A stretch of 64,000 nt of DNA. It comes from Gemmatimonadales bacterium. GTDB lineage: Bacteria; Gemmatimonadota; Gemmatimonadetes; Longimicrobiales; Gaopeijiaceae. How positions within the stretch are numbered: the stretch's first letter is position 1; each line of letters begins with the position of its first letter. The translations under genes were made by a program, and so were the position numbers. The notes beneath the pieces were generated by a model that had not been told where the DNA came from, made no database searches, and saw only the letters and a program-made list of their open reading frames with translations. This document shows, piece by piece, positions 1 to 64,000 of the stretch. The DNA lies in the NCBI GenBank assembly GCA_020344755.1, contig CP070829.1:1-64000 (forward strand), given 5' to 3'.

Positions 1-112
1 TCACGGTGCGCACCGTGAAGAGCTGGGACGATTGACCCCTCCGCCACCGTCCCCCTATCGTCGAGAAGGCAGCCCATACCGGACCCTCCCCGGACCCGAG
101 CACCGGCCAAAC

Positions 113-1123
113 ATGCCAGAGACCAGCGTCGTCACCCTCTCACGGCACATCCTCGAAGAAGAGCGCCGTCACCCCGAGGCCTCGGGGCAGTTCACCTCCG
201 TCCTGCTGGAGGTGGCCCTCGCCGCCAAGATCATCTCACGGGAGGTGAACAAGGCGGGGCTCGTGGATGACATCATGGGGAGCACCGGCGAGGAGAACCT
301 CCACGGGGAACGGGTCCAGAAGCTGGACGCCTACGCCGACGAAGTCATCTACAAGGCCCTGGACCACACGGGGACGCTCTGCTGCATGGGGTCGGAGGAG
401 CACGAAGGGCTGCTCCCGATCCCCGATCGGTTTCCCAAGGGAGAGTACGTCCTCCTCTTCGATCCGCTGGATGGGTCGTCCAACATCGACGTGAACGTGT
501 CCATCGGGACGATCTTCTCCATCCACCGCCGGGTGTCCGGACCCGAGGGGTCGGACGGGCTTCTGGAGGACTGCCTCCAACCCGGAAAGAACCAGGTCGC
601 CGCGGGCTATGTCGTCTATGGATCGTCCACCATTCTCGTCTACACCAGTGGGAACGGAGTCCACGGCTTCACCTTGGATCCGTCCATCGGCGAGTTCCTG
701 CTTAGTCATCCGGACATCCGCATGCCGGACGGGGTCGGAAACATCTACTCGGTCAACGAGTCCTACTATCGGCGTTGGAGCCCGGGGCAGCAGCGGTTCG
801 TCTCGGAGCTCAAGACCAGCGACCCGCCCTTCACCTCGCGCTACATCGGGTCCATGGTGGCGGACGTACATCGCACCCTCCTCAAGGGAGGGATCTTCAT
901 GTACCCACCGGAGGTGCGGAAGCCGGGCGGGAAGCTTCGCCTGCTGTACGAGGCGGCGCCCATGGCCTTCCTGGTGGAGCAGGCGGGGGGTAAGGCCACC
1001 GATGGCCGGCGGGACCTCCTCGAGATCGAGCCCACCAGCCTGCATCAGCGAACACCTCTGTACGTGGGATCCAGGGAGCTGGTGGATCGGGCGGCCGAGT
1101 ACCTGGCGCAGGACGACCTCTAG
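113..1123 (+). CDS. fbp: Class I fructose-1,6-bisphosphatase
   Basis: Hydrolyses fructose-1,6-bisphosphate to fructose-6-phosphate and phosphate, the committed gluconeogenic step in the cytoplasm. The 336-residue product has the usual class I length. It carries the metal/substrate signature DPLDGSSNID at about residue 117, the acidic GSEEHEG segment at about 94 and a C-terminal GGKATDG motif. The frame is open from position 32, but the extra 27 residues are proline-rich and unlike the family, so the ATG at 113 (MPETSVV) is preferred. It faces the minus-strand add gene, with 38 bases between the two stop codons. No clear promoter is visible in the short upstream stretch. Confidence 0.95.
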   Translation: MPETSVVTLSRHILEEERRHPEASGQFTSVLLEVALAAKIISREVNKAGLVDDIMGSTGEENLHGERVQKLDAYADEVIYKALDHTGTLCCMGSEEHEGLLPIPDRFPKGEYVLLFDPLDGSSNIDVNVSIGTIFSIHRRVSGPEGSDGLLEDCLQPGKNQVAAGYVVYGSSTILVYTSGNGVHGFTLDPSIGEFLLSHPDIRMPDGVGNIYSVNESYYRRWSPGQQRFVSELKTSDPPFTSRYIGSMVADVHRTLLKGGIFMYPPEVRKPGGKLRLLYEAAPMAFLVEQAGGKATDGRRDLLEIEPTSLHQRTPLYVGSRELVDRAAEYLAQDDL

Positions 1124-1161
1124 AAGGGGCGCTTACTCGGCCATCCCACCGGTGCGGGGGC

Positions 1162-2196
1162 TCAGGGGAGGGGGACGCCCAACTCCTCCATCTCCACGGC
1201 CACCGCCGACAGGAGGGTGGAGCGGGCGGGCCAGTCGAGGAAGGCGCCCTTGAAGCCGTTCCAGGCCAGGAGGGCCAACTCCGGACCACTGAATCCGAGG
1301 TGGTCTCGCGCGGCTTCATACTCCCGTACCAGCGTGGTTCCGGAGACCAACCGATTGTCGGTGCAGATCGTCACGGGAATCCCAAGGTCGTAGTACCGCC
1401 GGAGCGGATGCTCGGCGTAGGACGCCGTGACCCTCGTCTGCAGGTTCGAGGTCAGGCAGACCTCCACCGGGATCTGCTGGTCCCGGATGATCTCCTCCAG
1501 GAGCGGATCTTCCTGGAGGCGGGTCCCGTGGCCGATTCGCTGGGCCCGGCCCTCCACCAGCGCTTCCCGGATGGATTCGGGGCCCCAGGCCTCCCCGGCG
1601 TGCACCGTGCGTGGGACCCCGCCTCGGGCGGCCACTGTGAAGGCCTCCGCATGCTCCCGGGCCGGATGCCCCGCCTCCCCACCGGCCAGGTCGAATCCCA
1701 CCACGCCCCGACCCCGGTACGAAACGGCCAGCTCCGCCAACGCCGTGGATACCTCCGGCGAGAGAGAGCGGAGAGCGCATACGACGATCCCGCCGCGTAC
1801 ACCGGTCTCCGCCATGCCTCGGACCATGCCCCGTAGGGAGGCGTCCAGGACCTCGTCCAAGGTGAGACCGTCCCGGGTGTTGAGGACCGGGGAATAGCGG
1901 ATCTCCAGATAGCGCGTATTCTCCGCCGCCGCGTCCAGGACCAGCTCGTAGGCGGCCCGCTCAAGCGCGGGCTCCGACTGGAGCACCGCAAGCGTCACCT
2001 CGAAGCGTCGGAGGTAGTCTTCCAGGTCCCGGGACTCGTCCGCGCGCATGAAGTCGGCCACCGCCTCGGGATCCCGAGCCGGGATTCGAAGGCCCACCTC
2101 CCGGGCGAGCTCCAGGAGGGTTTCCGGTCGGAGGCTGCCATCGAGGTGGACGTGCAGCTCCGGCTTCGGGAGTCGTCGAATGAAGTCGTCGGACAT
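1162..2196 (-). CDS. add: Adenosine deaminase family protein
   Basis: Zinc-dependent amidohydrolase that would deaminate adenosine (or a related 6-aminopurine nucleoside) to inosine. The 344-residue protein starts with the metal-binding HVHLDGS motif near residue 15, followed by the HAGE catalytic segment near 199, CLTSNLQT near 252 and the metal-ligand region TDN near 280. Many characterised adenosine deaminases have TDDP at that last site, so the D-to-N change leaves the exact substrate open; adenine or aminodeoxyfutalosine deamination cannot be excluded. It is the last gene of the minus-strand purine cluster, 91 bases after purF, which fits a purine salvage role. A GGAG sits about 10 bases ahead of the ATG. 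Confidence 0.88.
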   Translation of the reverse strand: MSDDFIRRLPKPELHVHLDGSLRPETLLELAREVGLRIPARDPEAVADFMRADESRDLEDYLRRFEVTLAVLQSEPALERAAYELVLDAAAENTRYLEIRYSPVLNTRDGLTLDEVLDASLRGMVRGMAETGVRGGIVVCALRSLSPEVSTALAELAVSYRGRGVVGFDLAGGEAGHPAREHAEAFTVAARGGVPRTVHAGEAWGPESIREALVEGRAQRIGHGTRLQEDPLLEEIIRDQQIPVEVCLTSNLQTRVTASYAEHPLRRYYDLGIPVTICTDNRLVSGTTLVREYEAARDHLGFSGPELALLAWNGFKGAFLDWPARSTLLSAVAVEMEELGVPLP

Positions 2197-2287
2197 GGGG
2201 ATGGAACTCCGGACCGATCGGGTGGTTCCCCAGTCTCGGTCCTGCTCCGGCCCGGCGACGAAGCCCGCTCGTGGCCGGGGAACCGGC

Positions 2288-3691
2288 TCAGCAGCGGGGA
2301 TTGCCGGTCACATACCCCTTGTCCACGTCGACCAGGGGCGCCGGATAGTCCCCGGAGAAGCAGGCGCTGCAGAACGGCCCGGACTCCTCCACCGCACCCT
2401 CCATTCCGTCCTGGGAGAGGTAGCCCAGGGAGTTGACCTCCAGCTCCTTTCGAATCTCCTCGACCGAATGATCCGAGCCGATGAGCTCCTTCCGGGACGG
2501 CATGTCGATTCCATAGAAGCACGGGAATCGGACCGGAGGGGAGGCAATGCGGAAGTGCACCTCCTTGGCGCCGGCTTCACGGAAGAACTTGGCCAGCGAT
2601 CGGGAGGTCGTGCCCCGCACCAGGGAGTCGTCCACCACGATCACCCGCTTCCCGGCGATCACCTCCCGCACCGGGTTGTACTTCATCCGGGCGCCGAAGT
2701 CGCGGTCCGCCTGGGAAGGCTTGATGAAGGTGCGACCCACGTAGTGGTTTCGAAGGAGCCCGAGCTCGAAGGGAATCCCGCTCTCCTCGGCGTATCCAAG
2801 CGCCGCGGAGTTGGCCGAGTCCGGGACCGCGATGACACAGTCGGCCTCCACCGGGTGCTCCCGGGCGAGTTGACGCCCGAAGGCTCTGCGGGCCCGGTCC
2901 ACGCTCACGCCCCAGAGCTTCGAGTCTGGGCGGGCGAAGTAGACCAGCTCGAAGATGCACGGAGATTGCCGGTCCACAGGGGGCAGCGGACGGAGCTTCG
3001 TGACCTTTCCCCCCCGGATCTTCAAGACCTCACCCGGAGCCAGGTCGCGGACGAATGTGGCGCCCATGATGTCCAGGGCACAGGTCTCGGACGCCACCAC
3101 GTGGCCGCCACCCAGCCTTCCCAGAACCAGGGGGCGGAAGCCCCTCGGGTCCCGGGCCGCGTAGAGGGTGTCGCCCACCGAGATCACCATGGAGAAGGCG
3201 CCCTCCAGGTGAGTCAGGGCATCGTCGATCTGGGCGTCCACGGTGTCATGGCGGGACCGGGCGACCAGGTGGACCATCACCTCCGAGTCGTTGGTGGACT
3301 GGAAGAGGGAGCCCTCCTTCACCAACCAGGTTCGCAGGTCGTGGGCGTTGGTCAGGTTCCCGTTGTGGGCCACCGCGAGGTCTCCCTCGGCGTATCGAAC
3401 CACGATGGGTTGAGCGTTCCGGGCTCCGCCACCGCCGGCCGTGGAGTACCGAACGTGGCCGATGGCCGTCCCGCCCTCGAGACGTTTGATGGTCTCGGCG
3501 TCGAAGATGTCCGCCACCAGGCCGAGTCCCTTGTGCATCCGGGCCTCGCCCTCGTGCACCGTCACGATTCCGCCGGCTTCCTGGCCCCGGTGCTGGAGAG
3601 CGTAGAGGCCCAGGAAGGCCATCTCGGACGCATTCTCCACCCCTGAGATCCCCACGACCCCGCACTCCTCCCTGGGTCGGTCGTCCAGCAT
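2288..3691 (-). CDS. purF: Amidophosphoribosyltransferase (PurF)
   Basis: First committed enzyme of purine synthesis: PRPP plus glutamine gives phosphoribosylamine. From the ATG at 3691 the protein has 467 residues. Its first nine residues (MLDDRPREE) resemble the short propeptide removed to expose the nucleophilic Cys of ECGVVGI. Four cysteines match the positions that hold a 4Fe-4S cluster in Bacillus-type PurF (SPCIFEL, FPCFYG and a C-terminal CSAC), so a cluster-containing enzyme is likely. The PRPP loop is VIVVDDSLVRGTT. An in-frame ATG at 3838 overlaps the purL stop as ATGA and would add 49 low-complexity residues. It is the alternative start if translation is coupled. Confidence 0.95.
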   Translation of the reverse strand: MLDDRPREECGVVGISGVENASEMAFLGLYALQHRGQEAGGIVTVHEGEARMHKGLGLVADIFDAETIKRLEGGTAIGHVRYSTAGGGGARNAQPIVVRYAEGDLAVAHNGNLTNAHDLRTWLVKEGSLFQSTNDSEVMVHLVARSRHDTVDAQIDDALTHLEGAFSMVISVGDTLYAARDPRGFRPLVLGRLGGGHVVASETCALDIMGATFVRDLAPGEVLKIRGGKVTKLRPLPPVDRQSPCIFELVYFARPDSKLWGVSVDRARRAFGRQLAREHPVEADCVIAVPDSANSAALGYAEESGIPFELGLLRNHYVGRTFIKPSQADRDFGARMKYNPVREVIAGKRVIVVDDSLVRGTTSRSLAKFFREAGAKEVHFRIASPPVRFPCFYGIDMPSRKELIGSDHSVEEIRKELEVNSLGYLSQDGMEGAVEESGPFCSACFSGDYPAPLVDVDKGYVTGNPRC

Positions 3692-3834
3692 GGGGAGCGG
3701 CACGGAAACGGGACTTCCGGAACCCGGACGTCCGGACTCGTGTCCAGCAGAGCCTGTAGTCGTGCGCGACTCCCGTCCCCGGCAGGGTCCGGAAAGGTCG
3801 TCCTCGGCGGCGGATCCTGCGATTCCCGGTTGGG

Positions 3835-6147
<2,313 letters not shown>

Positions 6148-6205
6148 GGGAAACGGGGTTGGGGACGACGGTGCGAGGGGAACAGGGAGCGTGACACGGA
6201 GGAGA

Positions 6206-6901
6206 TCAGCCTGCAGTGGCCAGCGAGGCGAGCAGGGAGGTGAACACTCCCAACCCGTCGGCGGAGCCCAGGAGAGTCTCCATGGCTCGCTCCGGGTGGG
6301 GCATCATCCCCATGACGTTTCCGGCGGGATTCACGATTCCAGCGATGTTGTTCAGCGAGCCGTTGGGGTTTGCCTCACGAACGACCTCGCCAGATTCGTC
6401 CACATACCGGAAGAGAACGAGACCCTCCCCCTCCAGACGGTCCAGCGTCTCCCGGTCGGCGCGGTAGTTCCCCTCGGCATGGGCCAGCGGGATCCGAAGC
6501 ACCTGACCAGGAGCGTAGTCCGAGGTGAAGACGGTGTCGGTGCGTTCGACCCGAAGGAGGCAGTCCTCGCTCTGGAACCTGAGGCTCTCGTTTCGGATCA
6601 GCGCCCCGGGCAGGAGACCGGCCTCACAGAGGATCTGGAAACCGTTGCATATCCCGACGACGGGGCCGCCCTGCTCAGCGAAAGCGCGCACGTCCTCCAT
6701 GATGGGGGAGAAGCGGGCAATGGCACCGGCCCTCAGGTAATCTCCGTAGCTGAACCCACCGGGAAGCAGGACGGCGTCCATTCCCTCTAGGCCCCGGTCC
6801 CGATGCCAGCGCCACACGGGCTCGCCCCCGACCTGCTTCACGGCCTGGTAGAGATCGTAGTCGCAGTTGGAGCCCGGAAAGGTGAGGACGGCGACCCTCA
6901 T
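6206..6901 (-). CDS. purQ: FGAM synthase glutaminase subunit PurQ
   Basis: Class I glutamine amidotransferase subunit that supplies ammonia to PurL. The protein has 231 residues, the family norm. Visible motifs are the N-terminal [12 protein letters not shown], oxyanion [13 protein letters not shown] (residues 48-60), the nucleophile Cys85 in GICNGFQIL and the His/Glu pair in MMPHPERA near the C terminus. The frame is open much further upstream, but translation surely begins at the ATG at 6901, which overlaps the purS stop as TGATG. That implies translational coupling of purS and purQ. Confidence 0.96.
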
Positions 6902-7158
6902 CACGCTTCCTCCACCTGGTAGACCTCGAAGTCCTCCGTCACGGGGTTGGCCAGCAGCTTCCGGCACATGGCTTCGGCCTCCGACCGGGCGGACTCCTCC
7001 GACTCCGCCTCCATCTCCACGTGGATGGCCTTTCCCACCCGAACGTCGTCGACGGCGGTCCAGCCGAGATTCTGCAGGGAGTGATGGATGGCCTTGCCCT
7101 GCGGGTCCAGGATGCCGGGTCGCGGGGTGACCCGGATCTCGATGCGGTAGTGCGCCAC
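6901..7158 (-). CDS. purS: FGAM synthase subunit PurS
   Basis: Small (85-residue) bridging subunit of the PurS-PurQ-PurL complex, thought to help channel ammonia between glutaminase and synthetase. The sequence begins with the family pattern of a short beta strand ([18 protein letters not shown]), followed by [12 protein letters not shown] and a C-terminal [12 protein letters not shown] segment. Translation starts with GTG directly abutting the pssA stop (TGAGTG), and the stop overlaps purQ. It is flanked by pssA upstream and purQ downstream, so the purine genes surround one phospholipid gene. Confidence 0.94.
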
Positions 7159-8058
7159 TCAGGCATCCTCCGGTGGTGTCCCGGCTCTTCGGTCCGGGGG
7201 TGTCAATTCCGTGTAGTCCATCGTGCGCTCGTTCTCCGCTCCCTCGTCGTCCTCGTCCAGGTCCAGGAGCGGGTCTCGCTCCGGTAGCCGCTCCAGGAGA
7301 CCGAGCAGAACCGAGCGCAGCAGGCCCCAGACGGTATACAGAACGAGGGAGGTGAAGAAGTAGTACCGGGGTACGGTCAGGGCCAGGAAGACCAGGGTGA
7401 GCACCCAGGCGGTGGTGAGAAGCCCCTTCCGGGTCCGGAATCCGATCCGCGGGACCTTGGCATAGGGGACGTGGCTCACCATGAGGACCCCCAGGAGCAC
7501 CATGGCCATGGCCATGATGTTCTCCCACGGGAGATCCGACAGATACGTCTGGAAAAAGGGGGTCTGGCTGAACGGGTAGTACGAGGCCAGCGTCATCCCC
7601 GCACTGGGGGAGGGGAGGCCGTTGAAGTGCCGCTTGGCTTCGCCCCCCTGCTCCACATTGAAGCGGGCCAGCCGCACCACGGCGGCCACGATATAGACGT
7701 ACGAGAGGGTCCAGCTCCACGACGCCGCGTCGTAGAAGAAGATCTCGTACATGATGAGGCCCGGAGCCACGCCGAAGGAGATGGCGTCCACCAGGGAGTC
7801 CAGCTCGGCCCCGAAAGCGGAGCCCGTGCGGGTGAACCGCGCCACCCGCCCGTCCAGCATGTCCAGGATTCCGGCGAAGATGATGAACCAGCCCGCCCAC
7901 TCGAGGTCACCCCGGGAGGCGGCCACGATGGCGTAGATCCCGAAGAACAGGTTCCCCAGGGTGAAGGCGGACGGGAGGATGATGACTCCGCGCTGCAGCG
8001 AAGGGCGCCTGCGATCAGGGCCTCGTGCGACGCCGGGGTCCCGCGGGAGCGCGCTCAT
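7159..8058 (-). CDS. pssA: CDP-diacylglycerol-serine O-phosphatidyltransferase
   Basis: Membrane enzyme joining CDP-diacylglycerol and serine to make phosphatidylserine, precursor of phosphatidylethanolamine. The 299-residue protein has the full CDP-alcohol phosphotransferase signature at residues 66-91: DMLDGRVAR followed by the third and fourth aspartates in GAELDSLVD. Several hydrophobic segments follow, and the tail is acidic and soluble. The start used (MSALPRD) overlaps the purC stop as ATGA, and the stop abuts the purS GTG. A phospholipid gene locked between purC and purS by these junctions is unusual and implies co-expression with purine synthesis. Some family members use other alcohols, but the PssA-like sequence and length favour serine. 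Confidence 0.88.
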
Positions 8059-9011
8059 GGTGCCGATACCGGGAACCGGGGGGGGCGGTAGTCTTCCAGC
8101 GTCTCCCCGGTGAGGCGCTGGAAGACGTCCTGGTAGCGTTCCGCGGCCGCACGGACCACCTCGGGCGGCAAGTCCGGCGGCGGGGGGCTCTTGTCCCAGT
8201 CCGGGAGGGCGTCGAGCCAGTCCCGGATGGGCTGCTTGTCCAGCGAAGGCTGGCCCCGGCCCACGGCATAGCTGTCCTCCGGCCAGAACCTCGAGGAGTC
8301 GGGGGTCATCACCTCGTCGATCAGGAGGAGGCGTCCGCCCCCGTCGTGGCCGAACTCGAACTTCGTGTCCGCGAGAATGATCCCGCGCTCGCGGGCCACC
8401 TGACTTCCATAGTGGTAGACCCGCCGGGACAGGTGCTCGAGCTCTGCAGTCAGCTCGTCGCCAAGAAGCTCCCTCACCCGGCCCACCGTGATGTTCTCGT
8501 CGTGACCCTCCTGGGCCTTGGTGGCGGGCGAGAAGAGGGGAAGGGGAAGCGCTTCGCTCTCCCGTAGCCCCTCGTCCAGCGGTTCCCCGGCGAGGGTGCC
8601 GTGGTCGCGGTATTCCCTCCACGCAGAACCGGCCATGTACCCCCGTACGACGCACTCCACCAGCACCGGAGCCGTGCGCCGAACCAGCATCGACCGGCCC
8701 GCCCAGGAATTCCGGGACTCGGCCAGTTCGGGGTGGAGATCCACGATGTGTCCCGGGTCCACGGCCAGCAGGTGGTGGGCGATTCCCTCGTCCCGCTCGA
8801 GCCGTGACAGCCACCACCCTGTGATCTGGGTCAAGACCTCGCCTTTTCGTGGGATAGGCTGGGGGAGGATCACGTCGAAGGCGCTGACCCGATCGGACGC
8901 CACCATCAGGAGGCGGTCCTCTCCGACCGCATAGACGTCCCGGACCTTTCCGCGGTGCACCAGCGGGAGCGGGAGGTCCGATCGGAGCATCGGCGAGTCA
9001 GACCCGGACAT
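8055..9011 (-). CDS. purC: SAICAR synthase (PurC)
   Basis: Phosphoribosylaminoimidazole-succinocarboxamide synthase, which joins CAIR and aspartate using ATP. From the ATG at 9011 the product has 318 residues, the longer single-domain form. N-terminal RGKVRDVYAVGEDRLLMVASD is the family opening and IPRKGEVLTQ follows. The central SxLVRRTAP and VRGYMAGSAWREY segments and the later TKFEFG and DEVMTPDSSR motifs are all present. The ATG at 9011 is chosen because GGAG lies seven bases upstream; ATGs at 9044 and 8990 are also in frame. Its 5' end overlaps the purB 3' end, and its stop overlaps the pssA start. Confidence 0.94.
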   Translation of the reverse strand: MSGSDSPMLRSDLPLPLVHRGKVRDVYAVGEDRLLMVASDRVSAFDVILPQPIPRKGEVLTQITGWWLSRLERDEGIAHHLLAVDPGHIVDLHPELAESRNSWAGRSMLVRRTAPVLVECVVRGYMAGSAWREYRDHGTLAGEPLDEGLRESEALPLPLFSPATKAQEGHDENITVGRVRELLGDELTAELEHLSRRVYHYGSQVARERGIILADTKFEFGHDGGGRLLLIDEVMTPDSSRFWPEDSYAVGRGQPSLDKQPIRDWLDALPDWDKSPPPPDLPPEVVRAAAERYQDVFQRLTGETLEDYRPPRFPVSAP

Positions 9012-10440
9012 CGGGCTCTCCAAGGAGGGTGGCGGCGGCGGCATGCTCCTCCAGGACCGGGTTCACCCAGCTGTCCAGGAAGCCGTCCACCTGCTCCGGA
9101 GCTCGGCCCACGAACCGATGGGCGTCCATCAAGGCCATGATCGAGTCCCGGTCCATTCCGAAGGCGGGATCACCCGCTATCCGTTCCACGAGATCCGACG
9201 GACGGCCCTCCTTCATCTCCCGGGCCGCGGCGTGCGCATGCTGTCGGATCCGTTCGTGAAGCTCCTGCCGGTCCCCACCGGCGGAGGTGGCGTCCATGAG
9301 AATCGTCTCTGTGGCCATGAACGGAAGATGCTCTTCCAGGTTCCGGGCCACCACCGAGGGGTTCACGATCAGCCCCTTGGAGACGTTCTCCACCAGGACC
9401 AGGGCACCGTCCAGTGCCAGGAAGGCGTCCGGAATGGACATACGCCGGTTGGCGGAATCGTCCAGGGTCCGCTCCAGCCACTGGGTGGCCGCGGTGATCG
9501 CCGGGTCCTGGACGAGGGTGATGACATGGCGGGCCAGGGCGCAGATGCGCTCGGCCCGCATGGGATTCCGCTTGTACGGCATGGCCGAGGAGCCGATCTG
9601 TTCCGACTCCCAGGGCTCCTCCACCTCCCGGAGGTGTGCCAGCAGTCGGAGGTCGTGCCCCATCTTGCTGACGGAGGCGGCGATTCCGGCGAGCGTCGCC
9701 TGCACGGCGTAGTCCACCTTACGGGGGTAGGTCTGGCCGCTCACCCCGTAGGTGTCTGCGAAGCCCATCTTCTCCCCGACGAGCCGATCCAACCGGTCCA
9801 CCCGGGCGTGATCGCCCTCGAAGAGCTCGAGGAACGAGGCCTGGGTCCCGGTGGTTCCCCGAACGCCCCGGAACCGGAGGGTGCCCAGGCGGAATCGGAC
9901 TTCTTCCAGGTCCAGGAGCAGGTCCTGAATCCACAGGGTCGCCCGTTTCCCCACCGTGGTGGGCTGGGCCGGCTGGAAGTGGGTGTAGGCGAGAGTCGGG
10001 AGATCCCGGTGGCGGCGGGCAAACTCCGCCAGCGCTTCCACGCACCGGACCACCCGGGCCCGGATCAGCTCCAGCCCCTGACGATGGAGGATGAGATCCG
10101 TGTTGTCCCCGATGAAGGCGGACGTGGCGCCCAGGTGGATGATCCCCCGGGCGGACGGGGCGTCGTCTCCGAAGAGGTGGACGTGGGCCATGACGTCGTG
10201 GCGAAAGCGACGCTCGTATTCCGCCGCCTTCTGCAGGTCCAGCCGGTCCAGGGCGGCACGCATCTCCTCCACGGCCTTTTCGGGAATGGGGAGCCCCAGC
10301 TCCTGCTGGCTCTCCGCCAGGGCCAGCCAGATCCGCCTCCAGGTTCCGTAGCGATTCGCGGGGGAAAAGACCGCCTGCATCTCACTGGAGGCGTACCGGT
10401 CGGAGAGGGGGTGCTGGTAGCGCTGCAGGTCCTGGGTCAC
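8998..10440 (-). CDS. purB: Adenylosuccinate lyase (PurB)
   Basis: Member of the fumarase/aspartase superfamily acting twice in purine synthesis: SAICAR to AICAR plus fumarate, and adenylosuccinate to AMP. The protein has 480 residues. The flexible-loop signature SSAMPYKRNPMRAE, with the catalytic serine, is present, as is the HLGATSAFIGDNTDL motif with its histidine. The GTG start at 10440 has GGAG about eight bases upstream. It is first in the tightly overlapped purBC-pssA-purSQLF group and lies 42 bases after the HtrA-like gene, which reads the same way. Confidence 0.94.
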   Translation of the reverse strand: MTQDLQRYQHPLSDRYASSEMQAVFSPANRYGTWRRIWLALAESQQELGLPIPEKAVEEMRAALDRLDLQKAAEYERRFRHDVMAHVHLFGDDAPSARGIIHLGATSAFIGDNTDLILHRQGLELIRARVVRCVEALAEFARRHRDLPTLAYTHFQPAQPTTVGKRATLWIQDLLLDLEEVRFRLGTLRFRGVRGTTGTQASFLELFEGDHARVDRLDRLVGEKMGFADTYGVSGQTYPRKVDYAVQATLAGIAASVSKMGHDLRLLAHLREVEEPWESEQIGSSAMPYKRNPMRAERICALARHVITLVQDPAITAATQWLERTLDDSANRRMSIPDAFLALDGALVLVENVSKGLIVNPSVVARNLEEHLPFMATETILMDATSAGGDRQELHERIRQHAHAAAREMKEGRPSDLVERIAGDPAFGMDRDSIMALMDAHRFVGRAPEQVDGFLDSWVNPVLEEHAAAATLLGEPDVRV

Positions 10441-10482
10441 GTGATCTGCTCCCTTTTCTCCCTGGGCCGCCCCGCTCGGGGT

Positions 10483-12009
10483 TCAGCCACCGTAGGTGAG
10501 GGTGATGTACTGTCGCCGCCCGTCCCGGAGGAAGGAGAGACCGAAGCGCAACCGGCGCCCCGCTTCCTCGATTTCCTGGAAGACCTCAGCGAGCTCCTCT
10601 GCGGAATCCACCTGCCGATTCCCGATCCCGAAGATCACGTCTCCTTCCCGGAGACCCGTGCGAGATTGGAGTTCCGGCGTGATTCCAACCACCAGGGCGC
10701 CGAAGTCGATGGCCAGGTCCCGCTCGTTGCGGATCTGCGGGGTCACGGTGATCACGTCCAGGTCTTGCAGCACCTGGATCCGGAGGGCCAGCCGCGAGGG
10801 GAACGGGGCCGCCACGAGCTCCACCGTGCCTGCCTCCTCTACATCAAGGACCAGGCGATCGCCCTCCCGAAGATCCAGGAGGATATCCTCCCAATCCAAA
10901 GGGGCGGAGAGGCGACGGCCGTTGGCCGAGACGATGCGCCGGCCGGGACGCAGACCCGCCGCCTGAGCAGGGGATCCACCGGTGACCTCCACGATGGTCA
11001 CGCCCCGGCTCCGGCCCCACTCGTCCGCCTCCTCCGCGTCCACCGAGAGCCCCAGCCATGCCCTGCGGATCTCGCCGGTGGCGAGGATGTCTTCCGCGAC
11101 ACGGAGGGCACGGTCGATGGGAATCGCGAATCCGAGCCCCTCACTTCCACCGCTCCTGGAGAAGATGGAGGAATTCACTCCGATCACCTGTCCCTGCACG
11201 TTCACCAGCGGACCGCCCGAGTTGCCCGGGTTGATTGCGGCGTCGGTCTGGATCATTCCCAGGTAGAAACTCTCATCCTGGTCGGAGGGGATGATGTGCC
11301 GGTTCACCGCGCTCACCACACCCGCGGTGACGGTGGGTTCTGGATTGGAGATGAGGGTGCCGAACGGGTTCCCCAACGCCAGCGCCCATTCCCCGATGAG
11401 GAGGTCCCTCGAGCTTCCCAGGGGGACCTCCACGAGGTCCGCCGCTCCCGGGTCCACTCGGAGGACCGCCACGTCCGTGACCTCGTCTTCTCCCACCAGT
11501 TCCGGCTCGAGGTCGGTCCCGTCAGGAAGCGTGACCTGGATCCGCTCGGCACCACGGATGACGTGCTGGTTCGTGAGGATGACCCCCTCCGACGCGTCGA
11601 TGACGAAGCCGGACCCGTATCCGCCGGAGCGGCGGAGGCGGGTCCCGCCGAACATGTCGAAGAAGGAGGTTCGTACCTGCTGGGTCCGGATCACCGAGAT
11701 GGTCACGACCCCGGGGGCCACGCGCTCCGCAGCGCGCACGATGGCGTTCTGACGGGAGAGAGCCAGTTCCTGGGATACCTGGCCCGCGTCCAGCGCCGAC
11801 GGGTCCCGGGTCTCCAGCGGAAACCGGGGCGCCGCCTCCGGAGTCCGGTCCGCCACCGCCTCCGACGGCACCGGGCCGTTTGCAGCGGCTTCCGGGACAC
11901 CGGAATCGCAGCTCCATGCCGCGGGGACGAGCACCAGCAGGGTCACTGCGCGATGAGCAACGCCGCGTCGGGGGAGCCCGTTCAGGCGACTCGCAGAGGG
12001 GAGATTCAT
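10483..12009 (-). CDS. HtrA/DegP-like periplasmic serine protease with two PDZ domains
   Basis: Trypsin-fold protease with PDZ domains, expected in the periplasm for protein quality control. From the ATG at 12009 the product has 508 residues. Residues about 15-32 form a hydrophobic signal ending PAAWSC, which could be a weak lipobox, so it may be membrane-anchored. The catalytic triad is visible as TNQHVI, DVAVLRV and PGNSGGP. Two PDZ regions follow: one has GSPAQAAGLRPG; the second has LQSRTGLREGDVI. The FFDMFGG segment is a familiar LA-loop feature of the family. The frame is open back to 12093, but that extension is arginine/serine-rich and lacks a signal peptide. It lies between tal and purB on the same strand. 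Confidence 0.9.
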   Translation of the reverse strand: MNLPSASRLNGLPRRGVAHRAVTLLVLVPAAWSCDSGVPEAAANGPVPSEAVADRTPEAAPRFPLETRDPSALDAGQVSQELALSRQNAIVRAAERVAPGVVTISVIRTQQVRTSFFDMFGGTRLRRSGGYGSGFVIDASEGVILTNQHVIRGAERIQVTLPDGTDLEPELVGEDEVTDVAVLRVDPGAADLVEVPLGSSRDLLIGEWALALGNPFGTLISNPEPTVTAGVVSAVNRHIIPSDQDESFYLGMIQTDAAINPGNSGGPLVNVQGQVIGVNSSIFSRSGGSEGLGFAIPIDRALRVAEDILATGEIRRAWLGLSVDAEEADEWGRSRGVTIVEVTGGSPAQAAGLRPGRRIVSANGRRLSAPLDWEDILLDLREGDRLVLDVEEAGTVELVAAPFPSRLALRIQVLQDLDVITVTPQIRNERDLAIDFGALVVGITPELQSRTGLREGDVIFGIGNRQVDSAEELAEVFQEIEEAGRRLRFGLSFLRDGRRQYITLTYGG

Positions 12010-12046
12010 GGTCCGCGCCGGAAGAGGTGGTGAACGATCCCCTGGA

Positions 12047-12703
12047 CTAGAGCTCCTTGCCCAGCTTCTTCCAGTCCGCCATAAAGGCGGCAAGCCCCTT
12101 GTCCGTGAGGGGGTGCTGTATGAGCTGATACAGCACTTTCGGCGGGAGGGTGCCGCAGTCCGCTCCCTGGAGCATGGATTCCACCATGTGGATCGGGTGG
12201 CGGATGGAGGCGGCGAGGATCTCGGTCTCCAGCCCGTAGTTGTCGTAGACCTGGCGGATCTGGCCGATGACCTCCATCCCGTGATGCGAGATGTCGTCGA
12301 GTCGCCCGACGAATGGGGACACGTAGGTGGCCCCCGCCTTTGCAGCCAGGAGGGCCTGGGAGGCGGAGAAGCACAGGGTCACGTTGGTCTTCACTCCCTC
12401 CGCGGTGAGAGCTCGGCAGGCGCGGAGCCCGTCCTCGGTGAGGGGAAGCTTGACCACGATGTTGGAGTGCAGGGCCGCGAGCCGCTTCCCTTCCGAGACC
12501 ATCTGGTCCTTCTCCAGTGCCACGACCTCGGCGCTCACCGGCCCGTCCACGGTATTGCAGATCTCCAGGAAGTGATCCTTCGGGTCCGCGTCTCCGGCCG
12601 ACTTCGCCATGAGGGAGGGGTTGGTGGTGACCCCGTCGATGAGGCCCGCATCGGCGGCACGACGGATTTCGGAGAGGTCCGCGGTATCCAGGAAGATCTT
12701 CAT
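12047..12703 (-). CDS. tal: Transaldolase, short (TalC/FSA-like) type
   Basis: Class I aldolase-fold enzyme transferring a dihydroxyacetone unit in the non-oxidative pentose phosphate pathway. The 218-residue length identifies the small TalC-type transaldolase. The N terminus [13 protein letters not shown] and [12 protein letters not shown] are diagnostic, and the Schiff-base lysine is in [13 protein letters not shown]. Later segments [21 protein letters not shown] and the LAASIRH strand match the barrel. Such short enzymes can instead be fructose-6-phosphate aldolases, so substrate specificity is inferred. It sits five bases after truA and 37 bases before the protease gene, all on the minus strand. 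Confidence 0.93.
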
Positions 12704-12707
12704 GCGG

Positions 12708-13502
12708 TCAAGTCTCGGTTGTGGTGGTCAGGAAAGCCTCCTCCGGGTACTCGACGAGGGCCAGGACGAGGCCCTCGGGCGGTGCCGGGGGGGAGGTGAC
12801 GAGCGGGGTGTCCGGATCGTCCAGGAGTGTCTCGAGGTGTGAGGCCGGTCGCCGGTGCAACCCCACCTCCACCAGAGTGCCCACAAGATAGCGAACCATG
12901 TGGTGCAGGTATCGATTGGCCCGGATGGTGAAGCTGACCCCCAAGTCTTCCCAGGGATCCCAGGCGGCTTCTTCCACCGTGCAGCGGTCGCCCCGCTCGG
13001 GTTGGCCGGTCTTGGCGAAGGCACGGAACGAGTGGTCTCCCACCAGGCGGTCACTGGCCTGGCGCATTCTCCCGAGGTCGAGCTCCTCCCCCAAAGGCCA
13101 ACACCAACGCCGATGGAAAGGGGACGCGGCGAGCCGACTGGTACCGATCCGGTAGCGGTACGTCCTGCGGGTGGCGTCGTACCGCGCATGAAACCGGGAG
13201 GGCGCCGGGCGGACCGACTCGATCCACACGTCGTCCTCCAGCAGGCCGTTGAGAGCGCGGTGAAGTCTCCGCGCCGACCACCGTGACGGGAGATCGACGG
13301 CGGCCACCTGGCCGGTGGCGTGCACGCCCGTGTCGGTCCGCCCGGATCCGACCACCGGCCGCCGGGCGCCGGAGATCCGCTCGATCACGGCCTCCAGGTC
13401 CCCCTGCACAGTCCTGACGTCCGGCTGGATCTGCCAACCATGGAACGCTCCGCCATCGTAGTGGATGGTCAGGACGAAGCGGGTGAGTTCTTCGCGGCTC
13501 AA
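12708..13502 (-). CDS. truA: tRNA pseudouridine(38-40) synthase TruA
   Basis: Isomerises uridines 38-40 in the tRNA anticodon arm. The 264-residue protein contains the catalytic aspartate in [12 protein letters not shown] (about residues 53-64), the N-terminal [13 protein letters not shown] strand and the C-terminal [18 protein letters not shown] helix-loop. Translation appears to start at TTG 13502, since no ATG or GTG suits the family start. It is the promoter-proximal gene of the minus-strand run leading to tal, the protease and the purine genes. A TTGACA-N16-TACCGT promoter lies 33 bases upstream. Confidence 0.92.
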
Positions 13503-13534
13503 AGGCCTTCTCGGGAGAAGGAAGGGAGACCACT

Positions 13535-13562
13535 ACGGTAGGCTGGGGAAGGGGGGTGTCAA
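13535..13562 (-). promoter_or_regulatory. Candidate sigma70-type promoter for truA-tal-htrA-pur run
   Basis: On the minus strand a perfect TTGACA (13557-13562) is followed after 16 bases by TACCGT (13535-13540). The -10 ends 33 bases from the truA TTG start. It is the best hexamer pair in the 209-base gap between divergent truA and trpD and could drive the whole minus-strand run. Confidence 0.5.
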
Positions 13563-13711
13563 CCCGGCCCCGTGCCGTCACCGGAACTCGAAGCCACGCC
13601 GCCGGGCCGGACCGTGGCGTCACCTCGTCGGACCGCTGGGATCCTCCCGGGGGCCCGCAGGTACAGACGGGGGCCGCACCGCTGCCTACGATCCCGATTT
13701 CCCACCCTGCC

Positions 13712-14746
13712 ATGGACGAGCACCCAGTGGAGTTCCCGGACCTCATTCGGAAGGTGACAGAGGGGGAACATCTCGATGCGGAGGAGGCCGAGGCGGCCTT
13801 CGATGCCTTCCTCACGGGGGAGGCAACCCCGGTCGTCATGGCCGCCCTCCTGGCCGCGCTTCGAACCAAGGGGGTCCGTGCTGCGGAGGTGGCCGGAGGG
13901 GTCCGGGCGCTTCAGAAGGCCATGAGGCCGGTGGCCTCGGACCGGCCCGACGAACTGGTGGATACCGCGGGGACCGGGGGAGGCAGCCTCACCACCTTCA
14001 ACATCTCCACCGCAGCCGCCCTCGTGGCGGCCGGGGCCGGCGTGCGGATGGCCAAGCACGGCAATCGGTCCTACTCCTCCCGAAGCGGGAGTGCCGACGT
14101 CCTGGAGGCCCTTGGGGTGCGGATCGAGCTGGATCCGGAGCATATGGGTGAGATCCTGGCTGAGACCGGCATCGTGTTCATGTTCGCACCCATCCTCCAC
14201 CCCGCCATGCGGCACGTTGGGCCTGTGCGCCGAGAGCTCAGGATTCCCACGATCATGAACCTCCTGGGCCCGCTCACGAACCCTGCCGGGGCCCGGCGGC
14301 AGGTGGTCGGGGTGGCGGACCCGCGCCTCATCTCGTTGGTGATCGGAAGCCTTGCGGAGCTGGGTCACCACCACGCCCTGGTGGTACACGGGTTCCCCGG
14401 CATGGACGAGTTGAGCCCTCTGGGTTCGACGCGCGTGGCGGAGCTGGATCGCGGGACCGTGGAAGAGTACGAAGTCTCGCCCGAAGAGTTGGGAGTGGAG
14501 ATCCATCCCTGGGAAGGGCTCGCGGGTGGGGAGCCCGAGGACAACGCCCGCCTCATCCTCGAGATCCTCGAGGGCCGCAACCGCGACGCGGCCCGCTCCG
14601 CGGTCCTCCTGAACGCGGGGGCGGCGGTCTACATCGCCGGCAAGGCCGACTCGCTGAAGGGAGGAGTGCTACTGGCCCGGGAATCGGTGGATTCGGGCCA
14701 GGCCCGTGAGAAGCTCGAGCAGCTCAGGTCGGCTTCGAGGCGCTGA
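13712..14746 (+). CDS. trpD: Anthranilate phosphoribosyltransferase
   Basis: Transfers phosphoribosyl from PRPP to anthranilate, the second step of tryptophan synthesis. From the ATG at 13712 the product has 344 residues, the normal length. It carries the PRPP-binding glycine loop DTAGTGGGSLTTFNIST and the KHGNRSYSSRSGSADVLEALG motif. The frame is open 52 codons further upstream, but that region is proline/serine-rich and non-conserved. It stands alone at the left end of the trp region: lexA, on the opposite strand, separates it from trpC. trpE and trpG are not in the window. Confidence 0.95.
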   Translation: MDEHPVEFPDLIRKVTEGEHLDAEEAEAAFDAFLTGEATPVVMAALLAALRTKGVRAAEVAGGVRALQKAMRPVASDRPDELVDTAGTGGGSLTTFNISTAAALVAAGAGVRMAKHGNRSYSSRSGSADVLEALGVRIELDPEHMGEILAETGIVFMFAPILHPAMRHVGPVRRELRIPTIMNLLGPLTNPAGARRQVVGVADPRLISLVIGSLAELGHHHALVVHGFPGMDELSPLGSTRVAELDRGTVEEYEVSPEELGVEIHPWEGLAGGEPEDNARLILEILEGRNRDAARSAVLLNAGAAVYIAGKADSLKGGVLLARESVDSGQAREKLEQLRSASRR

Positions 14747-14971
14747 CCGCCACCGTCAGACTCCAAGGTCCAGGCACTGGCGTGCGGGCACCACGGGCGA
14801 ATCGGATCTCCCGCGTGCCGGCCTTCGAACGACCCACAGCGACGACGCGGCGCCGATCCATGGGTGGACCCGAGAGAACCTGTGGCCTCGAAGCCGATAC
14901 GAGCCGGGCTGGGGCGGAAGTGTAGAGGATCCGAGGCCCGGAGAAGAGATCTCCCTGGGCTGGACCGCCCG

Positions 14972-15583
14972 TCACTCGTATTTCCGGATGACGCCGACCA
15001 CGACACCCTGAATCTGCACGTCCCGGGCATCCTCCACGATGGGCGACATGGTGGAGTTCGCCGGCTGGAGGCGAATGCGGTTTCCGGGTTCTCGGTAGAG
15101 CTTCTTCACCGTGGCGGATTCGCCCCGCACCAATGCCACGACCATCTGGCCATCCTCCGCCGAATCCTGGGAGGCCACCACGATGTAGTCCCCGTCTCGG
15201 ATCTGTTCCTCGATCATGGAGCTTCCCTGGACGCGGAGGACGTAGTTGTCCCGGCCGCGCCGAACCATGTCCGGCGGGACCGCCAGGGCCTCGTCGTCCT
15301 GGACGGCCTCGATGGGAAGGCCTGCGGCGACGGTCCCCAGAAGGGGAAGGGGCACCGCAGGTGGCGCCGAGTCGGCTTCCACCAACTCGATGGAACGGCT
15401 CTCGTTGTAGGCCTTCCGGATGTACCCCTTGCGTTCCAGATTGCTCAGGTGCTCATGGACGGTGGCCAGCGACGAATAGCCGAAGTGCTCGGCGATCTCC
15501 TCGAAGCTGGGGGCGTACCCCCGGTCCTGGATGAATTCGCCGATGTGATCGAGGATTTCCTTCTGGCGCTTGGTCAGCGGCAT
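14972..15583 (-). CDS. lexA: LexA SOS repressor
   Basis: Transcriptional repressor of the DNA-damage response that self-cleaves when RecA filaments form. The 203-residue protein begins with the winged-helix DNA-binding domain (MPLTKRQKEILDHI; recognition-helix region about 25-50). The cleavage site is Ala87-Gly88 in TVAAGLP, and the serine/lysine dyad is Ser122 (GSSM) and Lys160 (ATVKK). The ATG at 15583 matches family starts; 24 further upstream codons in frame lie in the promoter. Its promoter has a TTGCGC-N17-TATCCT core whose spacer is a direct repeat, strongly suggesting autoregulation. It is convergent with trpD and divergent from trpC. Confidence 0.95.
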   Translation of the reverse strand: MPLTKRQKEILDHIGEFIQDRGYAPSFEEIAEHFGYSSLATVHEHLSNLERKGYIRKAYNESRSIELVEADSAPPAVPLPLLGTVAAGLPIEAVQDDEALAVPPDMVRRGRDNYVLRVQGSSMIEEQIRDGDYIVVASQDSAEDGQMVVALVRGESATVKKLYREPGNRIRLQPANSTMSPIVEDARDVQIQGVVVGVIRKYE

Positions 15584-15607
15584 GGCCGTCGCTCCGTGGA
15601 CCCGGTA

Positions 15608-15655
15608 CCCGAATAAGACCCGAACAAGGATACCCGAACGTTGCCCGAAGCGCAA
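15608..15655 (-). promoter_or_regulatory. lexA promoter with two pairs of 11-bp-spaced direct repeats (candidate LexA operators)
   Basis: On the minus strand TTGCGC (15650-15655) and TATCCT (15627-15632) are 17 bases apart. TTCGGG occurs four times, at 15644-15649, 15633-15638, 15619-15624 and 15608-15613. The pairs are spaced 11, then 14, then 11 bases. The first pair exactly fills the -35/-10 spacer and the second covers the expected transcription start. Written as GTTC-N7-ATTC, the second pair resembles the direct-repeat LexA boxes of alphaproteobacteria. The operator identity is inferred from position and similarity. Confidence 0.55.
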
Positions 15656-16456
15656 GCGGCCTCCCGGGGCGATATCCTCCGGACCATCGTCGCGGCGAAG
15701 CGGCGGGAGATCGAGGCGCTCGTCCCACGGGCCGGGGCGTTGGAGAGGTCCGCGCGCAACGCTCCGCCGGCCCGGGATTTCGCCGGGGCACTGGTCCGGG
15801 ACCGGGTCGCCGTGATCGCCGAAGTCAAGCGCCGCTCCCCGGGGGCTGGAGAGATCCGTCCGGGCCTTCGGGCCGGTGACCTGGCCCGGAGCTACCAGGA
15901 GGCAGGAGCGGCGGCGTTGAGCGTCCTCACCGACCGTGCGTTCTTCGGTGGCTCGCTGGACGATCTGAGATCGGCGCGCTCAGCCACCGGGATCCCGGCC
16001 CTGCGGAAGGACTTCGTTCTCGACCCCGTTCAGGTCCTGGAGGCCCGGGCGGCAGGGGCCGACGCCATCCTGCTCATCGTGCGGATCCTGGAGGACGGCC
16101 CGCTCCGTCAACTTCGGGAGTTCGCCGAATCTCTTGGGATGACGGCGCTGGTGGAGGTCCACAGCCAAGGAGAGTTGGAACGCGCGGTGGCTTCGGGTGC
16201 CCGGATCGTGGGGGTGAACAACCGGGATCTCCGGACCTTTCGGACGGACCTGGACGTGACCGAGGAACTGCTTCCCCTGCTCCCGCCCACCGGGGTCCTC
16301 GTCTCGGAGAGCGGGATCCGGACCGGGTCCGACGTGGCGCGCCTCGGCCGAGCGGGGGTCCACGCCGTCCTCGTGGGCGAGTCCATCCTGCGGGCTCCCG
16401 ACCCTGCAGAGCAGGTGCGGCTCCTGGCGGCGCACCCGCGAGCGGAGCGCCCGTGA
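15641..16456 (+). CDS. trpC: Indole-3-glycerol phosphate synthase
   Basis: Ring-closing decarboxylase of tryptophan synthesis that makes indole-3-glycerol phosphate. The 271-residue protein has the TIM-barrel signatures VIAEVKRRSPGAGEI, SVLTDRAFFGGS, LRKDFVLDP, GVNNRDLRTF and VSESGIRTGSDV in order. No ATG or GTG exists near the expected start, so TTG at 15641 is used, with AAGGA ten bases upstream. That start lies inside the repeat array of the divergent lexA promoter, so LexA binding could affect trpC expression. Its stop overlaps trpF as GTGA. Confidence 0.93.
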   Translation: MPEAQAASRGDILRTIVAAKRREIEALVPRAGALERSARNAPPARDFAGALVRDRVAVIAEVKRRSPGAGEIRPGLRAGDLARSYQEAGAAALSVLTDRAFFGGSLDDLRSARSATGIPALRKDFVLDPVQVLEARAAGADAILLIVRILEDGPLRQLREFAESLGMTALVEVHSQGELERAVASGARIVGVNNRDLRTFRTDLDVTEELLPLLPPTGVLVSESGIRTGSDVARLGRAGVHAVLVGESILRAPDPAEQVRLLAAHPRAERP

Positions 16457-17103
16457 GCGCTCCGGCGGTGAAGATCTGTGGCCTCACTCGTCTGGAGGAT
16501 GCCACGGCGGCGGCGGCGGCGGGCGCCGACTTCCTCGGCATGATCGCCTCCCGGGGATTCGGACGGTCCGCTCCCGTGTTCCTGGGCCCGGCCATGACGC
16601 GGGCCACGGGTCTCCCGGTGGTGGCCGTGGTGGTGAACGAGCCGCTGGACCAGGTGGTTTCACTGGGAGGGGAGACGGGGGCGGCGGTCCTCCAGCTGCA
16701 CGGGGACGAGACACCGGAGATGCTCCAAGCCCTCAGGGCTCAGGGACCCTGGAAACTCTGGAAGGGTCTGAGGGTTCGGACCTCCGGAGAGGTGGAGGCT
16801 GCCCTCCGGGAATTCGGACCCGTAGCGGACGGCATCCTCCTGGATGGCTGGCACCCGGAGCACCGGGGTGGATCCGGCGTCCGGTTTCCCTGGGATGTGG
16901 TCGAGCCCCTTCGAGGACGGTTCCCCAAGGGCGTCGACTTCATCGCGGCAGGAGGACTGACCCCGGCGAACGTGGCCGAGGCGGTCACGCGGCTCCGGCC
17001 GCAGGTGGTGGACGTGAGTTCCGGAGTCGAGGCAGCGCCGGGGGTGAAGGATCCGGCGATGGTGCGTTCCTTCGTCGAGAACGCCAAGGGGGAGGGGACA
17101 TAA
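16453..17103 (+). CDS. trpF: Phosphoribosylanthranilate isomerase
   Basis: Amadori isomerase converting phosphoribosylanthranilate to CdRP. The 216-residue barrel has the general-base cysteine in the N-terminal [17 protein letters not shown], the general-acid aspartate in [14 protein letters not shown] and the phosphate-binding DVSSGVE with PGVKD. GTG start at 16453 overlaps the trpC stop; trpB follows four bases after its stop. Together these indicate an operon trpC-trpF-trpB. Confidence 0.95.
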
Positions 17104-17107
17104 CACG

Positions 17108-18316
17108 GTGACGCAAACCAAGGTGGGAATGGAATCGAGCCATCGCTTCGGGGTCTTCGGCGGACGGTACGTCCCCGAGACCCTCATCGCGGCGCTGGAC
17201 GAGCTCGAGGTGGCCTACGAAGAGGCTGGACGCGATCCGGGATTCACCGAGGAGCTGGAGCTCCTTCTCAAGGACTATGTCGGCCGCCCCTCGCCCCTGT
17301 ACCGAGCGCGGCGACTGGAGGAGGCCGTGGGGGCGGGACCGGTCTACCTCAAGCGGGAGGACCTGAACCACACCGGCGCCCACAAGATCAACAACACGGT
17401 GGGCCAGGCGCTCCTGGCCCGCCGGATGGGGAAGCGCCGCATCATCGCAGAGACCGGTGCCGGGCAGCACGGGGTTGCGACGGCCACGGCGTGCGCCCTC
17501 TTCGACATGGAGTGTGTGGTCTACATGGGGGCGGAGGACGTGGAGCGTCAGGCCCTCAACGTCTTCCGCATGCGTCTCCTCGGGGCCACGGTCGTTCCGG
17601 TGCACTCCGGTACCCGGACCTTGAAGGACGCGACCAACGAGGCCATCCGGGACTGGGTCACCAACGTCCGGGACACCCATTACATCATCGGCTCGGTGGT
17701 GGGCCCGGCACCCTTCCCTAGAATGGTGCGCGACTTCCACGCGGTGATCGGGCGCGAGACCCGGGCCGAGATCCTCGAGCGGGAAGGACGCCTTCCGGCG
17801 GCGGTGGTGGCGTGCGTGGGCGGTGGTTCGAACGCCATGGGAATCTTCCACCCCTTCGTGGACGATGCGGCTGTAGCGCTGGTCGGGGTGGAGGCCGCCG
17901 GGGAGGGGATCGCGTCGGGGCGCCACTCGGCTACCCTCACTGCCGGCACCCCCGGGGTACTCCACGGGGCGATGAGCTATCTTCTCCAGGACGACGATGG
18001 CCAGGTGGCGCCGGCTCACTCCGTCTCCGCCGGTCTGGACTACCCCGGTGTGGGGCCCGAACATAGTCACCTGAAGGATACCGGCCGGGCCACCTACGTC
18101 TCGGTCACGGATGAGGAAGCACTGGCGGCGTTCGATACGCTCGCTCGGCTGGAGGGGATCATTCCCGCACTGGAAACGGCCCATGCCGTGGCGCACCTGC
18201 TGAAGATGGGCGAGGACTATCGGGATCGGGGGCCGCTGGTCCTCTGCCTGAGCGGTCGGGGGGACAAGGACGTGACCCACGTCGCGAAGCTCCGCGGTCG
18301 GACGCACGAGAGCTGA
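17108..18316 (+). CDS. trpB: Tryptophan synthase beta subunit
   Basis: PLP enzyme condensing indole and serine into tryptophan. The 402-residue protein is of the standard TrpB1 type. PLP lysine is Lys93 in [14 protein letters not shown]; the phosphate-binding loop is [13 protein letters not shown], and [15 protein letters not shown] lies between them. It starts with GTG four bases after trpF and stops four bases before the HEAT-repeat gene. Its partner trpA lies 3.2 kb downstream, beyond two signalling-type genes on the same strand, an uncommon separation. Confidence 0.96.
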
Positions 18317-18320
18317 CCCT

Positions 18321-20048
18321 GTGGAACGCCCTCCCGAACCCGCCGGCACCGGAGAGCCCGACCTGTCCTTGGTACCCGTCGACCTCATCGCCGAGTTCTT
18401 CATCACGCTGGGGAAGGCGCTCCGAGCCTTCCAGCTCTACGACGAGAACAACCCGGTCTACCAACGGTTCACCCAGGCCTTGGCGGCTGCCTTCCAGGGT
18501 CTCTGGGATGAGCTGGACGAGCTTCACCTCGTCGTGGAGGAAGACCGCCTTCTGGTAGAGGGTGAAGAGGTCTATCGGAACGCCACCCGGTCCGAGTCCC
18601 TGGCCTTCCTCCTGTACAAGGACGGGATCCGGAGCCTGACGTTCCGACGCGGGATCGAGCGAGAGGCGAAGCCCCTTCTCACGGTGCTGAACAAGGCCCG
18701 CCTGGCCCGGAGCGACGGCGACGATCTCATCACCCTGCTCTGGGAGGCGGACCTACGGTACCTGCAGTACCGACACGTGGACCTGCTCGCCGAGGGCGTG
18801 ACCCTGCCGGAGGCGGGTCCGGGACACTCCGTGGGCGAGCTCCAGGCGGTGCTGGAGGCCGAGACGGCCGAGGGTGAGGAAGACGGCGGCCCTTCGGCCT
18901 CGGTGGCGGCGGCTCCCCCCCAGACGCTCAACCGCGAAGACTTCAATCCCACTCTCTACAGCCTGGATGCCCGGGAAATGGAAGAGGTGGAGGCCGCCAT
19001 CGCGGAGGAGATGGGGCGAGACGTCCGCGGTGAGGTGCTCAACGCTCTCTTCGACCGCTTGGAGGAGCGCAACCCGGATCGGCAGTCCGAGATCCTCGAG
19101 ATCGTGTCGCTATTGGTCCCCGGACTCCTGGCCCGGGGAGAGCTTCTGGCGGCGTCCGGCGTCCTGGCGGAGCTCCGGAGGGTGGAGGGCCAGGAAGGGA
19201 TCATGACCGCCGACCATCGGCAGATGGTGAGCCGCCTCCTGGATCGTCTCTCCAGCGAGGAGACGGTGGCCGAGTTGGTACGCGCGCTGGAGGGGGGCAC
19301 GATCGTGCCTTCGCCCGGTCTCCTGGCCGACTTCCTCGTGCAGCTCCGTGCTCAGGCCCTGGGAATCCTCATCCGCGCAGCCGAGACCACGCCGTCCCGG
19401 GAGCTCCAGGAGGTGCTACGGGAAGCCGTGGCCGGGATCGCCCAGAGGAACCGAAAGGGCCTGGTCCGGTTTCTCCAGTCGGACGATCCCATCGTCCTCT
19501 CGGGTGCGCTGTTCCTGGCGGGCCGAATGAAGGTGAAGGAGGCGGCCCCCTATCTCACCGACCTCCTCTACCACGTGGCACCCGAGGTCCGGAAGGCCGC
19601 CGTCCAGTCGGTTCTCGATCTCCAGGCGACGACCCTGGCCAGCGCTCTCCAGGAAACGCTATTGGATCCGGAGGCCGAGGTACGGGTGGCCGCCGCCCGG
19701 GCCCTGGAGGCGTTGCGGTATCGAGGCGCGGGTCCTCGCTTCCGCGAGATCCTCCAGAGCAAGGAGATCCGGTCCGCCGACCTGACCGAGCAGATCGCCA
19801 TGTTCGAGGCGTATGGGGCGGTGGAAGATCCCCAGGCGGTGAGCTTCCTCGGGAAGTACCTGAACGGGAAGGGGTTCCTCGGCCGCCGCGAGCCCTCCGA
19901 GATCCGGGCCTGCGCGGCTCTGGCCCTCGGCAAGGTGGGGACTCCCGAGGCGAAGGAGGCCCTCCGGAAGGCCGTGACCGACGACGATCCCGTGGTCCGC
20001 AACGCTGTGGGTCGGGCTCTCCGGGGGGGACAAGGGGGCGCACGGTGA
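18321..20048 (+). CDS. HEAT-repeat protein with N-terminal domain shared with the next gene
   Basis: A 575-residue, apparently soluble protein without a signal peptide. Residues about 20-140 form an alpha/beta domain (LGKALRAFQLYDENNPVY, LLVEGEEVYRN, GIRSLTFRRGIERE) that resembles the N terminus of the HD-GYP protein encoded next. An acidic/alanine linker follows. The C-terminal half (about 340-570) is a run of helical HEAT-like repeats, for example LYHVAPEVRKAAVQSVLD, DPEAEVRVAAARALEAL and DDPVVRNAVGRAL. HEAT repeats usually serve as protein-binding scaffolds. GTG start; the stop overlaps the next gene as GTGA, so the two are probably co-translated partners. No enzymatic motif is seen and its function is unknown. 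Confidence 0.85.
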   Translation: MERPPEPAGTGEPDLSLVPVDLIAEFFITLGKALRAFQLYDENNPVYQRFTQALAAAFQGLWDELDELHLVVEEDRLLVEGEEVYRNATRSESLAFLLYKDGIRSLTFRRGIEREAKPLLTVLNKARLARSDGDDLITLLWEADLRYLQYRHVDLLAEGVTLPEAGPGHSVGELQAVLEAETAEGEEDGGPSASVAAAPPQTLNREDFNPTLYSLDAREMEEVEAAIAEEMGRDVRGEVLNALFDRLEERNPDRQSEILEIVSLLVPGLLARGELLAASGVLAELRRVEGQEGIMTADHRQMVSRLLDRLSSEETVAELVRALEGGTIVPSPGLLADFLVQLRAQALGILIRAAETTPSRELQEVLREAVAGIAQRNRKGLVRFLQSDDPIVLSGALFLAGRMKVKEAAPYLTDLLYHVAPEVRKAAVQSVLDLQATTLASALQETLLDPEAEVRVAAARALEALRYRGAGPRFREILQSKEIRSADLTEQIAMFEAYGAVEDPQAVSFLGKYLNGKGFLGRREPSEIRACAALALGKVGTPEAKEALRKAVTDDDPVVRNAVGRALRGGQGGAR

Positions 20049-21454
20049 CGACGAATCAGCAAGTGGGTCGCCAGATCCTCATCGCCCTGTACGGCTCGCT
20101 CCGCGCCCTGAAGCTCTACCCCCTGGAGAACGACGCCGTCCAGCAGGCGCTCACGGACCTCCACGGGCGGGTGACCGACCTGGTGGAACGAGAGCGGGGA
20201 ATGGAACTCCGGGTGGTCGGAGAGTTCTTCTTCCTGAACGAGACGCGTCTCCGACTCGACCTATCGACCTTCGCGACCTTCGGTACCGTGGCCAAGGCGC
20301 TGCAGGACCACGGGATCGGTGCCGTGGAAGTCGCGCCGGGGGTTCAGAGGGGCGAGTGGGCCCCCTTCCTGTCCCTGCTCCTGCGCACCCCCGAAGGCGA
20401 CGAGGTCTATCGCACCTTCCTGAACCGGGTGGCCGGAACCCCGGTGAACCACATCCTCACCCGGCCGAGCGAAGACGTCTCGGGAGAGCTGGACGAAGAG
20501 GAGGCGATCGAACAAGCGAAACGCACCTACGCCCAGTCGGTCAAGGTCGCCAAGGACATCCTGGGGGACGTCCGCTTGGGGAAGGCGGTGAACGTGCGGA
20601 AGGTGAAGCGCGCGGTGCAGGGGATCGTGGACCAGGTCCTGAGCAACGAGCCATCGATGCTCACCATGACCACGCTCCGGGACTTCGACGAGTACACCTT
20701 CACCCACTCCGTGAACGTCTGCATCCTCAGCGTCATCATCGGGCAGCGCATCGGACTGGACCGGCTGCAGCTGTACGAGCTCGGGATGGGAGCGCTGCTG
20801 CACGATCTGGGCAAGATGCGGTTGGACGTGGACGTTCTCAACAAGACCGGGTCCCTCACCGACGAGGAGTGGTCGCAGATGAAGGAGCATCCCACCGACG
20901 GGCTGCTCATCCTCTTCGACATGGGGGGGTTCGCCGACATGCCGTACCGCCAGATGCTGATGGCGTACGAGCACCACATGAAGCTGGATCTCACCGGGTA
21001 CCCGACCAATCGCAGGCCTCGGCAGCCGACTCTCTTCTCCCGGATCGTCACCGTGGCCGACGGCTTCGACGCCGCCACTTCCATCCGCAGCTACCAGCAC
21101 ATTCCGTGGGCTCCGGACCAAGTTCTTCGGGAGATGCGTGACAACCCGAGCCGCGGGTACGACCCCCTCCTGGTCAAAGTCCTCATCACCGCGACCGGGG
21201 TGTTCCCCATCGGGACGCTGGTCATTCTGGACTCCTACGAGCTTGCGGTGGTCTCGGGTGTGAATCCGAATCCGGAGCTGCTCCACCTCCCGAAGGTGAA
21301 GGTGATCTCGGACTCCATGGGGATTCCCCTGGCGGAGCCGGTGACGATGGACCTGGCAGAGGTGGATCCGGCGACGGGGATCCCGCCCCGCTCCATCGTC
21401 AAGACCACCGAGCCCCAGAAGTACGGAATCCGGGTGGCCGACTACCTGATCTGA
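20045..21454 (+). CDS. HD-GYP-type phosphodiesterase-like protein
   Basis: A 469-residue protein whose C-terminal half is an HD-GYP domain, a family that hydrolyses cyclic di-GMP. It shows TFTHSVNVCILS (first metal histidine), the HD pair in ALLHDLGKMRLD (about residues 250-260), LMAYEHHMKLDLTGYP (GYP at 318-320) and VTVADGFDAATS. The canonical HHExxDGxGYP stretch is partly degenerate (HHMKLDLTGYP), so activity is probable but not certain. Residues 1-140 (ALYGSLRALKLYPLEND, FFFLNETRLRLDL, GIGAVEVAPGVQRGE) look like the upstream HEAT protein N-terminal domain. No transmembrane segment. It sits between trpB and trpA, and its GTG start overlaps the upstream stop. Confidence 0.88.
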   Translation: MTTNQQVGRQILIALYGSLRALKLYPLENDAVQQALTDLHGRVTDLVERERGMELRVVGEFFFLNETRLRLDLSTFATFGTVAKALQDHGIGAVEVAPGVQRGEWAPFLSLLLRTPEGDEVYRTFLNRVAGTPVNHILTRPSEDVSGELDEEEAIEQAKRTYAQSVKVAKDILGDVRLGKAVNVRKVKRAVQGIVDQVLSNEPSMLTMTTLRDFDEYTFTHSVNVCILSVIIGQRIGLDRLQLYELGMGALLHDLGKMRLDVDVLNKTGSLTDEEWSQMKEHPTDGLLILFDMGGFADMPYRQMLMAYEHHMKLDLTGYPTNRRPRQPTLFSRIVTVADGFDAATSIRSYQHIPWAPDQVLREMRDNPSRGYDPLLVKVLITATGVFPIGTLVILDSYELAVVSGVNPNPELLHLPKVKVISDSMGIPLAEPVTMDLAEVDPATGIPPRSIVKTTEPQKYGIRVADYLI

Positions 21455-21509
21455 ACTGCGCCACCACCCCACGCCCCGCTCCCGACTCCCGTCCGATACG
21501 ACTTCCGGC

Positions 21510-22307
21510 ATGAAGGCGACCGTGTCCCGCATCTCCCGAGCCTTCCAGGACCGTGCCCAAGGCGGCAAGGCTGCCCTGATTCCCTACGTCACGGCCGGGT
21601 TCCCCGACCTGGACGTCACGGACCGGATCCTCGATGGCCTGGTGGAGGCCGGTGCGGACATCATCGAGCTGGGGATCCCCTTCAGCGATCCGCTGGCCGA
21701 CGGGCCCACCATCCAGGCGTCCTCGTTCCGGGCTCTCCAGAACGGGGTGAGAGTGGAGTGGGTGCTGGAGCGGCTCCGAGCCTTCCGGAGCCGCCACGAC
21801 GTGGCCGTGGTTCTCTTCACCTACCTCAATCCGGTGGTGCACTACGGTCCGGAGAGATTCTGCCGCGACGCGAGACAGGCCGGGGCCGACGGGCTTCTGC
21901 TCACGGACCTTCCGGCAGGGGCGGATCCCGGACTCGAGGAGACGGTGCGCGGGTCGGGGCTCGAGCTCATCCGTCTTCTGGCACCCACGACGCCCCTGGA
22001 GCGTGTTCCCGAGGTGGCCGCCGGGGGAAGCGGGTTCCTCTACTACATCTCCCGAACCGGCGTGACCGGTGCCTCCGCGGAGCTACGGCAGGAGCTGGCG
22101 AACGAGGTGGCCCAGGTCCGGGAGGCGGCCGAGCTGCCCGTGGCTGTGGGCTTCGGCATCAGCACCCCGGAGCAGGCCGCGTCGGTGGCGGGAATCGCGG
22201 ACGGAGTCGTGGTCGGCAGCGCGCTGATCCACGCGCTGGAGGCGGGGGGGGTGGAGGGGGCGGTGGAGTTCGTTCGGGCCCTGCGGGACGCCATGGACGG
22301 GGCCTGA
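21510..22307 (+). CDS. trpA: Tryptophan synthase alpha subunit
   Basis: Cleaves indole-3-glycerol phosphate to indole, which is passed to TrpB. The 265-residue barrel has the catalytic glutamate and aspartate in IIELGIPFSDPLADGPTIQ. It also shows YVTAGFPDLDVT near the N terminus, LLLTDLPAGADPG, YYISRTGVTGAS and VGFGISTPEQAASV. It is last on the plus strand before convergent rqcH and is 55 bases after the HD-GYP gene, so it may still be part of the trp transcript. Confidence 0.95.
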   Translation: MKATVSRISRAFQDRAQGGKAALIPYVTAGFPDLDVTDRILDGLVEAGADIIELGIPFSDPLADGPTIQASSFRALQNGVRVEWVLERLRAFRSRHDVAVVLFTYLNPVVHYGPERFCRDARQAGADGLLLTDLPAGADPGLEETVRGSGLELIRLLAPTTPLERVPEVAAGGSGFLYYISRTGVTGASAELRQELANEVAQVREAAELPVAVGFGISTPEQAASVAGIADGVVVGSALIHALEAGGVEGAVEFVRALRDAMDGA

Positions 22308-22389
22308 GGTCCGACGGTCCCGGCCTCCGCGACCGCTCCCGGGTCCCTTCCCACCCATCCCCCGGCAGGCCGGCTGCGCGCCCTGGGAA

Positions 22390-24018
22390 TCACTCCTCCC
22401 GCAGCCGTTCCTCCAGCGTCTCGTCCGGTTGCACGAACACGGTCTTCACTCTCTCGGGAATGACGGAGCCGGCGGCCGCCTTCCGCGGTTTGCGCACGTA
22501 CTTTCTCCGGGTCCAGTCCACCGGAACGCTCCCGGAGGTTCGGGCCCGGGAGTGAAGGGCCGCCAGGACCGCGGCTTCCCGGAGATCCCCAGGGGGCGGC
22601 GAGCCCTCGCCGGACCAGCGGAGGATCACATGCGCTCCAGCCGCGTGCCGCGCGTGGAGCCAGATCTCGTTCGGCTTCGAATGGTGGAAGGTGAGCTCGT
22701 CGTTTCCCGCGGCGCCCCGGCCGACGCGAATCTCCAGTCCTCCCGACGATCGGTAGCGCCGGAAGGGAGAGGGCCCGCCCTGGGAACCGCCTCGGACCGG
22801 CGTGTCTCGCCGGGGGATCACGGCCTCGATCTCTTCCCGGGAGGCCTCCCCCCGCGTCGCCCGGTCCCGTACGTCCCGAAGCCGATCCCAGGCCGCCCGG
22901 GCCCGGTCGATGCGCCCGGGGAGTTCCTCGATGGCCCGCCGCACCCGAGCCGCGCGATCGTAGTGACGCCGGGCGTTCGCGTCGGGACCCGCTCCTGGGT
23001 CCAGGGGAACCGTCACTGTCGTTCCATCGAACCCCTCCAGCTCCACCGAGCTCCTTCCCTCGGGCACCAGGTGGAAACGCGCCAGGATCAGGTCGCCCCA
23101 GGCCTGGAGTTCGGCTGGGTCCGGCAGGCCCGACAACTCCTCCTCCAGCCGCGCGGTCCGGGTCCGGGCCCGCTCGGTTTCCGCCTCCAGCGCATCCACC
23201 AGTGCGCCGGGGATCAGCGTCTCCGGTGCTCCTGCCCGACCCGACTGCTCCGCCTCCCGGAACGCCTCCAGGAGGTCGACGGTCCTGGCAAGAGTGCGGC
23301 CGGCAAGGGGGACCGGGTAGGGTTGGGGCCCGTGGGGGCCGGAGAGCACGGCGGCTTCCACCGGACTCCCGGGGAGGGCCAGGGCCGCGGAGCGGAGGTG
23401 CTGCCAAAGGCCGTAGCCGCCAGGGGCGAGCAGGTGGGGCATCACCAGCGGGGACGACCAGGCAACGGCTCGGAGCACCTCCCTCCGCTCCTGGCCGGGT
23501 TCGGCCGCCGCCAGGACTCCACGCCACCAGTCCGGCCCGGGATCCTCCTCGATTCCCTGCCGCCGGGACGGGGGCGGGAAGGTGTACGGGTGCCCCCGCC
23601 GCAGGCTCCGCTCACCCTCGCGGGTGCGCAGGAGCGAACGGATGGTCTCCTCCGGGCCCTCGGTGACGAGGACGTTCTCCTGGTTCGGGAGCAACTCGAG
23701 CACGAGGCGTCCCGCCGGGGGACGCCCTCGGATCCGTCGCCACTCCAGGACCATCACCCGGTCGTCCGGCGGCGCCCACACCCGGGTGAGGCGGGCCGGC
23801 AGGGCCGTGGCCTCGGGGGGAGGATCGCCGGGGTCCAGGACGCGGAGCCCCGTTCGTTCGGGGTGGAGGTCCCACACCAGGACCGCCTCTCGCAGGAAGA
23901 CGACCGCCCTGCGGAGCACCGGGTCGAGATGATGAGCCCGGATCCGACAGCCCGAGAACCGGGCGTCCAGGACTCGCGCCGTGGCGCCAACGAGGGCCGC
24001 ATCCCACTGGATTCGCAT
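22390..24018 (-). CDS. rqcH: NFACT-family ribosome quality-control protein RqcH
   Basis: Homologue of Rqc2/RqcH (older name fibronectin-binding protein), which binds stalled 50S subunits and directs alanine tailing of nascent chains. The 542-residue protein has an N-terminal NFACT-N part (GRLVLELLPNQENVLVT), a central coiled-coil region (about residues 270-410 with many Arg/Glu/Leu) and a C-terminal NFACT-R domain. The latter shows PFRRYRSSGGLEIRVGR, HHSKPNEIWLHARHAAGAHV and VDWTRRKYVRKPRKA. It is convergent with trpA and divergent from the yqeK-like gene. The N-terminal part is divergent, so family membership is firmer than exact function. Confidence 0.85.
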   Translation of the reverse strand: MRIQWDAALVGATARVLDARFSGCRIRAHHLDPVLRRAVVFLREAVLVWDLHPERTGLRVLDPGDPPPEATALPARLTRVWAPPDDRVMVLEWRRIRGRPPAGRLVLELLPNQENVLVTEGPEETIRSLLRTREGERSLRRGHPYTFPPPSRRQGIEEDPGPDWWRGVLAAAEPGQERREVLRAVAWSSPLVMPHLLAPGGYGLWQHLRSAALALPGSPVEAAVLSGPHGPQPYPVPLAGRTLARTVDLLEAFREAEQSGRAGAPETLIPGALVDALEAETERARTRTARLEEELSGLPDPAELQAWGDLILARFHLVPEGRSSVELEGFDGTTVTVPLDPGAGPDANARRHYDRAARVRRAIEELPGRIDRARAAWDRLRDVRDRATRGEASREEIEAVIPRRDTPVRGGSQGGPSPFRRYRSSGGLEIRVGRGAAGNDELTFHHSKPNEIWLHARHAAGAHVILRWSGEGSPPPGDLREAAVLAALHSRARTSGSVPVDWTRRKYVRKPRKAAAGSVIPERVKTVFVQPDETLEERLREE

Positions 24019-24088
24019 TCCTCAAGCTAGGTCCGTGGTGGCAGGCTGCGAAGCACTGCGCACGCCCGGCGACCGTGCACCGACTCGA

Positions 24089-24118
24089 TTGACCCTGTGC
24101 GTGCCTTCTCCCTAGCTT
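24089..24118 (+). promoter_or_regulatory. Candidate promoter for yqeK-lytR_C-lepB operon
   Basis: TTGACC (24089-24094) and TAGCTT (24113-24118) are 18 bases apart in the gap between divergent rqcH and the HD-domain gene, 41 bases before the ATG at 24160. The same TAGCTT hexamer recurs upstream of the DinB-family gene. Confidence 0.42.
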
Positions 24119-24159
24119 CTGGCGCCGAGCGCCGACCCCGCGTACCGCCCAAACCGTCC

Positions 24160-24765
24160 ATGTCCCGAATCCACCCGCTCGTGAAGAAGGCCTCCAAGGG
24201 GAAGCTCCCGGAGTGGGCGAAGGTGAGCAAGGGTCGGTACGCCCATATGGAACGCGTGGCGGCGCTGCTGGAGGAATGGGCCCGGGCCGCGGACCTTTCG
24301 AAGCGAGAGCGGCAGCGATGGGTGGCCCTGGGGTATCTCCACGACGCCCTCAAAGGTGCGTCCCCCGGAGTCCTGCGCCCCGGCGTGCGAAAGGACCTGC
24401 GGGGCCTTCCCGATTCGGTTCTTCATGGGCCCGCCGCGTCGGCACGGCTGGAGGAGGAAGGGGTGGAGGACCAGGGCCTGCTCCTGGCAGTCCGCTACCA
24501 CACCCTGGGTCATCCATCCCTGGACGATGCCGGGAAGGCGCTTTATGTGGCCGACTTCCTGGATCCGGGCCGCAACCTGCGGAACAGTTGGAGGGCAGGG
24601 CTCCGCTCTCGCATGCCGGGAGATCTGGACGAAGTGACCCGCGAGGTGGTGGGAGCCCGGGTGGCCCACCTGATCAAGAAGGGTCGCCCGGTCCTGCCGG
24701 AGACGCTTGCCTTCTGGAACTCACTGGTGGGAGGGGAACCTTGGGCGCCCGTGTCCGAAGCGTAG
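24160..24765 (+). CDS. HD-domain phosphohydrolase, YqeK-like
   Basis: A 201-residue HD-superfamily protein. The metal-ligand set is visible as YAHMERVA (about residue 30), the HD pair in GYLHDALKG (about 60), LHGPAASA and VRYHTLGH, ending with ALYVADFLDPGR. That order matches YqeK, a diadenosine tetraphosphate hydrolase found next to nadD, lytR or rsfS in many bacteria. Here it is followed by a LytR_C-domain protein, which supports the assignment. The ATG at 24160 (MSRIHPLVKK) is preferred over an ATG at 24097 that lies in the putative promoter. Its 3' end overlaps the next gene by 25 bases. Confidence 0.82.
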   Translation: MSRIHPLVKKASKGKLPEWAKVSKGRYAHMERVAALLEEWARAADLSKRERQRWVALGYLHDALKGASPGVLRPGVRKDLRGLPDSVLHGPAASARLEEEGVEDQGLLLAVRYHTLGHPSLDDAGKALYVADFLDPGRNLRNSWRAGLRSRMPGDLDEVTREVVGARVAHLIKKGRPVLPETLAFWNSLVGGEPWAPVSEA

Positions 24766-25298
24766 CGGTCCTGGTGGTGGTCCTGGTCACGGGTGCCGTC
24801 CTCGGGACGTGGTTCGCCCAGTGGCTCGCCTCGCCGGACACGGCGGTCTCCAGGGTCTCCGTCCCGATCCCGACGGTGTTCGGAGAGAGAGTGAGGGTGG
24901 AGGTAATGAACGGAGGGGGTCGGGCAGGGATGGCCCGAGTCGCCACCGGCGCTCTGCGCGACGCGGGATTCGACGTGGTGGACGTGGGGAACTGGACGAC
25001 CTTCGAGGAGCCGGTCTCGTTCATCCTGGACCGCGTGGGTCGCCTGGAGACGGCCCGTCGAGCCGCGGATGCGTTGGGCATCACCGAGGTCCGATCGGAG
25101 CCCGACACGAACCTCTATGTGGATCTCACCGTAATAGTGGGTCGGGACTGGTCGCCGGAGAGCATTCCGGCTCCCTCCCTCGAGCAACCGGATCGTCCCT
25201 GGTGGGACCTCCGGCGATATCTCAAGCGGCCGAGTGCGCCAGTGAGCCCCGGCGCGCGGTTGGTGGACCCCGAGAACGAAGATGAGGGTGGACGATGA
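24741..25298 (+). CDS. Membrane-anchored LytR_C-domain protein
   Basis: A 185-residue protein with one N-terminal membrane segment (VAVLVVVLVTGAVLGTWF). A single LytR_C domain follows (VRVEVMNGGGRAGMARVATG, DAGFDVVDVGN, ARRAADALGI, DLTVIVGRDW), exposed outside the cytoplasm. LytR_C domains occur at the C terminus of cell-wall polymer ligases and as stand-alone proteins of unknown role; no LCP catalytic domain is present here. TTG at 24741 is chosen because it precedes the membrane segment and has GGAGGGG just upstream. The stop overlaps lepB as ATGA. Confidence 0.82.
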   Translation: MGARVRSVAVLVVVLVTGAVLGTWFAQWLASPDTAVSRVSVPIPTVFGERVRVEVMNGGGRAGMARVATGALRDAGFDVVDVGNWTTFEEPVSFILDRVGRLETARRAADALGITEVRSEPDTNLYVDLTVIVGRDWSPESIPAPSLEQPDRPWWDLRRYLKRPSAPVSPGARLVDPENEDEGGR

Positions 25299-26062
25299 GC
25301 CCACGAGGTGAGGGGCGGAAGGGCCGGAAGCGTGACCGAGCCCCCGCGAGCTCCGGATCGGAGGACCAGGCGGCGGAGGATGCGCGCGAGTCCGGGTGGA
25401 AGGAGAACGTCCGGTCCCTCGCGGCGGCGGTGGTGATCTTCATCCTGCTGCGTCTGTTCGTCCTCGATACCTTCTACATCACCTCCGGCTCCATGGAGGA
25501 GTCGCTCCTGGTGGGCGACTTCCTGGTGGTGAACGATGCCGCGATCGGAACCCGGATCCCCTTCACCTCCCTCCGGGTCCCGGGCTACAGCGGACCGAAG
25601 CGGGGGGACATCCTGGTCTTCGATCCCCCGCACGAGGAGGACATGAAGCTCGTCAAGCGCCTCATCGGCGTCCCCGGGGATACACTCCAGATGAGAGACC
25701 GGGTGCTCTACCTGAACGGCCAGGCGCAGGACGAGCCCTATGTGAAGTCCACCGGACTCGCCGACGCCTCCGACCCCTGGATGTCGTGGCAGGCATCCCA
25801 TCTGGCCCCGGGGCTCGACCGTGCCGCGTACCGTCCCACGCGGGACAACTGGGGACCCATCATCATTCCCGAGGACCGGTATTTCATGCTTGGGGACAAC
25901 CGGGACAACAGCCTGGATTCCAGGTACTGGGGACTCCTGGAGAAATGGCGGCTGGAGGGACGGGTCTCCTTCATCTACTTCTCGTACAACTCCCAGTCGT
26001 ACCGGCCCTTCCCCTTCCTTCGTGAGATACGCTGGGGGAGGATCTTCAGTCGGCCACGCTGA
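25295..26062 (+). CDS. lepB: Signal peptidase I
   Basis: Membrane protease that removes signal peptides from exported proteins. The 255-residue protein has a charged N-terminal tail of about 38 residues, one membrane anchor (AAAVVIFILLRLFVL), the catalytic serine Ser66 in TSGSMEESL, the catalytic lysine Lys121 in KLVKRLIGVPGD and the box E motif GDNRDNSLDSRYWG. An insertion between the lysine and box E (about residues 145-185) lengthens the outer lobe. ATGA overlap with the LytR_C gene. Convergent with rlmN, about 20 bases away. Confidence 0.95.
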   Translation: MSPRGEGRKGRKRDRAPASSGSEDQAAEDARESGWKENVRSLAAAVVIFILLRLFVLDTFYITSGSMEESLLVGDFLVVNDAAIGTRIPFTSLRVPGYSGPKRGDILVFDPPHEEDMKLVKRLIGVPGDTLQMRDRVLYLNGQAQDEPYVKSTGLADASDPWMSWQASHLAPGLDRAAYRPTRDNWGPIIIPEDRYFMLGDNRDNSLDSRYWGLLEKWRLEGRVSFIYFSYNSQSYRPFPFLREIRWGRIFSRPR

Positions 26063-26083
26063 GGGGGAAGTGGAGGCCCGGGG

Positions 26084-27178
26084 CTAGGTGGTGCCGGGGG
26101 CTCCGCGGCGGCCTTCCACCTGGACGAGGGCATGTGCCCTGAGCTGGCCGCAGGCCGCGTCGATATCCCGGCCCCGTGGCTCCCGGACGGCCACGTCCAC
26201 CCCCCGCTCCTCCAGTACCCGCGCGAAGTGGGCGACGCGGTCGGGTGGGCTCGCGCCCCAATCCCGGTACGGGATGGGGTTGAAGGGAATCAGGTTCACG
26301 AAGGCCCGGAGGTCCCGGGCCATGGTCGCCAAGCGGGGAGCCAGGGACGGGTCGTCGTTGACGCCGTCAATCATGGTGTACTCGAACGTGATCCGTTTCC
26401 CTCCGGCTGCGTCGAACTCCCTGAGCGCGTCCAGCACCTCGGGAAGGGGCCAACGCTTCTCAAGTGGGATGAGCTCGCGGCGCAACGCCTCATCCGGGGC
26501 GTGCAGCGAGAGGGCGAGGCGGAACTGTTCCGGTCGCCGGGCCAACTCCCGGATGCCCGGCACGACCCCCACGGTGGAGACCGTGATCCGGCGCGCACCG
26601 AAGCGATACCCCTGGTTCAGGATCGTGAGGGAGCTCATGACCGCCTCGCGGTTGGCCAGCGGTTCCCCCATCCCCATGTACACCAGGTTGGTGATGGGAC
26701 CGTACCCCTCTTCCGCCGCCCAGCGACGCGAGGCCCGGAACTGGCTCACGATCTCTCCGGCGGTGAGATGTCGCCGGAACCCACCCCATCCCGTGGCGCA
26801 GAAGGTGCACCCCATGGCGCATCCCGCCTGGGAGGAAATGCAGAGGGTGAGGCGATCGCCCGCCGGGATCAGGACGGACTCCACCAGCTCTCCGTCATGG
26901 AGCCTCCACAGGTGCTTGGCCGTGCCGTCGCTGGACCGGGCCACGGTGTCCACCTCGGGCTCCCGGAGCTCGTATGCGGCGGCCAGAGCCTTGCGCTCCT
27001 CCAGCGGGAGGTCCGTCATGTCATCCACGCCCTGGGCGTCACCCTCGAAGATCCAGCGGACGACCTGGCGGGCGCGAAACGGCGGCTTGCCCCGGGCGGC
27101 GAAGAACCGCTCGAGCTCCTGCTGGAGCAGATCGGGCTCGAGACCGAGGAGGTCCGAACGAGGCGAGTCTGGTGGCAT
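26084..27178 (-). CDS. rlmN: Dual-specificity rRNA/tRNA adenine C2-methyltransferase RlmN
   Basis: Radical SAM enzyme methylating C2 of A2503 in 23S rRNA and A37 in some tRNAs. The 364-residue protein has the CxxxCxxC cluster motif in AGCAMGCTFCATG (about residues 117-129), the GMGEPLANREAV segment, NLIPFNPIPY and a C-terminal cysteine in DIDAACGQL, corresponding to the methyl-carrying or resolving cysteine. N-terminal RARQVVRWIFEG is typical. It is divergent from the VanZ-like/aspS pair. Confidence 0.95.
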   Translation of the reverse strand: MPPDSPRSDLLGLEPDLLQQELERFFAARGKPPFRARQVVRWIFEGDAQGVDDMTDLPLEERKALAAAYELREPEVDTVARSSDGTAKHLWRLHDGELVESVLIPAGDRLTLCISSQAGCAMGCTFCATGWGGFRRHLTAGEIVSQFRASRRWAAEEGYGPITNLVYMGMGEPLANREAVMSSLTILNQGYRFGARRITVSTVGVVPGIRELARRPEQFRLALSLHAPDEALRRELIPLEKRWPLPEVLDALREFDAAGGKRITFEYTMIDGVNDDPSLAPRLATMARDLRAFVNLIPFNPIPYRDWGASPPDRVAHFARVLEERGVDVAVREPRGRDIDAACGQLRAHALVQVEGRRGAPGTT

Positions 27179-27197
27179 GCGGACGCCGGAAAATCGC

Positions 27198-27226
27198 TTG
27201 AGAGGCGGGAAGGGGCCGGTTAAGTT
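27198..27226 (+). promoter_or_regulatory. Candidate promoter for vanZ-like/aspS
   Basis: TTGAGA (27198-27203) and TAAGTT (27221-27226) are 17 bases apart in the rlmN/vanZ divergent gap, 57 bases before the GTG of the VanZ-like gene. Good agreement with a sigma70-type promoter. Confidence 0.5.
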
Positions 27227-27283
27227 AGCGCCCTACCCGAACGAGCAGGAGGGCACACCCCTGTCACCCCGAACCGGACGTCC

Positions 27284-27646
27284 GTGATCCAAAGCCTCGT
27301 GGCCTGGGGGCCCGCTACCCTCTGGGCAGCGGTCCTTTTTTTCTTGAGCGCCCAGGAGTTCTCGGATCCCTCCCCGTTCCCCATCAACGACAAGGTGGCC
27401 CACTTCGTCCTGTACTCGGTGCTGGGCGGGGCGTTGGCATTCGGACGATCGTGGGCGTCGCGTTCTCCCGGCCACCTCCTGCTCCTGGCCACTGGTCTCC
27501 TGTACGCCATCTCGGATGAGATCCACCAGAGCTTCGTACCTTCCCGCACTCCCTCGGCCGGTGACCTGGTGGCGGACGCGCTGGGTCTGGCCGTGGGCTA
27601 TGCGGGAGTGGTGGCCGTCGCCCGACGCCGCGGACCGGGGCGCTGA
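27284..27646 (+). CDS. VanZ-like family membrane protein
   Basis: A 120-residue integral membrane protein with about four hydrophobic segments. The family marks are FFLSAQE near the N terminus, INDKVAHFVLYSVLGG, AISDEIHQSFVPSRTPSAGDLVADALG and a final hydrophobic helix. VanZ-like proteins are widespread, and most have no known function beyond the teicoplanin-resistance prototype. GTG start at 27284. It lies 15 bases before aspS and likely shares its transcript. Confidence 0.82.
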   Translation: MIQSLVAWGPATLWAAVLFFLSAQEFSDPSPFPINDKVAHFVLYSVLGGALAFGRSWASRSPGHLLLLATGLLYAISDEIHQSFVPSRTPSAGDLVADALGLAVGYAGVVAVARRRGPGR

Positions 27647-27661
27647 ACTGCACAAGGCATC

Positions 27662-29452
27662 ATGACTGACCAAACACCGGGCGCCACGGCCCTTCGAACC
27701 TCCTACCTGGGCGGCCTGACCGCCGCCGACGTGGACCGGGAGCTCTCCCTGGTGGGGTGGGTCCATCGCCGCCGCCTCATGGCCGGGGACCTGACGTTCC
27801 TCGATCTGAGAGATCGGACCGGCCTGCTGCAGGCCTCGGTGAGCCCCGAGTTCACCGACGCCGCCGGAACGGCTTTGGCCCGGGAGCTGGGGGCGGAGGA
27901 CGTGGTGCGGGTGACCGGGACCCTCGCGCTCCGCCCAGACCCCAATCCGGAGCTCCCCACCGGGGAGGTGGAGCTGCGGGTCCGGTCCATGGAGCGACTG
28001 AACGCGGCGGAGACGCCGGCCATCCCCGTTTACCGGGGTCCAGAGGAGGAGTTGCCTTCCGAAGAGCTCCGGCTGCGTCACCGATCCCTGGACCTGCGGC
28101 GCCCGGAGCTCCAGAGCACGCTGGAGCTGCGCCACCGCCTCATCCTTGCGGTGCGGAACCATATGGACTCGCTGGGCTTCTTGGAGGTGGAGACCCCCAT
28201 CCTCACCAAGCCCACCCCCGAGGGGGCCCGGGACTACCTGGTGCCCTCGCGGGTCCATCCCGGAGAATTCTACGCGCTACCACAGAGCCCCCAGATCTAC
28301 AAGCAGATCCTCATGGTGTCGGGCTTCGACCGGTACTTCCAGATCGCCCGGTGCTTCCGCGACGAGGACCTCCGGGCCGATCGCCAGCCCGAGTTCACCC
28401 AGATCGATGTGGAGGCCTCCTTCGTGGGGGCGGACGACATCCTGGGTTGGATGGAGGGGTTGATGTCCCGGCTCGCGGGGGTGGGGGGTGCCCACGCGAC
28501 CGCACCGTTCCCGCGCATGACGTGGGACGAGGCCATGGAGCGATTCGGCTCCGACCGACCGGACCTCCGGTGGGAGCTGGAGATCACCGACTGGACGGAG
28601 ATCCTGGGGAAGGTCGACTCCCGCATCCTTCAGGGCGCGGTGGAGGCGGGAGGTCGAATCCGAGGCCTGATGCTCAGGGACGGGGCACGTCTGTCGAGGA
28701 GGGAGATCGAAGCGGTGGAGGGCCGCGCGAAGGCCGCGGGCGCTCCGGGCCTCCTCTGGGCCAAGCGTACCCAGGAAGGCTCATCGGGGCCCCTGGCGAA
28801 GTTCGCCGGCGAGGAAGCGCTGGACGCCATGGAGGTCGAGCCGGGCGACCTGGTACTGGTGGCGGCGGGGTCCGACGGAATGACTTCTGCCGCACTGGAC
28901 GCGGCCCGAGTCCCGGCGTTGGAGGCGGTGGGGGTACCCGTCGTGCAGGAGCACGCCTGGCTCTGGGTGACGGACTTCCCGGTCTTCGAGGACCACGATG
29001 GTGCCCTGGGGCCGAACCACCACCCCTTCGTCCTTCCCCACCCGGAGTTCATCGACTCCCTGGAGGACGATCCCCTGGCGGCCCGTGGTGCGGCCTACGA
29101 CCTGGTCTACAATGGGTCCGAGCTGGGCTCGGGGAGCATCCGGATCCACGACGCCGAGCTCCAGCGCCGGATCTTCAGAATTCTTGGGTTGGCGGAGGCG
29201 GAGATCGACCGGAAGTTTGGATTCTTGCTGGGAGCGCTGAAGACCGGTGCGCCTCCCCACGGGGGGATCGCCCTGGGAATGGATCGGATCGTCCAGCGGT
29301 TCGCTCAGGTACCCTCTCTGAGGGACGTGATCGCATTCCCCAAGACCACCGCGGCCCGGGCCCTGTTCGAGGGAGCTCCGACCCTGGTGGATCCCGGGGA
29401 GCTGGAGGAGTTGCACATCCGGGTCCGGACCGCCGGATCCGCAGCCGATTAG
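27662..29452 (+). CDS. aspS: Aspartyl-tRNA synthetase
   Basis: Class IIb synthetase charging tRNA-Asp. The 596-residue bacterial-type enzyme has an N-terminal OB-fold anticodon domain (VGWVHRRRLMAGDLTFLDLRDR), motif 1 followed by PTPEGARDYLVPSR, motif 2 FRDEDLRADRQPEFTQID, the bacterial GAD insert (about 290-400) and motif 3 GIALGMDRIV. Whether it also charges tRNA-Asn (non-discriminating type) cannot be settled from this window, since no gatCAB genes are present. ATG at 27662 has AAGG upstream. Confidence 0.96.
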   Translation: MTDQTPGATALRTSYLGGLTAADVDRELSLVGWVHRRRLMAGDLTFLDLRDRTGLLQASVSPEFTDAAGTALARELGAEDVVRVTGTLALRPDPNPELPTGEVELRVRSMERLNAAETPAIPVYRGPEEELPSEELRLRHRSLDLRRPELQSTLELRHRLILAVRNHMDSLGFLEVETPILTKPTPEGARDYLVPSRVHPGEFYALPQSPQIYKQILMVSGFDRYFQIARCFRDEDLRADRQPEFTQIDVEASFVGADDILGWMEGLMSRLAGVGGAHATAPFPRMTWDEAMERFGSDRPDLRWELEITDWTEILGKVDSRILQGAVEAGGRIRGLMLRDGARLSRREIEAVEGRAKAAGAPGLLWAKRTQEGSSGPLAKFAGEEALDAMEVEPGDLVLVAAGSDGMTSAALDAARVPALEAVGVPVVQEHAWLWVTDFPVFEDHDGALGPNHHPFVLPHPEFIDSLEDDPLAARGAAYDLVYNGSELGSGSIRIHDAELQRRIFRILGLAEAEIDRKFGFLLGALKTGAPPHGGIALGMDRIVQRFAQVPSLRDVIAFPKTTAARALFEGAPTLVDPGELEELHIRVRTAGSAAD

Positions 29453-29485
29453 CCGTGGGCTGAGACCCACCCGCACGGAGAGCCA

Positions 29486-30475
29486 ATGGCCGAAGTGGAC
29501 GCCACGATGGTCGAGCACCGCCTGGACGCGGAAGGGGTGGATCACCTCCTCCTCGCCGGCGTGAACGATCGACACCTCCAGGAGCTGAACCAGCTGTTCG
29601 GCATCCGGGTGATCCTGCGTGGAGACCGCGTCATCCTCTCCGGGCCGCTGGAGGCGGTGGAGCGGTCCGTGCCGGTGGTGCAGCACCTCATCGAGTTGTC
29701 CCGCTTGCGGGCCCCGTTCGATGCCCACGACATCGCCCGCTTTGCGGAGAGCTTCGATGCCCTGGGCCACACCGGAGTCCTTCCCGATCAGGAGGAGATC
29801 CGGATCGCCCTTCCCGGTTCACGGAAGGTCATCAGCCCCAAGTCCGAAGGGCAGCGTCGCTACCTGGAAGAGGTCCAGGCGAACGATATCGTGATCGGGA
29901 TCGGGCCCGCGGGCACGGGCAAGACGTACCTGGCAGTGGCCGCGGCGGTGGACGCGCTCTACAAGAAGAGGGTGCGCCGGATCATCCTGGCCCGTCCCGC
30001 GGTGGAGGCGGGCGAGAACCTGGGCTTCCTCCCGGGAGACCTCCAGGAAAAGGTGGATCCCTACCTCCGCCCCCTCTACGACGCCCTGGAAGACATGATG
30101 CCCCAGGAGCGGATGCGGCGAGCCCTGGAGGAGCGAACCATCGAGATCGCGCCACTGGCGTACATGAGGGGTCGCACGCTGTCGGACGCCTTCGTGATCC
30201 TGGATGAAGCCCAGAACGCGACCGCGGCCCAGATGAAGATGTTCCTGACCCGCCTGGGGTTGAATTCCAGGGTGGTGATCACCGGGGACAAGACCCAGAT
30301 CGATCTTCCGCGTCGCTCGGATTCGGGGCTGCTGGAGGTGGAACGGATTCTCGCCGGCATCGACGGCATCTCCATCGTCTACCTGGACGCCATGGACGTG
30401 ATCCGCCACCGACTGGTGAAGGACATCATCCGCGCCTACGCCCAGGCCGACGACGAGGCCCTGGAGGACGCTTGA
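29486..30475 (+). CDS. phoH: PhoH-family ATPase
   Basis: RNA-associated P-loop ATPase of the PhoH/YbeZ type. The 329-residue protein has a KH-like N-terminal part (about residues 15-75), Walker A GPAGTGKTYLA (from residue 140) and Walker B FVILDEAQNAT. SRVVITGDKTQIDLP and the HRLVKDIIRAY end are also conserved. GGAGAGCC precedes the ATG. The order phoH, 7TM-HD gene, ybeY is a classic bacterial arrangement linked to RNA turnover and ribosome maturation. Its stop overlaps the next start as TTGA. Confidence 0.94.
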   Translation: MAEVDATMVEHRLDAEGVDHLLLAGVNDRHLQELNQLFGIRVILRGDRVILSGPLEAVERSVPVVQHLIELSRLRAPFDAHDIARFAESFDALGHTGVLPDQEEIRIALPGSRKVISPKSEGQRRYLEEVQANDIVIGIGPAGTGKTYLAVAAAVDALYKKRVRRIILARPAVEAGENLGFLPGDLQEKVDPYLRPLYDALEDMMPQERMRRALEERTIEIAPLAYMRGRTLSDAFVILDEAQNATAAQMKMFLTRLGLNSRVVITGDKTQIDLPRRSDSGLLEVERILAGIDGISIVYLDAMDVIRHRLVKDIIRAYAQADDEALEDA

Positions 30476-32883
30476 CGCGCCAGCCTCACTCCCCGCCGCC
30501 GCCCCCGGTGGTTCGCCCGTCCCGTCCCGGAGGGCTGGTGCACCACGGGATGCGGATCGGACTGGTCCTGGTGCTCGCGGCCCTCACCACCCTCCTCTTC
30601 CCTCCGGATCCCCGGATCGGGATGGAGCGCTACTCGGTGGACACCTTCGCCACCTCCGACGTCATCGCGGAGGTGGCGTTCGACGTCCCCGTGGAACCGG
30701 AGGAGCTGGAGGACGCGCGAACCGAGGCCCGCCTGTCCGTACCCCCCACGTTGGACTTCCGGACCGACGCGGTGGACACGACCGTTGCGCGCCTGGAGCG
30801 GTTCTTCACCCAACTGGAGGTCGCCCGAGAGCAAGGCCAGGGACAAGCCGTCCAGCGCTTCCTGGAGGACCGCTCGATTGCGGCCACCCCCGCGCAGGTC
30901 CGGCTCGTCCTGACCGAGGCGGTGCTCGGCCAACTCCGGGGTGCGGCGATGCGGGCGGCGAGAGACGTGCTTCCCACGGGCGTCGTGGATGGGGCCGACC
31001 TCTCGGGCTCGGCCTCCAGCACCGTGACGATCCGGGACGTTCCCGATGACACGGAGCGCTCGGTCGACCGGGCGGTCATCCTCACCACGGGAGAGTTCCT
31101 GGATCGGGCCGGCCGATTCCTTCCCGACGACATCCCACCGGACGGCCAGCAGCTTCTCCGGCTCATCCTCGTGCAACACCTCCGGCCGTCGCTGGAGTTG
31201 AATGCCGCTGCCACCGAGCTGAACCGAGACCTGGTGGCCCAGGCCGTTCCCACGTCCCGCCAGACGGTGCAGGTGGGGGAGGCCGTGGTCCGTGCGAACG
31301 AGCAGATCACCCCGGCGGTCCTGGAGCGGCTGTCGGCCTACGAGGAGGCGCTCCGGACCCAGGGCCTGAGGGACGAGAACGCGCAGCTCCGACTCGTCCC
31401 CCTGGCCGGCTCGGCCCTGCTGAACCTCCTCATCGTGGGGATCTTCTTCTCCTTCATCTACTTCTTCCGGACGGAGGTGTATGACCGGACCCGGTGGGTG
31501 ATCCTGGTGGCGATCCTCATTGCCGTGTACGTGGCTGGATCGGCGGTGGTGGTCCGGAGCGGGTGGCCGGTGGAGGCCCTCCCCATCGTATTCTCGGCGC
31601 TCGCCGTGGCGGTGTTGTGGGACGGGAGGATGGCCCTGGTGCTGGCCATGACGCTGGCGGTGCTCTCCTCCGTGCAGTCCGGGCTCCAGGGGTTGGCGGT
31701 CTTGGTGCCCACCTTCGTGGGGGGCGCTGCAGCGGGGATGAGTGTTCGGGTCGTGCGCCGGCGGGCCCAGACCTGGGTCTTCATCGCCCTGATCTTCGCC
31801 GCCTATTCCGCCGCCATCCTCTCCCTGGCCCTCCTCGTGGGGGCGGAGTTCGACCGCGTTGGAATCTCCCTCGCCGCAGCGGCGGGGAATGCGGTGGTGA
31901 GTGCGATCCTCGCCATGGGGTTCATCCCGGTGTTCGAGATGATCACCGGGATCACCACGGACCAGACGCTGCTCGAGTGGGGTGATCCCAACCGACCCCT
32001 CTTGCGCCGGCTCTCCATGGAGGCCCCGGGGACCTACGCCCATACCATCAACGTGGCGAATCTGGGCGAGGCGGCCGCTGCGGCCATCGGCGCCAACGGC
32101 CTCCTGTGCCGGGTGGGGCTCTACTACCACGACGTGGGGAAGATGCTCAAGCCCCATTACTTCGTGGAGAACCAGCCCGACGGCCGAAACCCCCACGACC
32201 GCCTGAAGCCGGATACCTCCGCCGCCATCGTGCGGGAGCACATTACCGAGGGGTACAAGCTCGCCCGGGAGTCGAAGGTTCCGAAGGTGATCGCGAACTT
32301 CATCCTGGAGCACCACGGGACCCAGCGCATCGGGTTCTTCTGGGACCGGGCGGTGGAAGAGTACGGAGAGGAGACGCTGGATCCCGAGGACTACCGGTAC
32401 CCCGGGCCTCGGCCGCGGAGCAAGGAGACCGCCATCGCCATGCTCGCCGATTCCGTGGAGTCCGCGACTCGAGCCATGCAGGATCCATCGCCGGAGCGGA
32501 TCCGGGGTCTGATCGACTCCATCGTGGATGCGAAGATCTCCCACGGGCAGCTGGACGACGCGCCCCTGACGCTCCGTGAAGTGACCCGGATCAAGAGCCA
32601 GTTCGTGAAGGTGTTGAGCGGGGTCTATCACCACCGGATCGACTACCCCGAGACCAAGCACCTCACGAAAGCACCGGACCCTGGTGGAGAAGAGGGTGCG
32701 GGAGGCGGCGGAATGTCGCCGGCCGGAGAGGCTCCCGGAGCCGGCGGCGGTAGGGCCGATGCCCTCCACGGGAAGGGAAATGGGGGCAAGCGGTCCCGGT
32801 CCCGTGAGCCCGGGGGCGCGGATCACCCCGAGCTTCCCCTGGGCGACCGCCCGCGGGGGGACCCCCCCGGCGAGGATTCCTGA
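30472..32883 (+). CDS. 7TM-HD membrane phosphodiesterase (PgpH/YqfF-like)
   Basis: Multi-domain membrane protein of 803 residues related to PgpH, a cyclic di-AMP phosphodiesterase. After an N-terminal anchor comes an extracytoplasmic 7TMR-HDED region (about 55-300). A block of seven hydrophobic segments (about 310-490) follows. The cytoplasmic HD domain has HTINVANLGEAAA, YYHDVGKM (His-Asp at about 553), REHITEGYKLA, ILEHHGTQ and MLADSVESATRAM. The tail from about residue 740 is Gly/Pro/Arg-rich and low complexity, beyond the usual end. TTG start overlaps the phoH stop; an ATG at 30550 is an alternative. The family role implies control of c-di-AMP, but no cyclase gene is seen here. Confidence 0.9.
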   Translation: MTRQPHSPPPPPVVRPSRPGGLVHHGMRIGLVLVLAALTTLLFPPDPRIGMERYSVDTFATSDVIAEVAFDVPVEPEELEDARTEARLSVPPTLDFRTDAVDTTVARLERFFTQLEVAREQGQGQAVQRFLEDRSIAATPAQVRLVLTEAVLGQLRGAAMRAARDVLPTGVVDGADLSGSASSTVTIRDVPDDTERSVDRAVILTTGEFLDRAGRFLPDDIPPDGQQLLRLILVQHLRPSLELNAAATELNRDLVAQAVPTSRQTVQVGEAVVRANEQITPAVLERLSAYEEALRTQGLRDENAQLRLVPLAGSALLNLLIVGIFFSFIYFFRTEVYDRTRWVILVAILIAVYVAGSAVVVRSGWPVEALPIVFSALAVAVLWDGRMALVLAMTLAVLSSVQSGLQGLAVLVPTFVGGAAAGMSVRVVRRRAQTWVFIALIFAAYSAAILSLALLVGAEFDRVGISLAAAAGNAVVSAILAMGFIPVFEMITGITTDQTLLEWGDPNRPLLRRLSMEAPGTYAHTINVANLGEAAAAAIGANGLLCRVGLYYHDVGKMLKPHYFVENQPDGRNPHDRLKPDTSAAIVREHITEGYKLARESKVPKVIANFILEHHGTQRIGFFWDRAVEEYGEETLDPEDYRYPGPRPRSKETAIAMLADSVESATRAMQDPSPERIRGLIDSIVDAKISHGQLDDAPLTLREVTRIKSQFVKVLSGVYHHRIDYPETKHLTKAPDPGGEEGAGGGGMSPAGEAPGAGGGRADALHGKGNGGKRSRSREPGGADHPELPLGDRPRGDPPGEDS

Positions 32884-32899
32884 CGGGAGGGGCCGGTCG

Positions 32900-33328
32900 A
32901 TGGTGGAGGTCCACGTGGCGTCGGGGGGACGGACGGAGTTGGACGGCCCGCTGGAGGCGGCGGTCCGGCTGGTTCTCTCCCACCACCGAGTGGATACCGC
33001 CGAGGTTTCCCTGGCCCTTCTCGGCGACGAAGCCATCCAGGCTCTGAACCGGGACCACCTGGGACACGACTATCCCACCGACGTCCTCTCCTTCGCCCTC
33101 TGGGAGGAGGGGGAACCGGTGGTGGGGGACGTCTACCTCGGGTACGAGCAGGCTCTCCGGCAAGCCGACGCCGAAGGGGTTCCCGATCTCGAGGAACTAC
33201 TGCGGCTGGCCATCCACGGGACCCTCCACGTGCTGGGATACGAGCATCCCGAGGAGGCCGCCTCCCGCCCGTCGTCCGAGATGTACCGGCTCCAGGAAGC
33301 GCTACTCCGCGACCTGCTTTCCCGCTGA
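32900..33328 (+). CDS. ybeY: Endoribonuclease YbeY (rRNA maturation factor)
   Basis: Zinc-dependent endoribonuclease needed for 16S rRNA 3'-end maturation and ribosome quality control. The 142-residue protein contains the three-histidine motif HGTLHVLGYEH (residues 106-116), LNRDHLGHDYPTDVLSF and GDVYLGYEQA. The frame is open 72 codons further upstream, but that part overlaps the preceding gene and is not conserved. The ATG at 32900 has GGAGG about ten bases upstream. It follows the 7TM-HD gene as expected for the phoH-ybeY cluster. Confidence 0.93.
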   Translation: MVEVHVASGGRTELDGPLEAAVRLVLSHHRVDTAEVSLALLGDEAIQALNRDHLGHDYPTDVLSFALWEEGEPVVGDVYLGYEQALRQADAEGVPDLEELLRLAIHGTLHVLGYEHPEEAASRPSSEMYRLQEALLRDLLSR

Positions 33329-33352
33329 CTCCAGGGTCACGCCCGGCACCGA

Positions 33353-33389
33353 GCAAGACCCGCGGTCTCGTCTTGCCGAGGGGCCTCGG
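33353..33389. other. Two tandem inverted repeats between ybeY and mgtE
   Basis: GCAAGAC (33353-33359) pairs perfectly with GTCTTGC (33370-33376) around a ten-base loop. It is followed at once by CCGAG (33376-33380) pairing with CTCGG (33385-33389). No U tract follows. They could be a factor-independent stop for ybeY or a folded leader of mgtE. I do not recognise an M-box riboswitch. Confidence 0.4.
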
Positions 33390-33439
33390 GCCTGGGATCT
33401 TCCGAGGTCGCCACCGCCTCCCCTGGCCCTCTGGTCTCC

Positions 33440-34813
33440 ATGAGCAACTCGCCGGAAAAGGAAATCACCCAGGTAGACCTGGCGAAGCTCGTCGACTCCG
33501 GTGACCTGGAGACTCTGGCGGGGGCCGTGGTGGAGCTGGACCTCCACGCCTCCGACGTAGCCGACCTGCTGGAGGAGCTGGATCCGGCGGAGCAGGTGGA
33601 GCTGGTTCGGGCACTCCCGGCGGAGATGGCGTCGGAGGCTCTCGCCGAGATGGAGGAGGGAGACGAGCGCGGCGACCTCCTCGCTTCACTCGATCCACTG
33701 AAGGGGGCGGAGCTCCTCCACGAGCTTGCCGACGACGACGCCGCAGACCTCATCGCCGAGCTGGAGCCGGACGAGGCGAACCGCATCCTCGCCAACCTCC
33801 CCGTGGAGGAAGCCGGGGATCTGAGGGGTCTCCTCCTCTATGACGAGGAGACGGCCGGTGGACGCATGACCACCGAGCTGGTGGCCGTGGAAGCGACCCT
33901 GTCCGCCTACGAGGCCATTGCGGAGATCCGCCGGCAAGGCCAGGAAGTGGAGGACTTCTACACGGTCTTCGTGGTGGACAAGAAGGACCGTCTCCTGGGC
34001 ACGGTGCCCCTGGCGGAGGTCGTGGTGGCGGAGCCCGACACGCCGGTGGCGGACCTGGTGGTGGATGCTCCGGTGACCATTCTCCCGGATACGGACCAGG
34101 AGGAGGTGGGCCGGCTCATGGCCCGGTACAACCTGGTCTCCGCACCGGTGGTCAACGAGTTCGGACAGCTCATGGGTCGGATCACCTTCGACGACATCAT
34201 CGATGTCATGGAGGCGGAGCAGACCGAGGACATCCTGCGCCTGGCCGGGGTGTCGGACGAGGAGGAAGTGCGCGCCGACTGGCAGGATGCCGTGCGGACA
34301 CGGCTCCCCTGGCTCGGGCTCAACCTGGTGAGCATCACCCTGGCGTCTTCCGTGGTGATCCTCTTCGAGAGCGCCATCGCCCAGTTCACCTTCCTGGCCA
34401 TGTTCCTCCCCATCATCGGCGGTATGGGCGGAAACTCGGGAACCCAGGCACTCGCCGTCACCGTCCGGCGGATCGCCCTGGCGTCGAGCGACCTGGAGCG
34501 GCGTTCCGATGCGGTGAGCAAGGAGCTCCTCGTGGGCTTGGTGAACGGCCTCACCCTGGGGCTCTTCGCCGCCGCCGCCGTCTGGGTCGTGGGGACCCGG
34601 GTCGACGCCATTCCGCCGGCCCTCCCGGTGGTCGTCCTGTTCGCTCTCTGGGGGAACATCCTCCTGGCAGGCTTCGCCGGCGCCTTCATCCCCACCCTCC
34701 TCGATCGGATGGGAATCGATCCGGCGGTGGCTTCGTCGGTGTTCCTGACCACGTTCACCGACCTGGTGGGATTCGCGCTCCTCCTGGGTCTCGCGTCGTT
34801 CCTCCTCTTCTGA
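33440..34813 (+). CDS. mgtE: MgtE-type magnesium transporter
   Basis: Mg2+-gated channel of the inner membrane. The 457-residue protein has the acidic N domain built of repeated LLEELDPAEQVELVRALP-like helices (about 1-130). Two CBS domains (about 135-255) include LGTVPLAEVVVA and the linker GRITFDDIIDVMEAEQTED. Five membrane helices (about 290-457) contain PIIGGMGGNSGTQALAV, the conserved pore region. The many acidic residues of the N and CBS domains fit the Mg2+-sensing gate. ATG at 33440; the next gene starts three bases after the stop. Confidence 0.94.
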   Translation: MSNSPEKEITQVDLAKLVDSGDLETLAGAVVELDLHASDVADLLEELDPAEQVELVRALPAEMASEALAEMEEGDERGDLLASLDPLKGAELLHELADDDAADLIAELEPDEANRILANLPVEEAGDLRGLLLYDEETAGGRMTTELVAVEATLSAYEAIAEIRRQGQEVEDFYTVFVVDKKDRLLGTVPLAEVVVAEPDTPVADLVVDAPVTILPDTDQEEVGRLMARYNLVSAPVVNEFGQLMGRITFDDIIDVMEAEQTEDILRLAGVSDEEEVRADWQDAVRTRLPWLGLNLVSITLASSVVILFESAIAQFTFLAMFLPIIGGMGGNSGTQALAVTVRRIALASSDLERRSDAVSKELLVGLVNGLTLGLFAAAAVWVVGTRVDAIPPALPVVVLFALWGNILLAGFAGAFIPTLLDRMGIDPAVASSVFLTTFTDLVGFALLLGLASFLLF

Positions 34814-34816
34814 CCC

Positions 34817-36478
34817 ATGAAGCGGATCGGCCGGTTCTACCGAGTGGTGGCCCACCTCCTGCCCCTGGTCATGGGCTTCCTGCGGGACCGGCGACGGTGG
34901 GTCCTGGTGGGGCGTCCGGCCCGGCGGACCCCGGAGCAGCACCTGCGCAGGGCGCGGCGGCTGGCAGACTCACTGGGCCGGCTCGGACCCACGTTCATCA
35001 AGCTGGCTCAGCTCCTCTCCGCCCGGGCGGACATCTTCCCAGAGCCCTATCTGAGCGAGATCCGGAAGCTGCAGGACCAGGTGGAACCCGACCCGACGGC
35101 GAGCATCGTCGCGGTCCTGGAGGGAGAGCTGGGGCGTCCGGTCCGCGAGGTCTTCGACTCGTTCGAGCCCGAGCCCATCGCTGCGGCGTCCCTGGGACAG
35201 GTCCACACCGCCCGGCTGGGCGGTCGGGAGGTGGTGGTGAAGGTCCTACGACCCGGGGTGGAGGAGCTGGTGGCGCTGGACCTGGACATCTCCTTCCGGC
35301 TCCTCTTCTGGCTGAACATCCTCTTCCCGAATCACCATGTCCGGGCCCTCACCGGTGTGGTCCGGGAGTTCAGCGCGAAGGTCCGGGAGGAGATGGACTT
35401 CCGAAGGGAAGCGGAGCACATGCGCCACTTCCGGGAGACCTACCGCTCCGAGCTCAGCGTGAGGATTCCCGATGTCGTGGAGGAACACACGCGCCGACGC
35501 GTCCTGGTGATGGAGCGGCTGCGGGGCACCAAGGTGGACCAGCTCCAGGAGGCCTTCGACACCGGCCGGTTGTCCTTCCAGGGCACCATGGAGTCGCTGA
35601 CCGGGCTGTACCTGCGGATGATGATGGTGGACGGATTCCTGCACGCCGATCCCCACCCCGGGAACCTCCTGGTACAGGACGACGGAACCCTGGTGCTGCT
35701 GGACTGGGGAATGGTCGTGGAGATCCCGCGCTGGACCCGGGAGTCCATCCTGAACGTGGCCCTGGCCGTGGCCCGCGAGGACCTGGACGGCATCATCTCC
35801 GGGATGTATCAGCTCGGAATGATCTCCCCGGAGGTGTCCCGGGGTGAGATCCGGGAGGCGGCGCTGGAGATCATGCGCATCGTGGATCGCGCCCAGACCA
35901 CAAGTCAGGAGCGCCTTCAGGAGCTGATCCAGGAGCTCTTCGACACCTTCTACACCTGGCCCCTGATCCTGCCGCAGGAACTGGTCTACTTCTTCCGGGC
36001 GGGGGCGCTCCTGGAGGGGATCGGATTCGGATACGACCCGAACTTCAACGGGCTGCACTTCATGCGGGGCGTCATCGGCCGATACCGGGGGGACATTCTC
36101 CGCACCACCGGCCGGGAGCCGGCTCAGCTGGCCAAGAGCCTCGTGGACGAGGCGCAGACCACGCTGCGGTCGCTCCGCGAGTTGGTGGTCCGGGCGGAAC
36201 GGGAAGAGCTCCGGGTCCGGGTCCATCCCCAGGACAGCCAGGGACAGCAGCGCTTTCTGCTCCTCCAGGCGCGGCGGGTCCTCCTTTCGGTCTTCGCCAC
36301 GGCCACGGCCCTCATCACGTCCATCCTGTTCATCTCCATCCGGAGTTATTGGCTTCTCGCCGTGGGGCTGCTGAGCTCCCTCGCGATGTTCGTGCTCGTC
36401 TTCTTCCTTCCCAGCCACCTCCTGGAGAATCCGCTCCGACACGCTCGGGGCATCCGGCCCCACGACCGCTGGAGCTGA
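34817..36478 (+). CDS. UbiB/ABC1-family atypical kinase
   Basis: A 553-residue member of the ABC1/COQ8/UbiB atypical kinase family, which supports isoprenoid quinone biosynthesis or lipid export. The signature N-terminal helix reads LGPTFIKLAQLLSARAD, where the usual KxGQ is KLAQ. The Ala-rich loop IAAASLGQVHTA, the catalytic lysine VVVKVLRPG and metal-binding HADPHPGNLLV / LLDWGMV follow. Two hydrophobic helices close the protein (about 490-540). The kinase core is complete. Because menaquinone rather than ubiquinone may be the quinone of this organism, the ubi symbol is withheld. It is three bases after mgtE. Confidence 0.9.
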   Translation: MKRIGRFYRVVAHLLPLVMGFLRDRRRWVLVGRPARRTPEQHLRRARRLADSLGRLGPTFIKLAQLLSARADIFPEPYLSEIRKLQDQVEPDPTASIVAVLEGELGRPVREVFDSFEPEPIAAASLGQVHTARLGGREVVVKVLRPGVEELVALDLDISFRLLFWLNILFPNHHVRALTGVVREFSAKVREEMDFRREAEHMRHFRETYRSELSVRIPDVVEEHTRRRVLVMERLRGTKVDQLQEAFDTGRLSFQGTMESLTGLYLRMMMVDGFLHADPHPGNLLVQDDGTLVLLDWGMVVEIPRWTRESILNVALAVAREDLDGIISGMYQLGMISPEVSRGEIREAALEIMRIVDRAQTTSQERLQELIQELFDTFYTWPLILPQELVYFFRAGALLEGIGFGYDPNFNGLHFMRGVIGRYRGDILRTTGREPAQLAKSLVDEAQTTLRSLRELVVRAEREELRVRVHPQDSQGQQRFLLLQARRVLLSVFATATALITSILFISIRSYWLLAVGLLSSLAMFVLVFFLPSHLLENPLRHARGIRPHDRWS

Positions 36479-36626
36479 CGGCGCCTCGCGCGGCTACCGG
36501 AGGTGCCGGGGACCCCCTGGGGGGCACTCTCCCGGAACGCTTCCACGGGGGCGGGGTTGGCGGTAGCGTTGTCCGATCGATCCAGAGACGTACCGGCATC
36601 CCGGTTGCACCCACCGAGGGAGGGAG

Positions 36627-37709
36627 ATGGAGGGGCTTTCCCCACAGCTGCGTGACCTGCTGAAGCGATTCGATCAGGGGCAGAAACTGGCTCTGGCCCG
36701 GGCCATCAGCATCGTCGAGAACGAGCGAGACGGATTCCAGGCCCTCCTCCACGCGGTTCTCGCCCGGGGACTGCGGTCCGAGCGGCTGGGCATCACGGGC
36801 CCGCCCGGGGCCGGCAAGTCGTCTCTCGTCGCGGAACTGGCGAACCACTACCGGGCCCAGGGGGACGAGGTCGGAGTCGTGGCGGTGGACCCGTCCTCTC
36901 CCTACTCCGGGGGAGCGCTCCTGGGGGACCGGATTCGCATGAACGACCTGGCCACGGATCCAGGGATCTTCATCCGGTCCATGGCCACGCGGGGCTCGCT
37001 GGGTGGCCTGGCCACTACCACCAAGGAGGTCATCGACCTCATGGACGGATTCGGGTTCCCGCGGGTCATGGTGGAAACCGTGGGGGTAGGCCAGACGGAA
37101 CTGGAGGTCACCAGCGCCACCGACACCGTCGTGGTGGTCCTGGTGCCCGAGTCGGGGGACGGCGTCCAGGCGATGAAGGCCGGGCTCATGGAGATCGCGG
37201 ACGTCTTCGTGGTGAACAAGGCGGACCGTCCCGGAGCGGACCGGTTGCTGAAGGAGCTCCGCATGGCCATTCACCTCCGCGCCGGGGAGGCCATGAAGGA
37301 CATCCCCGCTCACCACGGCGTGGACATGGGGGCGGCGGTCCGGGAAGGAGCGCCCGGAAAGAAGCCCCGGAGATGGGAGAAGCCCGAAGGATGGCAAATT
37401 CCGGTGCTGGCTACCGAGGCGCACTCCGGCAAGGGAGTCACGGAGCTCGCGGATGCGGTGGAGGCCCACCGGGCCCACCTCCTGGCCTCCGGCGAGCTGG
37501 AGGTCCGCCGACGGAAACGGGCGGAGATCCGTGTCCGGGACGTGGTGTCGCGGGAGCTTCGTCGGGTAGCCTGGCGGGCGGTGGCAGGAGAAGAGCTGGC
37601 TCGGGGGCTCGACCGGATCACCGAAGGGGCGGCAACGCCCTACTCCCTCGCCCAGCGATTCGTCGAGGGGATCCTCGGCGGGGGCGGTCCGAAGCGGGGG
37701 ACACCGTGA
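36627..37709 (+). CDS. meaB: MeaB/ArgK-family GTPase, methylmalonyl-CoA mutase chaperone
   Basis: G3E-type GTPase that loads and protects the B12 cofactor of methylmalonyl-CoA mutase. The 360-residue protein has Walker A GPPGAGKSS (from residue 58) and DPSSPYSGGALLGDRIRM. ETVGVGQTELEV and the guanine-specificity motif NKADRPGADR follow. A C-terminal helical arm mediates dimerisation in the family. It overlaps a TonB-receptor gene by GTGA, and the two mutase subunits follow, which fixes the role. An ATG at 36627 follows a GAGGGAGG purine-rich stretch. Confidence 0.94.
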   Translation: MEGLSPQLRDLLKRFDQGQKLALARAISIVENERDGFQALLHAVLARGLRSERLGITGPPGAGKSSLVAELANHYRAQGDEVGVVAVDPSSPYSGGALLGDRIRMNDLATDPGIFIRSMATRGSLGGLATTTKEVIDLMDGFGFPRVMVETVGVGQTELEVTSATDTVVVVLVPESGDGVQAMKAGLMEIADVFVVNKADRPGADRLLKELRMAIHLRAGEAMKDIPAHHGVDMGAAVREGAPGKKPRRWEKPEGWQIPVLATEAHSGKGVTELADAVEAHRAHLLASGELEVRRRKRAEIRVRDVVSRELRRVAWRAVAGEELARGLDRITEGAATPYSLAQRFVEGILGGGGPKRGTP

Positions 37710-39529
37710 GGCGCCTCCGGAGCGCAGGAGGGGGTCTCGTCCTGGCACTCGCGGTGGCGCAGCCGGGAGTGGGGCAGACGCCCCTGCTCCTGGACACCCT
37801 CCACGTGGCGGTGGATTCCCGGCTTGCCTCCGGCGCCGGTGCCGTGCAGGTGCTGGACGCGGAGGAACTGGCGGCCCTCCCCGTCCGGAGCGTGGAAGAG
37901 GCCCTTCGCTGGGGGCTGGGAATCGATCTCCAGCGGCGCTCCGCCGCACAGGCGGACCTCTCGATCCGGGGCAGTACCTTCGAGCAGGTACTCGTCCTGG
38001 TGGATGGCGTTCGGATGTCCGACCCGCAGACCGGCCATTTCGACCTGGACCTGACGGTTCCCCTCGACCGGGTCGAGCGGATCGAGATCCTCCGGGGTCC
38101 CGCGTCGGCGGTCCACGGGGCGGATGCCGTGGGAGGGGTGGTGAACGTCGTCACGAAGGACGGCCGGGGCCTGGAGACGACCACCGGCGTCACCCGGGTG
38201 GAGGGAGGCTCCAACAAGCACTGGTCGGCGAGTCTCGACGCCACCGTACCGCTCGGCGCCTGGCGCCTGGGGACCGGGGGTGGGTTCGAGTCGTCCGACG
38301 GCCACCGCGACGGGACCGACTACCGCATCTCCCGGGCATCGGGCCGGTTGGTGGGCCCCGCGGCGGGGGGACGTGCCTTCGTAGAGGTGGGTCATGCGCG
38401 CCGAAAGTTCGGTGCCGACGCGTTCTATGCCCCCTATCCGTCCTACGAGGAGACTCGCACCACCACCGCCTCCGCGCGCTGGGTGGGCCGCCTGACCGGC
38501 TCTCTCGTACTGGAGCCCCGCGTCTCCCACCGCGTGCACGAGGACGACTTCATCCTTCGACGTGAAGACCCGGCCTTCTATCGGAATCTGCACGACTCCC
38601 GGCAGACCAGCGGCCAGCTTCTCGCGCGCCTGCCCCTGGGGGGCAGCGGCGCGCTGGCGGTGGGGGGAGAGTGGACCCGGGAAGCTCTGGAGAGCACGAA
38701 TCTGGGGGACCGGGAGCAGGACCTGCGGGCGGGCTTCGCCGAGGCGGTGTTCAGGGTGGGAACCGCCCAGGTGCAGGGGGGCGTGAGGTACGATGATCGG
38801 GACGACGTGGGCGGGTTCGCCTCTCCGTCCGCCTCCCTCCGCTGGGAGGAAGGTCCTCTGGGACTGCACGCCTCGTGGGGCCGGACGTTTCGGGCTCCCA
38901 CCTGGACCGAGCGGTACTACCAGGATCCGGCCAACGTCGGGACTCCCGACCTGTCCGTGGAACGCGGGTGGGCGGTGGACGTGGGGGGGGAGCTCCGGAG
39001 GGAAGAGCGTCTCCTGGCGGTGCGGGCATTCCACCGGGTCACGAAGGACCTCATCGACTGGGCACGGCCGGTGGAGGCCGATGCTTCGGTACCCTGGGAG
39101 ACCCGGAACGTGCGGCGGGCGACGGTCCGGGGCCTGGAGGCGGAGCTGGAGGGCGTGAGATGGAGCGGGATCACCTGGGGGGTGTCCGGCACCTGGCTCA
39201 CCCTGGATGCGGTGGACGCGGAAGGCTTCCTCTCCAAGTACGCTCTGCGCCCCGTTCACAGGGAGCTGCTGGTCAAGGGGCGCCTGGACCTGCCGGACGG
39301 TTCCTGGGTTCAGGCGGCGGCCGCGGACCGCGCGCGAGTAGGCGGGGGGGGCGGGCTGACCCTCGACGTTCGGCTGGACTTCCCGGTGGGTCAGGCCCGT
39401 GGCTACCTGGACGTCCTCAATCTGACGGATGCCGGGTATCCCGACGTGACCGGCCTTCCGGTGCCGGGCCGCTCCTTCGTGGCCGGTGTCCGCACGCCCT
39501 TCGGAGGGAGACGGGACGCGCCGCGTTGA
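37706..39529 (+). CDS. TonB-dependent outer-membrane receptor, BtuB-like
   Basis: Outer-membrane active transporter of about 607 residues. A signal peptide ([13 protein letters not shown]) is followed by DTLHVAV, closely similar to the BtuB TonB box DTLVVTA. The plug domain (about 45-165) has [29 protein letters not shown] and [19 protein letters not shown], and a beta barrel fills the rest. GTG at 37706 overlaps the meaB stop. Position between meaB and the B12-dependent mutase genes suggests cobalamin or a cobinamide as ligand. This is inference: no btuFCD genes and no B12 riboswitch were recognised. The frame is open further upstream within meaB, but the signal peptide marks this start. Confidence 0.85.
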
Positions 39530-39587
39530 CCCCCCCGAGGCGGACGGGACATCTTTCAACCACTGTTTCCCTCTCAGAGACCGCACG

Positions 39588-41306
39588 ATGTCCACGATCG
39601 AACACGACGTTCTCGGCGCCGAAGAACTTGCCCGGAGCATCCGGGAGAAGGAGAAGGAGCTGGCTCGGCTTCGAGCCCGCCTGGAGGAGTGGGAAGACGC
39701 CTACCAGGGGACAGCGAGGCGCGAAGGTCTCTTCACGTCGGTCTCGGGGAGGGAGGTGAAGCCGCTCTACACGCCCCTCGACTCCGAGGGAAGCTACACC
39801 GAGCGAATCGGCGTGCCGGGCGCCTACCCCTTCACCCGCGGACCGTACGGGACCATGTACCGGACCCGGCTCTGGACGATGCGGCAGTTCGCGGGGTTCG
39901 CCACGGCCGAGGAGACGAACGCGCGATACCATTACCTCCTCAACCATGGTCAGACGGGGCTGAGCGTGGCGTTCGACTTCCCCACCCTCATGGGGTACGA
40001 CGGGGATCATCCCCGGTCACTGGGGGAGGTGGGAGTCTGTGGCGTGGCCATCTCCTCACTGGCGGACATGGAGACGCTCTTCCGCGGAATTCCGTTGGAC
40101 CAGGTCTCGGTCTCCATGACCATCAATGGTCCCGCCATCATCCTCTTCTGCTTCTACGTGGCCGCTGCGGAGAGGCAGGGGGTCTCGCCGGAGCAGCTCC
40201 GGGGCACGGTCCAGAACGACATCCTCAAGGAATACCAGGCGCAGCACGCGTGGGTGTACCCTCCGGAGCCAGCGCTCCGGCTCATCGTGGACATGTTCGA
40301 GTGGTGCAGCGAGCACGCGCCCAAGTACAATCCCATCTCCATATCCGGCTACCACATCCGGGAGGCCGGTGCCACCGCCGGTGAGGAGCTGGCGTTCACG
40401 CTGCGGAACGGCTTCGAGTACGTGGAGCGGGGAATCGCGCGCGGGCTGGACGTAGACAGCTTCGCCCCCCGCCTCTCCTTCTTCTTCGACATCCACAACG
40501 ACTTCTTCGAGGAGATCGCCAAGCTCCGTGCGGCCCGCCGCATCTGGGCCCGCCACCTCCGGGAGAAGTACGGGGCCACGAGTCCCGAGTCGTGGCGTCT
40601 CCGCACCCACTGCCAGACTGCCGGCGTGACGCTCACGGCCCAGCAGCCGGAGACCAACATCGTCCGGGTCGCCTACCAGGCCATGGCGGCGGCGCTGGGA
40701 GGGACCCAGTCGTTGCACACCAACTCCATGGACGAGACGCTGGCCCTTCCCACCGAGAAGGCGGTCCGGATCGCGCTACGCACCCAGCAGGTCCTCGCCC
40801 ACGAGACCGGCGTGCCCAACACCATCGATCCCCTGGCCGGCTCCTACTACGTGGAGAACCTCACCGACGAACTCGAGTCGGAGGCGGAGGCCATCTTCGC
40901 GGAGATCGAGGATCAGGGCGGGGTCGTGCCGGGAATCGAGAACGGCTGGTTCCAGCGGCGGATCGCGCAGTCGGCCATGCGCCAGCAAGAGGAGATCGAG
41001 TCCGGCCGTCGGGTGATCGTCGGGGTAAACGAGTTCACGGAAGGCTCGGGGGATATCGAGATCGACACCCTCAAGATCGATCCGTCGGTGGAGGAGAGGC
41101 AGCGGGAGCGCATGGCGGCACTTCGGGCAGAGCGCGACGACGTCCGGGTGACCGAAGCCCTGGAGGCACTGAGGCGCGCGGCGGAGGACGGTCGGAATGT
41201 CGTACCTTTCATCCTGGAGTGCGCACGGGCCTACTGCACCCTCTACGAGATCCGGGAGGCCATGGAGAAGGTCTTCGGCGCCTACAAGGAGCCGGTCTTC
41301 TTCTAG
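39588..41306 (+). CDS. mcmA: Methylmalonyl-CoA mutase large (catalytic) subunit
   Basis: Catalytic half of a two-subunit, B12-dependent acyl-CoA mutase converting methylmalonyl-CoA to succinyl-CoA. The 572-residue protein opens with a coiled-coil-like segment (about 10-42). The substrate-channel region [59 protein letters not shown] and [14 protein letters not shown] follow. No B12-binding domain is fused; it is the separate 138-residue gene downstream. The tyrosine in TMY and the neighbouring meaB support methylmalonyl-CoA, but isobutyryl- or ethylmalonyl-CoA mutases are related. ATG at 39588 is preferred over an upstream in-frame ATG at 39486 that overlaps the receptor gene. Confidence 0.9.
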
Positions 41307-41307
41307 A

Positions 41308-41332
41308 CCCGGGTCCCGGAGCGGGACCGGGG
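41308..41332 (+). other. Hairpin just after mcmA stop codon
   Basis: Directly after the TAG stop, an 11-base arm (41308-41318) pairs with 41322-41332 with one mismatch around a three-base loop. There is no T tract. A second inverted repeat (GGAGGGTGG / CCACC...CTCC) lies at about 41411-41434. Together they could stop, pause or protect transcripts between mcmA and mcmB, allowing different subunit levels. Confidence 0.45.
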
Positions 41333-41508
41333 TACCGAGGGACGGGGGGTTGGGCTCGCGAGTCGAGTCGCCACCGCGTGCCTCCCCGTAGCCCCGGCAC
41401 GGGCCGAGGCGGAGGGTGGGGCCACCCGCCTCCCCGAGGTCCTCGAAACGTGGTAACCTTGAACGGTTCCTGGACTTCCTTTCCTGATCCTGCGGGGGAC
41501 GACACGGA

Positions 41509-41925
41509 ATGACGGATGAACGAAAGATTCGGGTCCTGGTGGCCAAGCCCGGGCTGGACGGTCACGACCGAGGTGCGAAGGTCATCGCATCCTCCTTCCG
41601 GGATGCCGGATTCGAGGTCATCTACACCGGGCTGCACCAGACTCCGGAGATGATCGTGAACGCGGCGATCCAGGAGGACGTGGACGTGGTCGCCATGTCG
41701 ATCCTGTCCGGTGCGCACATGACGCTCTTCCCCCGGGTGAAGGACCTGCTTCGCGAGGCGGGCGCCGATCACATTCTCCTGACCGGTGGCGGGATCATTC
41801 CCGAGGACGATGCCAAGGCGCTGGAAGAGCAGGGGATCGGGAAGCTCTTCGGGCCCGGAACCCCCACCTCCGCCGCCGTGGCGTACATCAAGGAGTGGTT
41901 CGAGACCCAGGGCGAGCGGGTGTGA
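41509..41925 (+). CDS. mcmB: Methylmalonyl-CoA mutase cobalamin-binding subunit
   Basis: A 138-residue Rossmann-like B12-binding domain that pairs with the large mutase subunit. The base-off/His-on motif DGHDRG is at residues 17-22 (Asp17, His19, Gly22). [16 protein letters not shown] and [15 protein letters not shown] line the nucleotide-tail pocket. It is separated from the catalytic subunit by 202 bases with two hairpins and overlaps the next gene as TGATG. The two-subunit arrangement is common in archaea and several bacterial phyla, unlike the single fused chain of proteobacteria. Confidence 0.93.
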
Positions 41926-43571
41926 TGACCGGGGGAGAGGGCAGGCTGGCCGAGCTCTCCCGGGAACTTCAGGAGCTGCGGGCTCGCCTTCGCGAGGGTG
42001 GGGGCAAGAAGCGCATCGAGCGCCAGCACGTCCAGGGAAAGCTCACGGCGCGGGAGCGGGTCGAGAGACTTCTGGATCCGGACACCCCCTTCGTTGAGGT
42101 GGGTCTCCTGGTGGCCCACGACCAGTACGACGGCCAGGCACCGGGGGCTGGCGTCGTGACCGGTGTGGGTCGTGTCCACGACCGGGAGGTGGTGGTGGTG
42201 GCCAACGACGCCACCGTCAAGGCCGGGTCCTGGTGGCCGGAGACCATCAAGAAGATGCTCCGGGCCCAGGAAATCGCCATGCGATGCCGCGTGCCCATCA
42301 TCTACCTGGTGGACTCCGCGGGCGTGAATCTGCCCTACCAGGGCGGGGTCTTCCCGGGGCAGTACGGAGCGGCCCGGCTTTTCTACTACAACTCCATCAT
42401 GCGCAGGTACCTGGGGATTCCCCAGCTCGCGGCGGTCATGGGCCCGTGCATCGCGGGGGGAGCGTACCTCCCGGCGCTGAGCGACGTGATCCTCATGGTG
42501 GAGGGCACGTCGTTCATGGGTCTTGGAGGTCCGAACCTGGTGAAGGGCGCCACCGGTCAGTCGGTGGAGGCGGAAGAGTTGGGAGGCGCGCGCGTCCATA
42601 CCGAGGTGAGCGGGGTCGCCCACTACGCGGTTCCCGACGACGAGGCCTGTCTGGCGAAGCTCCGCCAGCTGGTCCGGGAGCTGCCGCGAGAGACGGAACT
42701 CTCCCCGGCGGGCCCCGGGACCGAGCCTCGACGTTCTGCGGAAGCCCTGTACGAGCTCCTGCCGGCGGACCACCGGCAGCCGTACGACATGCGGGCGGTC
42801 CTGGAGACCCTCCTGGACGGGGAGGGCCTGGACGAGTTCCAGCCCGAGCACGCCGGGGAGATGATCTGCGGCACCGGGTTCATTCGCGGCTTTCCCGTGG
42901 GCGTGATCGCGAACCATCGGGGAATCGTGAAAGACCGCCGTCCCGGTCCCCCCCGCTTCGGGGGGATCGTCTATACCGAGAGCGCACGGAAGGTGGCCTA
43001 CTTCATCGAAACCATGAACCGCCACCGTACGCCACTGCTCTTCGTGCAGGACGTGAGCGGCTTCATGGTGGGACCCGACGCCGAGCACTCGGGGATCATC
43101 CGCGCCGGTGCGGAGTTCGTGGAGGCCATGGCCACGGCCACCGTCCCGAAGCTGGTCCTGACCCTCAACCACGCCTCCGGCGCCGGGTACTACGCCATGG
43201 CCGGGCAGGGCTTCGACCCCGACTTCATCCTCTCGCTCCCCACGGGCCGGATGGGGGTCATGGAGGGGGAAAGCGCGGTGATGGCGCTCTTCAGCAGTCA
43301 GCTGGAGAAGCTCAAGGCCGAGGGACGGGTGCCGGACGAGGACCTCACGACTCGCATGGATGACGTCCGCGCCGAGTACGATCGTCAGCTGGACGCCCGG
43401 TTCGCAGCCGCTCGGGGGTTCGTGGACGAGGTGGTGCTTCCCGAGGAGGTCCGGCCGGCCCTGGAGCTCCTGATCCGTACGGCGCTACACAATCCAGGTC
43501 CCCACATCGGGGCCTTCCAGCTTTCCTCGGAGGGCCCGCCCTCTCGGACGCCCACGGGGCCGACGACCTGA
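41925..43571 (+). CDS. Acyl-CoA carboxylase carboxyltransferase (beta) subunit, MccB/AtuC/PccB family
   Basis: Biotin-dependent carboxyltransferase subunit of 548 residues. [18 protein letters not shown] is the family opening. [26 protein letters not shown] and the two oxyanion-type glycine pairs ([17 protein letters not shown] and the later [13 protein letters not shown]) place it nearer methylcrotonyl/geranyl-CoA carboxylase than classic PccB. Its biotin carboxylase/carrier partner is not encoded in the window. Co-occurrence with mutase genes would also fit propionyl-CoA carboxylation, so the acyl substrate is left open. Start at ATG 41925 overlaps the mcmB stop; AtuA-type genes follow. Confidence 0.88.
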
Positions 43572-43594
43572 ATCTACGACCGACGACGCGACCC

Positions 43595-44974
43595 ATGGCT
43601 GAGAGAACGCACATCCGCATCGCCTCGGGGCAGGGCTTCTGGGGAGACGATCTGGAGGCCCCGGTCCGGCAGGTCGAGGGCGGAGCCATCGACTACCTGG
43701 TGATGGACTACCTGGCGGAAGTCACGATGTCCATCATGCAGAAGCAGCGGGCCCGGGATCCGGCGGCCGGCTACGCCCGGGACTTCATTCCCCTCATGGA
43801 GCGGATTCTCCCGGCGTGCGTGGAGCGGGGGATCCGAGTGGTCACGAACGCCGGGGGGGTGAATCCCGGGGGCTGTGCCGCGGCCCTCGTGGAGGTGGGA
43901 CGTCGGGTCGGGCTGGGGGGACGGGCGCGGGTGGGCCGGGTTGAGGGGGACGACATCCTCGATCGTCTCGACGCCCTCCTCGAGGAGGGTCACGACTTGG
44001 CCCACATGGAGACGGGAGAGCCCCTCCGGGCGGTGCGAGACCGGGTGGAGAGCGCGAACGTCTATCTCGGGGCCGCGCCGATCGTGGAGGCGCTGCAAGG
44101 GGGTGCGGACGTAGTGGTCACGGGCCGTTCCACCGACACCGCGTTGACCTACGCCCCCATGATCCACGAGTTCGGCTGGGGGCCGGACGACCACGACCGC
44201 CTCGCGGCAGGCGTGGTCGCCGGGCATATCAACGAGTGCGGTGCGCAGAGCACCGGGGGCAACTGCCTGATCGACTGGTGGACCCTTCCCTTCATGGAGG
44301 AGGTGGGCTTTCCCATCATCGAGGCGGATCCCGACGGCACCTTCGTGGTGACGAAGCATCGCGGGACCGGCGGGCGCGTGACTCGCGGCACCGTGAGCGA
44401 GCAGATCGTCTACGAGATGGGAGATCCCTCCGAGTACATCACCCCGGACGTGGTGGCGGACTTCACCTCCATCCGACTTGAGGACGAAGGTCCGGACCGG
44501 GTTCGGGTGCGCGGGATCCGCGGCGGTCCGCGGACCGATTTCCTGAAGGTGAGCATCGCCTACGCGGATGGCTGGAAGGCCACCGGAACCCTCACCTACG
44601 CGTGGCCCGATGCCGCGGCCAAAGCCCAGGCCGCCGCCAAGGTGCTCCGGGCGCGGCTGGATCGACTCGGGCTCGAGTTCGACGCCGTGCGGACCGAACT
44701 CGTGGGGTGGGATTCGACCCACGGGTCGCTGGTTGGCCCGCCCCCTGCCGACCTTCCTGAAGTCCAGCTCCGTGTGGGCGTCCGGGGACGGGACCGAGCG
44801 GCGGTGGAGCGGTTCACCCGCGAGATCGCCCCCCTGGTTCTCACCGGACCGCCGTCGGTGACGGGCTTCGCTGGGGGCCGGCCCCGGGTGCAGCAGATCA
44901 TGGCCTACTGGCCCGCGCTCATCCGCCGGGAGGCGGTGGAGCCCCACCTCACGGTTCACGTGTCGGAGGTCTGA
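43595..44974 (+). CDS. AtuA-like acyclic terpene utilisation protein (DUF1446), N-terminal part
   Basis: A 459-residue DUF1446 protein. Family marks include [12 protein letters not shown] at the N terminus, [48 protein letters not shown] and a HRGTGGRVT segment. AtuA occurs in geraniol/citronellol, leucine and short acyl-CoA catabolic clusters, but its reaction is not established. The Pseudomonas protein is about 600 residues and ends in a small C-terminal domain; here that domain is a separate gene immediately downstream, so AtuA is split in two. The gene is 23 bases after the carboxyltransferase gene. Confidence 0.85.
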
Positions 44975-44975
44975 G

Positions 44976-45377
44976 ATGGCACGAATCCCTCTGGTGCACC
45001 TGGCCCACGCCCGCTCCGGCGACAAAGGCGACACCGCCAACGTCGGCGTGATCGCCTACGAGCCGGACCACTACCCGCTCCTTCAGGAACAGCTCACCCC
45101 TTCGGCGGTGAAGCACCACTTCGGCACCATGGTCCGCGGTCCGGTGGAGCGTTTCGAGCTGCCGAACCTCCACGCACTGAACTTCCTCCTCCACGGGGCT
45201 CTGGACGGAGGCGGGACCGTCTCCCTCATGAACGACGCCCAGGGGAAGGTCTTCAGCACCGCACTGCTCCGGATGGAGGTGGAGGTCCCCGACGCGGTGG
45301 CGGAGGCGGTGCGGGAGCGGGGACGGATTCCCCCGGGATGGGACCCGGATCACTACGGGGAGAGCCGCCATGACTGA
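44976..45377 (+). CDS. AtuA C-terminal-domain protein, separate gene
   Basis: A 133-residue protein equal to the small C-terminal domain of full-length AtuA. The conserved opening LAHARSGDKGDTANVGVIAYEP and the central FHNLH-like ELPNLHALNFLLHGALDGGG segment are the reasons for the call. It starts one base after the preceding stop and overlaps the enoyl-CoA hydratase by eight bases (ATGACTGA). The two AtuA halves are thus adjacent and in order. They add up to 592 residues, close to the one-chain protein, so they very likely form a complex. Confidence 0.82.
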   Translation: MARIPLVHLAHARSGDKGDTANVGVIAYEPDHYPLLQEQLTPSAVKHHFGTMVRGPVERFELPNLHALNFLLHGALDGGGTVSLMNDAQGKVFSTALLRMEVEVPDAVAEAVRERGRIPPGWDPDHYGESRHD

Positions 45378-46167
45378 AGTTGACCGGAGCCGCTTGGAGC
45401 CCGACGTGCTTGTGGTGGACGTGACCGATGGCATCGCGACCCTCACCCTCAACCGCCCGGCCAAGCGGAATGCCCTGAATGGAGAGCTTGTGGACGCCCT
45501 CCACGACGCCCTGGGCGAGGTGGCGGGAGACCCCGGTGTCCGGCTGGTGGCGATCCGGGGCGAGGGCAAGGACTTCTGCGCCGGTGCCGATCTGGCGGAA
45601 CTGGCGGCCATCGCCGGCAAGGGAAGCGAGGAGAGCCTCGCCGACGCCCAGCGTATGGGAGACCTGTTCGTGGCGGTCCGGACCCTGGAGCGACCGGTGG
45701 TCGCGGTGGTCCAGGGGAAGGCCCTGGCCGGCGGCGCCGGACTGGCCACGGCGTGCGACCTGGTCCTGGCCCGGGAGGACGCGGTGTTCGGATACCCGGA
45801 GGTGCACCTGGGCTTCGTCCCGGCGATGGTCATGGCGATCCTCCGCAGGAAGGTGGGAGAATCCAGGGCCTTCGAGCTCGTCGCCCGGGGCCGTCGGATC
45901 GACGCGGCGAAGGCCTCGGAGCTCGGGCTGGTCAATCAGGTGATTCCCGAGGCCAACTTCGACGCGGCCGTGGCCGCCTACCTGGAGGAGATGGCGGCGT
46001 TGCCCCCCTCGGCGCTGGCCCTCACCAAGCGGCTCCTCTACGGCCTGGATGGGATGCACTTCGAAGAGGCTATCGCTCGGGGAGCGGAGGTGAACGCGGT
46101 GGCGAGGCTCACCGAGGCCTGTCGAGAGGGTGTGCGACGATTCCTCGAAGGAAAGCGTCGTTCCTGA
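45370..46167 (+). CDS. Enoyl-CoA hydratase/isomerase family protein
   Basis: A 265-residue crotonase-fold enzyme. The oxyanion-hole segments are FCAGADLAEL and the later KALAGGAGLATACDLVLA. The catalytic glutamate region reads FGYPEVHLGFVPAM, where the first Glu matches a crotonase glutamate but the second is replaced. This is seen in methylglutaconyl-CoA or isohexenylglutaconyl-CoA hydratases as well as other members. NRPAKRNALN is the standard N-terminal motif. It sits in a mutase-carboxylase-AtuA operon, which points to branched-chain or terpene acyl-CoA breakdown. The stop overlaps the next gene as TGATG. Confidence 0.88.
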   Translation: MTEVDRSRLEPDVLVVDVTDGIATLTLNRPAKRNALNGELVDALHDALGEVAGDPGVRLVAIRGEGKDFCAGADLAELAAIAGKGSEESLADAQRMGDLFVAVRTLERPVVAVVQGKALAGGAGLATACDLVLAREDAVFGYPEVHLGFVPAMVMAILRRKVGESRAFELVARGRRIDAAKASELGLVNQVIPEANFDAAVAAYLEEMAALPPSALALTKRLLYGLDGMHFEEAIARGAEVNAVARLTEACREGVRRFLEGKRRS

Positions 46168-46499
46168 TGTTCATCGACAGACGAAAGAGGGATCGAGGTA
46201 CCAATCTCAAGTGGCGGGTTCGGCTCCTGGGACTCGGGGCCCTCCTCGGCCTCGTGGGGATCGGGACCGAGCGGGAGTGGTTGGTCAACGTGGCGCTCGG
46301 TGTCCTCATCGTGGGATTCGGCCTGCGGTTCCTTGCTCGAGACGAGGCCGCTGCGGAGGAGGAGGAGGCGTCACCGGATGAGGAGGAGGCGCCACCGGGG
46401 GAAGAAGAGCCGCCCGACGGTTCTCGCGGAGACGTAGATGCCTCCACTGAGGGCGGGCCCTCCGGGAAGGAAGGGGAGGGCGGACCGGGGAATACGTAG
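46167..46499 (+). CDS. Small membrane protein, unknown function
   Basis: A 110-residue protein starting at ATG 46167, overlapping the hydratase stop (TGATG). The basic N terminus (FIDRRKRDRGTNLKWRVR) is followed by two hydrophobic stretches (about 20-33 and 38-55). A long acidic tail rich in Glu, Pro and Gly makes up the second half. The positive-inside rule suggests both ends are cytoplasmic. I do not recognise the family. The overlap suggests it is translated with the catabolic operon, but no functional link is evident. Confidence 0.6.
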   Translation: MFIDRRKRDRGTNLKWRVRLLGLGALLGLVGIGTEREWLVNVALGVLIVGFGLRFLARDEAAAEEEEASPDEEEAPPGEEEPPDGSRGDVDASTEGGPSGKEGEGGPGNT

Positions 46500-46518
46500 G
46501 GGAGAACGGGAATACGTA
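46488..46518 (+). repeat. Direct repeat GGGAATACGTA, two copies 20 bp apart
   Basis: GGGAATACGTA occurs at 46488-46498 and 46508-46518, a spacing of two helical turns. The first copy covers the last codons and stop of the small membrane protein; the second is 54 bases ahead of the exported-protein gene. Each contains the palindrome TACGTA. It may be a paired regulator site. Confidence 0.4.
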
Positions 46519-46571
46519 CCCCACAGGCCCCAACTTTGTGAACCTGGACATTCCCCCGAATGGAGAGAGTC

Positions 46572-47465
46572 ATGGAGATTCCCAACGGTCATCAGGGTCC
46601 CAGATCTTTGGCGGCCCTCGTCGTGGTCCTGGCGTTGGCGGCCCTGGACGCCGATTCCGCCGGGGCCCAGGCCGTGCCGGGCCTGGAGGTGCTCCCGGAC
46701 ACCACGGTGATGCAGGTGGTCGAACTCCGGGACGGCTCCACCCTCTACGGGCGGATCGTGGACGTGGGTCCGCCGGTGTCGTTCCGTCTGAGCAGCGGCC
46801 AGATCCTCACCCTGGAGCCCGCCTCCATCCGGGAGGTGCGGGTCAGCGCCGGCCGCGTCGTGAACGGCCAGGTCTGGGAGCCGGACCCGAACCCCACCCG
46901 GCTCTTCTTCATGCCCACGGCCCGCACCACCCCTGCCGGCTCCGGCTACTTCTCCGTCTACGAGCTCATCATCCCATTCCTCTCCTTCTCACTCACCGAC
47001 CGCCTGATGATCGCAGGAGGTACGCCGCTCATCGGGGACTTCGACGGTGATCGGCCCTTCTGGATCGCGCCCAAGTTCAAGGTCCTGGACGGAGAGCGTG
47101 CCCAGGTAGCGGTGGGGCTGTGGTCCATCTCCACGGGAGATGCGGACGACGGCATCTACTCCCTGCTCTTCGGCACGGGGACGTTCGGGACTTCAGACCA
47201 GGCCCTGACGGTGGGGCTCGGATACGGAATGGAGGGAACCGACTTTGCCGATTCGCCGGTGGCGGTCATCGGAGGAGAGTTGCGGGTCTCCCGAAGAGTC
47301 AAGCTCGTGACGGAGAACTGGCTCTTTCCGGGCTCCACCGGCTTCCTGTCGGCGGGTCCCCGCTTCATGGGCGATCACCTGTCCGCGGACGTGGGGCTGG
47401 CGTTCCTCATCGATGAAGCGGATGACATCGTCTTCCCCCTGGTGAACTTCGTATACAGCTGGTGA
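46572..47465 (+). CDS. Exported protein of unknown function, possible beta-barrel
   Basis: A 297-residue protein with a clear Sec signal peptide (hydrophobic stretch AALVVVLALAALDA and cleavage near SAGAQA). The mature part starts with a small beta domain (about 40-105: VVELRDGSTLYGRIVDVG, ILTLEPASIREVRV). The rest is rich in alternating aromatic/glycine strands (GSGYFSVYELIIPFLSF, QALTVGLGYGMEG, LSAGPRFMGDHLSADVGLAF) and ends FVYSW. An outer-membrane location is plausible. ATG at 46572 is favoured because GGAG sits six bases upstream; an ATG at 46560 is in frame. A strong hairpin lies just past the stop. Family not recognised. Confidence 0.65.
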   Translation: MEIPNGHQGPRSLAALVVVLALAALDADSAGAQAVPGLEVLPDTTVMQVVELRDGSTLYGRIVDVGPPVSFRLSSGQILTLEPASIREVRVSAGRVVNGQVWEPDPNPTRLFFMPTARTTPAGSGYFSVYELIIPFLSFSLTDRLMIAGGTPLIGDFDGDRPFWIAPKFKVLDGERAQVAVGLWSISTGDADDGIYSLLFGTGTFGTSDQALTVGLGYGMEGTDFADSPVAVIGGELRVSRRVKLVTENWLFPGSTGFLSAGPRFMGDHLSADVGLAFLIDEADDIVFPLVNFVYSW

Positions 47466-47472
47466 AGGGTCC

Positions 47473-47506
47473 GGACCCCGCCCCGGAGTGGCCCGGGGTG
47501 GGGTCC
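47473..47506 (+). terminator. Strong GC hairpin after exported-protein gene
   Basis: Eight bases after the stop codon, a 14-base arm (47473-47486) pairs along its full length with 47493-47506, with one G-T pair and a six-base loop. There is no T tract, so it may act as a Rho-aided or bidirectional terminator ahead of recQ. Confidence 0.55.
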
Positions 47507-47576
47507 CGCAGGCCCGGCGCCGCCGCCCGGGGCAACGAGGCATGGAGTCGCCCCAGGGACGGATCCATCGTCCGGG

Positions 47577-49016
47577 ATGGACCCCCTTCTCGACACGCTG
47601 CGGGACCGATTCGGATACGAGCGCTTCCGCCCAGGCCAGGAGCCGCTGGTCCGGGCGGTTCTGAAAGGCCGGGACGCGCTGGGCCTCCTCCCCACCGGTG
47701 GCGGAAAGAGTCTGACCTACCTCCTTCCCGGCTTTCGCCTGCCCGACCCAATTCTGGTGGTCAGCCCCCTCGTGGCGCTCATGGAGGATCAGCTTCGACG
47801 GGCTCGAGACCTCGGACTTCGGGCAGAGGCCCTCGTGGGAGCGATGCCTGCGGGCCCGAAGCGGCGGATTCTCCGAGAGGTGGAACGGGGTGACGTGGAT
47901 CTTCTCTTCCTTGCCCCGGAACGGCTGAGGGGACGATCCGGGGCTGGGATCCGGCGAATACGCTTCGGCGCGCTGGTCGTGGACGAAGCCCACTGCGTGG
48001 TGCAGTGGGGATTCGACTTCCGCCCCGACTACCTCCTCCTCGAGGGCTTGGGACGCGCCCTCTCCACACCCGTCCTGGCCCTCACGGCCACCGCCACACC
48101 GGCCATGCGGCGGGCCCTGGCACGGATCCTGGGGCTGCGGCGACCCGTGCGGGTGGTGCAGAGCTTCGACCGTCCCAACCTGCGCTGGGAGGTCACCCGG
48201 GCGCGCCATCCGGCGCATCGCTGGCAACTTCTCTGGCACGCGCTCTCGTCGGAACCCGGCCCGCAAGTGGTCTATGCGGCGACCCGGGGGGAGGTAGAGG
48301 GACTCACGCGTGCGCTCCGCTTCCGAGGGGTCCGGGCAGGGGCCTACCACGCGGGCCTGCCCTCCCACGCCCGCTCTCGAGCTCAGGCGGCTTTTCTCGC
48401 GGGCCGAGTTCGCGTCATGGTCGCCACCAATGCCTTCGGCATGGGAGTGGACAAGCCGGATATCCGTTCGGTCCTCCACTGGCGCCCTCCGGCGTCCCTG
48501 GAGGCCTACTACCAGGAGGCAGGGCGGGGCGGGCGGGACGGGCTCCCGGCCCGGGCCCTGGTCCTCTGGAGCCCCGGTGACCTCCAGCGGCTGCGATCAC
48601 GGGTGGGTCAGTCGTTTCCTCCGGCTCCCCTCCTGGCCCGGGCTGCATGGAGGCTCCGACTTGACGGGTGGCCGCAGGATGCGGGGGCCTGGGACCGGCT
48701 CGCCACACGGCTGGATTTTCAGGGAGGGCGAGACGGAGGTGCGGCGCTGGCGCGATCCATGGGCCGCCTCTTCGAGGTGGGAGCCGGAGGAACCGGGAGC
48801 CGGGGCCAGGGGTTGGACCGCCCGTCCCCGGACGCGTTGTGGCGGGCGGTGCGCGCTCGCCGGGCCGCCCTGGGTCGCCTCCGGGCCGTGACGGGTTACC
48901 TGCATGCCCGCGGATGCCGACGGGGTCGGATCCTGGACTACTTTGGGGAGGAGAGGGGCCGCGGTCCCGGGACCGGGGCGGACCGGGGGTGCCCAGGCGG
49001 CGGTAGGTCTCTTTGA
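47577..49016 (+). CDS. RecQ-family ATP-dependent DNA helicase, short form
   Basis: Superfamily 2 DNA helicase of 479 residues, 3'-5' polarity expected. The helicase core is complete. Motif 0 is YERFRPGQEPLV, Walker A is LLPTGGGKS (from about residue 37) and the DEAH box is VVDEAHCVVQWG (about 135). ALTATATPAM, ATNAFGMGVDKPDIR and QEAGRGGRDG follow. After the core only a reduced zinc-binding-like region (HARGCRRGRILDYFGEERG then a single late Cys) is left. The usual CxxC pairs, winged helix and HRDC domain are missing. Such short RecQ proteins exist and are not necessarily defective. ATG at 47577; the stop overlaps a candidate promoter for the next gene. Confidence 0.85.
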   Translation: MDPLLDTLRDRFGYERFRPGQEPLVRAVLKGRDALGLLPTGGGKSLTYLLPGFRLPDPILVVSPLVALMEDQLRRARDLGLRAEALVGAMPAGPKRRILREVERGDVDLLFLAPERLRGRSGAGIRRIRFGALVVDEAHCVVQWGFDFRPDYLLLEGLGRALSTPVLALTATATPAMRRALARILGLRRPVRVVQSFDRPNLRWEVTRARHPAHRWQLLWHALSSEPGPQVVYAATRGEVEGLTRALRFRGVRAGAYHAGLPSHARSRAQAAFLAGRVRVMVATNAFGMGVDKPDIRSVLHWRPPASLEAYYQEAGRGGRDGLPARALVLWSPGDLQRLRSRVGQSFPPAPLLARAAWRLRLDGWPQDAGAWDRLATRLDFQGGRDGGAALARSMGRLFEVGAGGTGSRGQGLDRPSPDALWRAVRARRAALGRLRAVTGYLHARGCRRGRILDYFGEERGRGPGTGADRGCPGGGRSL

Positions 49017-49040
49017 GCCGCTCAGCGGCCGGTCTATCTT
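49013..49040 (+). promoter_or_regulatory. Candidate promoter for acyl-CoA dehydrogenase
   Basis: TTGAGC (49013-49018), overlapping the recQ stop, and TATCTT (49035-49040) are 16 bases apart, 54 bases ahead of the ATG at 49094. It suggests independent transcription of the dehydrogenase. Confidence 0.42.
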
Positions 49041-49093
49041 AAGCGACCCCTTTGACCCGAGCGAAGCGGGGACGTCGGCGTCCCCGAGCCTTC

Positions 49094-50311
49094 ATGCATC
49101 GATACTTCACCGAATCCCACCTCCAGCTCAGGAATCGCGTTCGCGCCTTCGCCCAGGAGTCCGTCGTTCCGGTGGCACGGGAGCTGGATGCGTCGTGCAT
49201 CTTTCCCTGGGAGAACGTCCGAACCATGGGCGAGATGGGGCTCCTCGGGATCCCCGTGCCGGGGGAGTACGGGGGTCAGGGGCTGGACTATACCAGCTAC
49301 ATCCTGGCGGTGGACGAGCTGGCCCGCTTCGACGCCAGCCACGCCATCACGGTTTCGGCGCACACGACGCTGGGCAGCGGTCCCATTCTCGAGTTCGGAA
49401 CGGAGGAGCAGCGGGCCCACTACCTTCCACTCCTGGCGTCGGGCAGGGTGCTGGGGGGCTTCGGTTTGACGGAGCCCGGTGCAGGCTCGGACTCGGGTGG
49501 AACGCGGACCCGCGCCGTTCGTGAGGGGGCGGCCTTCCGGATCAACGGAAGCAAGATCTTCATCACCCATGCGGGTGTGGGAGAGATCTTCACGGTGACC
49601 GCGGTGACGGATTCGGAGCGTGGTGCCAAGGGAATCTCCTCCTTCGTGGTGACCAAGCCCTCCGTGGATGCCGAGAAGGCCCGGTCCCTGGGGCTGGGCC
49701 CCGGGGAGGGTGAGTTGGAGTACATTCCCGGTGTGCGGTCCGGGAAGAAGGAAGACAAGATGGGGTGGCGAGCTTCCGACACCCGGGAGTTGCTCCTGGA
49801 GGACGCCCTCGTCCCCCAGGAGAACCTGTTGGGAGAGGAGGGGCGGGGGTTCGTGAACTTCATGCGGACTCTGGACGCCGGACGCATCGGCGTGGCGGGA
49901 CTGTCCCTCGGGCTGGCCAGAGGCGCCTTCGACGCCGCGGTCCGCTACACGGCGGAGAGGCGGCAGTTCGGGCGTCCCCTCTATGACTTCCAGCAGGTCC
50001 AGTTCCCGCTAGCGGACATCGCCACGGCGATCCAGGCTGGGGAGCATCTGACCTATCATGCCGCGTGGCTGAAAGACCAGGGGCACCCGTACACCAAGGA
50101 AGCCTCCATGGCCAAGCTCTTCTGTTCAGAACTGGCCATGGAGGCGACATTGAAGGCGATTCAGCTCATGGGAGGCGCCGGGTACTCCGACGACTTCCCT
50201 GTGGAGCGCATGGCTCGAGACGCCAAAATCTGCGAGATCGGCGAAGGGACCAGCGAGGTGCAGCGTCTGGTTATCGCCCGACACGTCCTGCGGGAAGCGC
50301 TGGGCGCGTGA
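49094..50311 (+). CDS. Acyl-CoA dehydrogenase
   Basis: FAD enzyme of 405 residues introducing the alpha-beta double bond in acyl-CoA. Signature 1 is GGFGLTEPGAGSDSGGTR and signature 2 is QLMGGAGYSDDFPVERMARDAK. The catalytic glutamate region near the C terminus is ICEIGEGTSEVQRL. The 405-residue length exceeds the usual 380 because of an insert around residues 195-225 (GLGPGEGELEYIPGV, GKKEDKMGW). ATG at 49094 matches family starts; an in-frame TTG 14 codons upstream is less likely. With the AtuA, carboxyltransferase and hydratase genes upstream it could serve the same branched acyl-CoA route, analogous to AtuD or isovaleryl-CoA dehydrogenase. Substrate is not readable from sequence. Confidence 0.9.
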   Translation: MHRYFTESHLQLRNRVRAFAQESVVPVARELDASCIFPWENVRTMGEMGLLGIPVPGEYGGQGLDYTSYILAVDELARFDASHAITVSAHTTLGSGPILEFGTEEQRAHYLPLLASGRVLGGFGLTEPGAGSDSGGTRTRAVREGAAFRINGSKIFITHAGVGEIFTVTAVTDSERGAKGISSFVVTKPSVDAEKARSLGLGPGEGELEYIPGVRSGKKEDKMGWRASDTRELLLEDALVPQENLLGEEGRGFVNFMRTLDAGRIGVAGLSLGLARGAFDAAVRYTAERRQFGRPLYDFQQVQFPLADIATAIQAGEHLTYHAAWLKDQGHPYTKEASMAKLFCSELAMEATLKAIQLMGGAGYSDDFPVERMARDAKICEIGEGTSEVQRLVIARHVLREALGA

Positions 50312-50458
50312 GGGCATAAATCGACAAGAACAGGCTCCAGCAAGCACTCCTCGTGGTGCTGCGCAGCCAGCCCGGTCCGGGGACGCCTTGCCCCGTGCGG
50401 GGATGGTGCGGCAGCGCGGCGACGGGTGGGAGCCGCGAACGAAACGGAGTCGTCAGGA

Positions 50459-52000
50459 TTGCGTCGTGAAATTCTGGTGAGCGCCTCCCCCCAGGAATCG
50501 TGGGTGGCGCTCCTCGAGGATGGCCAGCTGGTGGAGGTGATGTTCGATCGCCCCGACCAGGGTCGGCTGATTGGAGATATCTACCTGGGACGCGTGGATG
50601 CGGTGATTCCCGGGATCCAGGCCGCGTTCGTCGACATCGGGGCGGAGAAGGCGGGCTTCCTGCACGTCTCCGACCTCGACTACGACGACGAGGAGGACGA
50701 CGAAGAGAACGGGAATGGCGGTGGCCGGCGCCGGAAGCGCGAGTACCCACCCATCCAGGAGCAGGTGCAGAAGGGCCAGCAGATCCTGGTCCAGGTCACG
50801 AAGGAGCCCATCAGCACCAAGGGGCCGCGCCTCACCGCACAGGTGTCATTGCCCGGGCGGTTCCTGGTCTACATTCCCGGCTCCTCCCACATCGGAATCT
50901 CCCGCAAGATCGAGGATCGCGGGGAGCGGAGCCGCCTTCGCGCCATGATGAAGGAGATCGTTCCGGCGGGTCAGGCCGGGGTGATCGTCCGCACTGTGGG
51001 GGAGGAGGTTACGAGGGAGACGCTGGAGCGGGAGTACAAGCGCCTGCACAAGAACTGGAAGAAGATCCAGTCCAAGGCCCGCTCCATCCGGCGTCCGCCG
51101 GCGCCGGTGCACCGTGAGGCGAAGCTCATCTCCGGCGTCATTCGCGACCTCTTCTCCGACAAGTTCGAATCCCTCACCGTGGATTCGAAGGACGTCCACA
51201 ACGAGATCGTCCAGTACGTCTCGAACGTTGCGCCGGAACTCCTGGACCGGATCCACCTCCACGAGGGGGACGTACCGCTCTTCGACCGTCACGGCGTGGA
51301 GCAGGAAATCCAGCAGGCCTTCGACAAGAAGGTGGATCTTCCATCCGGGGGCTACATCATCGTCGAGCCCACCGAGGCCCTGGTCTCCATCGACGTGAAC
51401 ACCGGGCGGTACACGGGCAAGAAGGACCCGGAGCGGACCATCCTGAAGACCAACCTGGACGCGGCCCGGGAGATTGCGAAACAGCTTCGCCTCCGGGACG
51501 TGGGTGGGATCATCGTGGTGGATTTCATCGACATGGACTCGCAGCAGAACCGGGATCGGGTTCTGCATGAACTCCGGAGCCACCTCGGGCGGGACCGGGC
51601 CCGGACCCGAGCCTTCGAGGTGTCGGGATTGGGATTGGTGGAGATGACCCGGCAGCGAGTCCGGCCTTCCCTGTTCCAGGCGTTGACCCGCCGGTGTGAG
51701 CATTGTGGCGGCGACGGGCGCGTGTATACCCCCGCCACGGTGGTCCGGCGCATCGAGCGGTCGCTGGTCCGGGCCGGCGCGGCGCCGGACGAGAAGAGGG
51801 TGGTGATTCGGGTGCATCCGGAGGTGGCCCTCAGGGTCCTGGAGGAGGAGCCGAAGTTCCTGGAGCGGATGGGGCGGCGGACGGGGCTCAAGCTGAGCCT
51901 GCGAGACGACCCCATGATCCGGGAGGATGAGTTCCACCTCCTCTCGGGGCCGGCCGAGGCGGATGTCACCTCCCGGTACGTGATGCACGAGATCCGTTGA
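50459..52000 (+). CDS. rng: Ribonuclease E/G family protein
   Basis: Endoribonuclease of the RNase G size class (513 residues), processing rRNA and decaying mRNA. The N-terminal S1-like domain (about 35-125) starts GDIYLGRVDAVIPGIQAAFVD and is interrupted by an acidic insert and a basic GGGRRRKRE patch. The DNase-I-like catalytic part has SIDVNTGRYTGKKDPE and GGIIVVDFIDM, holding the metal aspartates. The zinc link is RRCEHCGGDG. TTG at 50459 (RREILVSASPQE) matches the usual RNase G start better than the GTG at 50426. The order rng-rplU-rpmA is a familiar bacterial arrangement. Confidence 0.92.
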   Translation: MRREILVSASPQESWVALLEDGQLVEVMFDRPDQGRLIGDIYLGRVDAVIPGIQAAFVDIGAEKAGFLHVSDLDYDDEEDDEENGNGGGRRRKREYPPIQEQVQKGQQILVQVTKEPISTKGPRLTAQVSLPGRFLVYIPGSSHIGISRKIEDRGERSRLRAMMKEIVPAGQAGVIVRTVGEEVTRETLEREYKRLHKNWKKIQSKARSIRRPPAPVHREAKLISGVIRDLFSDKFESLTVDSKDVHNEIVQYVSNVAPELLDRIHLHEGDVPLFDRHGVEQEIQQAFDKKVDLPSGGYIIVEPTEALVSIDVNTGRYTGKKDPERTILKTNLDAAREIAKQLRLRDVGGIIVVDFIDMDSQQNRDRVLHELRSHLGRDRARTRAFEVSGLGLVEMTRQRVRPSLFQALTRRCEHCGGDGRVYTPATVVRRIERSLVRAGAAPDEKRVVIRVHPEVALRVLEEEPKFLERMGRRTGLKLSLRDDPMIREDEFHLLSGPAEADVTSRYVMHEIR

Positions 52001-52009
52001 CCCCCGGGG

Positions 52010-52038
52010 TTGACCTCGATCGGGCATTTCACGAATTT
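52010..52038 (+). promoter_or_regulatory. Candidate promoter for rplU-rpmA
   Basis: TTGACC (52010-52015) and GAATTT (52033-52038) are 17 bases apart, starting ten bases after the rng stop and ending 41 bases before rplU. The -10 match is modest, but the region is AT-richer than its surroundings. A short inverted repeat (AACCC/GGGTT, 52061-52073) lies just before the rplU start. Confidence 0.38.
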
Positions 52039-52079
52039 TTCAGGCTCTGTGCAACATGAAAACCCCTGGGGTTCCTAGT

Positions 52080-52391
52080 ATGTACGCGGTCTTCAGAAGC
52101 GGTGGTAAGCAGTTCCGCGCCGAGCCCGGTGCCCACATCCGGATTCCGTCCATCCAGGCGGAGCCCGGCGAGGCGGTGACCTTCGAGGAAGTACTCCTCG
52201 CGTCCGGCGACGACGCGGTGAAGGTCGGAGAGCCGCTTGTGGAGGGCGCGAAGGTGACGGCCGAGGTCGTCCGGCACGGCCGGGACCGCAAGGTCATCGT
52301 CTTCAAGCGGAAGCGCCGGAAGGGCTTCCGGAAGAAGCAGGGACACCGGCAGGGATTCACGGAAATTCGCGTGGACGAGGTGGTGGTCTGA
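52080..52391 (+). CDS. rplU: 50S ribosomal protein L21
   Basis: Ribosomal large-subunit protein of 103 residues, exactly the usual size. The start [17 protein letters not shown] is diagnostic, as is the C-terminal [17 protein letters not shown] basic segment that contacts 23S rRNA. An ATG eight codons upstream is in frame, but the family begins at MYAV. It is followed one base later by rpmA. Confidence 0.97.
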
Positions 52392-52392
52392 C

Positions 52393-52647
52393 ATGGCACA
52401 CAAGAAGGGTGTCGGCTCGAGCCGAAACGGACGCGACAGTAACCCCCAGTACCTCGGGGTGAAGCGGTACGGAGGTGAGTTCGTCACCGCCGGAAGCATC
52501 CTGGTGCGCCAGCGTGGGACCAAGTTCCACCCCGGGCGAAATGTGAAGCGGGGTGGAGACGACACCCTCTTCGCAGTAGCGGACGGGTACGTGAAGTTCG
52601 AGAACTTCCAGCGGCGTAGCGCCATCTCGGTCTACCCGTCCGAGTAG
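52393..52647 (+). CDS. rpmA: 50S ribosomal protein L27
   Basis: Ribosomal protein of 84 residues located near the peptidyl-transferase centre. The N terminus [16 protein letters not shown] and [21 protein letters not shown] are unmistakable. There is no N-terminal cleavable extension of the Firmicutes type. A rho-independent terminator begins 17 bases after its stop. Confidence 0.97.
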
Positions 52648-52663
52648 TCCCTGCAGGCGGGTT

Positions 52664-52698
52664 CCACCTCCAGGGAAACTTGGGGGTGGCATTTTTTT
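52664..52698 (+). terminator. Rho-independent terminator after rplU-rpmA
   Basis: CCACCTCC (52664-52671) pairs with GGGGGTGG (52682-52689), an eight-base stem with one G-T pair and a ten-base loop. Two bases later a run of seven T residues follows (52692-52698). This is the clearest intrinsic terminator in the window. Confidence 0.85.
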
Positions 52699-52721
52699 GT
52701 GCAGGGTTGAAACTTTGACAA

Positions 52722-52838
52722 TACCGAAGCGCGTTCGGCCTGACTAACCTCCGCCGAACGCCATGCCAGGCGCAAGCCGGTTCGCCTGGTTCCGGTCCGA
52801 AGGTCACGCACCCAGGCGCAGTGCATCCGTGCACTGCG
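52722..52838 (+). other. Cluster of strong inverted repeats upstream of lytic transglycosylase gene
   Basis: Between the rpmA terminator and the GTG at 52873 lie several perfect inverted repeats in a row. GCGTTCGGC (52731-52739) pairs with GCCGAACGC, ending about 52762. An alternative, CCGAA pairing with TTCGG, shares the same left bases. CCAGGCG (52766-52772) pairs with CGCCTGG (52783-52789). CGCAGTGCA (52817-52825) pairs with TGCACTGCG (52830-52838) around a TCCG loop. A TTGACA lies at 52715-52720 but lacks a -10 at normal spacing. It could be a structured leader RNA or binding sites. No known riboswitch was recognised. Confidence 0.5.
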
Positions 52839-52872
52839 TTGTTCGGTCAGCGAGACGCATGGAGGTAGGACA

Positions 52873-53907
52873 GTGAATTCGAACGAACGACCCCGAAGAT
52901 CGGGGCCAGTGTTCGCATTGAAGGACGTATTCAACGATACGTCCGCCCACGTCCCTGGCGTGGTCAATATGTGCTCGATGGGGGTGCTCGCCATGGCGAT
53001 CGCCGTTCCCGTCGCGTTCAGCAACGTGGAAGAAGCCCCCGCGAGCGAGGTGGAGCTGGCTCCCCTCCCCGTGGTGCTCCCGGAGACGTCCGCGTACCCG
53101 GACCTTCCGCTCGAGTTGAACGAACGCGTGGAGTACTGGATCCGGCGATTCACGTCGGACCAACGCCCCACCTTCGAGCTCTTTCTCACCCAGGAAGGTG
53201 CCTTCGGGGACCTGATCCGCGAGAAGCTGCGAGCCCGCGGCATGCCGGACAATCTCCTGTACCTGGCCATGATCGAATCGGGCTTGCGGCCTGGAGCGAC
53301 GTCCAGGGTGGAGGCGGCGGGCGTGTGGCAGTTCATGGGGCCCACCGCGGAGGCGTACGGACTCCGGGTGGACCCGTGGGTGGATGAGCGTCGCGACCCG
53401 CTCAAGGCCACGGATGCAGCGCTGGACTACCTGGCTTGGCTGCACGACTACTACCAATCCTGGTACATGGCCGCGGCGGCGTACAACGCGGGCCCGACCC
53501 GCGTGAACCAGGTGCTCCAGGACGCCGGGATGATGGAGGTGAGGGGGGACTCCGTCTACTGGCAGGTCCGCCACCTTCTTCCGTTCGAGACCCGGGAATA
53601 CGTGCCGCGGCTTCTCGCGGCGGCGTTCCTGGCCAGCGCACTGCACGAGAACGGCTTCCACCAGGTCCGTCGGGAGAGCCCCTACGAGTTCGACCAGGTC
53701 TGGGTCCCCGGAGGCACGTCGTTGAGTCGCGTGGCCGGCCGCATCGGAATGGACCGCGACATGCTCTGGGTCCTGAATCCCCACCTGGTCCAGGGGCGGA
53801 CCCCGCCTGGCGAGGCCTATCCCCTGAGAGTACCGGTGGGTGCGGCCTTCCAGGTCGTTGCCTCCCTCGGTGACCAACCGTGGAGCGCGAGGCTCGCCGA
53901 CGATTGA
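52873..53907 (+). CDS. Lytic transglycosylase with C-terminal LysM-like domain (MltD-type)
   Basis: Cell-wall enzyme cleaving the glycan strands of peptidoglycan, exported to the periplasm. The 344-residue protein has an N-terminal hydrophobic stretch (MGVLAMAIAVPVAFS, about residues 36-50) after an unusually long basic lead. The SLT domain (about 100-240) has the catalytic glutamate Glu135 in AMIESGLRPGATS, GVWQFM and AAAAYNAGP. Residues about 280-330 (VPGGTSLSRVAGRIGM, LWVLNPHL) look like one LysM repeat. GTG start with GGAGGTAGG upstream. Whether the long N terminus is a signal peptide or a membrane anchor is unclear. Confidence 0.88.
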   Translation: MNSNERPRRSGPVFALKDVFNDTSAHVPGVVNMCSMGVLAMAIAVPVAFSNVEEAPASEVELAPLPVVLPETSAYPDLPLELNERVEYWIRRFTSDQRPTFELFLTQEGAFGDLIREKLRARGMPDNLLYLAMIESGLRPGATSRVEAAGVWQFMGPTAEAYGLRVDPWVDERRDPLKATDAALDYLAWLHDYYQSWYMAAAAYNAGPTRVNQVLQDAGMMEVRGDSVYWQVRHLLPFETREYVPRLLAAAFLASALHENGFHQVRRESPYEFDQVWVPGGTSLSRVAGRIGMDRDMLWVLNPHLVQGRTPPGEAYPLRVPVGAAFQVVASLGDQPWSARLADD

Positions 53908-53941
53908 GCCGGCGCAGGCCCCCGGAGGCGGGCTCCCCGGC

Positions 53942-55675
53942 ATGATCCGGCGGATCCCGTTGGGCCTCCTCCTCTGCTCGTTGCTGAGCGGGGGAGGAGG
54001 CCTCGTCGCGCAGGACTCGGCCACCCTCATCGGGCGGGTGATGGACCAGGAGACCCGCTCACCGGTCCAGGGCGCCTTCGTGGCCCTGATGGACGAAGCC
54101 GGGGTGCGTACGGCGGCGGTGCTGTCGGATGCCACGGGCCGGTTCGTGCTCCGCGCGCCGGCGCCGGGGACGTACAGGCTTCGGGTCGAGCGGATCGGCA
54201 CGGAGAGTGTCCTCACGGAGTTCTTCACCGTGACCCCCGGTCAGGTCGTGACCCGGGACGTGGCCACCCGGGCCGCCGCCGTGGCCCTCGAGGGGATGGA
54301 GGTGACGGGGGATGCCCGCTGTGAGCTGGATCGGGAGGAGGGGTCGGCCACCGTCCGGCTCTGGGAGGAGGCGCGGAAGGCGCTGGAGGTGGCGGAGTGG
54401 GTGGATGAGGCCGGGTACATCTATGAGACCCGGACCTACCGTCGCCGCATGGACGAACGGGCCCGACGGGTCCTGGAAGAGGAGGCGGAGCTCGGCACGC
54501 GCGTGGGGAAGGGGGCGTTTCGGAGTCTCGACGCCGACCGCCTCGTGCAGGACGGGTTCATCCAGAGAGACGGAGACCAACAGGTCTACTACGCCCCGGA
54601 TGCTGCGACCCTGCTTTCCGACGCCTTCCTGGCCACGCATTGCTTCCGTGCCGTGAGAGACGACGGGCGGCTCGGACTGGAGTTCGAGCCCGCCCCGGGG
54701 CGCCGGACGTCCGAGATCCGTGGCACGCTGTGGTTCGCGGACGACGGTAGCCTGGACCACCTGGAATACCGCTACCTGGAGCTCCTGTCCGAGCGGGACG
54801 CCCGTCTGGGAGGAGAGATCTACCTGACTCTCCTGGAGGAGGGGGCGTGGATCGTCCAGGCCTGGCGGATCCGAATGCCCCTGTATGAGGCGACCGAGTC
54901 CGCCTCCGGCGATCGCTGGAACCGCCGCCTGGTGGGGATCCACGAGGTGGGCGGTGAGGTGCGGACGGCCCGTCGAGCCCACTCCATCGACGCGGTCTTC
55001 AGTGCCAGGACGGGGGCAGTCCGGGGGGAGGCACGATCCGAGGGTGGCGATGAGCCCCTGGCGGGGGCCCAGGTCTTCCTGTCGGGGACGAGCTACGCTG
55101 CCATTACCGCAGAGGATGGGACCTTCCTGCTGGAGGGGGTGACGCCCGGGGAATATGCACTCGTCCTGGACCATCCCGCCGTGGCGGAGATGGGTGAACT
55201 CTCCGTGGGCACCACCGTGGACGTGCAAGCCGATTCCCTGGTGGCGGTCCGTGTCGCGATACCTGCTCGGCGGGAGATCCTGGTCCGGCGCTGTGACTCC
55301 CGGGACCTGGTGGCCCTGACGGAACCCGACTACCGGGATCCCGGGGAACCCAGCGTCGTGGGCGGAGTGGTGGTCGACGAGGAGGGCGAGGCTGTGCGGG
55401 AATGGCCGGTTCGGGTGCGATGGACCCGCTTCGACCCGGACGTGGCGGGCCGCATCGAGGAGCAGTGGCGAGCGGTGGTGGTCGTCTCCGGCTCCCGCGG
55501 CGCGTGGGTGGTCTGCGGCCTACCTGCCGATGTCTACATCACCGTGGAGACTGCGGACCGCCGTCTCTCCCGGGACGAGCTGGAGGCCGGCCGCGGGAGC
55601 TGGGGGGACGGGCAGGGCGTCGGGCGGTTCTGGGGCGGCGAGGTTGTGTGGGTGGAGGCCCGGGCAGGGGGTTGA
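53942..55675 (+). CDS. Exported protein with carboxypeptidase-regulatory-like domains
   Basis: A 577-residue secreted protein. Signal peptide: IPLGLLLCSLLSGGGGLVAQ. Just after it is a first CarboxypepD_reg-like beta sandwich (about 25-105: LIGRVMDQETRSPVQGAFV, SDATGRFVLRAPAPGTYRLRV). A central unassigned region of about 250 residues follows (YRRRMDERARRVLEEE and ESASGDRWNRRLVG). A second sandwich is near 365-430 (PLAGAQVFLSGTS, TAEDGTFLLEGVTPGEYAL), and a third, degenerate copy may lie near the C terminus. There is no TonB-receptor barrel, although such domains often precede one. ATG at 53942 is 35 bases after the transglycosylase stop. It is convergent with the chorismate mutase gene, five bases away. 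Confidence 0.72.
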   Translation: MIRRIPLGLLLCSLLSGGGGLVAQDSATLIGRVMDQETRSPVQGAFVALMDEAGVRTAAVLSDATGRFVLRAPAPGTYRLRVERIGTESVLTEFFTVTPGQVVTRDVATRAAAVALEGMEVTGDARCELDREEGSATVRLWEEARKALEVAEWVDEAGYIYETRTYRRRMDERARRVLEEEAELGTRVGKGAFRSLDADRLVQDGFIQRDGDQQVYYAPDAATLLSDAFLATHCFRAVRDDGRLGLEFEPAPGRRTSEIRGTLWFADDGSLDHLEYRYLELLSERDARLGGEIYLTLLEEGAWIVQAWRIRMPLYEATESASGDRWNRRLVGIHEVGGEVRTARRAHSIDAVFSARTGAVRGEARSEGGDEPLAGAQVFLSGTSYAAITAEDGTFLLEGVTPGEYALVLDHPAVAEMGELSVGTTVDVQADSLVAVRVAIPARREILVRRCDSRDLVALTEPDYRDPGEPSVVGGVVVDEEGEAVREWPVRVRWTRFDPDVAGRIEEQWRAVVVVSGSRGAWVVCGLPADVYITVETADRRLSRDELEAGRGSWGDGQGVGRFWGGEVVWVEARAGG

Positions 55676-55680
55676 CCGCT

Positions 55681-56016
55681 CTACCCCTCCGGGTCGGGCG
55701 CGGAAGGCGGCTCCGGGGGACCCCAGTGGCTCTTACCGGTCTGCGCTTCCCTGGCCGAGGCGATGATCCGCCAGATCACGTCTCGAATCAGCTCCTCGTC
55801 CACGTCCATCTCCCGGGCCCTTTGGGCGGCCCGGCGCACCACCTTCGCCTCCTGGGAAGGGTCCAGTACCGGGCGTCCCAAGGTCTCCTTGATTCGCCCG
55901 ATCTCCAGGACCAGGGCCCTCCGTTCCCCCACCATCCCGATGAGCTCGGCGTCCACCTTCTCGAGCCGGGCCCGGAGCCGAGTCAGGAGGGTCTCCAGAT
56001 CTCCCTGATCCGTCAT
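55681..56016 (-). CDS. Chorismate mutase, AroQ type
   Basis: A 111-residue all-helical protein with the AroQ pattern. LRARLEKVDAELIGMVGERRALVLEIGRIK forms the first long helix, with the catalytic Arg and Lys. RPVLDPSQEAKVVRRA and a later helix DEELIRDVIWRIIASAREAQ follow. It converts chorismate to prephenate for phenylalanine/tyrosine synthesis, or acts as a related isochorismate-pyruvate lyase. The ATG at 56016 overlaps the stop of the transporter gene as ATGA, an odd partnership with no obvious metabolic link. Confidence 0.85.
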   Translation of the reverse strand: MTDQGDLETLLTRLRARLEKVDAELIGMVGERRALVLEIGRIKETLGRPVLDPSQEAKVVRRAAQRAREMDVDEELIRDVIWRIIASAREAQTGKSHWGPPEPPSAPDPEG

Positions 56017-57584
56017 CGTGCAGCGTGCGGGAGGGAGCCCGGTCCCGTATCTCCGTCCACCTCGGGGGGAGCGGTGCCCTCCGCATCTGCTGGGGTGCTC
56101 CCCGGGGGCGTGGCCTCCGACGGTGCCCGCGAGAAGAAGCGCGTCAGGTGGCGGTCCGGCTGCCGCGGCGTGGCGAGGCTCACCGCCACCAGGACCGGCA
56201 CATGGACCAGCAGCCCCAGGATCCCCTCGTGGATCTGGAACGGCTTGAGCTCCGGGTTGGCCCAGAAGAAGACGGCGGTGACGGCACCCGCCACCAGCCC
56301 CCATAACGCTCCGGCGGTGGTGGCCCGCTTCCAGTAGAGCCCGGCGACCACCGTGGGGGCGAACTGGGAGATGATTCCGTAGGCCGTTGCCAGGAGCAGC
56401 ACCAGGGACGAGTCCGGGTCCAACGCCGCCACGTAGGCCGCGGCGCCTACCAATAGCACGAGTGCGCGCATGAGCAGGCGCTGCTGGTGATCCGTGAGCT
56501 TCTTGTAGGGGCCGATTCCGTCCTCGACCACCACGGAGGCAGCCGCGTGCAGGAGGGCGTCTCCCGTGGACATGGAGGCCGAGAGAGCGCCCGCGCAGAA
56601 CAGGCCCACCACCAGCGGCGGAAGGCCGGTCTCCAGGACCATGAAGGGGAGAATGAAGTCGGGCGCCGGGGGGGATTGGGGAAAGAGCACTCCCGCGAAC
56701 CCGATGAGGAACACCGGCACGAGGAAGAGTTGGAAGGTGGGGAACAGGATGACGGTGCGGCGCATGGTATCGTCGTCCTTCGCCGCGAAGGCCTTCATGA
56801 AGAGGTGTGGCCACATCATCAGCCCCACCATGCTCACGAGGATCAGGCTGGAGTAGGCTCCCCACGACCAGGGCTCCCCGGAGGCATCCAGGCCAGGGGG
56901 GATCAGGAGCTCGGGGCGAAACTCGGCGATTCGCTCGAACATGGCGCCCACACCCCCGTACATCTTCGTGGGGAGGTAGAGCCCGAGGGTCCACGCGATG
57001 ACCACCATGAAGATGCCCTGGAAGGTGTTGGTCCACCCCACCGCCATGACGCCGGCGCCCAGGACGTAGACGATCACGATGCCATACGCCACCAGAGCAC
57101 CCAGCCAGAGGGGGATGTTGCCGTCCGTCACCGTCTCGATGACGATGCCGGCTCCCCGCATCTGGAGTGTGATGTAGGGCACGAAGGCGATCAGGCTGAG
57201 GAGCGCGATGAGGGTGGAGAGGGAACGCGACGGGAAGCGACCCACCAGGAGCTGTGCCTGCGTGACGTATCCGTGCCGGCGCCCGAGGGAGCTGATGCGG
57301 GGCCCGATCCAGTAGAATGGAGCCATCCCCACCGCGCCGTACGCCAGGATGTAGAAGGCGGCGGCACCCCGCGAGTAGGCCCACCCGGGACCTCCAAGGA
57401 AGGCGAAGGCGCTGAAGACGGACGCACCGGTCACGAAGTACATGACCAGGAGGCCAAAGCTCCGGTCTCCGGCCACGTAGCCCGCGACGCTATGGGACTG
57501 CCGCCGGCCTGCCAGGAGCCCGATGGTGAGCGTGACCGCGAGGTATACGCCGATGATGATGGAGACCAGGATCCATCGCTCCAT
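56013..57584 (-). CDS. Sodium:solute symporter family (SSS) transporter
   Basis: Inner-membrane cotransporter of 523 residues with about 13 hydrophobic helices. Features seen are SVAGYVAGDRSFG, GGPGWAYSRGAAAF, YVLGAGVMAVGWTNTFQG and FCAGALSASMSTGDALLHAAASVVVEDG, the last being the conserved sodium-binding helix region. The C-terminal tail from about 480 is polar and disordered. Substrate is unknown; close groups carry pantothenate, acetate, proline or similar compounds. ATG at 57584 overlaps the stop of a DUF3311 gene (TGATG), a recurring partner of SSS transporters. Confidence 0.88.
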   Translation of the reverse strand: MERWILVSIIIGVYLAVTLTIGLLAGRRQSHSVAGYVAGDRSFGLLVMYFVTGASVFSAFAFLGGPGWAYSRGAAAFYILAYGAVGMAPFYWIGPRISSLGRRHGYVTQAQLLVGRFPSRSLSTLIALLSLIAFVPYITLQMRGAGIVIETVTDGNIPLWLGALVAYGIVIVYVLGAGVMAVGWTNTFQGIFMVVIAWTLGLYLPTKMYGGVGAMFERIAEFRPELLIPPGLDASGEPWSWGAYSSLILVSMVGLMMWPHLFMKAFAAKDDDTMRRTVILFPTFQLFLVPVFLIGFAGVLFPQSPPAPDFILPFMVLETGLPPLVVGLFCAGALSASMSTGDALLHAAASVVVEDGIGPYKKLTDHQQRLLMRALVLLVGAAAYVAALDPDSSLVLLLATAYGIISQFAPTVVAGLYWKRATTAGALWGLVAGAVTAVFFWANPELKPFQIHEGILGLLVHVPVLVAVSLATPRQPDRHLTRFFSRAPSEATPPGSTPADAEGTAPPEVDGDTGPGSLPHAAR

Positions 57585-57799
57585 CAGTCGTCCTCCCGAT
57601 GGCGGCTCTCCACCCGGTCGAGGGCGACGAGCACGAACAGTGCACCCAAGACCCACCCGGCCACCCAGGCGAAGGAGAATGGGAGGCCCAGGATCAAGGG
57701 GCGAATCCGGGCGAAGGGCACCATGCCGGGCCAGGTTACGAAGATCACCATGAGAACCAGGTAGGTGCCCGTGAGGATCCGTGCAGCGCGCAGGCTCAT
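57584..57799 (-). CDS. DUF3311-family small membrane protein
   Basis: A 71-residue protein with two membrane helices (LTGTYLVLMVIFVTWPGMV and AWVAGWVLGALFVLVAL) and a charged C terminus (ESRHREDD). The length, the central PLILGLPFSFAW segment and the overlap with an SSS transporter gene match DUF3311 proteins. These are thought to accompany such transporters as small subunits. TGATG overlap with the downstream symporter. Confidence 0.8.
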   Translation of the reverse strand: MSLRAARILTGTYLVLMVIFVTWPGMVPFARIRPLILGLPFSFAWVAGWVLGALFVLVALDRVESRHREDD

Positions 57800-58128
57800 G
57801 CGGTCAGCCCTCCCGTGCGGCTCCCGCGAGGGTGACGGGGGCCGGTCCAGGAGGTCCCCCGGGAGGGTGGCGAGGAGGAGGTCTGCGCGCCGGACGTGCC
57901 GGGGGACGCTCTCGGGGATGGGAGGCTCCCGATCATGGGCATGGCGGACTCCTTCGATTTCGAGGGAAGGGGCATCCTACCCAACATGGAGCCCGGAGGC
58001 GAGAGAGGCGGTCCGATTCCCGTGCGGCACCGGAAACGAGGGTCCTCCCGCATGCCTCCTCGTCCGGCCGCACGAGCCTCGTCACCGGTGGAAAGGGGCC
58101 CGCTCCGGTCTGCGGCGGCGATCCCGGC
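57800..58128. other. 329-bp stretch without a convincing gene
   Basis: Two short open frames occur here, one per strand (57896-58132 plus and 57796-58053 minus). Both are Pro/Ser/Arg/Gly-rich, have no recognisable domain and overlap each other, so neither is supported. No tRNA, repeat array or clear promoter was seen. Confidence 0.6.
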
Positions 58129-58533
58129 TTAGTGGGGGAGAAGACCGACGAGGCGAAGGAGGATCGCCAGCAGGACGAGCAGGGAAGGGAAGAGAGCCAG
58201 GCCGACGGAAAAGGTGAGGCCAAGGCGATACAGGGTCGGTCCCACGGGGAGGAGCTCGCCGCTCCCGATCTTCTCCGCGAGAACCTCCACGGCAGGCCCG
58301 AGTGAATAGCACACGTTCGCGCCCAATCCGAAGACCACCACGGGCTCCCAGGGCAGCGCTCCTCCGCCATCCCCCAGGAGAACGACGGCGAGGGAGACCA
58401 CTCCCAGGGTCACGACTCCCGCGGTTCCCACGATGAGGTTGTAGGCGAGACGACGCCGCTCCCACCAGCCGAGGATGCCGAGGGTGGTCCGTCGAGCGGG
58501 TGCGGGATAGAGGAAATCAGCGAGGGTGTTCAC
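58129..58533 (-). CDS. Integral membrane protein, unknown function
   Basis: A 134-residue protein with three or four hydrophobic helices: YNLIVGTAGVVTLGVVSLAVVLL, VVVFGLGANVCYSLGPAVEVL and LTFSVGLALFPSLLVLLAILL. An amphipathic N terminus (NTLADFLYPAPARRTTLGILGWWERRR) comes first. GTG at 58533 is chosen because GAGGAGG lies four bases upstream; the frame is open to 58698, but that extension covers the AT-rich control region. I do not recognise the family. It is divergent from the next gene. Confidence 0.68.
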   Translation of the reverse strand: MNTLADFLYPAPARRTTLGILGWWERRRLAYNLIVGTAGVVTLGVVSLAVVLLGDGGGALPWEPVVVFGLGANVCYSLGPAVEVLAEKIGSGELLPVGPTLYRLGLTFSVGLALFPSLLVLLAILLRLVGLLPH

Positions 58534-58573
58534 GAGTCCTCCTCGGGCAGCGGTGGGATGGATTCCCGATATG

Positions 58574-58596
58574 AAAAGTACTTTATGATACAAAGT
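58574..58596 (-). promoter_or_regulatory. AT-rich inverted-repeat cluster upstream of membrane protein
   Basis: The perfect palindrome AAAGTACTTT (about 58575-58584) is followed by a further AAAGT half-site after seven bases. This gives ACTTTGTATCATAAAGT on the minus strand. It is a local AT island in GC-rich DNA, 42-64 bases upstream of the GTG at 58533, as expected for an operator or promoter. The regulator is unknown. Confidence 0.45.
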
Positions 58597-58827
58597 GCCA
58601 TCGGAATTGATCCACTTCAAGGCTGGTGTGGGGCTGTCTTCCGAAGAAAGCCTGCACCCCGGGATGTGTAGCGTCCCTGCGTCACTCTTGGCTCCCACGC
58701 ATCAGGGCCCCTCACTGTGGTCCCGCCGGAAGGCCCGAGATTCCTCGTGTCGGCGCGCCCGGTAGTCTGGCCCCGAAACTGCGTTATAGGGGGCGTCGAC
58801 TTCACCTGGCGGTTCCGGAGGATCCTC

Positions 58828-59400
58828 ATGCGTCTCACACCGGCGCCCAGCGGGCACGACGAGTCGCCTGCGGGCGTTCGGTGCCCCAAGCGCGTGCGCT
58901 TTGCGCGCCCTACGGTGGTCGGCGTGGCGACGGCGGGGGCCAGCCTCCTCGTCTGGATCTTCGCCAGCATCCTCCTGGTGATCCCCAGTGTGTTCTATGT
59001 CATCCCGCTTCCGGAGGAGGCCGATGGCCTCACACTCTGTCTTCCGGGACTGGGTCCGCTCCAGCGTGTTCGAGAGGGCCTTCCGCCGGCCCAGGAGGAG
59101 TTGGCGTACATCCACGAGGGCGTTCACGCCGAGCAATGCCGGGCCAACGGTGCCCTCTGGTACGCCCGCAGGACTCTGAGTCCACAGGGTCGCCTCACCC
59201 TGGAGGCCCAGGCCCTCTGCCAGGAGGTGTCCGTCCTCTCGCGACGCGGTGGAGATCCTGGGCGTCTGGTGGATGCTGCGGTGGCCGCTCTGGTGAGTGA
59301 CTACTTCGAAGAGGGTCGTGTCTCCGGGTGGGAGGCGGCGGCGGCCGTCGAACAGGCCTGCGGGCCCTTGATCACCGGACCTGTCGGCATCGCGCAGTAG
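58828..59400 (+). CDS. Membrane-anchored protein with HExxH motif, unknown function
   Basis: A 190-residue protein. After a basic N terminus (CPKRVRFARP) comes one membrane segment of about 30 residues (TAGASLLVWIFASILLVIP). The rest is mainly soluble and contains HEGVH at residues 96-100, in the context AYIHEGVHAEQCRANG, followed by helices rich in Ala/Glu with several cysteines. HExxH followed by Q is typical of zinc metallopeptidase-like folds, but no third ligand was assigned, so activity is speculative. ATG at 58828 has GGAGG six bases upstream; earlier in-frame starts lack one. Confidence 0.68.
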   Translation: MRLTPAPSGHDESPAGVRCPKRVRFARPTVVGVATAGASLLVWIFASILLVIPSVFYVIPLPEEADGLTLCLPGLGPLQRVREGLPPAQEELAYIHEGVHAEQCRANGALWYARRTLSPQGRLTLEAQALCQEVSVLSRRGGDPGRLVDAAVAALVSDYFEEGRVSGWEAAAAVEQACGPLITGPVGIAQ

Positions 59401-59540
59401 GGGCATGCATCCCGGGGCCGGGTGGCCGCTCCGGTCCCGCTGTCCCACCTCCCTCCACGAATCCGGGATTCACGCGGCTTCGCGGCTCGTCCCCCCATGG
59501 ATCGGGCCTCATGCCCCGCGCTCCCCGGTGGACATGGTGT

Positions 59541-59573
59541 GTTCGGTTTGTATTCGGTAGCTTACGGTTCGGT
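59541..59573 (+). promoter_or_regulatory. GTTCGG direct repeats upstream of DinB-family gene (candidate LexA box)
   Basis: GTTCGGTTTGTATTCGGT (59541-59558) carries two TTCGGT half-sites 11 bases apart; a third TTCGGT is at 59568-59573. It matches 14 of 18 positions of the second repeat pair in the lexA promoter. A TAGCTT (59558-59563) abuts it and may be the -10. Confidence 0.5.
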
Positions 59574-59616
59574 CGTCTTTGACCGTGCCGCACACCAAAC
59601 CGAGGAGGCCCCGGCC

Positions 59617-60108
59617 ATGGACGGGAAGACCCTGATTCCGGAGTTCGACCAGGAGGCGGCAACCACCCGGAAGACCCTGGAGCGTGTGCCCTTCGACAGG
59701 GCCGACTGGAAGCCCCACGAGAAGTCCTCCCCCCTGGGAGAGCTGGCGGCCCACGTGGCGGATATCCCCGCGTGGGTGGCCGTGACCGTGAACCAGGATG
59801 TCTTCGAGATGGAGGGTCCGTACGAGCTTCCGAAGGCCGAGTCGGTGGAGGAACTCCTGGAGATCTACGACCGGAACGTGGCCGAGGCCCGGGCCGTCCT
59901 GGAGGGTGCCAGCGCCGCCGACCTCATGGGCACCTGGTCCATGAAGCAGGAGGGCGAGATCGTCTTCAGCATGCCCAAGATGGCCGTGCTCCGGAGCTTC
60001 GTGTTCAGCCACGCCGTCCACCACCGCGCCCAGCTGGGGGTTTATCTACGCTTGCTGGACGTGCCGGTACCGGCGACGTACGGGCCGTCGGCGGACGAGG
60101 AGATGTAG
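59617..60108 (+). CDS. DinB/YfiT-family four-helix protein
   Basis: A 163-residue protein of the DinB-like superfamily, four-helix bundles that bind a metal through three histidines. His46 lies in LAAHVADIPAW and the HAVHH cluster is at 132-136 (VFSHAVHHRAQLGVYLRLL). The C-terminal VPVPATYGPSADE is common in one branch of the family. Members act as thiol transferases or have unknown roles; the founding Bacillus gene is DNA-damage-induced. ATG at 59617 has AGGAGG upstream. The direct repeats in its leader resemble those of lexA, so SOS control is possible. Confidence 0.85.
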   Translation: MDGKTLIPEFDQEAATTRKTLERVPFDRADWKPHEKSSPLGELAAHVADIPAWVAVTVNQDVFEMEGPYELPKAESVEELLEIYDRNVAEARAVLEGASAADLMGTWSMKQEGEIVFSMPKMAVLRSFVFSHAVHHRAQLGVYLRLLDVPVPATYGPSADEEM

Positions 60109-60169
60109 CTCGGGGGGTGGACCCGCGCCTTCCGCCCGGGTTGGGAGCGAGCCGAGGCTCTCCGGATCG

Positions 60170-60502
60170 TCAGCCGCCCAGGATGACGGCGTCGGGAATC
60201 TCGTAGCGCTCCGAGCCCACACGGATGAAGTGGAGGTCCGCTTCCCGTGTGGCGCGGAAGTCCCCGGGATCCGCCTCACTGGTGTCCGCTCCGATGGCGC
60301 GGCCCATTCGGAAGTAGAGGGTCCGCGTGCGGCCATCCGGCCTCTGGATCACCACGGTGGCGTAGCCGCCGCCGGCCCGGGAAGCGCTCCCGACCACCTC
60401 CCAGAGTGATGGGCGAGCGGCCGGGGAGCTCCTTCGACCAGGCGGCCAGGTGCCGAACGAAGAGGCGGGAGGGTCCGACTGGACCCTCCCGCCTTGGATC
60501 AA
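60170..60502 (-). CDS. Hypothetical protein, probably 5'-truncated remnant
   Basis: An open frame of up to 110 codons. The C-terminal part (SLWEVVGSASRAGGGYATVV, RTRTLYFRMGRAIGADTSE, SERYEIPDAVILGG) reads like a real folded domain. The first 20 or so residues are encoded by a perfect transcription-terminator hairpin of the next gene and look spurious. No good ATG lies between the hairpin and the conserved part, and no signal peptide is visible. Either it starts at an internal GTG or its 5' end has been lost. Function unknown. Confidence 0.45.
   Translation of the reverse strand: MIQGGRVQSDPPASSFGTWPPGRRSSPAARPSLWEVVGSASRAGGGYATVVIQRPDGRTRTLYFRMGRAIGADTSEADPGDFRATREADLHFIRVGSERYEIPDAVILGG
60464..60493 (-). 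terminator. 13-bp perfect hairpin terminator after Bor-like gene
   Basis: GGCGGGAGGGTCC (60464-60476) pairs perfectly with GGACCCTCCCGCC (60481-60493) around a four-base loop, starting 24 bases past the stop of the minus-strand lipoprotein gene. On that strand it is followed by TCTTCGTT, a weak U-rich tail. Confidence 0.7.
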
Positions 60503-60517
60503 AGAGGTCGGTTCGAC

Positions 60518-60892
60518 TCAGCGAAGATCCAGATAGAACGGCTCTCCGCTGGCGAGGGCCCTCTCGAGCTCCTCGGCGGTGTCCACCAGGTCGCCCTGCT
60601 CCTGGTCACCGGCAGCACAGGTGACGTTGATCTGCATCGGTGTATAGAGACCGAACGTCAAGCCACTGACCAGCTGGTTCAGGAACGACAGTTGGGTCTC
60701 GACCCGTGCAACCCCGTTGCTGCACTGGCTCATGGCATTCACTGTGGACGGCGGAACGAGCCCGTAGATGAACCCGTGGGCCCAGGGCACGTCCACGCTC
60801 TGCGGGCCCGGTGTGAGTCCGGTCTCCACCGTGGCGTGGTAGCAGCCCGACAGCACGAGGACACTGAGGCATGCGATGGCAAGTCGCCGCAT
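60518..60892 (-). CDS. Bor/Iss-like outer-membrane lipoprotein
   Basis: A 124-residue lipoprotein. The signal peptide IACLSVLVLSGC ends in a canonical lipobox (LSGC). The mature part matches the layout of the phage-lambda Bor / E. coli Iss family. A cysteine is followed by a Thr/Val-rich segment, WAHGFIYGLVPP, AMSQCSNGVARVETQLSFLNQLV and FGLYTPMQINVTC, with the two later cysteines conserved. In enterobacteria these proteins are linked to serum resistance; here only the fold is inferred. The ATG at 60892 has AGGAG six bases upstream. A strong terminator follows. Confidence 0.78.
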   Translation of the reverse strand: MRRLAIACLSVLVLSGCYHATVETGLTPGPQSVDVPWAHGFIYGLVPPSTVNAMSQCSNGVARVETQLSFLNQLVSGLTFGLYTPMQINVTCAAGDQEQGDLVDTAEELERALASGEPFYLDLR

Positions 60893-61202
60893 GGATATCT
60901 CCTGTTGAGGTGACGAAGCGACCAACGCGCATCACAGTATCCGCGCCCAGGGTGGGAAAGCAATGGGATCGTTGCCGTTCGGACCCCTGGGGAAGCCACA
61001 GTACCGGATATCCTGCTCCTCTCGAGTGTGGAGCTGGCTCCTCCCGGACCGAGGCCCACCGGGCCGAACGCAGTGCCAGGGAAGCCAGGAGCGCCTTGTG
61101 GGAGAGTCGGGGCGTGCCACATGTTGATTTCCTCCCGATGGGCCTCACGGGGACGCCGTGACCGGCCCAGTCAGGACCCGTCATGTGCGCGGTGGAGGTG
61201 CC

Positions 61203-63125
61203 GTGAAGACCCTTCAGGAGCACATACGCCGGAGTCGTCTGGGGCACTGGGCCCTGGCCTACACCGGGGGCGCCTGGCTGACTCTCCAGGTGGTGGACGT
61301 TCTGGCGGATCAGTTTCAGTGGCCGCTGCGGCTCCAGCAGAGCATCACCGTGATCCTGGTGGCAGGGCTGCTGGTGACCGTGGTCCTCGCCTGGTACCAC
61401 GGCGAAAAGGGGCACCAGCGGTTCACGGCGGCGGAGCTGCTGATCATCGGCTCCCTCCTCCTTCTTGCGGGGGTCACACTTCGCGTCCTGCGCTCACCGG
61501 GAGATGTTGCGGCGCGGCCGGAGCTGTGGCCATCCAGGCCCGTCAGCCCTCCCACGGTCGTGGCGGTGCTCCCCTTTCATAACCTGAGCGGAGACCCGGC
61601 GGATGATCCCCTGGCCAGCGGGTTGCACGAGGACATCCTCACCCAGCTTTCGGGCATCGCGGATCTCACCGTCATCTCCCGACGCTCGGTGCTCGAGTAT
61701 GCGGAAGAGAACCGTAACCTCCGGGAAGTGGGGGCGGAGCTGGGGGCACGGTCGCTGCTGGAGGGGAGCATTCGGCGGGACGGCGGACGATTGAGGTTCA
61801 CGGTGCAGCTCATCGATGCCGTGACCGACTCCCACCTCTGGGCCCAGACGTACGACCGCACCCTGGAGGACGTGTTCGAGATCCAGTCGGAGGTGGCCCG
61901 GCAGGTGTCCGCAGCCCTGGAGGCAACGCTGACGCCGGACGAGAATCGCCGGCTGGGGCGGCCAGTGGCGCCTGGGACGAGGCCGTGGGCGTTGGTACAG
62001 CGGGCCCGCGCAGTGGGTGCGCGCGGAGCCACGGATCTGGCGACTCACGCGGAGGAGGAGCGGCTCCTCCGGGAAGCGCTGGTCCTGGATCCGGAGTACG
62101 CCCTGGCCCGAGCCATGCTTTCCCTGAACTTCGCCAATCGATCATGGAACCTGGGAATGGGCATGGAGTGGGCCGATTCCGCGCGGATCGAGGCCCGGCG
62201 TGCCATCGAGCTACAGCCGGATCTGGCGACGGCCCACTACGCCCTGGGGGTCGCCTATCACGAGCAGGGGTTTCTGGACGGGGCGGAGGCGTCGTACCAC
62301 ACCGCCATTGAAATGGACCCCAACATGGTAGAGGCCCACCGGGCGCTGGGGCGGATCGCCGCCGTCCGGGGCCGCTTCGGCCAGGCCATCGCCCACCTCC
62401 GCGACGCGCTGGTACGGGAGCCCCGGGGCTTCGATATCCGGACCCAACTGGGTCATGCATACGCGGCACTGGGAGACCTGGATTCTGCAGAGCAGTGGTT
62501 TGAAGCCGAACTGGAGCTTCGCCGTCGGATCGGGTCGGCTGCGACCGAGGTCGAGGCGTGGGCACACTGGTGGGCGGGAAGGCTCGAGGACGCGACGGTC
62601 GCGGCAGCTGGCGATGTTCGACTCCGTTCCGGGAGTCCAGTGGCCGCGGTGGGACTGGCCGAACTCGAACTCATGGCCGGGGACCCGGGTGAGGCGCTCC
62701 GGTTCGCGTCGGAGGCCCTTGAGCTTGCCGGGGATGAGGAGGACCTCGCCTACCTCTTCTTCGCCACCACGACGCTGGGAGCCGCCCTCCGGCAGCTGGG
62801 GGACACGGCCGCCGCCCGGCTCCGGTTCGAAGCCAGCCGCGCCTCACTCCTGAAAGAGGTAGAGCAACAGGACCAGTATCCCCTCACCTACCTTGAGCTG
62901 GCGGCGGTGGAGGAGGCTCTGGGTAGGCGACCTGACGCACTCCGATGGGCCCGGCGAGCCTTCGACCTGGGCAGCCGCCACGTCCACCTGATCGAGTCCT
63001 ATCCGGCCTTCGCTGAGCTGCGGCGCGCCCCGGAGTTGCGGGCGATCCTCGAGGCGATGCGCGAGGACGTTGCCCGGCAAAGGGAGAGAGTGCTCCAGAG
63101 CGAGCGGGCCGCTGGCCTTCGCTGA
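61203..63125 (+). CDS. Membrane protein with FlgO/TolB-like domain and TPR repeats
   Basis: A 640-residue protein. Three N-terminal hydrophobic segments (about 20-95) are preceded by the basic stretch HIRRSRLGHW. A FlgO/TolB-N-like domain follows (about 115-240: VVAVLPFHNLSGDP, ASGLHEDILTQLSGI, VISRRSVLEY, ARSLLEGSIRRDGGRLRFTVQLID). Six or more TPR-like helical repeats run from about 280 to the end (LATAHYALGVAYHEQG, VEAHRALGRIAAVRG). The same set is common in adenylate-cyclase-like and TPR proteins; no cyclase or kinase domain is present. GTG at 61203 is chosen for its GGAGG five bases upstream. Confidence 0.8.
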   Translation: MKTLQEHIRRSRLGHWALAYTGGAWLTLQVVDVLADQFQWPLRLQQSITVILVAGLLVTVVLAWYHGEKGHQRFTAAELLIIGSLLLLAGVTLRVLRSPGDVAARPELWPSRPVSPPTVVAVLPFHNLSGDPADDPLASGLHEDILTQLSGIADLTVISRRSVLEYAEENRNLREVGAELGARSLLEGSIRRDGGRLRFTVQLIDAVTDSHLWAQTYDRTLEDVFEIQSEVARQVSAALEATLTPDENRRLGRPVAPGTRPWALVQRARAVGARGATDLATHAEEERLLREALVLDPEYALARAMLSLNFANRSWNLGMGMEWADSARIEARRAIELQPDLATAHYALGVAYHEQGFLDGAEASYHTAIEMDPNMVEAHRALGRIAAVRGRFGQAIAHLRDALVREPRGFDIRTQLGHAYAALGDLDSAEQWFEAELELRRRIGSAATEVEAWAHWWAGRLEDATVAAAGDVRLRSGSPVAAVGLAELELMAGDPGEALRFASEALELAGDEEDLAYLFFATTTLGAALRQLGDTAAARLRFEASRASLLKEVEQQDQYPLTYLELAAVEEALGRRPDALRWARRAFDLGSRHVHLIESYPAFAELRRAPELRAILEAMREDVARQRERVLQSERAAGLR

Positions 63126-63194
63126 GGCGCATTCCAGATCCTACTCTTGAGGGGTGACGGGCTCCGCACTGGATCCCCGCCAAGAACGCGATCC

Positions 63195-63224
63195 TTGCCG
63201 CGGGTAGGCCTTCCGGTCTACGGT
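63195..63224 (+). promoter_or_regulatory. Weak candidate promoter for multicopper oxidase
   Basis: TTGCCG (63195-63200) and TACGGT (63219-63224) are 18 bases apart, 48 bases before the ATG. Between them lies a hairpin-capable repeat (GTAGGCC/GGTCTAC). Evidence is modest. Confidence 0.28.
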
Positions 63225-63271
63225 GAGGGAGACTCCGAACCGGCCGTGCCTCCCTCCCCAAGGTCGCTTCC

Positions 63272-64000
63272 ATGGTGATTCGTGTTGCCCTGGCACTCGC
63301 GCTCTTCGCGCTCGTTCCGGTGCCGGAGGCACCCTCGGCGTGGCCCGCATCGGCCCCTCCGGCCTCCGCGGCCGACTCCCTGGTCGCTCCACCGATTCTC
63401 CCGAATCGGTCCCGAGAGCCTCGCACGGTGGAGGTCACGCTCACCGCCACGGCCTCCACGGTCGAGCTGGTTCCAGGGGTCCGGTCCGATGCCTTCGTCT
63501 ACAACGGACGGGTGCCCGGGCCGACGCTGGAGGTCCGGGAGGGCGACCGCCTCATCATCCACGTCCGGAACGAGCTTCCGGAAGAGACCACGGTCCACTG
63601 GCACGGTCTGCACCTTCCCTGGCAGGCCGACGGGAGCCCCTTCTACCCCATTGCTCCGGGAGAGCAGGCGGACTTCGACTTCGTCCTGCCCGAGGGGAGC
63701 GCGGGCACCTACTGGTACCACCCGCACCCGCACCACCGCACGGCGTTCCAGGTGGCCAAGGGCCTCTATGGCGCCCTCATCGTGCGAGCGGCCCACGATC
63801 CCCTCCCTGCCATGACCGAGAAGCTCCTGATCCTCTCGGACAACCGGTTCCTCCCCGACGGCTCGATCCAGATCCCCGATGCCGGATCGCTGGAGGCCCG
63901 GATCGACTTCGAGAATGGTCGCGAGGGCGACGTGCTCTTCGTGAACGGGCAGGTGATGCCCACCGTCCACATCCGGAGCGGGGAGGTTCAGCGGTGGCGG
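63272..64000 (+). CDS. Multicopper oxidase, N-terminal part (runs off window)
   Basis: Open frame without a stop to the end of the window, 243 codons so far. A signal peptide (VALALALFALVPVPEAPSA) is followed by the first cupredoxin domain. Copper ligands are visible in TTVHWHGLHLPW (HWHG) and GTYWYHPHPHH (HxH), the type 2/type 3 copper motifs. FVYNGRVPGPTLEVREGD is the usual strand before them. A second domain begins near residue 195 (LFVNGQVMPTVHIRSGE). By layout it is nearest CueO/copper-oxidase or spore-coat-laccase-like enzymes. The type 1 copper site would lie beyond the window. Confidence 0.88.
   Translation, partial: MVIRVALALALFALVPVPEAPSAWPASAPPASAADSLVAPPILPNRSREPRTVEVTLTATASTVELVPGVRSDAFVYNGRVPGPTLEVREGDRLIIHVRNELPEETTVHWHGLHLPWQADGSPFYPIAPGEQADFDFVLPEGSAGTYWYHPHPHHRTAFQVAKGLYGALIVRAAHDPLPAMTEKLLILSDNRFLPDGSIQIPDAGSLEARIDFENGREGDVLFVNGQVMPTVHIRSGEVQRWR

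Follow-up and report, generated by a model that had tools for sequence, protein, structure and literature searches.

A HEAT-repeat protein and an HD-GYP protein with a common N-terminal domain: a recurrent gene pair and putative cyclic-dinucleotide module

Two overlapping genes between trpB and trpA of a Gemmatimonadota genome encode a HEAT-repeat protein and an HD-GYP protein that begin with the same domain (hereafter NTD), and such pairs recur in other bacterial phyla. We consider it reasonably probable that the two genes form one ancient cyclic-dinucleotide module, in which an HD-GYP phosphodiesterase and a HEAT scaffold would be paired through their NTDs and would set c-di-GMP locally. Sequence comparison documents the shared NTD, the recurring pairing and gene order, the frequent four-base overlap, one lineage that has lost the HHE glutamate, and fusions to c-di-GMP domains. 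The NTD–NTD heterodimer, the catalysis, its substrate and the role of the HEAT protein are what we infer.

The locus

The window analysed here is a stretch of 64,000 nucleotides from a Gemmatimonadales bacterium. The two genes, their GTGA overlap and the trp genes on either side (Table 1) lie exactly where the earlier note had placed them from the letters alone. The HEAT gene has a GTG start 4 nt past the trpB stop, and 55 nt separate the end of the HD-GYP gene from the start of trpA. A lexA-like gene (window 14972-15655, minus strand) lies divergently within the trp cluster; it still adjoins the pair at loci that have lost the trp genes.

Table 1. Features of the HEAT/HD-GYP locus in window coordinates
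Feature	Position	Strand	Basis
trpB, upstream neighbour of the HEAT gene (context only)	17108..18316	+	
Gene 1, NTD + HEAT-repeat protein, 575 aa	18321..20048	+	Pfam, AlphaFold/Foldseek
NTD of the HEAT protein, about residues 18-152, H-H-E-E-H-E-H-H-E	18372..18776	+	hhalign to the HD-GYP NTD; AlphaFold
Linker of the HEAT protein, residues 154-238, low predicted confidence	18780..19034	+	pLDDT < 50
Helical HEAT solenoid, about residues 250-569	19068..20027	+	Pfam, AlphaFold, Foldseek
GTGA stop/start overlap, gene 1/gene 2	20045..20048	+	
Gene 2, NTD + HD-GYP + C-terminal beta domain, 469 aa	20045..21454	+	
NTD of the HD-GYP protein, about residues 2-141	20048..20467	+	hhalign, NTD profile, AlphaFold
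Connecting helices, residues 151-210	20495..20674	+	Pfam, AlphaFold
HD-GYP domain	20657..21208	+	motif residues, fold
C-terminal beta domain, common to DUF3391-type HD-GYP proteins	21209..21448	+	alignment, AlphaFold model
trpA, downstream neighbour of the HD-GYP gene (context only)	21510..22307	+	

A shared N-terminal domain

Profiles were built from the orthologous N-termini of each protein. The HEAT and HD-GYP profiles match over 98 columns (hhalign 95.8%, E 8e-9), whereas control comparisons in which profiles were reversed or column-shuffled, or in which other domains or parts of either protein were used, reached at most 2.8%, and chance similarity is rejected. AlphaFold models of the two proteins, obtained from separate alignments (mean pLDDT 86.8 for the HD-GYP protein and 74.8 for the HEAT protein), have the same order of elements in this region: helix-helix-strand-strand-helix-strand-helix-helix-strand. 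In the HD-GYP protein, pLDDT is about 75–96 across the first 110 residues. The earlier note had proposed a shared domain from the similar layout of the two N-termini and had named a profile-profile comparison as the way to check it; the significant match and the common predicted topology confirm that the two domains are homologous members of one family.

The NTD is uncatalogued in the libraries searched (Pfam, NCBIfam and PDB sequences). Pfam has no family over either N-terminus of the window proteins. Neither Pfam nor NCBIfam gave a reliable match for any of 34 NTD members, nor did PDB sequences for the profile built from them. Foldseek searches of the PDB with the whole models returned matches for the HD-GYP and HEAT parts only, and none for the NTD. 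One HEAT protein of genome G079 (L105 4657-6339) has a divergent N-terminus that matches the NTD model partially and does not carry the LYP motif.

Conservation of the gene pair

An NTD profile search of the window genome found exactly four NTDs, which make up two HEAT/HD-GYP pairs; as all four were part of the search profile, the informative part of this result is the absence of others. In the second pair (L058 8184-11713, about 642.2-645.7 kb of the genome), an NTD/HEAT protein of 735 aa comes first and an NTD/HD-GYP protein of 441 aa second, again with a GTGA overlap. Neighbours of this pair include Rho and an aminotransferase. Strong orthologs of the HD-GYP protein (E < 1e-80) are present in about 199 of 298 Gemmatimonadota genomes, as counted by eye. 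Nearly all of these genomes also have the HEAT gene, and the two genes are adjacent and in the same order at every ortholog locus read that had room for both. Genomes without the window-type pair often carry pairs of the second type, whether one, two or a tandem arrangement. Within the window's family GGDEF is found in all 22 pair-bearing genomes and the pair is absent from the 20 GGDEF-less genomes listed, an association that is confounded by phylogeny. A tblastn search of the plasmid gave a DUF3391-type HD-GYP protein without the NTD.

The pair also recurs elsewhere. Among 350 genomes from three other phyla, reached via Geoalkalibacter, acidobacterial and myxococcal loci and named after the titles of the loci, 91 have NTDs at pair spacing (1.2–3 kb apart on the same strand), with 119 such cases in all. 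By phylum, these are 49 pairs in 39 of 118 genomes (that of G316), 27 in 21 of 119 (that of G335) and 43 in 31 of 113 (that of G332). The upstream reading frame is the longer one in 73 of 76 spaced pairs, HD-GYP is the second gene in all 15 pairs checked in full, and the upstream partner passes the Pfam HEAT models in 9 of 10 tested. A genome scan and HMM search identified NTD/HD-GYP genes that have a second NTD gene upstream. They occur in Armatimonadota, as two tandem pairs, and in Geoalkalibacter, a deltaproteobacterial MAG, Nitriliruptoraceae (Actinomycetota) and another bacterium. At a planctomycete locus, the HD-GYP gene has an upstream partner without a detectable NTD. The commonest junction among readable pairs is a 4-base overlap (37 of about 64, a figure biased upward because start codons were chosen nearest that position, and drawn from many pairs that are related to one another).

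In all eight pairs compared from outside Gemmatimonadota, it is the NTD on the HEAT side that leans further than its partner towards the Gemmatimonadota HEAT-side model, although two of the pairs (L218 and L222) look closely related and the independent number is about seven. This conserved order of NTD types within pairs suggests that two old types exist. Because both genes are found side by side across many bacterial phyla, the pair appears to be an ancient signalling unit. The two-protein module that had been proposed from a single locus, and that would have lost its footing had the pair never been conserved in other genomes, is thus upheld by both the neighbourhood survey and the homology of the N-termini. 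A search of the literature on HD-GYP proteins with HEAT repeats, with most subscription journals outside it, found nothing that describes the pair.

The domain outside the pairs

Confinement of the NTD to adjacent HEAT/HD-GYP pairs holds in the window genome but fails elsewhere, where single proteins and GGDEF or PilZ fusions are found. Some NTD-HEAT proteins, notably in Acidobacteriota, have no HD-GYP gene beside them, hence the NTD does not serve the HEAT/HD-GYP pair alone. In four acidobacterial loci (L234, L235, L239, L240) such stand-alone genes repeatedly adjoin an inorganic-pyrophosphatase-like gene. Other single chains have the architecture GGDEF-AAA_16-NTD-HEAT (L230, L231, L238, L244) or NTD-HEAT-cNMP-PilZ (L236, L237, L245), and four proteins, including L230 and L231, have two NTDs in tandem. 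In the GGDEF proteins, a diguanylate cyclase is thus joined to the NTD. Two of the PilZ fusions (L236 and L245) are followed by a gene that by eye resembles a primase/toprim-like protein. The GGDEF and PilZ fusions among unpaired NTD proteins point to c-di-GMP, in line with the signalling context proposed earlier.

The NTD could instead be a sensor or ligand-binding domain that reads the same signal in both proteins, which would then form no stable complex. The NTD is compact, of alpha/beta type, and stands N-terminally in proteins whose outputs differ (HD-GYP, HEAT, GGDEF, PilZ), a distribution that is also seen in sensory domains. However, the single invariant position across the NTD family is Y25, no ligand pocket has been identified in the domain, and tandem NTDs in one chain, together with the frequent overlap of paired genes, suit pairing at least as well. 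We regard a purely sensory NTD as possible but doubtful, and favour a pairing domain.

The HD-GYP protein

The product of gene 2 matches Pfam HD_5 (1.8e-12) and HD (5e-12), and its AlphaFold model has the HD-GYP fold, with Foldseek matches to 4mcw, 3tm8, 9rbz and 4r8z. The motif residues are H221, H253-D254, K257, H282, H310-H311, G318-Y319-P320 and D339. Upstream of them, the start of the connecting region aligns with the final 40 positions of DUF3391 (147-186; Pfam, E 1.4e-4). The metal ligands of PmGH served as the reference set for comparison (PMC4159591). Seven of them (H189, H221, D222, H250, H276, H277 and D305 in PmGH numbering) are invariant in 47 of 47 orthologs, and D183, K225, the GYP motif and R314 are invariant as well. 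The eighth ligand, E185 (the ExxxH glutamate of the trinuclear site), corresponds to Y217 and is Tyr in all 47. Because seven of the eight ligands are present, the protein is probably a two-metal HD-GYP phosphodiesterase, its substrate most likely being c-di-GMP; two-metal members are counted within the HD-GYP family (PMC4159591).

A slightly degenerate GYP motif, as described in the earlier note, is not what we see: G-Y-P is intact in 47/47 orthologs, and that reading is rejected. What does differ from consensus is the HHE motif, which reads HHM, together with the G that precedes GYP and the ExxxH glutamate, in whose place Y217 stands; instead of the extended consensus HHExxDGxGYP, the window protein has HHMKLDLTGYP. 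When HD-GYP domains are compared, the HHE glutamate occurs in 0 of 32 paired proteins versus 67 of 69 unpaired ones; in a small number of relatives GYP itself is broken.

Given the loss of E185 and the HHE glutamate and the few broken GYP motifs, some members may be non-catalytic. The same features would fit an HD-GYP protein that acts throughout as a non-catalytic cyclic-dinucleotide receptor or holoenzyme subunit with the HEAT protein as its output, as would the inactivity on c-di-GMP of a close fold match, Bd1817, which has no GYP tyrosine (PMC4159591). Yet the invariance of seven metal ligands, D183, K225 and GYP in 47 orthologs suggests selection for catalysis, and PmGH with the E185A substitution keeps some, albeit reduced, activity (PMC4159591). 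We find a non-catalytic role unlikely and retain the phosphodiesterase reading.

In a tree of HD-GYP domains, from which the NTD was excluded, 31 of 32 paired proteins group together (SH-aLRT 90) beside the DUF3391-type HD-GYPs. One origin of the paired HD-GYPs is allowed, though not proven, as a tree constrained to unite all 32 has the higher likelihood (AU p 0.68). We mention as a speculative extension that they might constitute a separate enzyme class, in which loss of the HHE glutamate throughout the lineage would change the substrate to another cyclic dinucleotide or make activity dependent on docking of the HEAT partner's NTD; the pair would then be a widespread two-subunit phosphodiesterase with a new heterodimerisation domain.

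The tryptophan genes

The order lexA(-) trpC (trpF) trpB HEAT HD-GYP trpA is usual in this class of Gemmatimonadota, and its wide recurrence makes co-transcription likely. It is also what speaks for a pair that regulates or responds to tryptophan synthesis, a functional tie that had been suggested from this locus. The tie did not hold up. In G165, G157, G038, G284, G037 and G187 the pair lies beside lexA without flanking trp genes; it is kept in the absence of trpB in G157, G284 and G183 (no real match in the latter), and in G165 trpB is 1.37 Mb away (G157, G165 and G183 being single-contig assemblies). The second pair of the window genome lies elsewhere, and pairs in other phyla have other neighbours. 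Since the pair does not depend on trp genes, we reject it as a component of the trp operon and consider a role in tryptophan synthesis very improbable. Placement among the trp genes reflects the gene neighbourhood in this class and lies outside the function of the module.

The HEAT protein

The HEAT protein scores 76 bits against Pfam HEAT_2 (2.2e-21; curated cut-off 27.7), and Foldseek matches of the C-terminal part of its AlphaFold model to alphaRep, armadillo and PP2A scaffold proteins indicate a solenoid fold. The solenoid is likely a protein-binding scaffold. That the protein might act on a chromophore or modify a protein, like the phycobilin HEAT proteins CpcE and NblB, with HD-GYP merely adjacent, is suggested by weak NCBIfam matches but is extremely implausible: the NblB and CpcE scores (40 and 22 bits) fall so far under the curated equivalog cut-offs (300 and 330) as to reflect generic HEAT similarity, which rejects a phycobilin-lyase identity, and an HD-GYP protein is consistently the partner.

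Proposed mechanism and significance

The most likely role of the shared NTD would be to pair the HEAT and HD-GYP proteins. If so, the NTD-bound HEAT protein could place the phosphodiesterase at a target or gate it there, and the HD-GYP enzyme held in this way would set c-di-GMP locally. The usual picture of an HD-GYP enzyme is that of one protein carrying its own sensor domain. The HEAT/HD-GYP pair is found in about a quarter of the genomes sampled from three phyla and in most of the window's class; should the model be true, it would represent a common, undescribed organisation of c-di-GMP signalling by dedicated scaffolds. The pair makes local control of c-di-GMP directly testable, and the NTD profile would let many proteins annotated without function be assigned.

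Relation to known systems

By both sequence and tree, the closest relatives of the window HD-GYP protein are DUF3391-type HD-GYP proteins (Pfam PF11871 + PF13487). The connecting region and the C-terminal beta domain are common to both, but in the window protein the NTD replaces DUF3391, the HHE glutamate is gone and an NTD-HEAT partner is encoded upstream. The HEAT protein has the C-terminal solenoid of HEAT_2 / PBS-lyase HEAT repeat proteins, and differs from them in carrying the NTD and in its genetic coupling to an HD-GYP gene. Among close Foldseek matches of the HD-GYP domain, Bd1817 of Bdellovibrio (3tm8) and PA4781 (4r8z) have two-metal sites; to our knowledge, no NTD or HEAT partner has been described for either. 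PmGH of Persephonella marina (PDB 4mcw) is a GAF-HD-GYP c-di-GMP phosphodiesterase (PMC4159591). The window protein has in common with it the HD-GYP fold (Foldseek 2.8e-8), seven of its eight metal ligands as well as D183, K225, GYP and R314, and departs from it in the change of E185 to Tyr (two metals predicted rather than three), HHE to HHM, DGxGYP to DLTGYP and K317 to Gln, and in having the NTD in place of GAF.
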